Assembly: GCA_002428445.1 (NCBI GenBank) | Contig: DIWJ01000032.1 | Location: 33,278-82,152, forward strand | Length of the DNA: 48,875 nt | Reading direction: 5' to 3' | DNA from: Syntrophaceae bacterium UBA6109 | Lineage (GTDB): Bacteria > Desulfobacterota > Syntrophia > Syntrophales > UBA6109 | In this document: positions 1 through 48,875 of the stretch, one piece after another | Layout: each line of letters starts with the position of its first letter | How positions within the stretch are numbered: the first letter of the stretch is position 1 | Position numbers and translations under genes: made by a program | The notes under the pieces: generated by a model | Told to the model about the DNA's origin: nothing | The model's input: the letters and a program-made list of their open reading frames with translations, nothing else | Databases searched by the model: none

Positions 1-2659
1 GGTTGTGCTCGATGACGACGATCGTATTGCCCTTGTCCACGAGCCGCGCCAGCACCTCCAGAAGGTTGTGGACGTCCGCGAAATGCAGCCCGATTGTCGG
101 CTCGTCGAGAATGTAGAGGGTGTTGCTGTTCGTTTTCTTGCTGAGCTCCCGGGAGAGCTTGATCCGCTGGGCCTCCCCGCCCGACAGCGTCGTCGCCGAT
201 TGCCCGAGGCGGATGTAGCCCAGGCCGACGTCCTGCAGGAACTGCAGTTTCGAGCGGATGGGCGGGATGTTCTCGAAGAAGACAAGCGCCTGGCTCACCG
301 TCATGTCCAGGACCTCGGCGATGCTCTTTTCCTTGTAGTGGATCTCCAGGGTGTCCTGGTTGAAACGCTTCCCCCGGCAGACCTCGCAGGTCACGTAGAC
401 GTCGGGCAGGAAATGCATCTCGATGCGGATGAGGCCGTTCCCCTCGCAGGCCTCGCAGCGCCCTCCCTTGACGTTGAAGCTGAAGCGGCCCGGCTTGTAG
501 CCCCGCATCCGCGCCTCCGGGAGATTCGTGAAGAGGTCGCGGATGTGGGCGAAGACGCCCGTATAGGTGACGGGGTTGGAACGCGGCGTCCGGCCGATGG
601 GTTGCTGGTTCATCATGATGACGCGTTCGATCCCGCCCAGGTCGGCGACGCGTTTGATCTTCCCGAAACCGCCGCGATGGTTCCCGAGCTTCCGGGAAAC
701 GACCCTGCTGAGCGTCTCGATGACCATGGTGCTCTTGCCGGAACCGGACACGCCCGTCACGGCCGTGAAGAGTCCGACCGGAACACGGATGTCGATTTCC
801 TTCAGGTTGTGTTCGCAGGCCCCCTCGATGACGATGAAGCGGCCGGTGCTTTTCCGCCGCCGGGCCGGCATCGGGATCGACAGCCTTCCGGAGAGATATC
901 CGCCCGTGAGCGACGTCTCGCTGCGAAGGACCTCCTCCGGCGTCCCCTGAAAGACCACCTCTCCGCCGTCCTGCCCCGCCCCCGACCCCATGTCGACGAT
1001 CTGGTCGCAGGAAAGCATCATGTCGGCGTCGTGTTCTACGACAAGCACCGTGTTCCCCAGGTCCCGCAGCCTCTTGAGGGTGGCAATCAGGCGGAGGTTG
1101 TCCCGCTGGTGAAGGCCGACCGTCGGTTCATCGAGGACGTAGAGGACCCCCACCAGGCCGGAGCCGATCTGCGTCGCGAGGCGGATCCGCTGCGCCTCAC
1201 CGCCCGAAAGCGTCCCGGCCGATCGGGCGAGGCTGAGGTAATCCATGCCGACGTCAAGGAGGAACTGCAGTCGCTCGCGGATTTCCTTCACGATCCGCTC
1301 AGTGATCAGTTTTTCCTGGGCCGTCAGCGGCAGGTCCCTGACGAAGGCGGCCGCTTCCCGGATGGTGAGACTGCAGAGCTCGTGGATGTTTCTTCCGCCC
1401 ACCGTCACCGCGAGACTTTCCTTCTTCAGGCGCGCGCCGCCGCAGGTCGGGCAGTCGCGGAGGTTGATGTACTGGCCGAGAATGTTTCGCACGGCATTCG
1501 AGGATGTCTCGCGGTAGCGCCGGTCGAGGTGGTTGAGAATTCCCTCGAAGGGGCGCAGGTAGAAGAACCGCCGCCCCTCCCGGTCGAAGTGAAAGCGGAT
1601 CTTCTCCTTGCCGGAGCCGTGCAGGAGAACCTCCCGCACGCTTCCGGGAAGGGAATTGAAGGGCGTATTGATGTCGAAGCCGTAGTGTTCCGCCAGCGCG
1701 CCCAGCATCTGGAAGTAGTACAGCGAATGGCGCCCCGCCCAGGGAACGATCGCCCCTTCGCGCAGGGAGAGCGATCGGTCGGGAACGACCAGATCCTCGT
1801 CGAAGAACATCCGCGTCCCGAGGCCGCCGCAGTCCGGGCACGCCCCGTAGGGACTGTTGAACGAGAACATCCGCGGCGAGAGCTCCGTCAGGCTGATGCC
1901 GCACTCCGGACAGGCGTACAGTTCGCTGAAAAGCACCTCTTCCCGGCCGGGTACCTGAACCCGGACAAGGCCGTCCGAGAGCCGGGAGGCCATCTCGAGG
2001 GAATCCCGCAGGCGGCCGCGGATCCCAGGTTTCATCACCAAGCGGTCGACGATAACGTCAATGTCGTGGCGGCGGTTCTTGTCGAGGACGATGTCCTCCG
2101 CCGTCTCCCGGACCGTCCCGTCCACGCGGACGCGGGTGTAGCCGTCGCGGAGCAGCTTCTTGAGCTCTTTCTGGAATTCTCCCTTCTTCCCCCTTGCGAT
2201 CGGCGCCATCAGGAGAAGACGCGAATTCTCCGGCAATTGCAGCAGGGTCTCCACCATCGCATCGATCGTCTGCGCATGGATCTCCCGCCCGCAGAGATGG
2301 CAATACGGCACGCCGATGCGCGCGTAGAGCAGCCGGAGATAATCGTAGACCTCGGTGACGGTGCCCACCGTCGAACGGGGGTTGTGGCCGGCGGACCGCT
2401 GCTCAATGGCGATCGCCGGGGACAGCCCCTCGATGGATTCCACGTCCGGCTTGTCCATCTGCCCGATGAATTGCCGCGCATAGGCCGACAGCGACTCGAC
2501 GTAGCGGCGCTGGCCCTCCGCGTAAATGGTGTCGAAGGCGAGCGACGATTTCCCGGAGCCGCTGACACCGGTGATGACCACCAGCTTGTCCCGGGGGATG
2601 TCCACGCTGATATTCTTCAGGTTGTGCTGAGAAGCGCCCTTGACGCGGATGAAGTGCAT
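1..2659 (-). CDS. uvrA: UvrA, excinuclease ABC subunit A (3' end cut by window)
   Basis: UvrA is the damage-sensing ABC ATPase of nucleotide excision repair; it loads UvrB onto lesions in the cytoplasm. Translating the minus strand from the ATG at 2659 gives about 886 residues of the usual 940 or so. Visible in order are Walker A GVSGSGKS at about residues 31-38, two CxxC zinc-finger halves (CPEC, CPDC), a first LSGGEAQR signature and LDEPTVGLH Walker B, a second GVSGSGKS, a CEACEG/CEVCRG zinc module, and a second LSGGEAQR with LDEPTIGLH. The frame runs off position 1 just after VVIEHN, so only the C-terminal tail is missing. It is the last gene of the mfd operon, 51 nt after the SurA-like gene. 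A long plus-strand open frame opposite it is a shadow. Confidence 0.97.
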
Positions 2660-2710
2660 GCAGAAACCGGAAATTTCCTGTTCTTCAGGACGGGCAAACA
2701 ACGCGGCCGG

Positions 2711-3679
2711 TCAGCGGATCTCGATGTGCGATCTCTTGCGGAGATCCGCCATCCAGTCATCGTACCGTTTGTCCGCTTTTTCGTCCTCGATCTTGCGGCG
2801 GATTTCCTCGCGAACGGCCTCGATCGGCTTGAGGCCGGCGCCCCTCTTATCGGCCACGCGGATGATGTGAAAGCCCACGGGCGAAGAGATCACGTCGCTG
2901 GTTTCATTGACCTTGAGACTGAAGGCGACGGCCTCCACCTCCGGCAGCATGACGCCCTTTTCCACAAAGCCGATGTCGCCGCCGGCGGCGGCCGCCGGAC
3001 CTCTCGAGTACCGGCCCGCCAGTACTTCAAAAACCTCACCCTCCCGCAGGCGCTGGCGGATCGCCTCCGCCTCCTGACGGATCGTCCGGACCTGTTCCTC
3101 GCCGGCATCCTTCGGAACGGGGAGAAGGATCAGTTTGATGCGGACGGTTTCCCTGCCTTCGTAATCTTCCCGGTGCTTCTGGTAATAGGCGCCGATCTCC
3201 TCGTCCGAAATCATGACCTTGGAGCGGATTTCGCGCCGGATCAGCTTCGTCTTGGTCAGATGGTCCCGGAGTTCCCTCTTGTACTCTTCCAGGTTCGACC
3301 CCTCCTTGGCGAGGGAGGCGAGCATATCTTCCATCCGCAGTTTCCGCTGCTCCAGTCCGTCCCGGATCGCTTCGTTGAGCTCTTCATCCTTCACGACAAT
3401 CCCGGACTTGCGGGCCTCCTGCCCGATGAGAAGCCGCTCGACCATCCGGTTGAGCATGGTCTGGCGCGACTCTGCAAGGAACTTTTCCACGTCCTGTCCC
3501 TTGTATGCGACCGCCATCCGCTGGCGGATCATGTCCATCTCAGCATTGAGGTCCGAGAGCGTGATCACCTCATCGTTGACGACGGCGACGATCCGATCGA
3601 CCACCGCCGCACCTGCCGGCGCCGACAGCGCCCCGAAAAAAAGAAGAAGGGCAACGATGCCCCTTCCGAGTGTCCTCAT
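2711..3679 (-). CDS. SurA-like periplasmic peptidyl-prolyl isomerase/chaperone
   Basis: This 322-residue protein starts at the ATG at 3679, preceded by GGGGAAATC; the ATG overlaps the TGA of the upstream gene as ATGA. A Sec signal peptide (MRTLGRGIVALLLFFG, cleavage near APAGA) is followed by the SurA N-terminal helical chaperone region (DRIVAVVNDEVITLSDL). A parvulin/PpiC domain follows at about residues 180-280, including a GGDIGFVEKG stretch and a terminal GFHIIRV. SurA folds outer-membrane proteins in the periplasm; this copy has one parvulin domain where E. coli SurA has two. It is co-transcribed with mfd, the PpiC lipoprotein and uvrA. The role in outer-membrane biogenesis is inferred from the family. 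Confidence 0.9.
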   Translation of the reverse strand: MRTLGRGIVALLLFFGALSAPAGAAVVDRIVAVVNDEVITLSDLNAEMDMIRQRMAVAYKGQDVEKFLAESRQTMLNRMVERLLIGQEARKSGIVVKDEELNEAIRDGLEQRKLRMEDMLASLAKEGSNLEEYKRELRDHLTKTKLIRREIRSKVMISDEEIGAYYQKHREDYEGRETVRIKLILLPVPKDAGEEQVRTIRQEAEAIRQRLREGEVFEVLAGRYSRGPAAAAGGDIGFVEKGVMLPEVEAVAFSLKVNETSDVISSPVGFHIIRVADKRGAGLKPIEAVREEIRRKIEDEKADKRYDDWMADLRKRSHIEIR

Positions 3680-4665
3680 GATTTCCCCTCCCCAGCGGGC
3701 GCGCGTTCTCCGAAAAGGACGTCGCGAAAAATACGGATTTGAGCCTTCGCCCGGAGTCCCCGGAGCCAGTCTGCGTAAGTCTGCTCTTCTTTCCACCTTT
3801 GCGCGTCCGCGCGCACCCTCTCTTCCATGTCCGATGCCTTTCCGGAGCCGCCCTCATCCCGCTCGAGGACTTTGAAGATATGATAACCGTAAGGGCTCTT
3901 GATGACGCGGCTCAATCCGCCCACCGGCAGGGAAAAAATGGCTGCATCGATTTCCTCGGGCATCATGCCCTTCGCGAAGAAACCGAGGTCGCCTCCCCGC
4001 GCGGCCTCGGGCGCGATCGAAACTTCCTGGGCGACCTTAGCAAAATCCTCCCCTTTCTTCAATCTCTTGCGAACATCCTCCGCGAGATATCTCTTCCTCA
4101 TGACGATCTGGGCCACCCGCACTCTCTTTTCATGGACATAGGCTGTTTTGTTACGCTCGTAGAAGTCCTTGACCTCCTTGGAGGAAACGGAAACGCGCGC
4201 GTTGACCTCCTGCCGGACAAGCTTTTCCAGGAGCATCCGCTGACGAAGTCCCTTCTTCCAGGCCTCGAAATCCACCTTTTCCTGTTTGAGAATCGCATCG
4301 AGACTGTCGGCCGGATATTCCCGGCGGACATCCTCGATCCTTTTGGCGAATTCCTCGTCGCTGACGGTGAGATGCAGTTCGCGGACGCGCATCTCCAGGA
4401 GTTTTTCCTGGATGAGGAGGTCGAGGATCTCCTCTTTGAACTGCCGTATCGCCTCCGGGCGCCCCGCCGGGATAACAAGAGCCGTCGCCGCCTCCCGGCG
4501 GTAGCGGTTGTCGAATTCTTCGGCTTCGATATTCTCGCCGTTCACGACAGCGACAACGGGCTTGGGCGCCGGTTCCGACTTCCGGCAGCCCGGAACAAGG
4601 CAGAGAAACGCTGCTGCGGCGGCGGCAAAGATCAGCGTCCGGCAGGTCGGCCCTGTCGCGTTCAT
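3676..4665 (-). CDS. PpiC-type peptidyl-prolyl isomerase lipoprotein
   Basis: A 329-residue parvulin-family foldase. The N-terminus has a lipoprotein signal: a hydrophobic run (FAAAAAAFLCL) and lipobox VPGC with the lipidated Cys near residue 27. A SurA_N-like helical segment follows (VVAVVNGENIEAEEFD), then a PpiC domain at about residues 175-275 with GGDLGFFAKGMMPEE and PYGYHIFKV. The ATG overlaps the mfd stop (ATGA at 4662-4665) and its own stop overlaps the next ATG, so the three genes are probably translationally coupled. It resembles PrsA/PpiC lipoproteins facing the periplasm. The protein is clearly paralogous to the SurA-like neighbour. Its client proteins are unknown. Confidence 0.9.
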   Translation of the reverse strand: MNATGPTCRTLIFAAAAAAFLCLVPGCRKSEPAPKPVVAVVNGENIEAEEFDNRYRREAATALVIPAGRPEAIRQFKEEILDLLIQEKLLEMRVRELHLTVSDEEFAKRIEDVRREYPADSLDAILKQEKVDFEAWKKGLRQRMLLEKLVRQEVNARVSVSSKEVKDFYERNKTAYVHEKRVRVAQIVMRKRYLAEDVRKRLKKGEDFAKVAQEVSIAPEAARGGDLGFFAKGMMPEEIDAAIFSLPVGGLSRVIKSPYGYHIFKVLERDEGGSGKASDMEERVRADAQRWKEEQTYADWLRGLRAKAQIRIFRDVLFGERAPAGEGKS

Positions 4666-7600
4666 GAGGCCTTCTCCTTCGTGACAACCTGCTTCACCGG
4701 CGGGCCCGGCGGCAGCGCCGTCAGGGTCCGCAGGAGGCCCAGAACCGCCTCGATCAGTTCCCGTCCCTTCAGATCCGGCATGGGCACGGAGAGCTTCAGA
4801 TCCGGTTCCAGACGGATGCCACGGATCTCTTTGCGCGCCAGTTGGAGAATCCGCAGGGGATCCAGGGGGCTCTGTTCGTGCAGCGCGATCGAGAGTCGCT
4901 TGCCGTCATACATCATCCGTTTCCCCTTGATGCTTTTCAAGCGATTTCTGATGCGGATCACGCCGAAGAGGTGCTCCGCTTCAGGCGGGACCAGGCCGTA
5001 GCAGTCGGTGAGCTCCTCGCGGACGGCGGAAATCTCCTCGTCCGAGCCGGCCATGGACAGCCGCTTGTAGGTCACGAGCCGCAGGTGGACATCCTCCATG
5101 TATCCCTCGGGGAGATAGGCGGACAACCCCAGCTGGATCTCGGGCTTGATCTCTTCCTCCTCCGGGGCCTCGCCCTTGATCTCCCGGATGGCGCTTTCCA
5201 TGAGCTCCGTGTAGAGCTCGTAACCGACGGCGGAGATGTGTCCCGACTGCGACGTACCCAGGAGGTTCCCCGCCCCGCGGATGTCCAGGTCGCTTGAGGC
5301 GATGCGGAAGCCGGAACCGGGCTCCGAGAAATCCATGATGACCTGCAGGCGCTTCTGCGCGTCGCGCGACAGCATCGCGCCGCGCGGGACGAGCAGGTAG
5401 GCGTAGGCGTCCTCGCGGGACCGTCCGACTCTCCCCCGGATCTGGTAAAGCTGGGACAGTCCGAAACAGTCCGCCCGGTGGATGATGATCGTGTTGGCCG
5501 TCGGGATGTCGAGGCCGGCGCTGATGATCGTCGTGCAGACGAGAACGTCGGTCCGGCCCCGGACGAAAGAGGACATGGCGTTCTCGATATCCTTGGGCTT
5601 CATCTGGCCGTGCACCACCCCCACCCGGGCCTCAGGTACGATCCGCTCGACGAACTTCGCCATGCCGTGGATCGAGCGCACCCGGTCGTGCAAGAAGAAA
5701 ACCCTGCCCCCGCGGGCAAGCTCGCGGCGGATCGCGTCGCGGATCACGTCCTCGTCGAATTCCAGGACATGCGTCTTGATGGGACGGCGGTCCTCTGGCG
5801 GCGTGTTGATGATGGACAGGTCGCGGATCCCCACGAGCGACAGGTGCAGGGTCCGCGGGATGGGCGTGGCGCTCAGCGTCAGCACGTCCACCAGCGCCCT
5901 CACCTTCTTGAGTTTTTCCTTGTGGACGACGCCGAAGCGCTGCTCCTCATCGACCACGACGAGTCCCAGATCCTTGAAATGCACATCCTTCTGCAGGAGG
6001 CGGTGCGTCCCGATGACGATGTCGACGGTGCCCTTCTGCAGGCCTTCAAGGATTGCCGCCGTCTCGACCTTCGTCTTGAAACGGTTGAGCGCCTCGACGC
6101 GGATGGGGAACGGCGCCATGCGCCGGGCGAATGTCTCGTAATGCTGCTCGGCAAGGATCGTCGTCGGCACCAGGACCGCCGCCTGCTTGCCGTCCATGAC
6201 GGCGCGGAAGGCGGCCCGCAGGGCCACCTCCGTCTTGCCGAAACCGGCGTCGCCGCAGATCAGCCGGTCCATCGGTTTTTCCTCGCCCATGTCCAGACCC
6301 ACCTCTTCAACGGCGCGCAGCTGATCTGGCGTCTCCTCGAACTCGAACGCGGAGCAGAATTCCTCGTACAGCCGGTCGGGCTTCGAGAAGGGGTCGCGCC
6401 TCACCACCTGCCGCACGGCGTAGATGGACACGAGTTCCTCGGCCACCTTGCGGACCGAGGCCTTCACCTTCTCCTTGGCGGCCTCCCAGGAAGCGCCCCC
6501 CAGCCTCTCGATGCGCGGCTGGTATCCCTCGGGACCGATGTAGCGCTGGATCATATCCAGGCGGTCCACGGGGATGTAGAGGCGGTCCCCCTCCTGGTAC
6601 TCGATGAGGAGATAGTCGTTCTCGATTCCCCCGGCGGCCACCTTCTGCAGCCCGCGGTACAGACCGATGCCGTGGTCCCGGTGGACGATGAAGTCCCCCT
6701 CCTTCAATTCGCCGAAGGACTGAAGGAAATACCCCTCGCGCTGGGGCCGCCGCTTGCGCTGCCGCACCTTGCGGCCGAAGATCTCCTCCTCCGAAAGGAC
6801 GGCCAGTTTCAGGGAGGGAATGCGGAATGCCTTCGCGACGGCGCCCCTGTACAGAAGCAGCCTCCCTTGCCCGTCATGGCGCCGGAGAAGTTCCAGGAGG
6901 GATTCCGAGGGACGGCTCCCGGAAAGACCGTATCCGGACAGGAGGTGGTCCATGTTCTGAAGGCTCTCTTCGCCGGGACAGACGAAGGCGACCAGGTCGC
7001 CCTCCTTCAGCCATTCCCGGATCTTCTCCGCGACGGCGAGCAGGGGGCGGTCCTCCTCTTTTCCCTGCCTCTCGAGGATGCCGGGGAAGAAGTCCGTTTC
7101 CGTCTTCAGCGTACAGGCTTCCTCCTCCGCTCCCGCCGCCTCGCCCGGCGCTTCCATGGGCAGATCCTCGAGGACGACCTGCGCGAACGAGGTCCACGCC
7201 GTGCGCAGCGAATCCACGTCCAGGGAAAAGGACCCCTCGGGCGGGCGGAATCTCCCGTCCCGCTCGGCCTTCCCCAGCACCGCCGCAATCCTCTTCGTCC
7301 ACTCCTCGCCGCCGCGTTCGAGCGACAGCGGCTCGTCGAGGACGACAACAGTGTCCCGCGGCAGATAGTCGAACAGGCTTCCCATCGGACCGTCATCCGA
7401 AGAGGCTCCTTCCCAGGATTCATAGAAGAGGGAGCCGAACAGTGGATTCACCGAGGCGGGATCGGCGCCGGAGACGGCCTCGACAAGGCGGTTCTTGAGA
7501 CTGCCGGCGAGATCGATCTCGTTGGCGTGGTGGCGGATGTTCGCGGCCGCGCGTTGAAGCCTCTCCGGCGAGGAGAGGATGTCCGCGGCGGGCTGCAGGA

Positions 7601-8270
7601 AGAATTCGGCCGCCTCCCCCTTCGACCGCTGCGTAGCGGGATCGAAGGGGCGGATCGTTTCCAGTTCGTCACCGAAGAATTCCAATCGGTAGGGAAAATC
7701 CGAGGCCATCGGATAGATGTCCGCAATGTGGCCGCGGATGCTGAATTCGCCGCGCTCCTCGACGAGTGTGACGCGGGCGTACCCTCCCGCGCGGAGCCCG
7801 GCGGTCAGTTCGTCGCGGTCGATGGTGTCGCCGATGGAGATGAACCGGCCGTATCCGTCGAAGACCTTGCGGGGAAGGATCTTCTGCGCTACGGCGGCGA
7901 GGGGCGCAACGACGATGCGCGCACCGCCGCCCGCCAGAAGCGCGAGGACATTCATTCTGGCCCTCATCGTCTCCTTCTGAAGGGCGAACATGTCGGTCGT
8001 GACGAGGTCCCAGGGCGGGTAGAGCAGGCCTTCCTCCGTGCCGAGGAAAAAGGACAGGTCCCGGAGGATCTCTTCCCCTTCCTTCTCCGATTCGCAGAGG
8101 ACCAGCATGGTCTTGCGGCGCCGGGAAAACAGGAAGGAGAGAAACATCGCCCGTCCCGAGGCCCGCAGGCCACGCATCCGGACGATCCGCTTCCCGCGGT
8201 CGAGCCCGTCCGCAGCCGCCTCGAAGACTTCCGCAGGCCGAAGCGCCGTCTGTTCAGCTTTCTTTTCCAT
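4662..8270 (-). CDS. mfd: Mfd, transcription-repair coupling factor
   Basis: A 1202-residue SF2 translocase that displaces RNA polymerase stalled at lesions and recruits UvrA. The order of domains matches the family: UvrB-homology region (about 1-350), CarD-like RNA-polymerase interaction domain (about 490-560, beginning LKEGDFIVHRDHGIGLYRG), then a RecG-like motor with Walker A GDAGFGKTE, DEEQRFG box, TLSATPIPRT and QIRGRVGRS motifs, and a C-terminal TRCF domain. Length is typical (about 1150-1200). It is the promoter-proximal gene of the operon with two foldases and uvrA. The start ATG is at 8270, and the region up to moeA (216 bp) must hold its promoter. Confidence 0.97.
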   Translation of the reverse strand: MEKKAEQTALRPAEVFEAAADGLDRGKRIVRMRGLRASGRAMFLSFLFSRRRKTMLVLCESEKEGEEILRDLSFFLGTEEGLLYPPWDLVTTDMFALQKETMRARMNVLALLAGGGARIVVAPLAAVAQKILPRKVFDGYGRFISIGDTIDRDELTAGLRAGGYARVTLVEERGEFSIRGHIADIYPMASDFPYRLEFFGDELETIRPFDPATQRSKGEAAEFFLQPAADILSSPERLQRAAANIRHHANEIDLAGSLKNRLVEAVSGADPASVNPLFGSLFYESWEGASSDDGPMGSLFDYLPRDTVVVLDEPLSLERGGEEWTKRIAAVLGKAERDGRFRPPEGSFSLDVDSLRTAWTSFAQVVLEDLPMEAPGEAAGAEEEACTLKTETDFFPGILERQGKEEDRPLLAVAEKIREWLKEGDLVAFVCPGEESLQNMDHLLSGYGLSGSRPSESLLELLRRHDGQGRLLLYRGAVAKAFRIPSLKLAVLSEEEIFGRKVRQRKRRPQREGYFLQSFGELKEGDFIVHRDHGIGLYRGLQKVAAGGIENDYLLIEYQEGDRLYIPVDRLDMIQRYIGPEGYQPRIERLGGASWEAAKEKVKASVRKVAEELVSIYAVRQVVRRDPFSKPDRLYEEFCSAFEFEETPDQLRAVEEVGLDMGEEKPMDRLICGDAGFGKTEVALRAAFRAVMDGKQAAVLVPTTILAEQHYETFARRMAPFPIRVEALNRFKTKVETAAILEGLQKGTVDIVIGTHRLLQKDVHFKDLGLVVVDEEQRFGVVHKEKLKKVRALVDVLTLSATPIPRTLHLSLVGIRDLSIINTPPEDRRPIKTHVLEFDEDVIRDAIRRELARGGRVFFLHDRVRSIHGMAKFVERIVPEARVGVVHGQMKPKDIENAMSSFVRGRTDVLVCTTIISAGLDIPTANTIIIHRADCFGLSQLYQIRGRVGRSREDAYAYLLVPRGAMLSRDAQKRLQVIMDFSEPGSGFRIASSDLDIRGAGNLLGTSQSGHISAVGYELYTELMESAIREIKGEAPEEEEIKPEIQLGLSAYLPEGYMEDVHLRLVTYKRLSMAGSDEEISAVREELTDCYGLVPPEAEHLFGVIRIRNRLKSIKGKRMMYDGKRLSIALHEQSPLDPLRILQLARKEIRGIRLEPDLKLSVPMPDLKGRELIEAVLGLLRTLTALPPGPPVKQVVTKEKAS

Positions 8271-8414
8271 GGCTATCGATTTCCGCCCGAGCGGGCGAAC
8301 AGTCTTCCGTCAGAATTTCTGCCAGTGTTTTTCCGCCTCCCGGCAGCGCAAAAGACATGAATCGCTGTTCACCTATCCCATAAAGCCATTTTATACAAGG
8401 GGGTACGGCGGCGG

Positions 8415-8443
8415 TTGACAAGAAGGGACCGTTACGTTACGTA
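8415..8443 (+). promoter_or_regulatory. Candidate sigma70 promoter for moeA
   Basis: TTGACA at 8415-8420 is followed after 17 bp by TACGTA (8438-8443), 44 bp upstream of the moeA GTG. The -35 is perfect but the -10 is weak. It lies in the divergent mfd/moeA intergenic region. On the other strand, TTGTCA at the same place and TATAAA at 8395-8390 might serve mfd, but the 20-bp spacing is too long to be convincing. Confidence 0.35.
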
Positions 8444-8486
8444 CCTGGAGCGGCGCCGTGAGCGAAGAGAAGAAAAGGAGCAACCC

Positions 8487-9746
8487 GTGAAAGACAAGAG
8501 CGATATGATCCGTCCGGAAAAAGCGATCGGCAGGATCCTGGATATCATTTCTCCCCTCCCCCTGGAAAAGATGGGCATTCTGCAGGCCCTGGGGAGAGTG
8601 CTCGGCGAAGACGTCTTCGCCGGACGCGACATCCCGCCGAAGAACAATTCCTCCATGGACGGCTACGCGCTCCGCAACGGCGATACGAAGGGCGCCAGCC
8701 GGAAGAAGCCCGTCGTCCTGCGCGTCCTCGAGGACATCCCCGCCGGCTCCATCCCCCGCTGCACGCTCACCGCAGGAACGGCCGCCCGGATCATGACCGG
8801 CGCACCGCTTCCGGAGGGCGCCGACGCCGTGCTGCGCATGGAGGACACCGAAAAGGACGGCGACAGCGTGCGGATCTTTGCAGAGGTCGAAAGGGATCAC
8901 GACGTGCGCTTCGCCGGCGAGGACGTCCGTAGCGGCGAACTGATCCTGTCGTGCGGCAGCGTCATCCGGCCGCCTGAGGTCGGCATGCTGGCATCCCTGG
9001 GCCGAGCCTTCGTAAGCGTTCATCAGCGACCGATCGTTGCGATTCTCGCCACCGGCGACGAGCTGGTCGATATCGACGAGCCCGTGTCGCCCTGGAAGAT
9101 CGTCAGCAGCAACAGCTATTCGCTGGCAGCCGAGGTTCTTCAGTGCGGAGGTATCCCGATGCAGATCGGGATCGCCAGGGACAACCGGGACGACCTGGTC
9201 GCGAAGTTCAAGGCCGCACTCCGCGCCGATCTGATCGTCTCTTCCGGCGGCGTTTCGGTGGGGGATTACGATCTCGTCAAGGATGTCATGAAGGACGTGG
9301 GAAACCGCATGGATTTCTGGCGCGTGGCGATGCGGCCGGGCCGGCCCCTGGCCTTCGGGACCATCGAAAGCGTCCCCGTCTTCGGCCTGCCCGGGAATCC
9401 CGTTTCCTCCATGGTGTCCTTCGAGCAGTTTGTCAGGCCGGCGATCCTGAAGATGTCGGGAAAAACGAAAATCCACCGGCGGTTGGTGAAGGCGATCCTT
9501 CAGGAAGATGTCCACAAGAAGGAAGGCCTGAAATATTTCATCCGCGGGATCGTGAGCTGGAAGGAAGGCGGCGCGGTCGTCCGAACCACCGGCGAGCAGG
9601 GATCGGGCATCCTGAAATCCATGGTCATGGCCAACGCCCTGATCGTGCTGCCCGAGGACATCGCCCTCGCCCGCACCGGCGACGAGGTCCGCGTCCAACT
9701 GTTAGACGATTCGCTTGATCTGACGGACATTCCGGGGTATGAATAA
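8487..9746 (+). CDS. moeA: MoeA, molybdopterin molybdenumtransferase
   Basis: MoeA inserts molybdate (or tungstate) into adenylylated molybdopterin, the last general step of Moco synthesis, in the cytoplasm. I chose the GTG at 8487 because AAGGAG sits six bases upstream; an in-frame extension to 8415 has no ribosome site. The 419-residue product shows the family pattern: a GRVLGEDV segment, NSSMDGYALR, TGAPLPEGADAV and EDVRSGE in domains I-II, the molybdopterin-binding domain (ILATGDELVD, SSGGVSVGDYD, FWRVAMRPGRP, GLPGNPVSS), and a C-terminal beta domain. It lies directly upstream of the selC gene. Molybdo-/tungsto-selenoenzymes such as formate dehydrogenase need both products, but that link is only inference here. 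Confidence 0.96.
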   Translation: MKDKSDMIRPEKAIGRILDIISPLPLEKMGILQALGRVLGEDVFAGRDIPPKNNSSMDGYALRNGDTKGASRKKPVVLRVLEDIPAGSIPRCTLTAGTAARIMTGAPLPEGADAVLRMEDTEKDGDSVRIFAEVERDHDVRFAGEDVRSGELILSCGSVIRPPEVGMLASLGRAFVSVHQRPIVAILATGDELVDIDEPVSPWKIVSSNSYSLAAEVLQCGGIPMQIGIARDNRDDLVAKFKAALRADLIVSSGGVSVGDYDLVKDVMKDVGNRMDFWRVAMRPGRPLAFGTIESVPVFGLPGNPVSSMVSFEQFVRPAILKMSGKTKIHRRLVKAILQEDVHKKEGLKYFIRGIVSWKEGGAVVRTTGEQGSGILKSMVMANALIVLPEDIALARTGDEVRVQLLDDSLDLTDIPGYE

Positions 9747-9750
9747 TACG

Positions 9751-9909
9751 GGCTGCTCAAAAACACCCGTCTACGGCGTTTCCCTCATCCTTCGTCGTTC
9801 GACCCTTCGACGAGCTCAGGGCTGGCTGAAGGAAAGGTCTCGGCAAGCAATGTCATGCTGAGATTGTCGAAGCATCGGGAGCCTTGTATTCGGGTATTTT
9901 TGAGCAGCC
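9751..9909 (+). repeat. MITE-like inverted-repeat element, copy 1
   Basis: A 159-bp non-coding element with long imperfect terminal inverted repeats: GGCTGCTCAAAAA followed by ACCCG at the left (9751-9769) and CGGGT followed by TTTTTGAGCAGCC at the right (9891-9909). Related ends occur at 30455-30490 and 46279-46404. The interior carries a second imperfect pair (TTCGACGAGCTCAGG against a TGCTGAGATTGTCGAA stretch). It has no open frame and separates moeA from selC; the terminal pairing could also act as a transcription terminator. Confidence 0.7.
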
Positions 9910-9939
9910 TGAAAACAATTCGGCGATCATCACGCGCGC

Positions 9940-10037
9940 GGAAGTGCCAAGGTCACTGGTGGGCCTCCCGGACTTCAAATTCGGAGTGGGGGGCTAAAAC
10001 CCTCCCAGGTGGGTTCGATTCCCATGCACTTCCGCCA
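9940..10037 (+). tRNA. selC: tRNA-Sec (anticodon TCA)
   Basis: This 98-nt gene has the features of a bacterial selenocysteine tRNA. The acceptor stem has 8 bp (GGAAGTGC at 9940 with GCACTTCC at 10026-10033), then discriminator G and encoded CCA. A 5-bp anticodon stem CCGGA/TTCGG closes the 7-nt loop CTTCAAA with anticodon TCA. A long variable arm is present (GGGGGGC/CCCTCCC region), and a T-loop TTCGATT at 10014-10020. Selenocysteine insertion also needs SelA, SelB and SelD, which are not in this window. The gene borders an accessory region, consistent with selC serving as an integration site as known in enterobacteria. Confidence 0.95.
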
Positions 10038-10154
10038 TTTTTTTAATAATATCAAAATGTTATAATTAGCATGGGCAAGAACATAGTAAGAACATGACTC
10101 GGTGTATGAATTCCGATAGGTTACAGCCGTGCGTACAACTTAAAGAGGATTAAC

Positions 10155-10499
10155 ATGGAACTTAGAGACTTTGTTAAAGAGACGTTGATTCAAATAATAG
10201 AGGGGGTTAGAGCCGCACACAGCAATCTTAAGCAAGGGGGCGGAAAAATCAACCCAATCCAACAATTCTTTGGAGAGGGGACACATTCAAACACAATACG
10301 TGATGAGGGCGGACAAGTAATTCATACTGTTGAATTTGATGTAGCGATAACAGTCAAGGAAGATGCCGGCATAAAAGGAGGGGCCGGCATAGTTGTCGGT
10401 CCTATAGCGATAGGAACAAGAGCGGACGTGGGGGAACAGAACACCTCCACCAACAGAATAAAATTTCCGATTCCAATAACCTACCCAAGGGGACTTTAG
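10155..10499 (+). CDS. Small conserved hypothetical protein (Trypco2-like beta protein)
   Basis: A 114-residue protein with a good ribosome site (AGAGGA seven bases before ATG). An N-terminal helix (ELRDFVKETLIQIIEGV) precedes a glycine-rich link and a beta-rich C-terminal half of about 55 residues ending in NRIKFPIPITYP. The pattern of helix, HTVEFDVAITV strand, GIVVGPIAIG turn and IKFPIPI strand recalls the trypsin-co-occurring (Trypco2-type) domains, but I recognise this only by general resemblance. There is no signal peptide. It is the first gene after selC, in AT-richer DNA than its surroundings, and therefore probably acquired. No function can be assigned. Confidence 0.6.
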   Translation: MELRDFVKETLIQIIEGVRAAHSNLKQGGGKINPIQQFFGEGTHSNTIRDEGGQVIHTVEFDVAITVKEDAGIKGGAGIVVGPIAIGTRADVGEQNTSTNRIKFPIPITYPRGL

Positions 10500-10559
10500 G
10501 TTCTCGATAAGATTAGGGACGGCATGTAACAGGGGGTAACTGAAAAAACGACTTCCTCT

Positions 10560-11039
10560 TCACCCCGCCGCCTTAATAGAATTGTAAACTCGTTTTAGGT
10601 GTTGCATAGCGGGTAATATTTTTTCAGCAAAACGACGAGCCGTTTTTTGCTGATCCCAGTCATTCTCTGCCAGGATTTCCCGAGCAATCGTAAGACCGAC
10701 GGGAAGTCTCGGAGGGCTCAGCGAAAAAGTGCCATCCTTTCTTCTTCCGAGAGAATGTCGCCACGCATCAACCTGAATATGCACGTGGCTATGGCGGAAG
10801 AACATCACAAATATAAGTTCCTTCTCAGTTAACAGGTCGTGAAGCAAATCCATGGCTTCAGCAATGGGCTTCATGAAGGAAGCCTCCCAGATTTTTCTCT
10901 GACTTTGAATCGCGATGTAGAGTTCATTCAAGAGTCCATAGAGGCGTATCCAGAAGAGAGGATACTCGGCTGCCTGCGCATCTTCGCTGACGACACGTTC
11001 GGTATTCTGAAAAAAAAGGACTGTCGTTTTTCGATTCAT
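10560..11039 (-). CDS. Hypothetical protein in the selC-linked accessory region
   Basis: A 159-residue protein I do not recognise. It is soluble and mostly helical by composition, with a central hydrophobic stretch (LIFVMFFRHSHVHIQVD) and a basic C-terminus. No signal peptide, zinc or nucleotide-binding motif is visible. Composition is AT-richer than the core genes. It runs convergent to the preceding small gene and upstream of nothing obvious on its strand. It could be an orphan of a mobile element or a defence-associated gene; the sequence does not decide. Confidence 0.5.
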   Translation of the reverse strand: MNRKTTVLFFQNTERVVSEDAQAAEYPLFWIRLYGLLNELYIAIQSQRKIWEASFMKPIAEAMDLLHDLLTEKELIFVMFFRHSHVHIQVDAWRHSLGRRKDGTFSLSPPRLPVGLTIAREILAENDWDQQKTARRFAEKILPAMQHLKRVYNSIKAAG

Positions 11040-11359
11040 AAATATGTAATTGTTTGTTTTTATTTGTTAATACAAGATTACTAACTGAAAAGTACGCCTT
11101 CTCCGGTTCCCCTAACGCTCCCAACGTTATGATGGCATAGCTCACCACCTCAACGTGAAGATCACGACCTCGGCGGCACGAAAAACATACTAAAAATGAA
11201 ATGATTTTAGTATTTTGATTCATTGTGCGCGGGGCGGGAAGGCTGTGGAAATGGTGACTGGATGGGCCTGGATCCCGGCTTTTTTTCAATTTTGTTGAAT
11301 GTCGCGTCAGTTTGACTTCTTGAGCAACGATCATCCGGCCTTGGCGTGAAACATACAAT
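11040..11359. other. 320-bp stretch without a convincing gene
   Basis: An open frame crosses most of this interval on the minus strand (11358-10924), but its composition is unlike a protein and it overlaps the neighbouring gene, so I do not call it. No repeat, terminator or promoter stands out. Confidence 0.4.
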
Positions 11360-12358
11360 TCATCTGTTGAATGTTTCTTCGAACTGCCTCACGACAGTGA
11401 GCACCTCGTCAAAAGATGGTGGTTCGTCGAAAAACATCTCCCCGCGCATCGCCTCATAATCCCGGCGCCAGTAATTCAAATGCTCCGCGGGCGGCATCAA
11501 TCGCAATGTCCCTTTGCGAAGCGTATCGTAATCAACCCAACTGACTTTGAAAAAGATCTGCCGGTGTGAGGCGACGCGGTTGAACAATCCCGTATCTGCT
11601 GCGGCCTGATCCGCGATACCTTTCAGGATCAGGCACCAAAGGTCATAGTAGTGACGGGAGAGCCTGACGCGGCGAGGCTTGTGGATGGGGCGAAAACTCT
11701 CCTCGTGCAGGAGCATCGCCTTTTCCCAGAAGGTCCGTTCGGCCGTCACCGTCCTCAGTCTGAATACGCTGTCCGTGAGCAGAGCGGGGAATGCCTCTGC
11801 CAGGTAGGGTTGAATGATCGGTTCTTCGACCGGTTCCGTTTCCGAGCGGGCTCCCAGTTCGATTTTGACAACCGGACGAACGTAGACAACGCTCCCGGCA
11901 AAAGCAGACGGATAGTGAAAGAGCAATGTCTGCCGATCCGGATCTTCTTCCACGTCCGCAGGCGTGAGCTGCCATTCGACACCAGAGGGAAGCATTTCCC
12001 GAAATCGGCTCTCCAACGCGGGTCCAAGGCTCGTTTCGATGCAGCTGCCGCAGGCAGCGACCAGCTTTTTCCGTTGTTTCCTACTCAACGTATCCCCTGC
12101 GAACCCGAGGAGGCCGCGATCGATCACCACGTCGATATCCTCAGAGAACCGGGAGATCAGCCGCCATCCCTTGGATAGAGATGTTCCTCCTTTGAAGGTC
12201 AGGTATCCTCTCCACTGCGGCAAGCCGAAGAGTTCTCTCAGTGTCCAGCACACCCAGAAATCTTTTTCGATACTCGCAGGAGGTAGGCCGAGTCGCTGCT
12301 GCCCCTCTTCGCAGAGAAGACGCCGGCGATCAGCTGATAACTCCACGAATGCGTTCAT
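11360..12358 (-). CDS. AbiEii/AbiGii-family nucleotidyltransferase toxin
   Basis: A 332-residue protein of the AbiEii (DUF1814) family, DNA-polymerase-beta-like nucleotidyltransferases that act as toxins of type IV-like toxin-antitoxin or phage-abortive systems. The diagnostic motifs are near the N-terminus: EKDFWVCWTL at about 31-40, FKGGTSLSK at about 55-63, and the metal-binding FSEDID at 71-76. A later conserved RTFWEKAMLLHEE segment is also present. It starts one base after the stop of the AbiEi-like gene, so the pair forms an operon. Length and both catalytic motifs are intact. Some members modify tRNA acceptor ends; the target here is unknown. Confidence 0.9.
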   Translation of the reverse strand: MNAFVELSADRRRLLCEEGQQRLGLPPASIEKDFWVCWTLRELFGLPQWRGYLTFKGGTSLSKGWRLISRFSEDIDVVIDRGLLGFAGDTLSRKQRKKLVAACGSCIETSLGPALESRFREMLPSGVEWQLTPADVEEDPDRQTLLFHYPSAFAGSVVYVRPVVKIELGARSETEPVEEPIIQPYLAEAFPALLTDSVFRLRTVTAERTFWEKAMLLHEESFRPIHKPRRVRLSRHYYDLWCLILKGIADQAAADTGLFNRVASHRQIFFKVSWVDYDTLRKGTLRLMPPAEHLNYWRRDYEAMRGEMFFDEPPSFDEVLTVVRQFEETFNR

Positions 12359-12359
12359 T

Positions 12360-12968
12360 TCATTTTGCCTCGGGATCGGCGATGCGGCGGAAAATAGCTG
12401 CGATCCAGGCGGGAGCGTGACGGATGTCCCGGAGGAGTTGCTTCTTGTCGTCAGCGGTCAGCCGCTTCTGCAGACGCGCCACGACGGCATCATCGACATG
12501 TGCTTGACCGATGTGGCGCAGGGCCTGGATGACCAGGCCGGAGATCCGTCCGGCAGTTGCCATGGCGCGGGGCGTCGTGTGCTTGAGCATGATGACCTGC
12601 TTGCCGATCTGTACGCGGCGCGCCGGGCCGTCCGTGAGAAAAACGATCTTCATCGGTACCTGATCGGAAAGACCCAGCAGATTGGCGGCGTAGCCCCCGG
12701 ACGGCTGCAGAAGAATGTTATCGCGCCCCTTCAGCGCCTCGACAACGGCGTCGATGGTCGGGTAAAGGAGGCCGAGCCCCGGCTCTATTCGCGGGTAGTC
12801 GTACAATCCGCGGGCCAGGCGGCGCAGAGTCCCGTTTTTTGCCAGCCGGTGTAATGCCAGGTCCACCGCCTGCCGGCTTCCGAGGTCCATAAAATAACCT
12901 GGGGTGAAGACGCCACCCTTCCCGCGTCCATATATGCGACTTAGTATTTTAGAATCAATGCTTTGCAT
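12360..12968 (-). CDS. AbiEi/DUF6088-like antitoxin and autorepressor
   Basis: A 202-residue protein with an N-terminal winged-helix region (LSRIYGRGKGGVFTPGYFMDLGSRQAVDLALHR, LAKNGTLRRLARGLYDYP) and a C-terminal domain of the kind that pairs with AbiEii toxins. AbiEi antitoxins both neutralise the toxin and repress their own promoter; that is family knowledge. It is upstream of and adjacent to the toxin gene, the usual antitoxin-first order. A perfect 11-bp inverted repeat (12986-13021) lies 18 bp upstream of the ATG and is a natural operator candidate. The gene appears intact. Confidence 0.85.
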   Translation of the reverse strand: MQSIDSKILSRIYGRGKGGVFTPGYFMDLGSRQAVDLALHRLAKNGTLRRLARGLYDYPRIEPGLGLLYPTIDAVVEALKGRDNILLQPSGGYAANLLGLSDQVPMKIVFLTDGPARRVQIGKQVIMLKHTTPRAMATAGRISGLVIQALRHIGQAHVDDAVVARLQKRLTADDKKQLLRDIRHAPAWIAAIFRRIADPEAK

Positions 12969-12985
12969 AATCGATCCACCTGAAA

Positions 12986-13021
12986 TTTTGTAAGGAGAAA
13001 TAGCATCTTTTCCTTACAAAA
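12986..13021. promoter_or_regulatory. Perfect inverted repeat upstream of the AbiEi-AbiEii pair
   Basis: TTTTGTAAGGA (12986-12996) and TCCTTACAAAA (13011-13021) form a perfect 11-bp inverted repeat with a 14-bp spacer, so the arm centres are 25 bp apart. It is immediately 5' of the antitoxin start codon at 12968. AbiEi proteins of other bacteria bind inverted repeats in their own promoters, so this is a likely autoregulatory operator. A loop of 14 nt and the absence of a T-run make a terminator unlikely. Confidence 0.65.
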
Positions 13022-13051
13022 ACAATTCAATATTCACGATGGATTCAGGCA

Positions 13052-13405
13052 TCAGGCAGAAAGCGCTTCGTACAACGAGGCATCGAGGAATTGCCGGCGG
13101 GCGCCTGTGGTGTCGGTGATCTTTGTTTCCAGTTCGTCGCACAGGGCCATCAATTCATCCACCTTCGCCACGATTCGGTGTTGTTCGGCAAAAGGAGGGA
13201 GGGGTAAAATCTTACGTAGGCCGGTAAGGGGGACCGTCTTCTGTGCGATGCCTGTAGCGAGTGCGGTTGCTTGGTCAAAGACGAGGCTACTATCCAAAAC
13301 GCGGGTTAAATAAACAGCGTTGACTTGTGTTGAAGACCGAAAGATACCGATGTGGCGCTGCACACAGAATGGACGGTTATTCAGGATCAATACAGGTATC
13401 CCCTA
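13052..13405 (-). pseudogene. hsdS fragment (type I restriction specificity subunit, C-terminal part)
   Basis: The frame encodes the C-terminal end of an HsdS specificity subunit: a target-recognition-domain tail, then KILPLPPFAEQHRIVAKVDELMALCDELE, the conserved coiled-coil dimerisation helix that spaces the two TRDs, ending ALYEALSA-like. Only about 115 residues remain of an expected 400 or more, and an in-frame TAG lies directly upstream near 13405. A TTG at 13390 is the only plausible start. No hsdM or hsdR is nearby. This is a degraded relic that marks the spot as a former defence or mobile-element site. Confidence 0.75.
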
Positions 13406-13424
13406 AGAGCCCACCAAGCTGACA

Positions 13425-13620
13425 ATGTTTGACAGTAGGGTTTGGAACGAGTTTTTTGGCCCCGGTGAAATCGTCGAGTTCCGTTGAACCTGTGCGAAGT
13501 GCGACCGTATCCGGCTACTTCGACGACCATGAGTTATTCTGCAAAAATGTCAAGGAAGCACTGAAGACCCTGCATTAAGACGGCGCTTACTTCACACCGC
13601 AGTGCCTTTGTACTGATGTT
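13425..13620 (+). pseudogene. Remnant of a primase/polymerase-like mobile-element gene
   Basis: Reading the plus strand, an ATG at 13425 gives MFDSRVWNEFFGPGEIVEFR and then a stop; a second frame from 13501 gives ATVSGYFDDHELFCKNVKEA, a further stop at about 13576, and DGAYFTPQ. Order and spacing match the N-terminus of phage/plasmid replication proteins of the primase-polymerase type, which typically read GxVxELR ... GTVSGYFDDPE ... YVTLNPV. The assignment is by recollection of the family pattern. Two stops and a frame change show the gene is dead. Confidence 0.5.
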
Positions 13621-13779
13621 TCTGCACCAGGCACTGGGTGCCGCCACGGAGGTGAGCCGTGAGCTGGTCCGCTCACTCATCGATGGGTTTATCTTATCAG
13701 GGCGCTACCGCCACTTTATGACAAGCGGTGGCTACTTGCATGGCATAATAGCGGCGTTTAACCAGGTGCGAAAGTTGAG
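13616..13779 (+). other. Open stretch of unknown origin next to the primase remnant
   Basis: An open frame from 13616 encodes about 55 protein-like residues (including SRELVRSLIDGF and GGYLHGIIAAFNQVRKLS) before it runs antisense into the caspase gene. It may be a later fragment of the same dead element. I do not recognise it. Confidence 0.25.
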
Positions 13780-15096
13780 TTATTTGACGTTGACCAATTG
13801 TGGTGTCTGTTCGTTGTTATATTTTTTCCGGGCCGTCAGTTCCACATTCCTCCGGACATAGGGGTAGAGCCTTTCCAGGTCAATACGGCCTCCTTGATTC
13901 AGGACCGCCTCTTCTTTCAGACCTTTCAGGACGAAGTAGGTCAGAAGACCATGTCCCTTTTCGAGGTAACTGGAACTGACCTGGTTGCCGGCCGATGCGG
14001 AAAGCACCGCCGTGTTACGTCCAATCAGCTCCTGGTTCGCGGCCGTGACGACCAGGGGTCTGAGCCCCTTGGCCATGACAGATCGATTGCCCGCACCTGA
14101 AAAGCAGGAATCAAGGATCACCAGGTTTCTTTTCGAGGGAAGCCCCGCCAGGACGTCATACAGCTTGTGGAGCGGGTAGCCGGTTTCCGAAATGTAGGTG
14201 GGATCGCCGTCATAGGGGACAAGATAGGCATCGTTTCCAGAGGGGTCGGGAGCGCCATGGCCGGAGAAATAGATGAAGACCTCGCTCTCGCCGGTTACAT
14301 TGTTCGGAAGCCACCGCTGAAAATATTTCTCCAGGTCGCTCTTTGACGCCTTGCCATTGGTCAGGATCACCAGATTCTCTTCCGGGACTCCCAGCGCGTT
14401 CACCAAATATTCCGCCACGAGGCGGGCATCCTCGGACGCGAATTCAGCCCTCGGCAATTTTTCCCTGTACTCCTCGATGCCGATGACAATGGCGTAATGG
14501 TTTCCATTGGGTTTCATTTTGACGGCGGGAAGAATGTCCACGTCCGACTTGACGCCCCGTCCGGGCCCGGCAGGTGAAGAAGGGGGGGGCCGGTCCGCGG
14601 TTTTCGCGGCGACGACCGTTGCCGGTTCTTTGCCCTTTTGAATCAGCTTGGCATTCGTAAATGCAGCGGGGAGGGCATCCACCATCTCCTTCTCGTCCGG
14701 ACCCCCCATGGATGAAATCTCAATGTAGTACTTTTTGCCCACGCCGACCGTAATCGGCAGGTATCGATCGGCGAGCCAGGGAGAAACCTCGGCAGCCGGC
14801 AGGTGTGTCGGAACATAAGAAAACCGGTGCTCTCCCGGGCTCAATGCCACAGCCACGAAGGTATTCACGGCCAGCCGGCCTTCGATGCGCGTCCCGTCGA
14901 TGTAAATATCGTAAAGCACCGCGGATCCGAGGAAGAGATTGTCCCGGTATACATAGAGCAGCGCCTTGCCGGGCGGGGGCGCCATGCCTTTCATTTGCGT
15001 GTCCGTTTCGGAGGGAGCAACCGGCACGGTCGCGCAGGCGTTGATCATTCCCAATGAAATCAGAAGTAGCAGTGCGTATGCAATTCTTTGTTTCAT
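13780..15096 (-). CDS. Caspase-like (C14) lipoprotein with DUF2846 domain
   Basis: A 438-residue protein from the ATG at 15096. A lipoprotein signal ends in MINAC (Cys21), which should anchor it to a membrane facing the periplasm. A DUF2846-type beta domain spans about 40-130 (ALLYVYRDNLFLGSAV, DGTRIEGRL). After a Pro-rich linker (165-182) comes a caspase/metacaspase domain from about 199 (YAIVIGIEEY) with the catalytic dyad visible: His280 in YFSGHGAPDP and Cys331 in ILDSCFSGAG. Both catalytic residues are intact. Bacterial caspase homologues occur in stress, signalling and abortive-infection contexts; substrate unknown. The longer in-frame start at 15132 is possible but would place the signal peptide internally. 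Confidence 0.85.
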   Translation of the reverse strand: MKQRIAYALLLLISLGMINACATVPVAPSETDTQMKGMAPPPGKALLYVYRDNLFLGSAVLYDIYIDGTRIEGRLAVNTFVAVALSPGEHRFSYVPTHLPAAEVSPWLADRYLPITVGVGKKYYIEISSMGGPDEKEMVDALPAAFTNAKLIQKGKEPATVVAAKTADRPPPSSPAGPGRGVKSDVDILPAVKMKPNGNHYAIVIGIEEYREKLPRAEFASEDARLVAEYLVNALGVPEENLVILTNGKASKSDLEKYFQRWLPNNVTGESEVFIYFSGHGAPDPSGNDAYLVPYDGDPTYISETGYPLHKLYDVLAGLPSKRNLVILDSCFSGAGNRSVMAKGLRPLVVTAANQELIGRNTAVLSASAGNQVSSSYLEKGHGLLTYFVLKGLKEEAVLNQGGRIDLERLYPYVRRNVELTARKKYNNEQTPQLVNVK

Positions 15097-15220
15097 CACT
15101 TCAACTTTCATCCTCCGGACACACCTGTCCAAGATAGGTTTTGGTCATTGAAGAAGGTGCACGACCTCCGGTAAAAGTTTCTCCGGGAGAAGAAACCAAC
15201 CCCGGAAAGGATGCATCCTG

Positions 15221-15337
15221 ATGAATCGGCTTAGCAGCATTGTTGGCCAAATTCTACAACTATTTTCTAAGCGAGTGTTCTTCGAAACAGTGCGTGCGAC
15301 TCGGGCCGAACGCGGGGCCGAGGGATTCAGCGTCTGA
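15221..15337 (+). pseudogene. IS4-family transposase N-terminal remnant
   Basis: A 38-codon frame begins MNRLSSIVGQILQLFSKRVF, continues with an AERGAEGFS stretch and ends in TGA. It matches the usual opening of IS4-type transposases with a DUF4372 N-terminus (typically a QLLxLFxRxxF segment, then AERHARGFSxW). Everything after that point is missing: no DDE domain and no terminal inverted repeats were found. The call rests on family resemblance recalled by eye. Confidence 0.5.
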
Positions 15338-15559
15338 CTTTAAGCGATTTGAACAAAGTGCTTGATGGTTTTTAGCCCCACTGTTTTCTTTCGTCTTGGG
15401 ACTTCCATCATTGAAGCCCGGGAATTAACCAAAACGATCTGGAAAATACTCATGAATCAGAAAGAGTGAGCGTTACAGCCAGCGCCTGGCAATTTACAAT
15501 CTTGGGAATTTGGAATAGGATTCCGATATCTGTGGGCATTCTAATTCGGCGGGGCGTGT

Positions 15560-15844
15560 ATGAAAGTGCAGGTCAAACTCATCGGAGTACCGACATCGGA
15601 TCTAAGCCTTGAACGCTGCCAAGAAATTCCTGTTGATTTTCAAGGGCATACGCTTGGAGAACTATCACAGCATCTCAAGAAGGAGATGGATTCAGAAGCG
15701 AAGGCGATTTACCTTGATAAACATGGGGAGGTCAAATTTGAGGCGCTGATCAGTGTGAACGGAATCCTTATTTGGGATAGAGACCGCATCAATCTGCGTC
15801 TCAAGGAAGGAGATCGAATCGAACTCTTTTTGCCGCCGGGGTGA
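15560..15844 (+). CDS. MoaD/ThiS-like ubiquitin-fold protein
   Basis: A 94-residue beta-grasp protein. It opens with a MKVQVKLIG strand, has a TLGELSQHLKKEM helix, a central ISVNGILIWDRD turn and ends LKEGDRIELFLPPG. This is the layout of MoaD/ThiS sulfur carriers, where the EGDxVxFxPP segment precedes a C-terminal Gly-Gly. Here the protein stops at Pro-Pro-Gly, so the second glycine needed for adenylation and thiocarboxylation in classical carriers is absent. It is isolated, with no moaE, thiF or tungsten aldehyde oxidoreductase gene beside it. It could be a carrier with a variant tail or a non-conjugating relative. Ribosome site is weak (GGGG). Confidence 0.75.
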   Translation: MKVQVKLIGVPTSDLSLERCQEIPVDFQGHTLGELSQHLKKEMDSEAKAIYLDKHGEVKFEALISVNGILIWDRDRINLRLKEGDRIELFLPPG

Positions 15845-15965
15845 TGATGAGATATCCGCAACCAGTCTGGTTGCTTGAATTCGAAAAACCCATTACAAGG
15901 GTGAATATCGGCTTGGAAATCTCAGCCCGATAAAGCCTGCCTTCGATACTCGCGCAGGCGCCTCT

Positions 15966-16035
15966 ACGCACTCCCTCCATGTTTATCTGCAATCATTCAA
16001 TATTTTTCTAAAAATCCTTTAACCTGACTTTAACC
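15966..16035 (+). repeat. Degenerate selC 3'-end repeat, copy A
   Basis: ACGCACTCCCTCCAT (15966-15980) matches the selC acceptor end ATGCACTTCCGCCAT at 12 of 15 positions. It is followed by a segment shared with copy B: a TCATTNNATATTTTT core, then AAATCNTTTAACC. The T-arm half is poorly preserved. It lies between the MoaD-like gene and the phosphoesterase gene. See the two better copies at 17856 and 19960. Confidence 0.5.
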
Positions 16036-16063
16036 CGAGATTATACGAAGAGAGATTGGCTCC

Positions 16064-17077
16064 TCACGGAAGAGGCGGCACGTCGACGAGACGATCCAAT
16101 TCCTCCAGCCACTTGTCTTGCCGGTGATCGTAAGTCTTCATCACGATCCTGTCCGAATGGAGGTAAAGAGAGCGGCTCCAGACTGTTTCGTGCTTTCTTC
16201 CCCTTGAGTTGACGGCAAAGGTGCTGCGGCCGTCCATGTCGGGATTGTGGAGGTTCAGTACGCGCCTCTCGAAGAGGTTGTACTCGGCCCTGGTATCGTC
16301 GTTGGTGGGCGCCAGGTGCAGGTGCCCGGAAACCCATAGACGTACCTGCGGATGCTGTTCGAGAAGCTTGGCGATGCGATCCTGCGGCTCGGCCACGTGG
16401 CTGTCGGCGGCAGCATCCTGAAGGATTTTGGCGGCGCGAAACGTGCCGGCCAGAGGGGCGTGGCAGAAGATGATGGTGGGTGTCCGTGAGTTCGCCGCTA
16501 GTTCCGCACCGAACCACGCCATCTGCGCATCGCTCAGGCGGACGTAGTCGTTGGAACTCAGATGATCGGCCGAAAGAAAGATCAGGTGATAATGGCCGAG
16601 CCGCCTGCTGTAATAAACCTCCGACAGTCCCCATGTCTCCTTGAAACGGTTGAGCTTTGCCCGCCGGATGTCCGGGTCGCTCTCTTTTTGGTGGTGACCT
16701 GTTTTCGGGTTCACCGTGTAAGCGTCGGGGTAGATGTAGTCGTGGTTGCCGACCAGGAAGGCTGCCGGTTTCTTCAGCTGGTCGAAAAATTTTCTGGCTC
16801 CCGCATATTCGACGACGGACCCGCCTCCGGCTACCATGTCCCCGGTCACGGCCACGAGATCCACATCATCCCAGCCGTTAATGGTTTGAAGAGCCCGTTC
16901 CTTCTGCGGGAGAATGTTCCCTGGCAAATGGGCGTCTGATAGAACGACGATCCGATGATAGGCAGGGTTCTCCGTCCATGCCGGATCCGAGGCGGCAAAG
17001 CCCACTGCCATCAATAGGGTGGCTACGAACAAAATTTTGATAAAACGCTGCACTGCAAGCCTACCTCTCAAATTCAA
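16064..17077 (-). CDS. Exported calcineurin-like metallophosphoesterase
   Basis: A 337-residue protein with an N-terminal hydrophobic segment (FIKILFVATLLMAVGFAAS) acting as signal peptide or anchor. The five metallophosphoesterase blocks are all present: LSDAH (Asp48, His50), GDM at 79-81, GNHD at 110-113, CHAPL near 204, and GHLHLAP further on. Two metal ions in this family hydrolyse phosphomono- or diesters. The location should be periplasmic or surface; the substrate is not deducible. It is followed (in transcription order) by the copy A repeat and preceded by a methyltransferase on the same strand. Confidence 0.88.
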   Translation of the reverse strand: MNLRGRLAVQRFIKILFVATLLMAVGFAASDPAWTENPAYHRIVVLSDAHLPGNILPQKERALQTINGWDDVDLVAVTGDMVAGGGSVVEYAGARKFFDQLKKPAAFLVGNHDYIYPDAYTVNPKTGHHQKESDPDIRRAKLNRFKETWGLSEVYYSRRLGHYHLIFLSADHLSSNDYVRLSDAQMAWFGAELAANSRTPTIIFCHAPLAGTFRAAKILQDAAADSHVAEPQDRIAKLLEQHPQVRLWVSGHLHLAPTNDDTRAEYNLFERRVLNLHNPDMDGRSTFAVNSRGRKHETVWSRSLYLHSDRIVMKTYDHRQDKWLEELDRLVDVPPLP

Positions 17078-17153
17078 ATATCCAGTCCGGCTTCATTTGC
17101 TGCCGCAATTGCCGCTCCGCCTCGATCGATTCCTTTTCCATCAGAAGCATTGA

Positions 17154-17810
17154 TCATTTTCGTCTTCTAGCCCAAATGATAGATTCAAATCCATAGTATT
17201 CTCGGGTACCTCGAAGAACCTTTTTCCTATATCTGGAAAACGGTTCAACCACGAAGCCGGCCAACCATAATATTGGAGGTTTATAGCGTCTGTCTGAAAA
17301 AATGATTTCGAAATTGCTCGCTCTTAATTCCTCGATAAACTGATTGAAATTTGGCGGGACCCCTTTATGCTCAGCCTTATCATAGTAATTTAACGTTCCA
17401 CGACGGTGTGGAAAATTGGCACTGTCTTCGCAGGGAAACGATATATAGATTTTCCCGTCTATTTTCAAAGTGGAAAGGATCGCCCTGAACGTGCCATCCC
17501 GGTCATCGCAATGTTCAATGTTATGCGATGAAATCACCGCATGAAAGGAGTTGGAAAATTTTGAAATTTCCTCCGCAAAATTACCTGCATTTGTCACCAC
17601 GTAATGATCAGCAAGGTTCGGTTTCGTCTGATTGAAATCACAGATGTCAATGCCGGTATATTTACAGTTCGGCAAGATTTGTTTGACAATAAAAGGGGAA
17701 TCGTTTCCGCATCCAACATCCAATATCGTGGATTGCTCTTTCAATTTGAGAAGAAAAGATATTTTCCCTCTCGGACGCAGTGCAGATGCTATAATATTTT
17801 CAAGAAGCAT
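17154..17810 (-). CDS. SAM-dependent methyltransferase (class I)
   Basis: A 218-residue methyltransferase. Motif I ILDVGCGNDSPF near residue 33 binds SAM; GIDI is the motif II acidic end, and ISSHNIEHC corresponds to the family's motif around the active site. The C-terminal third (PPILWLAGFVVEPFSRYRK) is hydrophobic and basic, suggesting membrane contact or a lipid/sugar substrate. Base composition is clearly AT-richer than the core genes, a sign of transfer. I used the ATG at 17810; a TTG two codons upstream is possible. The start is only 46 bp from the selC-like repeat copy B. Confidence 0.8.
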   Translation of the reverse strand: MLLENIIASALRPRGKISFLLKLKEQSTILDVGCGNDSPFIVKQILPNCKYTGIDICDFNQTKPNLADHYVVTNAGNFAEEISKFSNSFHAVISSHNIEHCDDRDGTFRAILSTLKIDGKIYISFPCEDSANFPHRRGTLNYYDKAEHKGVPPNFNQFIEELRASNFEIIFSDRRYKPPILWLAGFVVEPFSRYRKKVLRGTREYYGFESIIWARRRK

Positions 17811-17855
17811 AAACAAGATTTCGCATACTTTGCAGAGTCGGTCAACTGAAGTGCA

Positions 17856-17937
17856 TTCGATTCCCCTGCGCTTCCGACCATTTTCTTGCAGTCATTGGAT
17901 ATTTTTTGAAAATCGTTTAACCCGTCGTTAACCTGAA
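17856..17937 (+). repeat. Degenerate selC 3'-end repeat, copy B
   Basis: TTCGATTCCCCTGCGCTTCC at 17856-17875 matches the selC T-loop-to-acceptor sequence at 10014-10033 at 18 of 20 positions; GACCA then stands for the discriminator plus CCA with one extra base, and a T-rich tract follows as it does after selC. The shared AT-rich spacer (TCATTGGATATTTTTTGAAA, then TTTAACC) runs up to the lipoprotein gene. This is what an attachment-site scar at a tRNA gene looks like. Confidence 0.7.
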
Positions 17938-17943
17938 AACGCC

Positions 17944-18426
17944 TCAATCCTCTCTTCTGTCGCCGCCCTCGCGGCGAATGTACGTATCGAGATCCGGCGT
18001 GTAGACCAGGACGCGCTTATCCCCCTTCATGACCAGCGCGGCTCTGGCGTCGAGGATGGCGTACCAGATCCCGATCGCCTTGCCCTCGTTGTCGAGGATC
18101 CGAAAACCGTGCAGTGCAAGATTCATTTCGCCGGTCTTTTTCTGCATCCCCTGGACCATGTCCCTGAGCGTCTTTGCATTTTCGACTTTCTTCCACAAAT
18201 CGGACTCCAAGGTGTACTCCTTGCCGAGCCCCATGAGTGCATTGGGGTAAGAATCGGAGCCGCTGGAATAGTAGTTCACGTCCTGACGGAATTCGAAACG
18301 TTCGAAAGAGCGGTCGACATCCCGATCCGCCTGAAACGATCCCCGCATCTTGAAGCTGGCACAGCCGGTCAGGGCGAGGATAAGCACCACCGTTAAAGCC
18401 AGCAGTACTCGCGAATGTCTTGACAT
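17944..18426 (-). CDS. Lipoprotein, paralogue 1 of a duplicated pair
   Basis: A 160-residue lipoprotein from ATG 18426, with AAGGAGGG seven bases upstream. The signal peptide ends at lipobox LTGC (Cys22). The mature part has a DRDVDRSF motif, NYYSSGSDS, and a KEYTLESDLWKKVENA helix, followed by a beta-rich end (GIWYAILDARAALVMKG, VLVYTPDLDTYIR). The second copy at 20035-20526 is about 70% identical by eye. I do not recognise a named family. Each paralogue is followed downstream by a selC 3'-end repeat, so gene and repeat were duplicated as a unit. Confidence 0.75.
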   Translation of the reverse strand: MSRHSRVLLALTVVLILALTGCASFKMRGSFQADRDVDRSFERFEFRQDVNYYSSGSDSYPNALMGLGKEYTLESDLWKKVENAKTLRDMVQGMQKKTGEMNLALHGFRILDNEGKAIGIWYAILDARAALVMKGDKRVLVYTPDLDTYIRREGGDRRED

Positions 18427-18732
18427 AGAGTTCCCTCCTTTTGCAGAATTATCCTGTACTTTCTCTGAACGAATAGGTGAATCGGCGGGCATCCCTGATG
18501 TCGCTCAAAGGCGGTGACCTCCGTTCACGCCAGGGCTGCCGGGCGTGACGGGGGCACCCTGACGGCATTGACCTAGGCAACCGACCCCGGCACCGTTATG
18601 GATCTTGCCCGTGAAATGGAGCGGGTCCTCTGCCTGGGAAACCTATTCCGGGGACATCGAGGCGATGCTCCGGGAAGAGAGTGCCTCGGAGCGGCTGTGA
18701 CTCCCGAAACCCAGGCAGCCTTTCATCTTTTT
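18427..18732. other. Non-coding stretch between lipoprotein 1 and the dehydrogenase
   Basis: No convincing gene. Short frames on the plus strand have no ribosome site and no recognisable product. It must contain the promoter of lipoprotein 1; no clear hexamers stand out. Confidence 0.35.
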
Positions 18733-18754
18733 GAAAAACTCGCCGCGGCAAGTT
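18733..18754 (-). terminator. Intrinsic terminator after the alcohol dehydrogenase gene
   Basis: On the minus strand AACTTGC pairs with GCGAGTT around a CGCG loop, and the stem runs into a T-tract (plus-strand As at 18734-18738). It sits 12 bp beyond the dehydrogenase stop codon at 18766. Confidence 0.55.
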
Positions 18755-18765
18755 ACACCGTTTTT

Positions 18766-19869
18766 TTACAGCTTCGGATCGATGATGGCCTTAATCACAT
18801 CTTCGCCTGGAATCATTCCTGCGGCAGCCTGAAGCGCTTCTCCTGCTTTTCCGAGAGGATATCGATGCGTGACCATTTTTTCCAGAGGATACCTTCTTGA
18901 CTCGGCAATCTTGATTGCAGGCACAACTGAATTGGCATTGTGAGTGTATGCCCCGAGAATGCGAATTTCCTTAAGAACAATTTTATCAAGCAACAGAGGA
19001 ACCTCCTTATCGGTTCCGTAAAGACCCGGCATGACAAATGTCCCCCCCTGCCTGGCCAGATCAAGCGCAAGCACGGCGCCTTTGCCGCTGCCGGTGTTGT
19101 CGATAACGATATCGGCCATTTCGCCGCCCGTAATCTCCCGTACCGAAGCTACAGGGTCCTCCCGCTCCGCATCAATGGTATATTGCGCCCCGAAGGACCT
19201 CGCCATTTCAAGACGATCCGCGTCTTTGGTCATGCCGGTAACGATGATTTTCGAAGCGCCGGCCTCCTTGGCGGCGATGACCGATGCAAGGCCTTGCGGT
19301 CCGGGGCCCTCGATGACCACCGTGTCGCCGATTGACGCCCCGCCCATGTGAACAAGCCAGCGAACCGCATTCCCCAGTACGGCGGAAACGTTGACGGCGG
19401 CTTCCGCAGGCAGCGATGGATCTATCTTGTGGACCATCGCTCTCGGGGAAAGGTACAGATATTCACCGTATCCGCCCCAGAGGTGCGGCGGATTCTTTGC
19501 AGACATCGTCAGGCCATAACGGCAGGTCTTTTCACATTGGACATAATTCCCGGATACGCACGACCGGCACCATCCGCACCCGAATGCGCACTCCACCAGA
19601 ACTCTGTCTCCGACCTTGACGCCATGCCGGGCAATAAACGTCTCTCCGGCTTCAACGACATGTCCCAGGATCTCATGTCCCAGAATAAGCGGAAAATACT
19701 TCTGAAGCCGTACCGTTTTTCCAACGTACGCGGCAACGTCGCTGCTGCAGACGCCGACGACTTCCATTTCCAGCAGTGCATCATCGTCCTTGATGTCCGG
19801 AATCGGATAATCACGTACTGCAATATTCTTAACTCCCTCCAATACGGCCGATACACTTCTCTTTTTCAT
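18766..19869 (-). CDS. Zinc-dependent medium-chain alcohol dehydrogenase
   Basis: A 367-residue MDR dehydrogenase from ATG 19869 (GAGGAG six bases upstream). Catalytic zinc ligands Cys41 and the GHE pair His65/Glu66 are present. The structural zinc lobe has four cysteines (98, 101, 104, 112) within GCGWCRSC and YVQC. The nucleotide-binding Rossmann motif reads GPGPQGL near residue 190. These enzymes oxidise alcohols or polyols with NAD(P). The substrate cannot be told from sequence. It lies alone between two selC-like repeats, on the same strand as all genes of that segment, and has its own terminator. Confidence 0.9.
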   Translation of the reverse strand: MKKRSVSAVLEGVKNIAVRDYPIPDIKDDDALLEMEVVGVCSSDVAAYVGKTVRLQKYFPLILGHEILGHVVEAGETFIARHGVKVGDRVLVECAFGCGWCRSCVSGNYVQCEKTCRYGLTMSAKNPPHLWGGYGEYLYLSPRAMVHKIDPSLPAEAAVNVSAVLGNAVRWLVHMGGASIGDTVVIEGPGPQGLASVIAAKEAGASKIIVTGMTKDADRLEMARSFGAQYTIDAEREDPVASVREITGGEMADIVIDNTGSGKGAVLALDLARQGGTFVMPGLYGTDKEVPLLLDKIVLKEIRILGAYTHNANSVVPAIKIAESRRYPLEKMVTHRYPLGKAGEALQAAAGMIPGEDVIKAIIDPKL

Positions 19870-19959
19870 TACCAACTCCTCATTGGCCGGGGCATTTCTG
19901 AACTCATCTTCTCATCTACAGCGTATCCGGTACTATGACAAAAGAATTTTTTCTGCCCG

Positions 19960-20033
19960 TTCGATTCCCGTGTACTTCCATACTTCGCCGTAATCGGCAC
20001 GCACGTATTGAAAATTCCTTAACCGGACTTTCG
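19960..20033 (+). repeat. Degenerate selC 3'-end repeat, copy C
   Basis: TTCGATTCCCGTGTACTTCC at 19960-19979 matches selC 10014-10033 at 18 of 20 positions; the discriminator and CCA are degraded. A spacer with TATTGAAAATTCCTTAACC and GACTTTCGCC follows, matching copies A and B, and continues into lipoprotein 2. The homology with copy B extends into the coding sequence. Confidence 0.7.
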
Positions 20034-20034
20034 C

Positions 20035-20526
20035 CTAAAACAATCTCCATCCCTTCCTGTCGTCTTCCTCGTAGCGCATGTACGTATCGATAGCCGGCGT
20101 GTCGATCAGGACGCGCTTTTCTCCTTTCATGACAAGTCCGGCCCTGGCCCCTAGAATGGAGTACCAGATCCCGATCTCCTTCCCGGCGTTGTCCCGGATG
20201 CGGAAGCCGTGCAGGGTGAGCATCAATTCGCCGGTCTTCTTCTGCATCCCTTGGACCATCTCCTTGAACGTCGCCGCATTCTCGACTTTCTTCCAGAGAT
20301 CGGATTCCAGGGTGTATTCCTTGTTAAGTCCCAGGAGCGCGTTGGGATGGGAGTCGGAGCCGCTGGAATAGTAGTTCATGTCCAGGCGAAACTCGTAACG
20401 CGCGAAGGAACGGTCGACATCCCGGTCCGCATCAAACGACCTCTGCATGGCGAAGCCGGCGCAGCCGGTCAGGGCGAGGATCAGCGCCGCCGTTAAGACC
20501 GAGGGAATTCGCAAGTGTTTTGACAT
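20035..20526 (-). CDS. Lipoprotein, paralogue 2 of a duplicated pair
   Basis: A 163-residue lipoprotein starting at ATG 20526 after AAGGAGA. Lipobox LTGC with Cys22. The core segments DADRDVDRSF, NYYSSGSDS, KEYTLESDLWKKVENA and QGMQKKTGE are the same as in paralogue 1; the C-terminus differs (KGWRLF tail). Conservation of the mature region against divergence of the signal peptide argues that both copies are under selection. Function unknown; probably anchored in the outer or inner membrane facing the periplasm. Confidence 0.75.
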   Translation of the reverse strand: MSKHLRIPSVLTAALILALTGCAGFAMQRSFDADRDVDRSFARYEFRLDMNYYSSGSDSHPNALLGLNKEYTLESDLWKKVENAATFKEMVQGMQKKTGELMLTLHGFRIRDNAGKEIGIWYSILGARAGLVMKGEKRVLIDTPAIDTYMRYEEDDRKGWRLF

Positions 20527-20564
20527 GGGGCATGTCTCCTTTTGCAGGTTGATCCTCGTTTTTT

Positions 20565-20887
20565 CGTCGATTCGATGCGATATGCGCCTGCTGCCTGCGC
20601 AGAGGCCATGCAGAATCGACTCTCTCCAAAGAGACCGTGGTAGGTCTCCCTAAGGCAGTACATGGCGTGGTGGGCCAGCAACCTTTTCGACCGCATCCAC
20701 CACCACCCGGTACATCAAACCGGCTTCCTGCTGTTGAACAATGTACTTCGGATCGTACATTTCCCGGATCGGGAAGTGGTCCCCGTAAACCGTCCGGCAA
20801 AAGATCCACCACGGCTTGGGCATCTGAATCCTGCATCAGGCGGACCTTGCAGTCACCAAATTCTCTGGCCGGAACATTCACCTTCAT
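20565..20887 (-). pseudogene. GNAT-family acetyltransferase, frameshifted remnant
   Basis: From ATG 20887 the minus strand reads FGDCKVRLMQDSDAQAVVDL, then loses frame. The next frame gives YGDHFPIREMYDPKYIVQQQ and EAGLMYRVVVDA, and a third gives LLAHHAMYCLRETYHGLF. The order matches the N-terminal half of a GNAT acetyltransferase (acidic DSDAxxV opening, YGDxYPI, YDP, GHHAMY). At least two frameshifts, and the sequence ends before the acetyl-CoA loop, so it is inactive. The 3' end is lost close to lipoprotein 2. Confidence 0.6.
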
Positions 20888-21197
20888 TGCTCCTGCTCCC
20901 TTCTCCAAGAAGACCTGTGCCCGGGAAGTCGGACAGCCCTGTTTTTCCCGACGCAACCGGCCGATCTCTCTTTCGGCAGTACCGCTATTTTTCCTGAAGC
21001 GTCATGATATTTCAACTGTTGGATTTCGTACGGTTGCATACTTCAGAAATTTCATCAACTGAAGGCTGCCGGGGAGCGTCCGCCCGGGAGGATTCCGGCC
21101 CGCTTGATCGATCCGGCTGTTTTCGAGTTTCGCGCATTCAGGCCGGCCATGATCATGGAACGTACATATTTCTGGCTATTTTAAGAAGGTCCCGGAG

Positions 21198-21398
21198 ATG
21201 CAGGTCGCGGCCGATAAGCTTAAGACCCAGGGTCTATCTGCCGATGAAGTGAAGGTGGAGCTGCAGCGCATGTCCGATGGGCAGCTGCACATGATGCCCG
21301 GGCCTCGGTCGGATCCCGGCCGGCGGCCGGCTTGGACCGAGCATCGGCCTCATGCTTCTTCTTGCGCTTGTGGCCGTTCTTGTTCTAAAGTCTATTGA
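21198..21398 (+). pseudogene. Fragment of a small PA2779/DUF6627-like membrane protein
   Basis: The frame opens with a helical segment (LKTQGLSADEVKVELQRMSD, then GQLHMM) that recalls PA2779-type proteins, where an LxxxGxxxxEVxxRLxxMSDEEL stretch precedes a C-terminal membrane helix. After that the frame breaks; the expected hydrophobic tail (MLLLALVAVLVL) is found in another frame at 21352. No signal peptide is found upstream. I read it as a decayed gene; the family call is tentative. Confidence 0.4.
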
Positions 21399-21486
21399 CA
21401 AGGAGATCATCCGAACCGTCCAGGTAATCTCATTCTCCGTCTTCTCCCGCGGCTTTCGCGACGAAGCGGATAAAAAGGAAGTGCTG

Positions 21487-21645
21487 ATGGAAAAAATGAA
21501 GGGTCTATATGATCAATATTTTGCCCAGATCATGGCTTGGTACAACGGTTTGGAAGACGCATACCAGTACGGCGTAATGTTCCTGGTCATGGTCATCGTC
21601 TTTGTTATCGTTGCATATTTTATTTTAGTCCGGATAACAAAATGA
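21487..21645 (+). CDS. Small single-pass membrane protein (52 residues)
   Basis: A possible small gene from ATG 21487, with AAGGA eight bases upstream. It has an amphipathic N-terminal helix (MKGLYDQYFAQIMAWYNGLE) and one strong membrane helix (VMFLVMVIVFVIVAYFILV) ending in RITK. The frame is open further upstream to 21352 and includes the hydrophobic tail of the decayed protein before it, so a longer fusion is formally possible. Function unknown. Confidence 0.45.
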   Translation: MEKMKGLYDQYFAQIMAWYNGLEDAYQYGVMFLVMVIVFVIVAYFILVRITK

Positions 21646-21666
21646 TGCCTGCCATGGTCAGGCATC
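21644..21666 (+). terminator. Hairpin overlapping the stop of the small membrane protein
   Basis: GATGCCTG (21644-21651) and CAGGCATC (21659-21666) are perfect complements around a 7-nt loop. There is no T-run, so it is a weak terminator or an mRNA-stabilising hairpin. Confidence 0.35.
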
Positions 21667-21743
21667 TCACAGACCGAGGCTTTGAGCTCCGGCATTCTCT
21701 TTCCGAATGAGGTAGAATTCCGTTCAGGACGGGGTTGACAGGA

Positions 21744-22079
21744 TCATCTCCACTTTCCCGCCAATACGGAAATGCCGGATTCTCCGGTACCCCGCAGCTG
21801 ATGGCATTTGCCAGGCGGCACCTCAATGCATGATCCCTTTGGAATTTTGTGGACATGACCATCGATTTCCAGTTCCAATGTACCTTCCAGAACGAGAAAA
21901 AAGTGGCTGTCCGGGTGACGATGGGCAGGTACGGGTCCGATTCCCCCGGGTTGAATACTCAGCAGCCTCACCGTGACCCCCTTCTCGGACAGGTCCATTA
22001 GGGATCGGGCCTCGAACCCCTGATGTCCTGCCACATCTTCCATTGGTAATTCCGATATCTTCTTAATCTGCGTTGCCAT
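21744..22079 (-). CDS. Cupin-domain protein
   Basis: A 111-residue single-domain cupin from ATG 22079, preceded by AGGAGGATCG. Cupin motif 1 reads GPVPAHRHPDSHFFLVLEG with metal-ligand histidines and the following Glu; motif 2 reads PKGSCIEVPPGKCHQLRG. Such proteins bind a metal and act as sensors, isomerases or storage proteins. The substrate is not deducible. Codon use and composition look native rather than acquired. No partner gene is adjacent. Confidence 0.85.
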   Translation of the reverse strand: MATQIKKISELPMEDVAGHQGFEARSLMDLSEKGVTVRLLSIQPGGIGPVPAHRHPDSHFFLVLEGTLELEIDGHVHKIPKGSCIEVPPGKCHQLRGTGESGISVLAGKWR

Positions 22080-22396
22080 CGATCCTCCTGCTGATGAATT
22101 GCCTTGTGCATTTATTTTGCGGAGCCGGTCTCGCACCCACCACTTTCGTATCCAGATTTGCCGAGAGATTGTCAACAGTATTTTGGAGAGAACCTCGAAA
22201 CCGTACGCGCCAAAAAATGATTGCACATCGATTCACAGTCAGTATCGGCGAATCGGCATGACTCAGAGGCACTGGAATAATCGCGGAGCCCTTCTTTTTC
22301 AAGCTGGAGAGAATCGAAGATAAGAGTTGACTTTGCCGCAAATAAGCGTAGGCTTTACTCCAACAGTGTGATTGACGTCAGAAGAGGAATCTACCG
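22080..22396. other. Non-coding stretch upstream of an orphan terminator
   Basis: Only short frames, none with a ribosome site or recognisable product. The strong plus-strand terminator at 22397 implies a transcript that ends here; its start was not located. Confidence 0.35.
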
Positions 22397-22432
22397 GCCC
22401 TGTCCTTTGCAATGTGACAGGGCCTTTTTTTA
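22397..22432 (+). terminator. Strong rho-independent terminator without an upstream gene
   Basis: GGCCCTGTC (22397-22405) pairs perfectly with GACAGGGCC (22417-22425) around an 11-nt loop, followed by seven Ts. The nearest annotated gene (cupin) is on the other strand, so the terminated transcript may be a small RNA. Confidence 0.8.
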
Positions 22433-22603
22433 GATGGCGAAGATGGGCACCTGGAATCTTGATAAGATCGTCTACAGGCGGCAGCAGTGATGGAAGGTGC
22501 AGGTAGTTAATGTCTTTGCCAAACGTGGGCTCTGAGATTGTCGTAAGAGGCAAAAGTACCGCGAGGGAGCTCCCAGGACACCGGAATTAGGGGGGTAGTA
22601 TTG

Positions 22604-22975
22604 ATGAAAGAGGACATGAAGGGTCTGATTGATGACGTTCAGAACAGGATCAAAGGTGGATTTTGGTGGCTTGTCAGCGGAGCGGTCGTTGCTATTGTTA
22701 TAGGATTTACACTCGGTGGTTGGTCGACTGCCGGCGCCACCCAGAAGATCAGCGATGATGCAGTCCTCGCGAGTCAGTCGGCGATCTGCGTCGCGCAGTT
22801 TCTGAAGGACCCGACCAGCAAAGAAAAAATGAAGGACTTTGCAGGACTGGATAGCTGGAAGCGATCAGAATACATCGAAAAAGGCGGCTGGGATAAGATG
22901 CCCGGTCAGGAAACGGCCGGTACCAGCGTATCCCAGGGATGTGCGACCGGAATTGAAGCTCTTATCAAGAAATAG
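22604..22975 (+). CDS. Small membrane-anchored hypothetical protein
   Basis: A 123-residue protein from ATG 22604. A short cytoplasmic N-terminus ([18 protein letters not shown]) is followed by one membrane helix ([21 protein letters not shown]) and a periplasmic domain of about 80 residues with three cysteines-containing turns ([18 protein letters not shown]) and a [17 protein letters not shown] block. I have seen such proteins only as conserved hypotheticals in proteobacteria. It precedes the cold-shock gene by 34 bp and may share its terminator. Confidence 0.7.
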
Positions 22976-23009
22976 AACAACAGACGAAAACATCAAGGGA
23001 GGTTTAGAA

Positions 23010-23210
23010 ATGTCGGAAGGAACAGTGAAGTGGTTTAACGATTCGAAGGGGTTCGGTTTTATCCAGCAGGAAGGCGGCAAAGATCTTTTCGTTCATCATT
23101 CCGCGATCCAGGGCGAGGGTTTCAAATCCCTGGCCGAGGGTGACCGGGTCAGTTTTGACGTTGTCGCCGGCCAAAAAGGTCCGGCGGCGTCGAACGTCCG
23201 CAAGCTCTAA
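23010..23210 (+). CDS. CspA-family cold-shock protein
   Basis: A 66-residue single OB-fold RNA/DNA chaperone starting at ATG 23010 after AAGGGAGG. Both RNA-binding motifs are intact: RNP1 KGFGFI at about 13-18 and RNP2 DLFVHHS at 25-31. It opens SEGTVKWFN and ends in the usual GPAASNV pattern. Family members melt RNA secondary structure and act as transcription antiterminators. A 27-bp-distant terminator closes the unit. Not necessarily cold-induced: many deltaproteobacterial copies are constitutive. Confidence 0.95.
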
Positions 23211-23236
23211 AGAGCGGATCATTCTGTTCGGAAGAG

Positions 23237-23263
23237 AGCCCCCTGCAAAGGGGGCTTTTTTTT
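23237..23263 (+). terminator. Rho-independent terminator after the cold-shock gene
   Basis: AGCCCCCT pairs with AGGGGGCT around a short GCAA loop (23237-23256), followed by an unbroken run of eight Ts. Confidence 0.9.
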
Positions 23264-23305
23264 GGCCGCCGAATGGCATCGGGAGGAAACAGCGGAACTG
23301 CCGCT

Positions 23306-24022
23306 TCATCGCATCCAGAGGATAAGGCCCATGATACCGATCATGCAGGAGACAACGATCTCGAAATGGCGCTGGCGGATGCGGCGGTTGATCCTCAGGC
23401 CGATGAGAATGCCGGCAACGGCGAAGGGGACTGAAACCGCGGAAACGGTAAGCACCGAGGCGTTCAGGAGACCGTAATAGCCGTAGCTCCCGATGACGAG
23501 AAGATTGGCGAAAAGAAAAAAGCTCTGGAGCATTCCAATGACCTGTTCCTTGTTCCAGGGCTTGAGGGTTGCATAAACGACGACGGGCGGACCGTCCGTT
23601 CCGAAGGCGCCGCCGAGGATGCCGCTCAGAAAACCGGCGGGAACCGCCCAGATCCTGGAGAAGTTCAGTTTGAACCCGGGGACGCAGATCTTGTAGGACG
23701 AATACAGAATGAGCACCGTGCCCAGGATTTTCATGATCACCCCCGGTTCCAGGCTCTTGAGAAAATACGTGCCCAGGAACGCGCCGGGCGCGGCCGCGGC
23801 GATCAGCAGCAGCGAATGATCCCACATGAGGTTCCTGCGCAGCACGAAGAGCGCCGGGATGCGATTGATCGTGTAACAGAGCACGACAACGGGCGCCGCC
23901 CACTTCGGATCGGCGAAGAGAAGAAAAAGGGGCATGGAGAAGAGCGCGCCGCCGAAACCGGCCAGTCCCTGAACCAGGGCGCCGACAAAGAGGATCAGCG
24001 CGCTGAAGAAAACGGTTTCCAT
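23306..24022 (-). CDS. TSUP-family permease (TauE/SafE type)
   Basis: A 238-residue integral membrane protein with about eight hydrophobic segments and the two internal repeats typical of TSUP exporters: GALVQGLAGFGGALFSMP in the first half and GFLSGILGGAFGTDGPPVVVY in the second. These proteins move sulfite, sulfonates or related organic anions across the inner membrane; specificity cannot be read. It is 51 bp downstream of the DUF748 gene on the same strand. Confidence 0.88.
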   Translation of the reverse strand: METVFFSALILFVGALVQGLAGFGGALFSMPLFLLFADPKWAAPVVVLCYTINRIPALFVLRRNLMWDHSLLLIAAAAPGAFLGTYFLKSLEPGVIMKILGTVLILYSSYKICVPGFKLNFSRIWAVPAGFLSGILGGAFGTDGPPVVVYATLKPWNKEQVIGMLQSFFLFANLLVIGSYGYYGLLNASVLTVSAVSVPFAVAGILIGLRINRRIRQRHFEIVVSCMIGIMGLILWMR

Positions 24023-24073
24023 TCGTTCCGCAGGAACGGCTCCGTTCGTCAGCAGGAACGGTCCGGAGACCGG

Positions 24074-27000
24074 CTACTTGCCTGTCCCCAGATTCATCTT
24101 GCTTGCAACGACCTTGCCGCCGCCCGCATCCTCCTTCACCGGAGCGCCGACGGTAATCCGGGCTGCATCCACCTTCCCCAGCGATACCAGCGCCCGTTTC
24201 ACCGATTCGCCGCGTGCCTGCGCCAGGCGGTTCAGTTCGACCTCGGTCACAGGGATCTGCAGCGCCAGGCGTTCCAGTATTTCGGCATGAAGCGGCCCCG
24301 ACCCTCTCCCGGCCTTCTCGTATTCGGCCCTGATGGCCTTCATTCCGCCCTGCTTGTCAAACCGTTCGCCGTACAAGTCCTCCAGGGCCTTCTGCGCGCG
24401 GGGGTTCGTGGTGTCGACCGGCCCGGGCTCCTGACCGGCATCCATGCGCAGCTGCATGCGCGCGGCGACATCGCGTCGGATCTGCAATTCCTGGAGCGCG
24501 CGGGAATCAGCTTTCGGATCGTAGGCGGGCGCCACCGTCAGCGCAAGCGCAGGCCGCTTGGCGAGCGCCTGGCCCACCTCCTTGAGTTTCTCCTGCTCCG
24601 GCGGCAGCAGCGTCGCCGCACCGGCATCGAACTCCACCTCTTCCAGCTTGTCGGCGCCGATGCCCAGCAGGCTGCCGAGAGCGCGGAAGGGCGCCGTCAC
24701 CACTTTGGTCAGCACGTTGACCAGCGCCTTCCAGATGATCCGGCCGTAGCTGAATTCCGGATCGTCCAGGTTCCCTGAAATCGGCAGGTCGAGGTCGATG
24801 ACACCGTTGGTGTCTTCCAGAATCGCAATCGCGAGGTCGAGCGGCAGTTTCAAGGCCTCGGGGCTGTCGACACGCTCGCCGAGCTTGATCTTGTTGATTA
24901 CGACCTTGTTCTCGGCCGCGAGTTGCCGCTGCTTGATCTTGTATTCGAGATCGACTGAAAGTTTCCCGGAATCGACCTTTCGACCGGCGAATTTCGCCAC
25001 GTAGGGCGTCAGCCTGGTCATTTCGAGATTGCGGAAGGTCAGCCTGATGTCCGTAAAATCGGTCGCCTGAAACGGCTGGATCGAGCCGCGGACACGGGCG
25101 AGGCCGAATTCGTCCACCTTGCCGTCGAGTTCCACCAGGGCCGTCGTCGCCGGGTCATTGGAAATCCCCGTGACGACGCCGTTGAGGTCGTGCATCTTCG
25201 TGCCGAACTGCGGCTGCAGCGAGAGGTCGGCAAACTCGGCATCGGCGCTGATGATGCGTACGCGGTCAATCGCAACCGGAAACGCAGGCGCCTGACCGGG
25301 TTTCTCCGCTTTCGGCGGATCCCTGGGCGTCGCCGCCTTCTTTGCCTCCGCCTCGCCGCCCTGCCCCGAATTGCGTATGATGCGCTTCAGGTTGATCGAC
25401 TTGTCTTCAAAAATGATGACCTTCGCGAACGGATTGTCCGCCACGAGTTCGTTCATGTGCAGGCGGTTGGGATGAAGTTTGAACTCCAAGGTGTTTGAAT
25501 GCAGCTTCTCCCAGCTGAAAAAAGGATCGCCGGTTTCCTCTTCGGTAATGGCAAGCTTGTCGACGGTGAAGCCGCCGGTGAAATCCAGTTTTGTGGCCGC
25601 CTCGCCCCGCGCAAAGGCGAGCTTGCCGCGGGTGGAGACAGTGCCCGACCTCAGGTCCAGTTTGGCGAACCGGTTGACATAGGGCTCGAGGGGTTCCAGC
25701 GAGAAGCCGGCGAGTTTGAGATCGAGCCTGCCCGACGCCTTGCCCGGGGTGATGCTGCCGCCGACGCTGAAATTCCCGCCCTGTTTGACGCCGAAACCGG
25801 CCTGCACCGGCACGGCCTTGTTCATGTCGAGGCTGAGGTTTTTCGCCGTCACGAAGCCCTTCGTGATATCGAGTTTCACCGGTTCGGCGGTCGACTGGTC
25901 GACGATGCCTACTTCGATCCCGTCCAGGTTGAGGCGCGTAAGCTGCACGTCCATGCCGGGCTTGTCCCCGGCGGCCGGCTTGACGGCAGCGGGTTTGGCC
26001 GGAGCGGGTGCCGGGGCGCCGGGCGCATTCTTCAGGATCTCGGTCCAGTTGAGGACCTTGTCCTTGTCCAGGATCACCCGGGTGCTCAGGCCTTTCAATT
26101 CCGCGGCCTCGATGACGAGGCGGTTCGCCGCCAGATTCAGTTTCGCGTTGACGAGTGCGGCGCGCTGCAGCGCCGCTGCCTCTTCGGTTCCCGACAGCAC
26201 CCGCACCGGCCCCAGGGCGGCATTCACCGGGCCGACTTCGATCGCCGTCTCCGCCCCTACCTCGCCTGAAAGAGCCGCCTTCAGCCCGAAGCCGGCGGCG
26301 GTAACCGCGAGCGGCTTCGCAAACCCCCTGTCGGTGAATCGGGCCGCCCAGTCGGAGAGTTGAATTTCCCGCACGTCGATCTTCCACGGCTGCACCGGCG
26401 CGCCCTTTTCCGGCGCGGCCGCCGGTTTCCCGTCCCCCGCAGCGAACAATGTTTGCCAATCCAGCTTGCCCTTGACATCGCGGGTGGCGGCCAGCTTGCC
26501 GCCGGTCAGGCTCACGCTCGCGACATCGACGCGGCGCTGCGCCAGATCGATATTCGCATTGCCGATCCGCAGCTCGGCGAGTTCCAGGACGGGTGCGCCG
26601 CCGCCCCGCGGCGAAAGCGCGAAATTCAGTATGCCGAGATTAGCGTCCTCGACCTGGACCGAGGGCGTTCCGGCGCCGGTCTCGCCTTTCACCAGGGTAA
26701 AGCGGTAACGCAGGCTTGCGGCCAGCGTGCCGGAAGAAAGTGTAAAACCGCGCGGGACCTTGTCGGCGCGCTGCAGCTCCGCCAGGCTTATGCCCGCGAG
26801 GGCGATTTCCCCCTTGGACGAAAGCGGGTTCAGGCTGATGTCGCCCTTCAATGTCAGCGTTCCGCCCTGCTCCGGCAGCTGGGCGGCAATCCGGTAATTG
26901 CCGCGATCATCGAGCAGCGTGGACAGGCGGTCGAGTTCGATGCCGAGCGGCTTCAACGCCGCTTTGAACGGCGGGCCTTCGCGGGCCGCGTCGGTAAACT

Positions 27001-27493
27001 CGATATCGCCTTCGGCGATCTTGATGTGATCGATCATCATCCGCGCCATGGCGCCGCCGGATGGTTCCTCCTTGCCTTCAGGCTTGCCTTCGCTTAGCTT
27101 GGCCGTCAGGGCCGACCAGTTGGATTTTCCTTCAGGCAGAGACACGAAGACCACACGGGGACGCTGGAGCTGAACGTCCTGGATGCGCAAGGCCCAGCTG
27201 AACAACCCTGTGGTGCCGATGTTGAGGTAGAACCGGTCGAAACCGGCGAGGAGCTGACCGTCCTGCCCGGCCAGCTTCAGGCCGTCCACGGTGGCTTCGA
27301 GTGTGAGAGGATTGAACTTGACGTGCTGAGCGGTAAGACGGCTGGCGAGTTTGGTTTCACCGACCCAGGGCAGCAGCTTCTGCGCCAGCGGGTTGACGAG
27401 GGAAAAGCCGAACAACAGGTAGAAACCGAATAAGCCCGCCGCAATCAAAAACGGCAGGCTCAACACGATCCTGACGACCCGGGTCTTGAACAT
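24074..27493 (-). CDS. Very large AsmA-like DUF748 protein
   Basis: A 1139-residue protein starting at ATG 27493 (GAGGATGG upstream). One N-terminal membrane helix (VLSLPFLIAAGLFGFYLLFGF) is followed by a long periplasmic body of repeating beta strands, as in AsmA/YdbH-type proteins, then a conserved C-terminal block near 940-1110 (LPISGNLDDPEFSYGRIIWK, VEFDAGAATLLPPEQEKL). Such repeating-groove proteins bridge inner and outer membranes and are proposed to carry phospholipids; that is family knowledge applied here. Proline/alanine-rich inserts interrupt the body near 355 and 505. Confidence 0.85.
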   Translation of the reverse strand: MFKTRVVRIVLSLPFLIAAGLFGFYLLFGFSLVNPLAQKLLPWVGETKLASRLTAQHVKFNPLTLEATVDGLKLAGQDGQLLAGFDRFYLNIGTTGLFSWALRIQDVQLQRPRVVFVSLPEGKSNWSALTAKLSEGKPEGKEEPSGGAMARMMIDHIKIAEGDIEFTDAAREGPPFKAALKPLGIELDRLSTLLDDRGNYRIAAQLPEQGGTLTLKGDISLNPLSSKGEIALAGISLAELQRADKVPRGFTLSSGTLAASLRYRFTLVKGETGAGTPSVQVEDANLGILNFALSPRGGGAPVLELAELRIGNANIDLAQRRVDVASVSLTGGKLAATRDVKGKLDWQTLFAAGDGKPAAAPEKGAPVQPWKIDVREIQLSDWAARFTDRGFAKPLAVTAAGFGLKAALSGEVGAETAIEVGPVNAALGPVRVLSGTEEAAALQRAALVNAKLNLAANRLVIEAAELKGLSTRVILDKDKVLNWTEILKNAPGAPAPAPAKPAAVKPAAGDKPGMDVQLTRLNLDGIEVGIVDQSTAEPVKLDITKGFVTAKNLSLDMNKAVPVQAGFGVKQGGNFSVGGSITPGKASGRLDLKLAGFSLEPLEPYVNRFAKLDLRSGTVSTRGKLAFARGEAATKLDFTGGFTVDKLAITEEETGDPFFSWEKLHSNTLEFKLHPNRLHMNELVADNPFAKVIIFEDKSINLKRIIRNSGQGGEAEAKKAATPRDPPKAEKPGQAPAFPVAIDRVRIISADAEFADLSLQPQFGTKMHDLNGVVTGISNDPATTALVELDGKVDEFGLARVRGSIQPFQATDFTDIRLTFRNLEMTRLTPYVAKFAGRKVDSGKLSVDLEYKIKQRQLAAENKVVINKIKLGERVDSPEALKLPLDLAIAILEDTNGVIDLDLPISGNLDDPEFSYGRIIWKALVNVLTKVVTAPFRALGSLLGIGADKLEEVEFDAGAATLLPPEQEKLKEVGQALAKRPALALTVAPAYDPKADSRALQELQIRRDVAARMQLRMDAGQEPGPVDTTNPRAQKALEDLYGERFDKQGGMKAIRAEYEKAGRGSGPLHAEILERLALQIPVTEVELNRLAQARGESVKRALVSLGKVDAARITVGAPVKEDAGGGKVVASKMNLGTGK

Positions 27494-27604
27494 CGTACCA
27501 TCCTCGTATCGTGAAGAGATGCGGATAGGCTGATGCTATTCGCAAAAGGAACTCCGGTCAAGCTGAAGATCGCGGGCGGACGCCCTGCATCCCGCCGGCG
27601 ATCT

Positions 27605-28630
27605 TTACCGAAGCTCCGCCCGGTGCTTCTCATACAGATCATAGTGTTTCTTCAGCATCTCCTGAATCGGCAGATCATAAGGACAGCGATCCTGGCATGT
27701 GCCGCAGAAGGTGCACAGCTTCACGCTCTCCATGGCCGCACGGGAAAATTCGACGGCGACGGCCGGCGACATCCGTCCCGCGATGACCTTGTAGCCCATG
27801 GCCTTGGTGATCATAACCCCCTGGGGGCATGGGTTGCAGTATTCGCAACGGCGGCAGAACTGTTTACCGAGTTCCGTGCGGTACGCTTCCATGAGCCGCA
27901 GGTCCTGTTCCGTGACCCTGTTCGGATGCCCGTAAAAGGAGACGACCTCGTTCACTGCTTCGACCGAATCGAACCCGGGAAGCGGTATGACGCCGGGATA
28001 CTGGCGCAGGAACTTGAAGGCAACGGCGGCGTTGTTGATCATCCCTCCTGCGAATGGTTTCATGGCCAGTATTCCCATGCCCCGTTCGAATGCCGCTGCA
28101 TGAAGTTCATCCTTCGCGGCATCCTCGATGAAATTGAAGGGGAACTGGATGGTGCTGAAAAGATCGGTCTTGACCAGCCGGATCGCCATGGCGAGGTTAT
28201 GGGATGTGACGCCGATCCACCGGATCTTGCCTTCCTTCTTCGCCTTCACCAGAGCCTCCAGAGCTCCGGTCGGCGCTGTGACGGCATTCCAGTCTTCTTC
28301 CTGTGCTATCTGATGCAGCTGATAGAGATCGATATGATCCGTCTTCAGCCGTCGCAGACTGCTTTCCAGGTGTTCCAATGCCTCCGGAGCGGTCCTTTTC
28401 AGGGTCTTGGTCGCGAGGACGATCTTTTCGCGCATCCCGGAAAAGGCATCGCCGATCTTATCCTCGCTGTCGTGGTAGGCGTTGGCCGTATCGTAAAAGG
28501 TAATTCCCTGTTCGCAGGCATGGCGCAGGGCGGCCACAGCCGTTCCGTGATCAAGGCGAATGATGGGGATACATCCGAATCCAAGTTCTGAAATGATCAA
28601 GTCCGTTTTGCCCAGTTTCAAGTACCGCAT
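27605..28630 (-). CDS. Aldo/keto reductase with C-terminal 4Fe-4S ferredoxin module
   Basis: A 341-residue protein from ATG 28630 (GGGGGAAT upstream). The N-terminal TIM-barrel reductase has the catalytic set: FYDTANAYHDSED with Asp and Tyr, ATKT with Lys, and LHQI with His. The C-terminal 80 residues add cysteine clusters CRRCEYCNPCP and CTFCGTCQDRCP, which fit two 4Fe-4S clusters. This fusion is common in anaerobes and points to electron transfer between ferredoxin-like centres and the barrel. Substrate unknown. A 66-codon frame upstream (28878-28678) has no ribosome site and is not called. Confidence 0.92.
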   Translation of the reverse strand: MRYLKLGKTDLIISELGFGCIPIIRLDHGTAVAALRHACEQGITFYDTANAYHDSEDKIGDAFSGMREKIVLATKTLKRTAPEALEHLESSLRRLKTDHIDLYQLHQIAQEEDWNAVTAPTGALEALVKAKKEGKIRWIGVTSHNLAMAIRLVKTDLFSTIQFPFNFIEDAAKDELHAAAFERGMGILAMKPFAGGMINNAAVAFKFLRQYPGVIPLPGFDSVEAVNEVVSFYGHPNRVTEQDLRLMEAYRTELGKQFCRRCEYCNPCPQGVMITKAMGYKVIAGRMSPAVAVEFSRAAMESVKLCTFCGTCQDRCPYDLPIQEMLKKHYDLYEKHRAELR

Positions 28631-28978
28631 ACGATTCCCCCATCCCGGAACGCCCGCAAATCTCAGACAAAGCTCTATCACTCCTCGCGAAGCGCAGCAA
28701 CCCCGCCCTTGAGTTCCGGACCTTGCACCATGACCGATATCCCCGGGATCTTGAGAACCAATGCTTTGCGATCGAGCCGCGGGGCTTGCGGTCCTTCCGG
28801 CATCGGGAAGACCCGACAGCCTGCCAGAACAATGCAATAAATTTGCGCCATCCTGTTGCCAAAAGCGAAAGGATTCATATTTTAAGATAGAGATGGGGAG
28901 AGCGGAAAACGGCGAAGGCATTTAACGACATCGATGAACAGGTTGTTTGTCGTCCTGAATCGGAAAGGAGATGAGAGC

Positions 28979-29425
28979 ATGTTTACTCCAAAGAGGATAC
29001 TGGTCCCGACCGACTTTTCTTCATTTTCGGACAAGGCCCTGAAGAAAGCCGTGGAAATCGCCGCGGAGAAGGGAGCGACGATTTATCTGCTTCACGTAAT
29101 CGATCAGCAGGTTCAGCAGTGCGCCGCCGATTACTGCATAGACGCCACGATTGTCAAACAGATGGAACGGGAGGCAGTGAAGACGTCCCGGGAGCTCCTC
29201 GCGAAGCAGGCCGCGGCCGTCACGGCCGGCAAGAAGGTGGAGGTTGTATATGACGTGCAAATGGGATATCCTTCGGAGGTCATCGTCGATGAACAAAAGA
29301 AAAAGAAGATCGACCTGATCGTCATCGCTTCTCACGGGAAAACGGGCCTGAAGAAACTCCTTCTCGGAAGCGTTGCGGAAAGAGTTGTCCGAGGAGCGAA
29401 GTGCTCCGTGATCGTAGTCAAGTGA
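28979..29425 (+). CDS. Universal stress protein, UspA family
   Basis: A 148-residue cytoplasmic protein from ATG 28979, after AAGGAG. It opens with ILVPTDFSSFS and ends with the ATP-binding signature SHGKTGLKKLLLGSVAERV, matching the Gx2Gx9G(S/T) pattern of nucleotide-binding Usp proteins. It is a single-domain member. These proteins accumulate in growth arrest and oxidative stress and may phosphorylate or bind partners. A strong terminator follows, so it is monocistronic. Confidence 0.95.
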   Translation: MFTPKRILVPTDFSSFSDKALKKAVEIAAEKGATIYLLHVIDQQVQQCAADYCIDATIVKQMEREAVKTSRELLAKQAAAVTAGKKVEVVYDVQMGYPSEVIVDEQKKKKIDLIVIASHGKTGLKKLLLGSVAERVVRGAKCSVIVVK

Positions 29426-29458
29426 TCCTGAGGAAACCCGATGCGGCACCAAGACCAG

Positions 29459-29492
29459 AGAGGGCAGTGTTTGACGAAACTGCCCTCTTTTT
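29459..29492 (+). terminator. Rho-independent terminator after the Usp gene
   Basis: GAGGGCAGT (29460-29468) pairs perfectly with ACTGCCCTC (29479-29487), and five Ts follow. Confidence 0.85.
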
Positions 29493-29525
29493 GCTATTCT
29501 GGCAGAGAAGGGTGGAGGATGGATC

Positions 29526-30398
29526 ATGAATAGAGACATGCGCATCCTGATCCTCGAAGACGTAGTGGCGGATGCCGATTTGATCCAATTCGAACTTCGG
29601 GAGGCCGGTGCGGTCTTTGAGTCGAAATGCGTGTGTGATCGAAAATGCTTCATCGAGGCCCTCGATGAATTCTCCCCCGACATCATCCTTTCAGACTATT
29701 CCCTGCCCCAATTCGACGGGCTGTCCGCGCTGAAGATCGCGGTGAGCAAGAGTCCGGGTGTGCCCTTTGTCTTCGTTTCCGGAGCGCTGGGCGAAGAGAC
29801 GGCCATCGCCCTCCTCAAGCAGGGTGCGACGGATTACGTTCTGAAGAGCCGCCTGTCCCGCCTCGCATCGGTCGTAACGCGGGCGCTCCAGGAGGCTGAC
29901 GAGCGCAGGGAGCGCCAGGCGGCGGAAAAGGCACTCAAAGAAAGAGAGCAGGCGCTGGAATTGAAGTCCCGGTCCCTCGAGGAGGCCAACACGGCCCTGA
30001 AGGTCCTGCTTCAGCACCGGCAAGAGGATAAGGCAACGCTGGAAGAACAGGTGCTGGCAAATGTCCGGAAGCTGATTCTCCCGCACATCGAGAACCTGAA
30101 GCATCTCAAGCTCAATGATCATCAGCTGGCCCAGGTTGAGATCATCGAGAGAAACCTCCGTGACATCGTGTCTCCCTTTTTATGCACGCTGACCTCGGCC
30201 TACCTGGATCTGACCCCGCGGGAAATACAGGTCGCGAACCTTCTCAAGGAAGGGAAGACGACCAAGGAAATGACCGATATCCTGAACATCTCCGCTACCT
30301 CGGTGGACTTCCACCGGAAGAACCTCCGCGCAAAATTCGGCATAAAAAACAAAAAAACCAATCTCATGGCCTTCCTTTCGTCCCTCCCCGATCGGTAG
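29526..30398 (+). CDS. Response regulator: receiver, coiled coil and LuxR-type HTH
   Basis: A 290-residue transcription factor from ATG 29526 (GGAGGATGGATC upstream). The receiver domain (about 5-125) has the acidic pair near ILEDV, phospho-acceptor Asp57 in LSDYSLP, the switch Ser in VSGALG and the conserved Lys in YVLKSRL. A charged coiled coil (130-210) and a LuxR-type HTH at about 228-285 (LTPREIQVANLLKEGKTTKE, SVDFHRKNLR) follow. No sensor kinase is adjacent. The same coiled-coil/LuxR tail occurs on PAS proteins in deltaproteobacteria. Target genes unknown. Confidence 0.92.
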   Translation: MNRDMRILILEDVVADADLIQFELREAGAVFESKCVCDRKCFIEALDEFSPDIILSDYSLPQFDGLSALKIAVSKSPGVPFVFVSGALGEETAIALLKQGATDYVLKSRLSRLASVVTRALQEADERRERQAAEKALKEREQALELKSRSLEEANTALKVLLQHRQEDKATLEEQVLANVRKLILPHIENLKHLKLNDHQLAQVEIIERNLRDIVSPFLCTLTSAYLDLTPREIQVANLLKEGKTTKEMTDILNISATSVDFHRKNLRAKFGIKNKKTNLMAFLSSLPDR

Positions 30399-30454
30399 AT
30401 TTTCGCACGGTGCCTGAGATCCAAGCCGCAATCCGTCAGGCCGGACGTCCATTA

Positions 30455-30490
30455 CGGGCTGTTCAAAAAAATGCCCGCCTGCTGCCCGTC
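30455..30490 (+). repeat. Half copy of the inverted-repeat element
   Basis: CGGGCTGTTCAAAAA followed by ATGCCCG resembles the left end of the elements at 9751 and 46279. Only this end is present; the rest was lost or never existed. It sits in the convergent space between the LuxR regulator and the UbiA gene. Confidence 0.5.
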
Positions 30491-31466
30491 AGAGGATCAT
30501 GAATTGCAGGGCATACCCTGCAATCAGCGCCAGACCCGTCACAAGGTGAACGCGGATCATCAGCAGATTGGCCGGAGTCATCGCGATGCTGTCATGGTAG
30601 TTCTCCCGCAGGATGCGGATCGACTTCAGGGCAAGGGGAAGGCTGACCAGGCCCAGGAGCGCGGCGGCGGGCGCGATACGGAGCAGCACCGCGGCGGCCA
30701 GAATCCCATAGGCGCAGGCCAGTCCCGCGATGTAGAGCACAATGCCCGTTTCCTTGCCGAAGCGGGCAACGAGGTTCATCTTGCCGCCGGCGCGGTCGCT
30801 CTCGTAATCGGGGATCTCGTTGATGACGATCATGGACCACATCATGAAACCCAGAACAAGTGAAATCACCAGCGGTTCAGGAGACAGGCCGCCGCTTTGC
30901 ACATAATAGGCCCCGAGACCGATGACGGGTCCGAAGTTCACAAGGAGTCCCAGTTCGCCCAGCCCCCGGTAGCCGAATTTGATCGGCGGCAGCGTGTAGA
31001 AGATCGAGCAGAAGAGCCCGAACAGGCCGAGCGCCAATACGACCCATCCCTTCGTGAAGGCCAGGTAGAAACCGATGCCGGCCGTAATGCCGAAGCACAG
31101 GGAAGAGGCGACGATCATCTGCTTTGTGGAAAGCAGTCCCGAGGTCAAGACGCCGCTTCCCCCCGTGTAGGGATTTTTTTCGCCTTCTACGCGGTCATCT
31201 ATCGAATGGAGGTAGTCGCAGACGTCATCGAGCATATTGAGGCCGGCATGGTTGATCGTGACGCCCGCAATCACCAGCAGAAAGGCTCCCAGGTCGGGAA
31301 TCCCGCCGTTCGTCCACGCGATGATGCTGCAGATCATGGCGGGCAGGAAACTGGGGGGCACATAATGAAAGCGGAAGGCCTGGAACCAGATGCCGGCTTT
31401 CGACCGGTCTTTCGCGGCCGCTCCCCACTGAAGAGAAGTATTCGATCGGATGGTTTTTACTCGCAT
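30489..31466 (-). CDS. UbiA-superfamily prenyltransferase (MenA-like)
   Basis: A 325-residue membrane protein with about nine hydrophobic segments, starting at ATG 31466 after AGGAACG. The two Asp-rich prenyl-diphosphate motifs of the family are visible: NMLDDVCDYLHSIDD in the first half and NEIPDYESDRAGGK in the second. This pattern fits MenA-type quinone prenyltransferases better than haem O synthases. It follows cydB by 45 bp and is likely the third gene of the cydAB operon, which would tie quinone supply to a quinol oxidase. The exact substrate is inferred. Confidence 0.8.
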   Translation of the reverse strand: MRVKTIRSNTSLQWGAAAKDRSKAGIWFQAFRFHYVPPSFLPAMICSIIAWTNGGIPDLGAFLLVIAGVTINHAGLNMLDDVCDYLHSIDDRVEGEKNPYTGGSGVLTSGLLSTKQMIVASSLCFGITAGIGFYLAFTKGWVVLALGLFGLFCSIFYTLPPIKFGYRGLGELGLLVNFGPVIGLGAYYVQSGGLSPEPLVISLVLGFMMWSMIVINEIPDYESDRAGGKMNLVARFGKETGIVLYIAGLACAYGILAAAVLLRIAPAAALLGLVSLPLALKSIRILRENYHDSIAMTPANLLMIRVHLVTGLALIAGYALQFMIL

Positions 31467-31511
31467 GATTCGTTCCTATCTGCCAATGGCGTTCTGAGAT
31501 GGCGCGGCAAC

Positions 31512-32540
31512 TCACCCAGCCCTCTTTCCCTGATCCTCGTAGCCGCCTCCTGTTGTCTTCCCGCGGAAAAGCCAGCGCTTGTAACCGGTATAAACGAGGA
31601 TGACCGGAAGCAGGATCGCGATGGCGGCGAGCATGAAGATTAGGGTCCGGGGGGAGGATACCGCGGCGTTTTGAATCGTCACCATGTTGGGAATGATATA
31701 GGGGTAGAAACCGACGGATATGCCGGTAAATGAACAAAAGACCAGGATCACGTTCCAGCGGAAAGGCGCCGTGTCCGATCGCCCGAGGCTGCGAAGATAC
31801 AGGGCGAATGCGGCCAGGGCGAGGGAGGGAAAGACGGCGACGTAGAAAAGCTCCGGCATGGCGGTCCACTTCCGCGCCATGTAGGGATGGCGCGCAACCG
31901 TCCAGATGTAAATGACGATGGACACGACAAGGGTCGAATAGGCGGCGACGGAAGAAACCCGCATGCTGGTCCGCTGGATTTCACCGTCCGTCTTCAGAAT
32001 AAGGTAGTTCGCCCCCAGCATCACATAGCCCGAGACCACGCCCAGGGTGAAGACGATGGAGTAGGGATGGAACCAGCTCCAGACCGTTCCGGTAAAGGTC
32101 TGCCCGTCCATGGGAATGCCGTAAAAGATGCCCCCCAGGGTGAAGCCCTGGCAAAGAGCGGTTACGAGGCTGCCGAGACCGAAGGACAGGCTCCAGCGGG
32201 AGGGCCTTTCCGATTGACCGCGGAACTCGAAGGCCAGACCGCGGAAGATCAGCCCGAAGAGCATGATGGTGATCGGCACGTAAAAGGCGGAAAGGGCCAC
32301 GCTGTAGAAAAGCGGGAAGGCCCCGAAGAGCATCCCGCCGAGAAGAACGAGCCAGGTCTGGTTGTCCTGCCAGTTGCTCTGGAGGCTCGCCATCATGAGA
32401 TCCCGCTGCGCCTCATCCCGGGACAGGAGGGAAATGACCCCCACGCCGAGACCGAGGCCGTCGGCAACGGCATAATAGAGGACAAAAAAACCGATGATCA
32501 AAAACCAGATCTGGGCAACGTGAGCCTCAAGCCACTCCAT
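31512..32540 (-). CDS. cydB: Cytochrome bd quinol oxidase, subunit II
   Basis: A 342-residue subunit starting at ATG 32540 (GGGGAGGGCGG upstream), overlapping the end of cydA by 14 bp. It is all membrane helices, opening with MEWLEAHVAQIWFLIIGFF and including the conserved DGLGLGVG turn. Further conserved segments are NWQDNQTWLVLLGG and FRGLAFEFRG. With CydA it reduces oxygen with quinol at the inner membrane without pumping protons. The length is shorter than E. coli CydB (379), in the range of CIO-type enzymes. Confidence 0.93.
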   Translation of the reverse strand: MEWLEAHVAQIWFLIIGFFVLYYAVADGLGLGVGVISLLSRDEAQRDLMMASLQSNWQDNQTWLVLLGGMLFGAFPLFYSVALSAFYVPITIMLFGLIFRGLAFEFRGQSERPSRWSLSFGLGSLVTALCQGFTLGGIFYGIPMDGQTFTGTVWSWFHPYSIVFTLGVVSGYVMLGANYLILKTDGEIQRTSMRVSSVAAYSTLVVSIVIYIWTVARHPYMARKWTAMPELFYVAVFPSLALAAFALYLRSLGRSDTAPFRWNVILVFCSFTGISVGFYPYIIPNMVTIQNAAVSSPRTLIFMLAAIAILLPVILVYTGYKRWLFRGKTTGGGYEDQGKRAG

Positions 32541-33924
32541 ATCCGCCCTCCCCTGAAGAACCGCTCCCCGCAGGGTTTTCTCCCTGCGGGTCCGGCCCCC
32601 GGACAATCATGCGCCGGGCAAAGAAGAAGAAAACGAAGGCAAGAAAGGCATAGACGAGGGCAAAGACGAGCAGCGAGGCAGCCACCGTCCCGGCGGGGAC
32701 CTGGGAGGCCGATTCACCCGTCCTGAGCATTCCGTGGATGGCCCATGGCTGACGGCCAACCTCGCGGGTCACCCATCCCGTCTCCATGGCGAGATAACTG
32801 AGCGGCACGGCCGCCATCCAGACGCGAAGAAGCCACTTCCGTGCGGAAACGCGTTCAGGATCGAGTCCTCCCCTGCGCCAGACCCACAGCGTCCAGAGCG
32901 CAAGCGCAAAGAGGGCAAAGCCGGCGGCCACCATGATCCGGAAGGAGTAGAAGGGCAGTGCGACCGGCGGCCGGTCTTCCCGCGGGAAATCCCTCAATCC
33001 CCGGACTTGCCCGGTTATCGAATGGTTCGTCAGGATGCTCAGAACGTAGGGGATTTCGATGGACCAGGCATTATCCTGCCTTTCGGGATCGGGCCAGGCG
33101 AGGATCGCGAAGGCGGCCCCCTCCCCCGGCGGATTGGTGTGCCAGTGGGCCTCGAATGCGGCCAGCTTGGCGGGATCGTACCTCTGCACCGCCTTCCCCG
33201 AACCGTCGCCGAGCCAGATCTGCAGGGGGGCGATCACGATTGCCGCAAGAACGGCCCATTTGAAGGAAGCGAGGAAGAAAGCGGTATGCCTGTTCCTGTA
33301 AAGGTACCAGGCGCTCAGCCCTCCCACGACGAAGGCGGAGACCTCGAGGGCGGCCAACCACATGTGGGGAACGCTCCACATCATGTCCGGGTTGAAGATG
33401 GCCTCCAGATGACTGGTGACGACGAATTTCCCGTGGTCGAAGAAACCGCCCCGCGGCGTCTGCATCCATGAATTGGCCACCATGATCCAGAAGGCGGAAA
33501 GGGATGCCCCGAGCGCCACCATGGATGTGGCAAAGAGGTGCATACCCGGGGAGACCTTCTTCCACCCGAACATCATGATCCCGATGAAGCTGGCCTCGAG
33601 CATGAAGGCCATGGCCGCCTCGTACCCCAGCATGTGTCCGAAGAAGTCGCCCCCGGCCCGGGAGAATGCGCTCCAGTTCGTCCCGAACTGGAATTCCATG
33701 GGAAAGCCCGTGGCTACGCCGATCGCGACGTTGAGGAAGAAAAGGTGGCTCCAGTACTTTGCATGGCGAAGATATTCCCCGTTACCGGTTCGAATCCAGC
33801 GGATCTCGAGAAAAACCAGGAAGAGGCTCAAGCCGATCGTCACCACCGGCCAGATAATGTGAAACATGGCCGTGAATGCAAATTGCAGCCTTGAGAGTGT
33901 GACCGTATCGAGGAAGCCGTGCAT
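32527..33924 (-). CDS. cydA: Cytochrome bd quinol oxidase, subunit I (short Q-loop type)
   Basis: A 465-residue subunit. His19 in the FTAMFHIIWP segment and the conserved SVPHMWLAALE (His ligand region) and GRQPWAIHG near residue 395 are present; FPMEFQFGTNW and TPRGGFFD are further signature stretches. The quinol loop is short, as in the cyanide-insensitive CIO branch. The enzyme has very high oxygen affinity and protects against oxygen. Two copies of the TGGTAG-N7-CTACCA palindrome lie upstream. It is the first gene of cydA-cydB-ubiA. The start codon is taken at 33924. Confidence 0.95.
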   Translation of the reverse strand: MHGFLDTVTLSRLQFAFTAMFHIIWPVVTIGLSLFLVFLEIRWIRTGNGEYLRHAKYWSHLFFLNVAIGVATGFPMEFQFGTNWSAFSRAGGDFFGHMLGYEAAMAFMLEASFIGIMMFGWKKVSPGMHLFATSMVALGASLSAFWIMVANSWMQTPRGGFFDHGKFVVTSHLEAIFNPDMMWSVPHMWLAALEVSAFVVGGLSAWYLYRNRHTAFFLASFKWAVLAAIVIAPLQIWLGDGSGKAVQRYDPAKLAAFEAHWHTNPPGEGAAFAILAWPDPERQDNAWSIEIPYVLSILTNHSITGQVRGLRDFPREDRPPVALPFYSFRIMVAAGFALFALALWTLWVWRRGGLDPERVSARKWLLRVWMAAVPLSYLAMETGWVTREVGRQPWAIHGMLRTGESASQVPAGTVAASLLVFALVYAFLAFVFFFFARRMIVRGPDPQGENPAGSGSSGEGGYGVA

Positions 33925-34046
33925 GAGGATTCCTTCAGGAAGAATCGGCTTTCCGACGCGCTTCGCCCGCGAGGCGCCGCACCCTGCCGTAGATTTAACT
34001 TATGATATTCCTTGAGAAAAACAATGAGTATTCGCAGGAGGCATAA

Positions 34047-34065
34047 TGGTAGGGAGAATCTACCA
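34047..34065. promoter_or_regulatory. Respiratory palindrome, site 1 (cydA/receiver intergenic)
   Basis: TGGTAG, 7 bp, CTACCA: a perfect dyad of 12 specified bases. It lies in the divergent space between cydA and the CheY-like gene. A second site is 43 bp away, about four helical turns, so both sites face the same side of the DNA. Confidence 0.7.
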
Positions 34066-34089
34066 ATGAGGAAGCTGTCTTTTCGCTGA

Positions 34090-34108
34090 TGGTAGCGGCT
34101 CCTTACCA
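34090..34108. promoter_or_regulatory. Respiratory palindrome, site 2 (cydA/receiver intergenic)
   Basis: TGGTAG, 7 bp, TTACCA: 11 of 12 positions match the palindrome of site 1 with identical spacing. It is closer to the receiver gene than site 1. No other copy was seen in the 275-bp intergenic interval. Confidence 0.65.
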
Positions 34109-34199
34109 ATAACCTCACTATGGATTCGTATTGTCGGGTCGCCTCCGTTTATTTATTCTTGCGGAGGGACGAAGTCAACCAAGACGAGGGAGGTGCGCC

Positions 34200-34556
34200 A
34201 TGAAAGTGTTGGTCGTGGACGACAATCCGGACATCCTGGAATTTCTGTCTTCCGCCATGAAACTCTTCGGCCATACGGTGGACACGGCATGTGACGGCGT
34301 CGATGCGATTTCTCTGCAATCGAACAACCGCTACGACGCGGTCATCACGGATGCCGACATGCCCAGAATGGACGGCTTCAGCCTGTGCAGGATCGTGAAG
34401 GAGCAGTCTCCCGGCGTCCGCATTATCGGCATGAGCGGCGTGTGCGGAGAGAAGGCCTTCCTGAATGCCGGGGCCGACGCCTGCCTTTCCAAACCCTTCA
34501 GCATCAGCGAATTGAGGGAAGCGGTGGAAAACCGTCCCTCCGCTCCCCCGCTCTGA
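34200..34556 (+). CDS. Stand-alone CheY-like response regulator receiver
   Basis: A 118-residue single-domain receiver from ATG 34200, with GGGAGG seven bases upstream. The acidic pocket DDNPD, the phospho-acceptor in TDADMPRMDGF (Asp near 52), Met-Ser-Gly in place of the usual Thr/Ser region (IIGMSGV), and Lys in LSKPFS are all present. No DNA-binding domain is attached, so it must act through a partner protein. It diverges from cydA across a region holding two palindromes, and its function may be to relay a signal to the respiratory regulator; that is inference. Confidence 0.9.
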   Translation: MKVLVVDDNPDILEFLSSAMKLFGHTVDTACDGVDAISLQSNNRYDAVITDADMPRMDGFSLCRIVKEQSPGVRIIGMSGVCGEKAFLNAGADACLSKPFSISELREAVENRPSAPPL

Positions 34557-34784
34557 AGCGGATCGATCCTGAACACCTCATGAACCCTGACATCGTTAAA
34601 ATGATTCGATATGAACACGACGAAGTCCCGTTCGCAGACCAGAGGCGGTCCGATCGGAAGCGGACTGTCCGCTTGCCCGGTCGCGGCCAGAAGGGTCCCT
34701 GTCAGGACCAGGCCGGAATCAAAGACACCGATCTTACGGACAAGCCTCCATTCATGGGTTTCTCCACTCTCGTTACGGCTCCGC
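34557..34784. other. Short stretch without a recognisable gene
   Basis: It separates the receiver gene and the convergent cytochrome c gene. No hairpin with a T-run and no frame with a ribosome site was found. Confidence 0.35.
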
Positions 34785-35111
34785 TCAGAACTTCTTGAGG
34801 ATATACTCTGCAATCTGGCGCGCCGTTTTGTCGGGGATCATCCCTGCATCAAACTTCGTCATGCCCGGCCCGGGGTCCCTCATCTTCTTGACGATATCGT
34901 CGACGGTCCTGATCCCGTTTGCAGCAAGACTCTTCTTATGCAGGCTCTTGGACGGAGTGATGAGATTTTCGCCGTTGGCATGGCAGACGACGCAATTCGA
35001 CAGAAAGGCCTCTTCTCCCGGAGTGACCATCTGGGCCTCCGCCGTCACACGGTGCCCTGGCAGGAGAAGGAAGGCCGTCAGGGCTGCGATAGGGATGATA
35101 TTCTTCTTCAT
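34785..35111 (-). CDS. Monohaem c-type cytochrome, secreted
   Basis: A 108-residue protein from ATG 35111 (GAGGTGCGAC upstream). A Sec signal peptide (IIPIAALTAFLLLPG) is followed by one class I haem site CVVCH (about residues 40-44). The distal Met ligand is probably in the MRDPGPGM or FDAGMIPD segment. Small cytochromes of this size carry electrons in the periplasm, for example from a quinol:cytochrome c reductase to an oxidase. A TGGCAG-N7-CTACCA site lies 134 bp upstream, so it may be co-regulated with the cyd and bc/caa3-type genes. Confidence 0.9.
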   Translation of the reverse strand: MKKNIIPIAALTAFLLLPGHRVTAEAQMVTPGEEAFLSNCVVCHANGENLITPSKSLHKKSLAANGIRTVDDIVKKMRDPGPGMTKFDAGMIPDKTARQIAEYILKKF

Positions 35112-35244
35112 GTCGCACCTCGCTCGTTCAGGTCATGCCGTTGCCGGCTTTATCCGGCAAAAATCCCGCAAAGGCTGGAAGGCCTTTTCTGCAAATCTAC
35201 CGATGGATTGCGCCGGAAACAACACGGATTGATCGTATGTCTAT

Positions 35245-35263
35245 TGGCAGGCTATATCTACCA
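35245..35263. promoter_or_regulatory. Respiratory palindrome, site 3 (upstream of the cytochrome c)
   Basis: TGGCAG, 7 bp, CTACCA: 11 of 12 positions match the site 1 palindrome with identical spacing. It lies 134 bp upstream of the cytochrome c start. A half-site CTACCG is at 35197-35202. Confidence 0.6.
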
Positions 35264-35366
35264 TCCGACCCGGCACGGCTGCGATGCATCTCGGCAACCC
35301 CCTGTGAGGAGTAAAAATTATGACGAAGGAGTATTTTCTCCAGAAGCGGTCAGGGGAAGGCATCGT

Positions 35367-37796
35367 TCAGAGCTTTTCTCTTCTCAATCTCAGGGAATTG
35401 GCGATGACCGAAACGGAACTGAAGCTCATGGCGGCGGCGGCGATCATAGGACTGAGGAGAAGCCCGAAGAAGGGATACAGCGCACCCGCGGCAATGGGAA
35501 CGCCCAGCGCATTATAGATAAAGGCAAAGAACAAGTTCTGTTTGATATTGCGCATCGTGGCTCTGCTCAGGCGCCTTGCACGGGAAATACCCCGGAGGTC
35601 GCCTTTGACCAGGGTGACCCCGGCACTTTCCATGGCGATATCGGTCCCGGTACCCATGGCAATCCCCACATGGGCCCGCGCCAGCGCAGGCGCATCGTTA
35701 ATGCCGTCACCGGCCATGGCGACAATATGTCCGCTCTTCTGAAATTCTTTAACCTTCTCTTCTTTTTGATCCGGCAGAACCTCAGCCGCCACTTCGTCCA
35801 GATCAAGCTTCCTGGCAACTGCCTCTGCAGTCACCTTATGATCGCCAGTCAACATCACAATCCGGATGCCTTCGGCGTGCAGTTGTTTGACCGCCTCGGG
35901 AGTAGTCTTCTTGATCGGATCGGCGACCGCCAGCAAACCGCCGGCTTTGCCCGCAATCCCCACAAGCATGACGGTCTGTCCTTCGGACCGCATGGCCTCG
36001 GCCTGTTGTGCGAAAGAGCCGGCATCGATTCCGAATTCTTCCAGCAACGAAGCGTTCCCAAGTAAGATAGGCTGGCCGTCAATCTCACCGGAAACACCCT
36101 TGCCGGTATGGGAGGCAAATTTTTCCGCCTTGCTCAAGTGGAGTCCTCGATGGATGGCACCTTCGACAATGGCCGCCGCCAGCGGATGTTCACTTCCCTT
36201 CTCCAGAGATGCCGCCAACAACAATAATCTGTTTTCATCAATGCCCGGCGCCGTGACAACTTCTACCAGTTTCGGTTTGCCTTCAGTCAGGGTTCCGGTC
36301 TTGTCAACCACCAGGGTTGTGACTTTTCTTAAGGTTTCGATTGCCTCGGCATTTCTAAACAGGACACCCATGGTTGCACCCTTGCCGGTTGCCACCATGA
36401 TCGACATGGGCGTTGCCAGGCCCAAAGCACAGGGACAGGCGATGATCAACACTGACACGGCGGCAATCAGCGCGTGGGCTAATCGTGGTTCAGGACCGAA
36501 GAAGTACCAGATGACAAAAGCGACAAGCGCGATGGCGATCACTGCCGGCACAAAGTAGCCTGACACGACGTCGGCAAGTTTCTGTATCGGCGCTCTGCTT
36601 CGTTGCGCCTCGGCCACCATCTTGACAATTTGCGACAGCACGGTTTCAGCGCCGACCTTCTGGGCCTCCATAATTAATGAGCCGGTGCCATTGACCGTCG
36701 CGCCGATGAGTTTATCCCCCGGTTGTTTCTCGACCGGTATTGCTTCGCCGGAAATCATCGATTCATCGACGCTGCTTGAGCCTTCAAGAACGGCACCGTC
36801 CACGGGAATCTTTTCCCCCGGGCGGACTCGCAGACGATCGCCTTTCATTACCTGTTCCAGCGGAATATCATGATCATTTCCGTCAACATCCATTTTCCTG
36901 GCAGTCTTCGGCGCCAGACCTAACAGCGCCTTTATGGCCGCACCAGTCCGGCTTCTCGCTCGCAGTTCCAGCACCTGTCCCAGCAGTATCAGCACGACAA
37001 TGACGCCGGCTGCCTCAAAATAGACCCCAACGGTACCTTCTGCTGTCCGCATTGCCGCCGGAAAGAGATGCGGAAGCAACACGCCGATCAGGCTGTAAAT
37101 GTAGGCTACCGAAACCCCGAGGCCGATCAAGGTAAACATGTTCAAGCTTCTGTGAATGACGGACTGGACGGCCCGGACGTAAAAGGGCCACCCGGCCCAG
37201 ATAACGATCGGTGTCGCGAGGACCAGCTCCAGCCACTCATAGGTCTTGACGGTGGCCAGTGTATTCAGAAACTGACCGCCGGGGACAAGATCGCGCATGG
37301 CGATCATTACCAGCGGAAGCGTCAGGATAGCGCCCACAATGAACCGCTTGCGCATGCTCTCATATTCCGGGTTGCTCTCTTCTTCCCTCATCGAGATGGT
37401 TTTCGGTTCCAATGCCATGCCGCACTTTGGGCAAATGCCCGGCGCATCCCGGATAATCTCGGAATGCATCGGGCAGATCCATTCGGTCTTCGACGACTGG
37501 GGATGATTCGGCGCGACCCGCTCAAGCGTCATGCCGCATTTCGGGCAGGCCCCGGGTCCGGCCCGACGAATCTCCGGGTGCATGGGACAAGTGTAAATCG
37601 CAGCGCTCTTCGATTTATCCACCTCCTGCGAACGCTCCGCATTGGTGGGGGCATCCAAATAAGACTCGGGATTCTTATCAAAGTCCTCCTTGCACGGCTT
37701 TGAGCAGAAATAATATGTGTCGTTTTTGTAAGTCGATTTAGCGACAGCGCCAGTGTCTTCAATGATCATCCCGCAAACCGGATCTGTAACTTTCAT
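35367..37796 (-). CDS. Cu(I)-transporting P1B-type ATPase with YHS and two metal-binding domains
   Basis: An 809-residue pump from ATG 37796 (AGGAGG seven bases upstream). The N-terminus is unusual: a YHS domain (DPVCGM at 5-10, then YYFCSKPCK), then two HMBD modules (YTCPMHPEI with CPKCGM, and WICPMHSEI with CPKCGM), and no classical CxxC HMA domain. The core has the TM6 CPC in [17 protein letters not shown] with the phospho-Asp, SEHPLA, and [13 protein letters not shown]7 ALGVP and TM8 MSFSSVSV match Cu(I) P1B-1 pumps. It exports copper to the periplasm; supplying copper for an oxidase CuB site is one possibility, given the neighbours. Confidence 0.92.
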
Positions 37797-37847
37797 CTGT
37801 TCCTCCTGCCACCGAACAGCAGACAAGCCTTGTTTACCGGGACGTGC

Positions 37848-37868
37848 AGGAATTCATATTGAATTCCT
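37848..37868. promoter_or_regulatory. Perfect 9-bp inverted repeat between the SHOCT and ATPase genes
   Basis: AGGAATTCA, 3 bp, TGAATTCCT. A 3-nt loop is too short for a full hairpin, so a dyad operator is as likely as an RNA structure. It lies 13 bp downstream of the SHOCT stop and 52 bp upstream of the ATPase ATG, on the minus-strand transcript. Confidence 0.35.
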
Positions 37869-37880
37869 CTTTGCGGGCCG

Positions 37881-38189
37881 CTATTCGCCGATGTCCTTTT
37901 TCATCTTTTCGAATTCTTCCTTCGTTATTTCGCCGCTGGCATAACGCGATTTGAGAATATCCAGCGGGGACCGGCCGTGTTTGTCGTCCGGTTTCACCTT
38001 CCGGAGAATCAGGAAAATGATGACTGCGACAAGAATAATAAACGGCACTCCCATGAAAACGCCTCCGAATCCATGGTTCATCATATGATCCCAGCCGCCG
38101 CCGGGACCATAGCCCGGACTTGAACACGACACCAACGACGAACCGCTGGAGATCGCGACAAGCAAACTTCTCGTTCCCTTCTTCATCAT
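37881..38189 (-). CDS. SHOCT-domain lipoprotein/membrane protein
   Basis: A 102-residue protein from ATG 38189. A hydrophobic N-terminus ends in the lipobox-like LVSC (Cys22), then a glycine- and methionine-rich stretch (GPGGGWDHMMNHGFGG), a membrane helix (VPFIILVAVIIFLIL) and a C-terminal SHOCT motif (DILKSRYASGEITKEEFEKMKKDI). The His/Met-rich part resembles copper-binding linkers. It precedes the copper ATPase by 84 bp and is likely in the same transcript. Function in metal handling is inferred from this context. Confidence 0.8.
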   Translation of the reverse strand: MMKKGTRSLLVAISSGSSLVSCSSPGYGPGGGWDHMMNHGFGGVFMGVPFIILVAVIIFLILRKVKPDDKHGRSPLDILKSRYASGEITKEEFEKMKKDIGE

Positions 38190-38240
38190 GGGCCCCTTTC
38201 ACGCAGTCAGCAGATTTTCTACAGCCGGTCGACCCGGCCC

Positions 38241-38271
38241 CTGCATGGCTCCAACAAGATTCGCCATGCAG
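38241..38271. promoter_or_regulatory. Perfect inverted repeat upstream of the SHOCT/copper ATPase genes
   Basis: CTGCATGGC (38241-38249) and GCCATGCAG (38263-38271) form a perfect 9-bp dyad with a 13-bp spacer, 52 bp upstream of the SHOCT ATG. No T-run. It may be a metal-sensor operator. Confidence 0.45.
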
Positions 38272-38438
38272 GATCTCTCGATTTTGATGTTCTATCTTCG
38301 TGCATTTCCTCCGGGGGATGCCATCGGGGAAAGTCTGAAATATCGCCCTCGAAATTTCTTAGACCGCGTCAGGGAATGCCTCTCGATTTCCGGCATTCGT
38401 GTCGCTTCCTGATTTCCCCTGCGTCTTCCATCTTTCAA

Positions 38439-38457
38439 TGGTAGCTTTCCCCTACCT
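38439..38457. promoter_or_regulatory. Respiratory palindrome, site 4 (upstream of the Rieske operon)
   Basis: TGGTAG, 7 bp, CTACCT: 11 of 12 positions match the palindrome with identical spacing. It is 162 bp upstream of the Rieske ATG and about 62 bp from TATGAT at 38508, the best -10 candidate. Confidence 0.6.
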
Positions 38458-38618
38458 TTTTTCTGACTCTTTCTCCGTATTTCTTTCGACCGGCAAGTGC
38501 ACTAACTTATGATGACGATTACGCAATCGATTGCGCATCCCCGGGAGCGCGGCCGGCAGGGCCCGATCTTCCGCCCGCGGCCGGAGGGTCTGTCATATCG
38601 CATTTTTGAGGAGGCCTC

Positions 38619-39161
38619 ATGGAAGAAACCGGCACAGCCCCGGACAATGAAACCGGCGATGAGATCAGCACGCGCCGGCAATTCCTGAAATGGGCGACGG
38701 GAATTCTCACCCTGCTCTGCGGGGCGATCGTGGGCATTCCCCTTCTTGGTTCCCTCTTCGGCCCGGCCTTCAGGGCCACGAAGACCTCCTGGATTAAGGT
38801 CGGCGATATCGGAACGCTGCCCCTCGGCCAGCCTGTCAGCCTGAAGGTCGTCGACGTGCAGACGGACGCCTACGTCCGGGAATCCGTGATCCGCCACTTA
38901 TGGGCGATTCGGCACAGCGGCGCCGATGTCACGGTCTTTTCTCCAACCTGTACCCATCTGGGCTGCCAGTACACCTGGAACGCCGCAAACGGGCATTTTG
39001 AATGTCCCTGCCACGAGAGCGTCTACGCGCTCGACGGGACGGTTCTCGGCGGCCCCGCTCCCCGCCGGCTCGACACGCTGTCGACACGGATGGAAAAGAA
39101 CGAACTGTATGTCGAGTGGAAGCGGTTCAAGAGCGGCGACCCGGAAAAACATCCTGTGTAG
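38619..39161 (+). CDS. Rieske iron-sulfur protein of a bc-type complex
   Basis: A 180-residue membrane-anchored protein. A twin-arginine-like start (STRRQFLKW) precedes one membrane helix (about 25-48). The 2Fe-2S ligands are Cys111 and His113 in CTHLGC and Cys129 and His132 in CPCH; Cys116 and Cys131 should form the disulfide. The usual Gly after CPCH is Glu here (CPCHES). It takes electrons from quinol and passes them to a cytochrome. It is the first gene of the eight-gene respiratory operon, 11 bp before the cytochrome b gene. Confidence 0.93.
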   Translation: MEETGTAPDNETGDEISTRRQFLKWATGILTLLCGAIVGIPLLGSLFGPAFRATKTSWIKVGDIGTLPLGQPVSLKVVDVQTDAYVRESVIRHLWAIRHSGADVTVFSPTCTHLGCQYTWNAANGHFECPCHESVYALDGTVLGGPAPRRLDTLSTRMEKNELYVEWKRFKSGDPEKHPV

Positions 39162-39172
39162 GGAGGCATCCC

Positions 39173-41110
39173 ATGTTCTCGCGGCTTTCCGGCCGGATTT
39201 CTGATTGGATCAATGAGCGATGGCCCCTTTCCTCATCCATCCGCCTGGCCCTGGACGAGGAAATGGCCGGAGGCAGCAGCTATGCCTACGTATTCGGCAG
39301 CTCTGCCCTCATCATCTTTTTTCTGCAGGCCGCAACGGGGATCTGGCAGCTTTTCTATTATGTCCCCATCCTCGGTCACGGGTACAACAGCCTGAACTAC
39401 CTGCGCACGGAAGTGCCGTTCGGATGGCTGATCCACGGGCTCCACTTCTGGGGGGCCACCGCCATGGTCGTCCTCGTGATGCTCCACATGTCCCAGGTTT
39501 TTCTCTGGGGGGCCTACAAGCGTCCCCATGAACTGCAGTGGGTCACCGGTGTCTTTCTGTTCTTTCTGACGATGGCGATGAGCCTGACCGGAGGGGCGCT
39601 CCCATGGGACAAGCGCAGCTACTGGCTTGTCGAAGTGGCGTCGAGCGCCGCCGGCACGGTTCCCGTCGTCGGCGACTTCATCAAGCGGTCCATGCTGGGG
39701 GGTGGCGTCATCGGACAGCTGACGCTCTCCCGCTTTTTCATCCTCCATGCGGCGATCCTCTCCGGAACGCTCTTCGTCCTCGCCGCCATCCACCTCATCG
39801 CCCTTCGGAAGGTCGGAAATGCGGGACCCTGGGATGAAAAGAAACGTGCAAAGAAGGGACCCTTCTGGCCGGATCAGGTGTTCAAGGACGGTCTTGCCGC
39901 GAGCCTTATCATCCTTCTCCTTGTGGCCCTGTCGGCCTACCTGCCCCCGCCCTTCGCCGGCATGGCGGATCCGCTCGATGCGTCCTACATCCCCAAGCCG
40001 GAATGGAATTTTCTTTTCTTCTATCAGCTCCTGAAATTCTTCCCCGGGCGGCTCGAGGTCATCGCCACCGTGGGAATCCCCGCCATCGGGGCGCTGATCC
40101 TTCTCCTGATCCCCTTCGCGGACAAGTCGCCGGAACGCAGCCCCCTCCGCCGGCCTCTGGCCATGGCGGGATGGCTTGCCGCGGCGGTGATGTTCGTCGC
40201 CTTTACGCTGGCCGGGGCGTACAGCAAACCGGAGGGCCTGGAGGCAGCCGCGGCCGCAACGGCGCCTCCGCCGGCTCCCGCCGCATCGGCAGGATCCGCA
40301 AACGGCGAAAAGACCGGGAAGGAGCTCTTCCAATCGCAGGGATGCACCGCCTGCCACCGGATCGGCGGCGCCGGAGGAAGCATCGGTCCGGATCTCTCCG
40401 GCGAAGGGCTGCTGGGCCGCTCGCGGCAATGGCTGGACACCCAGCTTCGCAACCCGAAGGCCCACAACCCCTCCTCGATCATGCCCCCGCTCGCGGCCCT
40501 GAGCCGGGAGGAGTTCGATCGGCTGATCGATTACCTGCTCAGCCTCAAGGAAGGAACCGGTTCCGCGGCAGTCGGCGAAGGAATCGCACCGGCGGCGGCC
40601 GTCCCGGCAGGTCCCCGGGGCGAACCCGGCATGGCCGTTTCCATCATCGGCAGCGCCGATCACGGGGCGCTTCTCTTCGCGGGCAACTGCGCCTCCTGCC
40701 ACGGCCCCGACGGGGCCGGCAAAATCGCAAATCCCGGCTCGAAGGATGGAACGGTTCCGTCCCTGAACCCGGTCGACCGCGATGCATTCAGCCCCGACCC
40801 GGAGGATTTCGCCGCAATGATCGACCGTTACATCCAGCACGGCTCGCGCCCGGAAGGTCCGAACCCCCGGGTTACCATGCCTCCTTTCGGGGATACCCAT
40901 GCCCTGACACAGCAGCAGATCGCCGATATCGAGGCTTACATCCTCCGGCTGAACGGCGTGGATCGGGCCGCCATCAAGTCCCCCGGGGTCTCACCGGCGG
41001 TCTTCTTCTCCGCCGCCGCCATCCTCTTCCTCCTGGCCGGCTTGTGTCTATGGGGCTGGTGGAAGTTTGCAGGACCCCGCAAGGGGAAGAGAAAGGGGAA
41101 AGGATCGTGA
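39173..41110 (+). CDS. Cytochrome b fused to a di-haem cytochrome c
   Basis: A 645-residue fusion from ATG 39173 (GGGAGGCATCCC upstream). The N-terminal part is a cytochrome b6-like unit: helix B His pair 14 residues apart and helix D His pair 15 apart (as in b6), with a PEW motif (IPKPEWNFLF) in the following subunit IV-like part. After an Ala/Pro-rich linker near residue 365 come two c-haem domains, CTACH (about 395) and CASCH (about 508), and a final membrane helix. Cytochrome b and c1-type function are thus on one chain. The Cys that binds haem cn in b6-type proteins is not evident in the N-terminal segment. Confidence 0.92.
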   Translation: MFSRLSGRISDWINERWPLSSSIRLALDEEMAGGSSYAYVFGSSALIIFFLQAATGIWQLFYYVPILGHGYNSLNYLRTEVPFGWLIHGLHFWGATAMVVLVMLHMSQVFLWGAYKRPHELQWVTGVFLFFLTMAMSLTGGALPWDKRSYWLVEVASSAAGTVPVVGDFIKRSMLGGGVIGQLTLSRFFILHAAILSGTLFVLAAIHLIALRKVGNAGPWDEKKRAKKGPFWPDQVFKDGLAASLIILLLVALSAYLPPPFAGMADPLDASYIPKPEWNFLFFYQLLKFFPGRLEVIATVGIPAIGALILLLIPFADKSPERSPLRRPLAMAGWLAAAVMFVAFTLAGAYSKPEGLEAAAAATAPPPAPAASAGSANGEKTGKELFQSQGCTACHRIGGAGGSIGPDLSGEGLLGRSRQWLDTQLRNPKAHNPSSIMPPLAALSREEFDRLIDYLLSLKEGTGSAAVGEGIAPAAAVPAGPRGEPGMAVSIIGSADHGALLFAGNCASCHGPDGAGKIANPGSKDGTVPSLNPVDRDAFSPDPEDFAAMIDRYIQHGSRPEGPNPRVTMPPFGDTHALTQQQIADIEAYILRLNGVDRAAIKSPGVSPAVFFSAAAILFLLAGLCLWGWWKFAGPRKGKRKGKGS

Positions 41111-41952
41111 AGATATTCCTGTCGCTCATCGGCCTTCTGGCCCTGCTTTGCGCCCCGAACGGTTACGGACATGAGACACTGACCACCGCCGCCGATGGAA
41201 ACGGGGAGGTCGGCATCGAGGAGAAGACGGGGCAGGCGATTCCGCCGGACCTTGTCTTCCGCGACGAAGGCGGCGCGAAGATCCGTCTCGGGGATCTCCT
41301 CGGAAAACCGGCGATCCTGACCCTCGTCTATTACACCTGCGAACACGTCTGTCCCCTCATGCTGAGCGGTCTTTCCAAGGCCCTCCCTAGGCTGGCCAAA
41401 ACGGCGGGCAGGGATTACCGGGTGCTCACGATCAGTTTCGACGCGACGGACACCCCGGAAAAGGCCCGGAACGTCAGGAAGAACTACGTCAAGGCCGTCG
41501 GCCCCGCGTTCCCCGAAGAGGGATGGAAATTTCTCACCGGCGATCCGGACAATATCGGGAGACTGACAGGGTCCGCCGGTTTCCGCTTCAAGAAGGACAA
41601 GGTCCACGGATTTGACCATCCCGTCGTCCTGATCTTTGTGTCTCCTGAAGGAAGGATCTCCAAGTATCTCCAGGTGACGCAGTACCAGTACGGCGCCGAA
41701 TATCCGATCACATTTTCCTCCTTCGATCTCAACGTCTCGCTCGCGGAGGCGGCCGAGGGGAAGAGCGTAACCGGGCTCCGCAAGGCCCTTCTCTACTGCT
41801 TTTCCCACGAGCCCCCGGGGATGAGCCGGTTCTTCTATTTCATCGCCGTGACCGGCCTCGTCACCCTAGCGGCCATGGCGGGCCTGTTCATGTACCTGCA
41901 GGCTTCGACGCGGCGGTATCGGAGGGGGAAAGAGTATGACCTTGAAAGATGA
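41107..41952 (+). CDS. SCO1/SenC-type copper chaperone for CuA
   Basis: A 281-residue protein starting at GTG 41107, overlapping the previous stop as GTGA. An N-terminal signal sequence is followed by a thioredoxin-like domain with copper-binding CEHVC (Cys78 and Cys82) and His171 in FDHPV. One C-terminal membrane helix (about 242-268) anchors it. SCO proteins assemble the CuA centre of cytochrome c oxidase subunit II, whose gene is four places downstream. It overlaps ctaD by 17 bp. Confidence 0.93.
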   Translation: MKIFLSLIGLLALLCAPNGYGHETLTTAADGNGEVGIEEKTGQAIPPDLVFRDEGGAKIRLGDLLGKPAILTLVYYTCEHVCPLMLSGLSKALPRLAKTAGRDYRVLTISFDATDTPEKARNVRKNYVKAVGPAFPEEGWKFLTGDPDNIGRLTGSAGFRFKKDKVHGFDHPVVLIFVSPEGRISKYLQVTQYQYGAEYPITFSSFDLNVSLAEAAEGKSVTGLRKALLYCFSHEPPGMSRFFYFIAVTGLVTLAAMAGLFMYLQASTRRYRRGKEYDLER

Positions 41953-43561
41953 ATCGCCCTCAACAGCCGGCTTTTATGAGAGAACCGGGAAGTATCGGTG
42001 GGTTGTCGCGGAATGGATGATGTCCACCGATCACAAACGGATCGGCGTGATGTACCTGGCGGCGATCCTCGCCTTCTTCTCCGTCGGCGTCGTCCTGGGC
42101 TTCATGATCCGCCTGAGCCTGCTGTCTCCCGGCTGGCTCATGGATCAGCAGACCTATAACGAGTTTTTTACGATCCACGGCGTCATCCAGATCTTCCTCT
42201 TCATCATCCCGGGGATTCCCGTCGCCTTTGGGAATATCTTCCTGCCCCTTCTGATCGGCGCCCGGGACGTGGCCTTTCCGAAGCTCAACCGGCTGTCCTG
42301 GTGGCTCTACGTGGCCGGGGCGATCCTCATTCTCGTGTCCCTCTTCCTGCAGGGCCGTCCGCCCGACACGGGATGGACCTTCTACGCCCCGTACAGCATC
42401 CAGACCCCGGCCAACATCTCGACGGCGGTCCTGGGCGTCTTCGTCCTGGGATTTTCCTCCATTCTCACGGGTCTGAACTTCGTCACGACGATCCACCGGA
42501 TGCGGGCGCCGGGGATGAGGTGGTTCCGCATGCCCGCCTTCCCCTGGACGCTCTATGCCACGGGCTGGGTGCAGATGCTGGCAACGCCGGTCCTGGCCAT
42601 CACGCTCCTCTTTATCGTCCTGGGGCGTTTCTTCGGCGTCGGTTTTTTCGACCCCGCCAAGGGGGGAGACCCGATCCTCTATGAGCACCTCTTCTGGATG
42701 TATTCCCACCCCGCCGTCTACATCATGGTCCTGCCGGCCATGGGCATCATCAGCGAGATCATCCCCGTCTTTTCGCGGCGCGTCCTGTTCGGATACACGG
42801 CCATCTGCCTGTCCGCCCTGGGGATCGCCGCCGTCGGCTACTTCGTCTGGGGTCACCACATGTTCACGAGCGGCATGAGCGACACGGCCCGGGTGATCTT
42901 CTCCTTCGTCTCCTTTCTCGTTGCCGTGCCGACCGGCGTCAAGATCTTCAACTGGGTTGCGACCCTCTACAAGGGGTCGATCTCCATGGACAGTCCGCTG
43001 ATCTTCGCCGTCTCTTTCATCTTCCTCTTTTCCATCGGCGGGCTCACGGGACTCATCATCGGGGCGCTGGCGCCGAATCTCCACCTCCACGGCACCTATT
43101 TCATCGTCGGCCACTTCCACTACGTCATGTTCGGCGGGGCAGGTTTTTCCATCCTGGCCGGGCTCCACTACTGGTTTCCCAAGATCACCGGCCGGCTGTA
43201 CAGCGAGAGATACGCCAAGTTCGGCTGGCTGAATCTCTTCATCGGCTTCAATCTCCTCTACTTCAGCATGTTCATCCTCGGATTCCAGGGCATGCCGAGG
43301 CGGTACTTCGACTACCCGCCGGAATACTTTGCGAACCACGTGGCTTCGACCGTCGGGTCGTGGTTCCTGGCCGTCGGCCTCGTCATCATCTTCGCCAACC
43401 TGATCCGGGCGGTCTTCAGGGGGCAAAAGGCCCCGGCGAACCCGTGGGGAGGCAGGACGCTCGAATGGACGGTCGCTTCCCCGCCGCCCCATGAGAACTT
43501 TGCGCAGATGCCGGTGGTCGAACGGGGCCCCTACCCTTATGACGAAGAAGCCGTGAGGTAG
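41936..43561 (+). CDS. ctaD: Cytochrome c oxidase subunit I (A2-type, YSHP)
   Basis: A 541-residue haem-copper oxidase catalytic subunit. Low-spin haem ligands are His81 and His395; CuB ligands are His258, His307 and His308, with Tyr262 as the crosslinked Tyr; His393 binds the high-spin haem. The sequence before His258 is YSHPAVY, not the GHPEVY of A1 oxidases: the proton-gating Glu is replaced and Tyr256-Ser257 take its place, the mark of A2 enzymes such as Thermus caa3. K-channel Lys335 is in VPTGVKIF. It is a proton-pumping oxidase. Confidence 0.95.
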   Translation: MTLKDESPSTAGFYERTGKYRWVVAEWMMSTDHKRIGVMYLAAILAFFSVGVVLGFMIRLSLLSPGWLMDQQTYNEFFTIHGVIQIFLFIIPGIPVAFGNIFLPLLIGARDVAFPKLNRLSWWLYVAGAILILVSLFLQGRPPDTGWTFYAPYSIQTPANISTAVLGVFVLGFSSILTGLNFVTTIHRMRAPGMRWFRMPAFPWTLYATGWVQMLATPVLAITLLFIVLGRFFGVGFFDPAKGGDPILYEHLFWMYSHPAVYIMVLPAMGIISEIIPVFSRRVLFGYTAICLSALGIAAVGYFVWGHHMFTSGMSDTARVIFSFVSFLVAVPTGVKIFNWVATLYKGSISMDSPLIFAVSFIFLFSIGGLTGLIIGALAPNLHLHGTYFIVGHFHYVMFGGAGFSILAGLHYWFPKITGRLYSERYAKFGWLNLFIGFNLLYFSMFILGFQGMPRRYFDYPPEYFANHVASTVGSWFLAVGLVIIFANLIRAVFRGQKAPANPWGGRTLEWTVASPPPHENFAQMPVVERGPYPYDEEAVR

Positions 43562-43565
43562 AACC

Positions 43566-44171
43566 TTGAGCGCGGAAACGGATCATATCGATTCCGAGGG
43601 GAAGAAGATGGGGATGTGGTTCTTTCTCTTAACGGAGATCCTCTTCTTCGGGGGGATGTTTCTGCTCTACTCCGTCTTCCGCCACAAGTTCTCCGCGGAC
43701 TTTCACCGGGGCGCCGCCGGGGAGAACCTCCTCCTGGGGACGATCAACACCGCCGTCCTCCTGACAAGCAGTCTCGCGATCGCCCTTTCGATCACAGCGA
43801 TCCGGAAGGGGGACAAGATTCTGTCGGCTCGGCTTCAGCTCGCGACGATCTTCCTGGGGATCGTCTTCCTCGTCATCAAGTATGTCGAGTGGAGCGCCAA
43901 GATCGCCGTGGGGATCTATCCCGACTCGCCGGTTCTCCTCAATCTCGGCAAGGGGGAGATCCTCTTCTTCGGGCTCTACTATGTGATGACCGGGCTCCAC
44001 GGACTCCACGTCCTCATCGGCGTCGTGGTCATCGCCTTCATGGTCCATTTCACTTGGGAGGGAACGATCCGCCGGGAAAACTATGCACGGCTCGAAAATA
44101 CCGGCCTCTACTGGCACTTCGTCGACATCGTCTGGATCTATCTCTACCCGCTTTTCTATCTGGTTACGTGA
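43566..44171 (+). CDS. ctaE: Cytochrome c oxidase subunit III
   Basis: A 201-residue membrane protein starting at TTG 43566, four bases after the ctaD stop (GTGAGGTAG upstream). It has five hydrophobic segments and lacks the first two helices of the seven-helix form, as in caa3-type subunits. Conserved ITGLHGLHV-like (MTGLHGLHVLIGV) and WHFVDIVWIYLYP blocks are present, the latter typical of the last helix. It stabilises the subunit I core. Confidence 0.92.
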   Translation: MSAETDHIDSEGKKMGMWFFLLTEILFFGGMFLLYSVFRHKFSADFHRGAAGENLLLGTINTAVLLTSSLAIALSITAIRKGDKILSARLQLATIFLGIVFLVIKYVEWSAKIAVGIYPDSPVLLNLGKGEILFFGLYYVMTGLHGLHVLIGVVVIAFMVHFTWEGTIRRENYARLENTGLYWHFVDIVWIYLYPLFYLVT

Positions 44172-44181
44172 GGAGTCCGTT

Positions 44182-44475
44182 GTGAAAGAGTTCGTTTCAG
44201 AAAATCCCATCAGTCCCGACGGTATCTATACGGCCGTTTGGCTGGCCCTGCTCGTTCTTCTGGCCGCAACGGTCGCCGTGGCCAGGTTCCAGCTCCTGGC
44301 CCGCTTCAGCGTCCTGGGATCGCTGTTCATCGCTTCGTTGAAGGCCGGGCTCGTCCTTGCGTTCTTCATGCATCTCCGGGATGAGGGACGATTTCTGAAG
44401 GCCATGCTCGCCGTCACCGTTTCCGTTCTGACGCTCCTGATCGGGCTGACCTTTGTCGACGTGGTGTACCGCTGA
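44182..44475 (+). CDS. ctaF: Cytochrome c oxidase subunit IV (prokaryotic type)
   Basis: A 97-residue small membrane protein from GTG 44182 (GAGGAGTCC upstream). It has three hydrophobic segments, matching the caa3-type subunit IV. The middle segment includes the conserved SLKAGLVLAFFMHLRDE block, with the FMHL motif diagnostic of the family. It sits between subunits III and II. It is probably not catalytic. Confidence 0.88.
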   Translation: MKEFVSENPISPDGIYTAVWLALLVLLAATVAVARFQLLARFSVLGSLFIASLKAGLVLAFFMHLRDEGRFLKAMLAVTVSVLTLLIGLTFVDVVYR

Positions 44476-44484
44476 GGAAATGCC

Positions 44485-45387
44485 GTGATTCTCGGACCTG
44501 CCAATACGACGGGAAAAGTGGACGATGCATTTCTCATCATCGTCGTCTGCTGCGTGGTCCTGCTGGCGGCGGTAACCGTCAGTATGGTCGTCTTTCTCTT
44601 CAAGTACAACCGGAAGAGGCACCCCCGCCCGGAGCACGTCCGGGAGAATATCGCCCTGGAGATCGTCTGGACGGTGGTTCCCACGATCCTCGTTCTGCTC
44701 ATGTTTTACTTCGGCTGGGTCGACTTCGATATGATCCGCAATCCCCCGAAAGATGCCGTGCCCGTCCAGGTCACGGCCCGCCAGTGGTCCTGGCTCTTCA
44801 CCTATGAAAACGGGCGGCAGGAAGACGTCCTGAACGTCCCCCTGGGAAGGCCGGTGAAACTCCTCATGACGTCCGCCGACGTCCTCCATTGTCTTTTCAT
44901 CCCCGCCTACCGGATCAAGGAGGATTGCGTCCCCGGAATGACCACCCACCTCTGGTTTACCGCGAATGAGACGGGGACCTACGACATCTTCTGCACGGAG
45001 TATTGCGGCGTCGGCCACTCCCACATGCGTTCGAAGCTCGTCGCGATGACACCCGAGGATTTCCGGAAGTGGTACGACGCAGCGCCCGGAAAGTCCGCCG
45101 CCGACCTCGGGCCGAAGATCCTTCAGGCGAAGGGCTGCCTGGGATGCCACTCCCTGGACGGCGCCGCGAAGGTCGGTCCGACCTTCAAGGGTCTCATGGG
45201 GAAGGAGGAAACGGTGATCGTCGCCGGCGAAGAGCGGAAGATCACGGTGGACAGGGCCTTTGTCCGCGATCACATCGTGAATCCCCGGTCAGCCACGGTA
45301 AAGGGGTTCCCGCCTGTCATGCCTCCCACCGCGATGACGGACGAGGAACTCGATACGGTCGCCGCCTACCTGGAGACAGTGCGATGA
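44485..45387 (+). CDS. ctaC: Cytochrome c oxidase subunit II with C-terminal haem c
   Basis: A 300-residue fusion from GTG 44485. Two N-terminal membrane helices are followed by the CuA domain with all ligands: His135, Cys170, Glu172, Cys174, His178 and Met181 (CTEYCGVGHSHM). A cytochrome c domain with CLGCH at 218-222 is attached at the C-terminus, so the enzyme is of the caa3 class and carries its own electron entry site. It has no lipobox. SCO (upstream) would load CuA. Confidence 0.95.
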   Translation: MILGPANTTGKVDDAFLIIVVCCVVLLAAVTVSMVVFLFKYNRKRHPRPEHVRENIALEIVWTVVPTILVLLMFYFGWVDFDMIRNPPKDAVPVQVTARQWSWLFTYENGRQEDVLNVPLGRPVKLLMTSADVLHCLFIPAYRIKEDCVPGMTTHLWFTANETGTYDIFCTEYCGVGHSHMRSKLVAMTPEDFRKWYDAAPGKSAADLGPKILQAKGCLGCHSLDGAAKVGPTFKGLMGKEETVIVAGEERKITVDRAFVRDHIVNPRSATVKGFPPVMPPTAMTDEELDTVAAYLETVR

Positions 45388-46253
45388 CGATGCAGGGGAC
45401 CCTCCGTTCAGCCCTGTGCCTGTGCAAGGTGAAGATCGCCCTGCTGGCTTCACTGTCGGCGGCGACGGGTTTTCTGCTGGCAAAGGGCGCCTCCGGAGGC
45501 TCGGCGCCTGCACTCCTGATCGCAGGCGTTTTCCTTCTGGCCTGCGGCGCCTGCGCCCTCAACCAGTACCAGGAGCGCGGCATCGATGCCCGGATGGCAA
45601 GAACCGCCGGCAGACCGATCCCGGCGGGCAGGATCCGGCCTGCCGCCGCCCTTCGCTTCTCCGCGGTCCTGATCCTTCTGGGCGACGCACTTCTCTTTCT
45701 CGCCGATTCCTGGGCGGCGCCTCTCCTCGGGCTTTCCGCAGTCCTCTGGTATAATGGGGTCTATACACATCTGAAGGCCCGCAGCGCCTTTGCGGCGATT
45801 CCCGGCGCCCTGGTAGGCGCCATCCCTCCGGCGATCGGGTGGACGGCTGGAGGAGGCGGTCTCGGCGAGCCCGCGCTCCTGGCTCTGTGCTTTTTCTTCT
45901 TCATGTGGCAGGTGCCGCATTTTTTCGTTCATCTGGCGGCTTTCGGAAAGGAGTACGAGGAGATCGGCCGTCCCTGCCTGACGGCGGTCTTCACGGGGAG
46001 ACAACTCGATCGCCTCACCTTCCAGTGGCTCCTTGCGACGGCGGTCAGCCTGCAGATGATCATTTTCCACGGCCTGATAGGATCGCCCCTGGTCCAGGCC
46101 GCCATTCTCGCCGCCTCGCTTTGGCTTGTTGCCGAAGGACTGCTGCGGATCAGCCGATCCGATTATCCCGCCTTGTTCAAGGGGATCAATATCTTCATGC
46201 TTGCCGTGCTGCTCCTGATCTATCTCGATGCCGTTCCGCGCCACCTCCCGTAG
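45384..46253 (+). CDS. ctaB: Protoheme IX farnesyltransferase (haem O synthase)
   Basis: A 289-residue UbiA-superfamily membrane protein starting at ATG 45384, overlapping the ctaC stop as ATGA. The family motif ALNQYQERGIDARM followed by RTAGRPIPAG is clear, and the HFFVHLAAFGKEYEEIG region matches the second conserved block. It adds farnesyl to protoheme for the oxidase haem. No haem A synthase (CtaA) gene is seen in the window; it may be elsewhere, or the oxidase may use haem O. Confidence 0.9.
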   Translation: MTMQGTLRSALCLCKVKIALLASLSAATGFLLAKGASGGSAPALLIAGVFLLACGACALNQYQERGIDARMARTAGRPIPAGRIRPAAALRFSAVLILLGDALLFLADSWAAPLLGLSAVLWYNGVYTHLKARSAFAAIPGALVGAIPPAIGWTAGGGGLGEPALLALCFFFFMWQVPHFFVHLAAFGKEYEEIGRPCLTAVFTGRQLDRLTFQWLLATAVSLQMIIFHGLIGSPLVQAAILAASLWLVAEGLLRISRSDYPALFKGINIFMLAVLLLIYLDAVPRHLP

Positions 46254-46278
46254 CAGGTTGTTGAAAAAGTTGTTAAGA

Positions 46279-46404
46279 GCAGGCTGTTCAAAAATGTCCG
46301 GATGCAAGGCTTCTGAAATCCTGAGCCATGAGGCGTACTTGGCGGTACGTCGAATGGCGAGGGATGAAGAAAACGCAGCAGCCGGGCGATTTTCAACAGC
46401 CTGC
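46279..46404 (+). repeat. MITE-like inverted-repeat element, copy 2
   Basis: A 126-bp element with ends GCAGGCTGTTCAAAAA and TTTTCAACAGCCTGC; the outer repeats extend over about 23 bp with a few mismatches. A further partial left end (GCAGGTTGTTGAAAAAG) precedes it at about 46255, within the ctaB stop region. Interior matches between copies are weaker than the ends. It lies 31 bp upstream of the promoter of the structured RNA. Confidence 0.7.
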
Positions 46405-46434
46405 TAGAGACCCGTCCTTTCTCTGTCCTTTCTC

Positions 46435-46462
46435 TTGACAGGTCCGGAAGGGCGTTTATATT
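46435..46462 (+). promoter_or_regulatory. Near-consensus sigma70 promoter for the structured RNA
   Basis: TTGACA (46435-46440), 16 bp, TATATT (46457-46462). Transcription should start at about 46469, exactly at the first base of the closing stem of the RNA. Confidence 0.7.
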
Positions 46463-46468
46463 AGAATC

Positions 46469-46552
46469 AAACCTCGTCACTAGGCCATAGAGGCCGAATC
46501 GGCATTCCGCGAAAGTGGAACCAACCGGTATAAAAAACGGACGAGGTTTTTT
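46469..46552 (+). ncRNA. Compact structured RNA or leader, unrecognised family
   Basis: About 84 nt. The first ten bases AAACCTCGTC pair perfectly with GACGAGGTTT at 46540-46549, which runs into six Ts, so the 5' and 3' ends form the terminator stem. Inside are a GGCC-ATAGA-GGCC hairpin (46483-46495), an alternative GCCG-AAT-CGGC hairpin sharing its 3' side (46493-46503), and TTCCGC-GAAA-GTGGAA with a GNRA loop (46505-46520). An A-rich run (46531-46537) follows. It may be a free-standing small RNA or a riboswitch-like leader for the SDR gene 51 bp downstream. I tested the common riboswitch classes by memory and none fits. Confidence 0.6.
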
Positions 46553-46602
46553 GCGTCCCGCAAACGCCGCCCGAAGTGGCCCCTGAAAAGGAGGATGCCT
46601 GC

Positions 46603-47298
46603 ATGAATCGCATTGTTGTGGTAACCGGTTCGACGCGGGGGATCGGCTATGCGGCGGCGGCCGAGTTCCTTAAACATGGCGACCGCGTCGTCGTTTTGTG
46701 CCGCCACCGCAGTCACGTCGACAAGGCCGTGAAGGATCTGACGGCCGCAGGCAAGGGCGAAGACATCCTGGGCATCGCTGCCGATATTCGGAAGCCCAAA
46801 AACGTCGAAAGAATCGTCGATCGGGTCCTGAAGCATTTCGGCCGGATCGATGTCCTTGTCAACAATGCCGGGGTGGCCGTCTACAGGCCGATCGGGGAGA
46901 CGACCGACGACGACTGGGACAGGATCGTCGATACCAACCTCAAGGGGACTTTTCTATTTCTCCGGCAGGTGCTCCCCGTGATGCGCAAGCAGCGAAAAGG
47001 GGTCATCGTGAACATTTCTTCCGGCCTCGGCGTCGAAGGAATGGCCGGTTTCTCGGCCTACTGCGCATCGAAATTCGGCGTCGTGGGTCTGACCAAGGCG
47101 ATCGCCGACGAGGTGGATGTCCCCGGAATCAAGGTTTACGCGGTGCTTCCGGGCGCGGTGGATACAACGCTCGTCGCGGGGAGCGGTCTCGAGATCGATC
47201 CTTCCGACCTGCTGAAGCCCGAATATCTTGCCCGCCGGATCTTTGCGGTTGCCGAAGGGAAAGCCTCATCCGGCTCCCTGGTCAAGGTCTATTCCTGA
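46603..47298 (+). CDS. Short-chain dehydrogenase/reductase
   Basis: A 231-residue SDR from ATG 46603 (AAAAGGAGG upstream). The NAD(P)-binding TGSTRGIG is at about 8-15, NNAG at 86-89, and the catalytic Ser (SSGLGVEG), Tyr and Lys (YCASK) are in place. SDRs oxidise or reduce alcohols, ketones or enoyl substrates in the cytoplasm; FabG-like enzymes are of this size, but the substrate cannot be told. The structured RNA is directly upstream. Confidence 0.9.
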   Translation: MNRIVVVTGSTRGIGYAAAAEFLKHGDRVVVLCRHRSHVDKAVKDLTAAGKGEDILGIAADIRKPKNVERIVDRVLKHFGRIDVLVNNAGVAVYRPIGETTDDDWDRIVDTNLKGTFLFLRQVLPVMRKQRKGVIVNISSGLGVEGMAGFSAYCASKFGVVGLTKAIADEVDVPGIKVYAVLPGAVDTTLVAGSGLEIDPSDLLKPEYLARRIFAVAEGKASSGSLVKVYS

Positions 47299-47393
47299 GG
47301 GCCGGAGCGGCCGGGGAACGTCACATCGCCCGTGCGCAGTTGAACCGGACGTATGCTCACGTCCCGGCATTGTGCAACCTGTGAATTTTTGAT

Positions 47394-48107
47394 ATGAAAG
47401 AAGCGAATATCAAACCAGGAGGCAACGCCTTCGAAGAGACAATGAAGAAAACGGCATCGCAAGACATCCGTTACCAACCGCTCTACTCCCTCACGGAGGT
47501 GAGCCGCTATGCCCGCGTGAAGCCCGCGACTCTCCGCCTGTGGACCCATGACAGGGGGACCGGTTTGGTTATTCCGGATGAAGACCAGCGAACAGCTCCG
47601 TTAAGCTTCATCAATCTCATCGAAGCGTACGTTCTTGAAAGCCTGCGCCGTTTCCATCACCTGCCCATGCAGCGCATCCGCAGAGCCATGGAATGGTTTC
47701 GCGAGAATTACGATACGCCCCATCCCCTTGCAGAACTGAATCTCGAAACGGACGGATACGATCTCTTCATCCGGGTAATGGACATCCCCATCAATGCGAC
47801 CCGGAGGGGACAGGCCGGGTTCCCCGAAGTCCTGGCCCGCTACCTGAGGCGAATCGAGAGGGACAGAGACAAGATTCCCGTCCGCTTCTACCCGTACACC
47901 TATACCCAGGCTCCCAAGAGCATCGTCATGGATCCCGCCGTGGCGTATGGCCGGCCGGTAATGGCAGGCACCCGCGTGACCAGCCAGATGATCTTCGACC
48001 GGTATAGCGGAGGCGAAAGCCTTGGTGATATCGCCGCCGATTACGATCTCGAAATCTCTCTCGTCGAGGAGGCACTTCGGTGCGAGATCGAGCGAATCGC
48101 CGCCTGA
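47394..48107 (+). CDS. Antitoxin with MerR-like region and DUF433 domain
   Basis: A 237-residue protein with an N-terminal MerR-like helix-turn-helix (YSLTEVSRYARVKPATLRLW) and a C-terminal DUF433 domain (about 185-235: DPAVAYGRPVMAGTRVTSQM, then IFDRYSGGESLGDIAADYDL). The DUF433 part is a typical antitoxin for PIN-like toxins, and the next gene overlaps it by 28 bp. Start is uncertain: ATG 47394 lacks a ribosome site, and ATG 47442 is also possible. Confidence 0.75.
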   Translation: MKEANIKPGGNAFEETMKKTASQDIRYQPLYSLTEVSRYARVKPATLRLWTHDRGTGLVIPDEDQRTAPLSFINLIEAYVLESLRRFHHLPMQRIRRAMEWFRENYDTPHPLAELNLETDGYDLFIRVMDIPINATRRGQAGFPEVLARYLRRIERDRDKIPVRFYPYTYTQAPKSIVMDPAVAYGRPVMAGTRVTSQMIFDRYSGGESLGDIAADYDLEISLVEEALRCEIERIAA

Positions 48108-48268
48108 TCATCCTCCTCGATGAAAATCTTTCCGGTCACCGCATCATCAAGGGATTGACCGATCTCAACATCCCGGTAAAACCGCAAACGGCTATCATGA
48201 AACGCGGCGTGATACCTCCTCCGAGACAAGCACTGCAGCTTACGTCAGTGCTCGTGAATGATCGGTGA
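48080..48268 (+). pseudogene. Truncated PIN-like toxin (DUF5615-type)
   Basis: The 62-codon frame opens with RLIILLDENLSGHRIIKGL, the conserved start of DUF5615 toxins including the first active-site acids, and reaches MKRGV. Then it continues in unrelated sequence (IPPPRQALQL) and stops. The family is usually about 110 residues and contains further Asp residues (TxDxDF) that are missing here. The toxin is therefore probably dead while the antitoxin remains. Confidence 0.6.
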
Positions 48269-48339
48269 TTGCCCTCAAGCCGCTTTCAGCACAAGTAATT
48301 CAATTCATAGACAGTGGCCAGTTGAAATGAGGAGTACGT

Positions 48340-48678
48340 GTGACAGATATGAATAGACTTGCATTAAAACTTGCGGTCGTAGTTTCAGCGATACTGATTA
48401 CCGTACCTGTGTCAGCTTGGCACGACAAAACCCACGTGGCCATGGCAAAGGCCGCGGGCTACAAAACATGGTTCAATGCAGCCGGCGCCGACATAACGAA
48501 AACAAAGGCTGAGGACAAAGAAGGCGGCAACCACTATTTCGACAATCTCAGAGACGAGAAAGTGACACCGGAAATGGCTCTCGCCCAGGCGAAGATTTAC
48601 GATTACCCCGGCGATGAGGAGGAAGGACACCTTTACAGCGCCGTCATCGCCTCAATTCGGAAGCATCTGGACAAGTAA
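48340..48678 (+). CDS. Small secreted protein resembling S1/P1 nuclease or phospholipase C start
   Basis: A 112-residue protein starting at GTG 48340 (GAGGAG five bases upstream). A signal peptide (LKLAVVVSAILITVPVSA) is followed by mature WHDKTHVAMAKAAGY. A Trp at the mature N-terminus with following His is how the S1/P1 nuclease and zinc phospholipase C families bind zinc. Later NHYFDN and GHLYSAVIASIRKH give further His ligands. The protein is much shorter than those enzymes (250 or more residues). Activity is unproven; it could be a minimal relative. Confidence 0.6.
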   Translation: MTDMNRLALKLAVVVSAILITVPVSAWHDKTHVAMAKAAGYKTWFNAAGADITKTKAEDKEGGNHYFDNLRDEKVTPEMALAQAKIYDYPGDEEEGHLYSAVIASIRKHLDK

Positions 48679-48687
48679 CAAGGGATC

Positions 48688-48771
48688 ATGACCCAGGAGG
48701 AAATCTACGATCAGCTGGCACAAGGAGCGGCACTGCTGAGGGCCATTCAGGAGTATGCCATGAAGAAATGA
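48688..48771 (+). CDS. Candidate micro-protein (27 residues)
   Basis: ATG 48688 begins a 27-codon frame (EEIYDQLAQGAALLRAIQEY, then AMKK) nine bases after the previous stop, with AAGGG upstream. It is a single amphipathic helix. Low confidence as a real gene. Confidence 0.3.
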   Translation: MTQEEIYDQLAQGAALLRAIQEYAMKK

Positions 48772-48806
48772 ACCCTGTATCTCTCAGTACGCAAGGGTCC
48801 TTTTTC
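48772..48806 (+). terminator. Probable terminator after the secreted-protein gene
   Basis: ACCCT pairs with AGGGT, with GTA/TAC adding to the stem around a bulge (48772-48798); a T-rich tract CCTTTTTCTTTT follows. Confidence 0.5.
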
Positions 48807-48875
48807 TTTTAGATAAGTAAACCACATTTTGACATGGACTGATAATGATCTATCAGAGGTGGTCTGGGTTCTTCG

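Follow-up and report, generated by a model that had tools for sequence, protein, structure and literature searches.

GacA belongs to the NarL/FixJ family of response regulators, and DevR and OsdR carry a LuxR-type helix-turn-helix (HTH) domain. The operators of NarL and NarP consist of two TACYYMT-like heptamers in a 7-2-7 arrangement with the TAC ends outside. The Syntrophales, the order to which our sequence belongs, are largely known as syntrophic anaerobes. In the accessible part of a report on Pseudomonas, the GacA box is TGTAAG-N6-CTTACA and is placed at −75 and −196 bp (PMC4950607). The DevR/DosR and OsdR dormancy regulons are described, in the portion of the source available to us, as having a palindromic operator and universal stress, heat-shock and redox targets, with universal stress proteins (USPs) clustered near two-component genes and a predicted site before osdR itself (PMC5069765). 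The NmpRSTU oxygen-utilisation regulon of Myxococcus xanthus is, according to the excerpt consulted, NtrC-like and sigma54-dependent, with the palindrome GCGCA-N5-TGCGC (PMC11841059).

We analysed a window of 48,875 nucleotides from Syntrophaceae bacterium UBA6109, in which four TGGTAG-N7-CTACCA palindromes had been predicted at respiratory promoters. All four lie where the original prediction placed them, matching 12, 11, 11 and 11 of the 12 letters (Table 1), and judging from sequence they are very likely real control sites. Four sites with at most one mismatch compare with 0.03 expected from dinucleotide shuffles; with three mismatches allowed, the palindrome barely stands out from noise (15 sites, 7.9 expected). 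The 7-bp spacer, noted at all four sites, is a real constraint: when spacers of 0 to 15 bp were scanned at one mismatch or fewer in sequence surrounding the regulator gene in 13 relatives and the window (398 kb, partly overlapping), the 15 other spacers gave zero matches and spacer 7 gave 24 rows, or 23 after one overlap double count, four of them from the window. Between cydA and the CheY-like gene there are indeed two sites, but only one of them belongs to cydA, not both as first thought; their −35 and −10 positions assign 34047-34065, pointing leftwards, to cydA and 34090-34108, pointing rightwards, to the CheY-like gene.

The palindrome is part of a promoter of fixed layout, in which it is followed by 20 nt, YATTGT (containing the TTG of the −35 hexamer), 17 nt and a TAnnnT −10 hexamer. 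The extended pattern found exactly the four sites in the window against 0.00 expected, at a limit of three mismatches set in the knowledge that the Rieske site needs three, with one match each for cydA, the divergent CheY-like gene, the cytochrome c gene and the Rieske/caa3-type operon. Of 89 unique sites with at most one mismatch in the fetched relatives, 46 have ATTG at offset 21 exactly, against 38 occurrences at the 59 other offsets combined; in 52 of 95 promoters a spacer of 17 bp separates TAnnnT from the hexamer, each other spacer between 13 and 21 accounting for 0 to 15. Column conservation in the relatives marks a third half-site position, where the right half-site is repeated directly at +11 bp, and half-sites seem to recur at 11-bp steps in the aligned promoters. 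The window was excluded from the ATTG phasing, the column alignment and the weight matrix, and its four sites fit regardless. The matrix was trained on relatives' promoters only (95 kept, without loci L294 and L296-L300 and without any promoter that had three mismatches); it scored the CheY-like site lowest, and no other position in the window reaches a score of 6.

Table 1. Genes and promoter elements of the window (positions of the window; scores are from the weight matrix)
Feature	Position	Strand	Remarks
NarL/FixJ-type response regulator, proposed reader of the sites	29526..30398	+	receiver + LuxR/GerE HTH, Pfam
Universal stress protein adjoining the regulator	28934..29425	+	
cydB, bd-type oxidase subunit II	31512..32606	-	operon with cydA presumed
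cydA, bd-type oxidase subunit I	32527..33924	-	target
CheY-like single receiver domain protein	34200..34556	+	target
Small c-type cytochrome	34785..35111	-	target
Rieske protein	38619..39161	+	first gene of target operon
Cytochrome b fused to c-type haem domains	39173..41110	+	target operon
Oxidase genes after the cytochrome b fusion	to about 45387		basis: ORF reading only
cydA promoter, palindromic operator	34047..34065	-	score 44.1; centre about −67 from inferred start
cydA promoter, third half-site position	34034..34041	-	degenerate here; from relatives' column conservation
cydA promoter, −35 hexamer TTGTTT	34019..34024	-	fixed 20-nt spacing to YATTGT
cydA promoter, −10 position AAGTTA at 17 bp	33996..34001	-	weak match; TAAGTT one base upstream
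CheY-like promoter, palindromic operator	34090..34108	+	score 23.3
CheY-like promoter, third half-site position CTCACTAT	34114..34121	+	
CheY-like promoter, −35 hexamer TTGTCG	34131..34136	+	
CheY-like promoter, −10 hexamer TATTCT	34154..34159	+	
Cytochrome c promoter, palindromic operator	35245..35263	-	score 46.7
Cytochrome c promoter, third half-site position CATACGAT	35232..35239	-	
Cytochrome c promoter, −35 hexamer TTGTTT	35217..35222	-	
Cytochrome c promoter, −10 hexamer TAGATT	35194..35199	-	
Rieske/b-c/caa3-type operon promoter, palindromic operator	38439..38457	+	score 32.4
Rieske promoter, third half-site position CTGACTCT	38463..38470	+	
Rieske promoter, −35 position TTTCTT	38480..38485	+	poorest of the four
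Rieske promoter, −10 hexamer TAACTT	38503..38508	+	

The sites resemble the GacA box, as given in the accessible part of its description, in their inverted 6-bp half-sites of similar letters (CTTACA and CTACCA), short fixed spacer and location upstream of the promoter, but differ in the spacer (7 and not 6), the half-site sequence, the rigid 20-nt phasing to the −35 hexamer, the further direct-repeat half-sites and the targets (PMC4950607). Identity with that box was rejected: the half-site pair TGGTAG/CTACCA needs spacer 7, and spacer 6 gave zero matches in the 398 kb. The DevR/OsdR systems share with the regulon described here a palindromic operator, USP, stress and redox targets, and USPs near two-component genes; by the available part of the source, however, their palindrome is GC-rich, 16 bp long and without a long spacer, they belong to Actinobacteria, and they respond to oxygen depletion, whereas the signal here is probably oxygen exposure (PMC5069765). 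The DevR/OsdR palindrome was also set aside as a candidate, the letters of the sites in 48 aligned promoters differing from it as there reported. NmpRSTU is alike in that a two-component system controls an oxygen-related regulon, which a spaced-palindrome scan revealed, and the same excerpt separates it by its NtrC-like regulator, sigma54 dependence and palindrome (PMC11841059). A sigma54 promoter of the NtrC type was rejected on reading the aligned columns, which hold a TTG hexamer with TAnnnT 17 bp away and no −24/−12 consensus. With NarL/NarP the sites share a TACCAAT heptamer, contained in the right flank CTACCAAT, that fits a loose TACYNMT; the TAC ends here, however, point towards one another with 9 bp between them, whereas in NarL/NarP sites they lie on the outer sides of a 2-bp gap, and the orientation and spacing in the 48 aligned promoters agree with the earlier statement that the arrangement is not that of NarL heptamers. 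No operator combining TGGTAG and CTACCA was found in the literature on regulons and response regulators within the open PMC subset, which is weak evidence of absence.

Across 155 genomes of the order, the extended pattern gave 144 matches in 30 genomes against 11 for the reversed control. The pattern was derived from 48 promoters of some of these same genomes; seven genomes from which no promoter among the 48 came (G020, G028, G057, G078, G079, G081 and G084) have 37 matches against 1 for the control, as counted from the order-wide scan. A class-level search returned the same 155 genomes. From 85 further promoter places 80 were fetched; G080:C50 was already in the sample, and G081:C93:6043, G081:C298, G001:C176 and G146:C7 were left out. 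Among 395 genomes of the phylum, several extended matches occur only in G001, G033 and G037, and the single matches in 17 others are noise, since by our own count the reversed control matches in 47 of the 395. It had been proposed to scan genomes with the 19-bp palindrome itself. That pattern is barely enriched (30 exact sites against 23 for the reversed control in the 155 genomes; 57 against 59 at one mismatch or fewer in 10 regulator-bearing genomes), and being near noise genome-wide it was dropped for searching, whereas the full promoter is strongly enriched. Exact sites in G024, G025 (C42), G092, G105, G106, G111 and G122 lie by eye inside coding sequence and were rejected as chance.

The expected conservation in orthologous promoters was borne out for one promoter and not for another. 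The Rieske-operon promoter is conserved (score 39.6, locus L001) in the only genome of the order found to carry the operon's cytochrome b; among the matches listed, a relative of the cytochrome b fusion within the order is present only in G001 (1 of 155), and closer relatives may be missed. The cydA site, however, is absent upstream of three close orthologues (L217-L219, in G078-G080; 76-83% identity, the one at 83% being partial). A cydA relative at E<=1e-60 is found in 80 of the 155 genomes; the palindrome scan covered 12 cydA loci and the matrix scan 5.

The regulator had been left unassigned. Its best candidate, by distribution, linkage and recognition helix, is the LuxR-type response regulator encoded a few genes from the sites, which is likely to be their reader. 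The protein has the NarL/FixJ-type domains (PF00072, E 1.5e-12; PF00196, E 1.1e-13), and its HTH matches chains of RhlR, SdiA, EsrB, GerE and VraR. All 17 genomes in which a homologue reaches E<=1e-60 have at least two pattern matches, as do 5 of the 138 others (Fisher 1.4e-18), a value that ignores kinship, related genomes not being independent events, and that uses a threshold chosen after seeing the lists; the homologue search scored at most 15 candidates per genome and can miss regulators. At E<=1e-95 a homologue is found in 2 of the 395 phylum genomes, both already known. As to linkage, 40 of 118 pattern matches, in 16 of 18 regulator-bearing genomes, lie within 20 kb of the regulator gene (about 1.5 expected), the other two genomes (G001 and G028) having zero matches within that distance, and bare sites within 20 kb number 14 of 57 against 0 of 59 for the reversed control (hand-counted; Fisher test). 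The recognition helix T[AS]VDFHRKN is shared by the window and 19 genomes, each with at least two matches, and in 12 genomes with other homologues its K is replaced by D (10) or N (2); this agreement follows orthology and is thus not independent of the distribution test. The NarL Lys192 contact was looked for and not found, and the mapping of the helix K to a NarL contact is presumed and carries no weight here.

It is unlikely, though the best of the alternatives, that a different DNA-binding protein, accompanying the LuxR-type regulator across the same lineages, reads this genuine operator-promoter class. Kinship confounds the distribution tests in its favour, an FHRKN-type regulator was not found in the pieces read of G084, G127 and G031 (6, 3 and 3 matches), the apparent 11-bp half-site steps resemble OmpR/PhoB-type boxes, and NtrC-like regulator genes (one Pfam-confirmed, one by eye) stand beside two G010 sites. 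Linkage opposes it, sites lying near the LuxR-type gene in 16 of 18 genomes, as does the fact that no second HTH regulator was seen, from representatives, among families present in at least 3 of 14 gene neighbourhoods, though a small zinc-ribbon-like protein is encoded in 3 of them; these neighbourhoods were centred on the regulator, so that finding it in all 14 follows from the design. The −35 and −10 elements at 17-bp spacing are not of sigma54 layout.

In relatives the promoter precedes genes for universal stress proteins, WrbA, ferritin, desulfoferrodoxin, SodC and Hsp20, and only some oxidase genes. Automated first-gene calls gave 11 USP, 10 WrbA, 4 ferritin and others, with representatives confirmed; these counts are approximate, the first gene being the longest nearby ORF, which is wrong for two of the four window promoters (CheY-like and cytochrome c) and for the G128 wrbA promoter. 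The relatives thus have the USP-rich stress and redox target set of DevR/DosR-like regulons, and the predicted regulon is one of stress and oxygen, not a purely respiratory one. The idea of one regulator for the respiratory promoters survives in that the quinol (bd) and cytochrome c branches probably share it, but the regulon is not mainly respiratory. Although USPs are the commonest target family in relatives, the USP/regulator pair of the window is site-free in the matrix scan. In both G079 and G080 a match lies ahead of a regulator-like N-terminus at the end of a contig, which hints at autoregulation.

Sites, fixed promoter geometry, target set and co-distribution with the regulator are established at the level of sequence, and the palindromes most probably serve as activator sites of a single two-component regulon, read by the 29526-30398 protein. 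A histidine kinase would phosphorylate this regulator; none was seen beside it in the window, and MASE3/PAS or other PAS-type sensor proteins adjoin it in several relatives. The phosphorylated dimer would bind TGGTAG-N7-CTACCA centred about −67 from the presumed transcription start. It would also touch a weaker half-site, the direct repeat lying one turn of the helix downstream, and perhaps a further half-site that extends to −35, and would recruit RNA polymerase to a promoter of the sigma70 type whose −35 is poor (TTGTTT-like) and whose spacer measures 17 bp. This would switch on, rather than repress, the bd oxidase, the CheY-like protein, the cytochrome c and the Rieske/b-c/caa3-type operon here, and genes of oxygen and oxidative-stress defence and general stress in relatives, the signal presumably being oxygen or redox. 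That the protein binds but mainly represses, or that the element is an alternative-sigma promoter and no activator site, is improbable: a sigma factor gene is among the targets (G056) and the YATTG and AATC blocks are strongly conserved in the aligned relatives' promoters, but the palindrome lies wholly upstream of −35, as activation predicts, and the hexamers, 17 bp apart as is usual, resemble weak sigma70 elements. An origin of the sites by chance or as copies of a spreading repeat, which palindrome-only counts near control would allow, is hardly tenable given the fixed spacing to −35 and −10 and above all the ATTG phasing, flanking sequence mostly different between sites, and the excess of extended matches (4 where 0.00 are expected in the window; 144 in relatives, where the control has 11).

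An activator reading of this kind would provide a testable control circuit, with site, geometry, targets and probable regulator, by which Syntrophales may induce their oxidases and oxygen-defence genes. The 44-bp signature predicts regulon members in uncultured genomes, and the aligned promoters and regulators form a natural series on how LuxR-type recognition helices choose DNA. More tentatively, and with somewhat less than even confidence, we propose a Syntrophales-specific global regulator whose composite array would combine an inverted CTACCANT half-site pair with subsequent head-to-tail half-sites at 11-bp steps into the −35 element; a NarL/FixJ-type protein might there act as a tandem-repeat (PhoB-like) activator, through which supposedly strict anaerobes could couple terminal oxidases to oxygen and stress defence.

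Four copies of the palindrome TGGTAG-N7-CTACCA had been noted in the window and all were confirmed at their coordinates; with up to one mismatch, four matches occur against 0.03 expected. When three mismatches are allowed there are 15 against 7.9 expected, and therefore only strong matches to the palindrome are meaningful. Two sites lie in the interval between cydA and the CheY-like gene, one 5' of the small cytochrome c gene and one 5' of the Rieske/cytochrome b-c/caa3-type operon, whose oxidase genes were assigned by reading. Each obeys a fixed promoter geometry, by which the original assignment of both intergenic sites to cydA has to be corrected: one faces cydA and the other the CheY-like gene.

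Palindromes in the window and the direction of the promoters to which they belong
Feature	Position	Direction	Basis
Palindrome of cydA promoter	34047-34065	leftwards	geometry to -35/-10
Palindrome of CheY-like gene promoter	34090-34108	rightwards	geometry to -35/-10
Palindrome of cytochrome c promoter	35245-35263	leftwards	geometry to -35/-10
Palindrome of Rieske operon promoter	38439-38457	rightwards	geometry to -35/-10

The geometry emerged from relatives. Sequence surrounding the gene of the candidate regulator in 13 relatives and the window, 398 kb in all with some overlap, was searched with every spacer from 0 to 15; one stretch, L201, was chosen because it carried a site. Matches were found at spacer 7 only (n=23 with one duplicate removed, four of them from the window). 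In promoters aligned on the palindrome, exactly 20 nt separate it from YATTGT on the gene side. Excluding the window, ATTG stands at offset 21 in 46 of 89 unique sites of relatives, with 38 occurrences over 59 other offsets combined. Further conserved columns in 48 phased promoters are T at +1 (45/48), C at +5 (46), A at +15 (45) and C at +17 (40). In 52 of 95 promoters TAnnnT stands 17 bp past the TTG hexamer; no other spacer from 13 to 21 has it in more than 15. The element thus arranged resembles a sigma70-type promoter, and the centre of the palindrome falls near -67 relative to the inferred start. The right half-site, CTACCANT, is apparently repeated directly 11 bp downstream as CTTMCAAT in the aligned promoters; a fainter apparent third copy, a further 11 bp on, overlaps the -35 and is confounded by it.

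The 44-bp extended pattern, comprising palindrome, YATTGT and the other conserved columns derived from relatives, matches only the four sites in the window (0.00 expected) at up to three mismatches, a limit chosen in the knowledge that the Rieske site requires three. Built on 95 promoters of relatives, a weight matrix scored the cytochrome c promoter at 46.7, cydA at 44.1, Rieske at 32.4 and the CheY-like gene, the lowest, at 23.3; no other window position exceeded 6, and the matrix found nothing in five shuffled copies of the window or in its reverse. The Rieske promoter is the loosest fit to the pattern, with TATTTC in place of YATTGT. It faces away from a divergent copper-type P-ATPase and SHOCT-domain protein (35367-38189), and in genome G055 a promoter of this class adjoins the end of a related ATPase gene (L201, L092). 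Back-to-back opposed promoters recur in several genomes (G079:C144:11969-12037, G080:C44:82598-82666, G084:C152:12105-12214, and window 34022-34133).

All five named homologues of the cytochrome b fusion (39173-41110) with at least 68% identity belong to Syntrophales or Syntrophaceae MAGs. The closest genome locus among the matches listed, L001 in G001 (70% identity), is from a Syntrophaceae MAG, and 155 genomes of its order were therefore compared. The anticipated genome-wide enrichment failed to appear with the exact palindrome alone (30 sites in 20 genomes, 23 for the reversed pattern) and appeared with the extended pattern, which gave 144 matches in 30 of the 155 genomes against 11 for its reversed control, a count that is partly circular because the pattern was derived from promoters of some of those genomes. 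Two or more matches occur in 22 genomes. Seven genomes outside the source of the 48 promoters (G020, G028, G057, G078, G079, G081 and G084) gave 37 matches against one control match, some of these genomes being close kin of contributors as judged by shared promoter sequence. Among 395 genomes sampled evenly across the phylum, several matches were found only in G001, G033 and G037; 17 had a single match, and the control pattern matched in 47 genomes.

The window's own targets differ in whether the promoter is conserved. It is present before the Rieske operon of L001, where it scores 39.6, with ATTG exactly in place and a degenerate left half-site; G001, the source of L001, is the only one of the 155 genomes in which the cytochrome b fusion was found. 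No such promoter was found upstream of the cydA orthologues of G080, G079 and G078 (77, 76 and 83% identity; G078 partial). Five genomes (G037, G030, G080, G128 and G010) have wrbA promoters with the full layout.

Some relatives' palindromes adjoin oxygen-defence-looking genes and close relatives of the window response regulator at 29526-30398, which carries receiver (PF00072) and GerE (PF00196) domains. Ten genomes that encode a full-length relative were counted by hand: 14 of 57 sites with up to one mismatch lie within 20 kb of the regulator gene, and none of 59 reversed-pattern sites is as close (Fisher 1.9e-5). In 18 regulator-bearing genomes, 40 of 118 extended-pattern matches lie within that distance (about 1.5 expected), and all but G001 and G028 have such linked matches (16/18). 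With up to 15 candidates scored per genome, all 17 genomes with a homologue at E<=1e-60 have at least two matches, as do 5 of the 138 others (Fisher 1.4e-18, which ignores kinship and uses a threshold picked after both lists were seen). The window regulator and proteins of 19 genomes share the recognition helix T[AS]VDFHRKN, and all 19 genomes have at least two matches. Other homologues, in 12 genomes, replace K by D (10) or N (2); 11 of these genomes lack matches and G083 has one. No FHRKN-type protein was seen in the pieces read of G084, G127 and G031, despite 6, 3 and 3 matches.

The 14 neighbourhoods compared were centred on the regulator, so that its presence in them is a given. The other families common to at least three comprise receiver-only proteins, universal stress proteins (USPs), sensor proteins, WrbA, ferritin and small proteins, including a zinc-ribbon-like one; no second HTH regulator was seen among the representatives read. 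A receiver-only protein occurs in 12 of the 14, and sensor genes (MASE3, Pfam-confirmed for L120, or other PAS-type) adjoin the regulator gene in L120, L126, L131 and L195, the last three by reading; neither was seen beside the regulator in the window. A regulator-like gene whose start lies at a contig end in G080 and in G079 is preceded by a promoter of the class, a hint of autoregulation. The weight matrix found no such promoter at the window's USP-regulator pair. A weak promoter-like match (score 13.2) lies between regulator and USP at 1384 of L203 (G001:C56), from the closest relative among the matches listed.

First downstream genes were called for 152 promoters, a set that contains the window's four as well as some chance matches. 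The calls were automated (longest ORF) and approximate, failing to pick the true gene at two promoters of the window and at the G128 wrbA promoter, and the counts come from related genomes that are not independent events. They gave USP (11), WrbA-type flavoproteins (10), a small periplasmic-looking family (6), YtxH-like proteins by reading (5), a GYGMGPGMM-rich family (5), ferritin (4) and smaller groups. The small periplasmic-looking family (L253:4762-5130, L341, L265, L250, L311, L315) gave no Pfam match in the one member tested. Pfam identified haem-copper oxidase subunit I (cbb3 type by reading) behind promoters in G128 and G126. Single representatives matched a NuoA-type fragment, desulfoferrodoxin, Cu/Zn superoxide dismutase, sigma70 factor, ferritin, flavodoxin-like WrbA, Ku, multihaem cytochrome, Hsp20, phosphoribosyltransferase, molybdopterin oxidoreductase, DegP-like protease, release-factor-like protein, receiver domain and USP; three of 20 tested representatives had no match.

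A NarL/FixJ-type protein at -67, above weak -35 hexamers, would most plausibly act as an activator. Its signal is deduced solely from the target genes. On sequence grounds we rate the system as a probable stress/oxygen regulon under a response regulator, distinguished by a motif of its own and by the unusual rigidity of its promoter. The nearest published site found is the GacA box, TGTAAG-N6-CTTACA, as given in the portion of PMC4950607 consulted. Nearest by content, as far as the sections consulted describe them, are the DevR/OsdR (PMC5069765) and NmpR (PMC11841059) regulons, which differ from the Syntrophales regulon in site or regulator class.

Elsewhere in the window, adjacent AbiEii nucleotidyltransferase and DUF6088 genes (11360-12968) resemble a type IV toxin-antitoxin pair, and 13780-15132 encodes a protein in which a caspase (Peptidase_C14) domain is combined with DUF2846.
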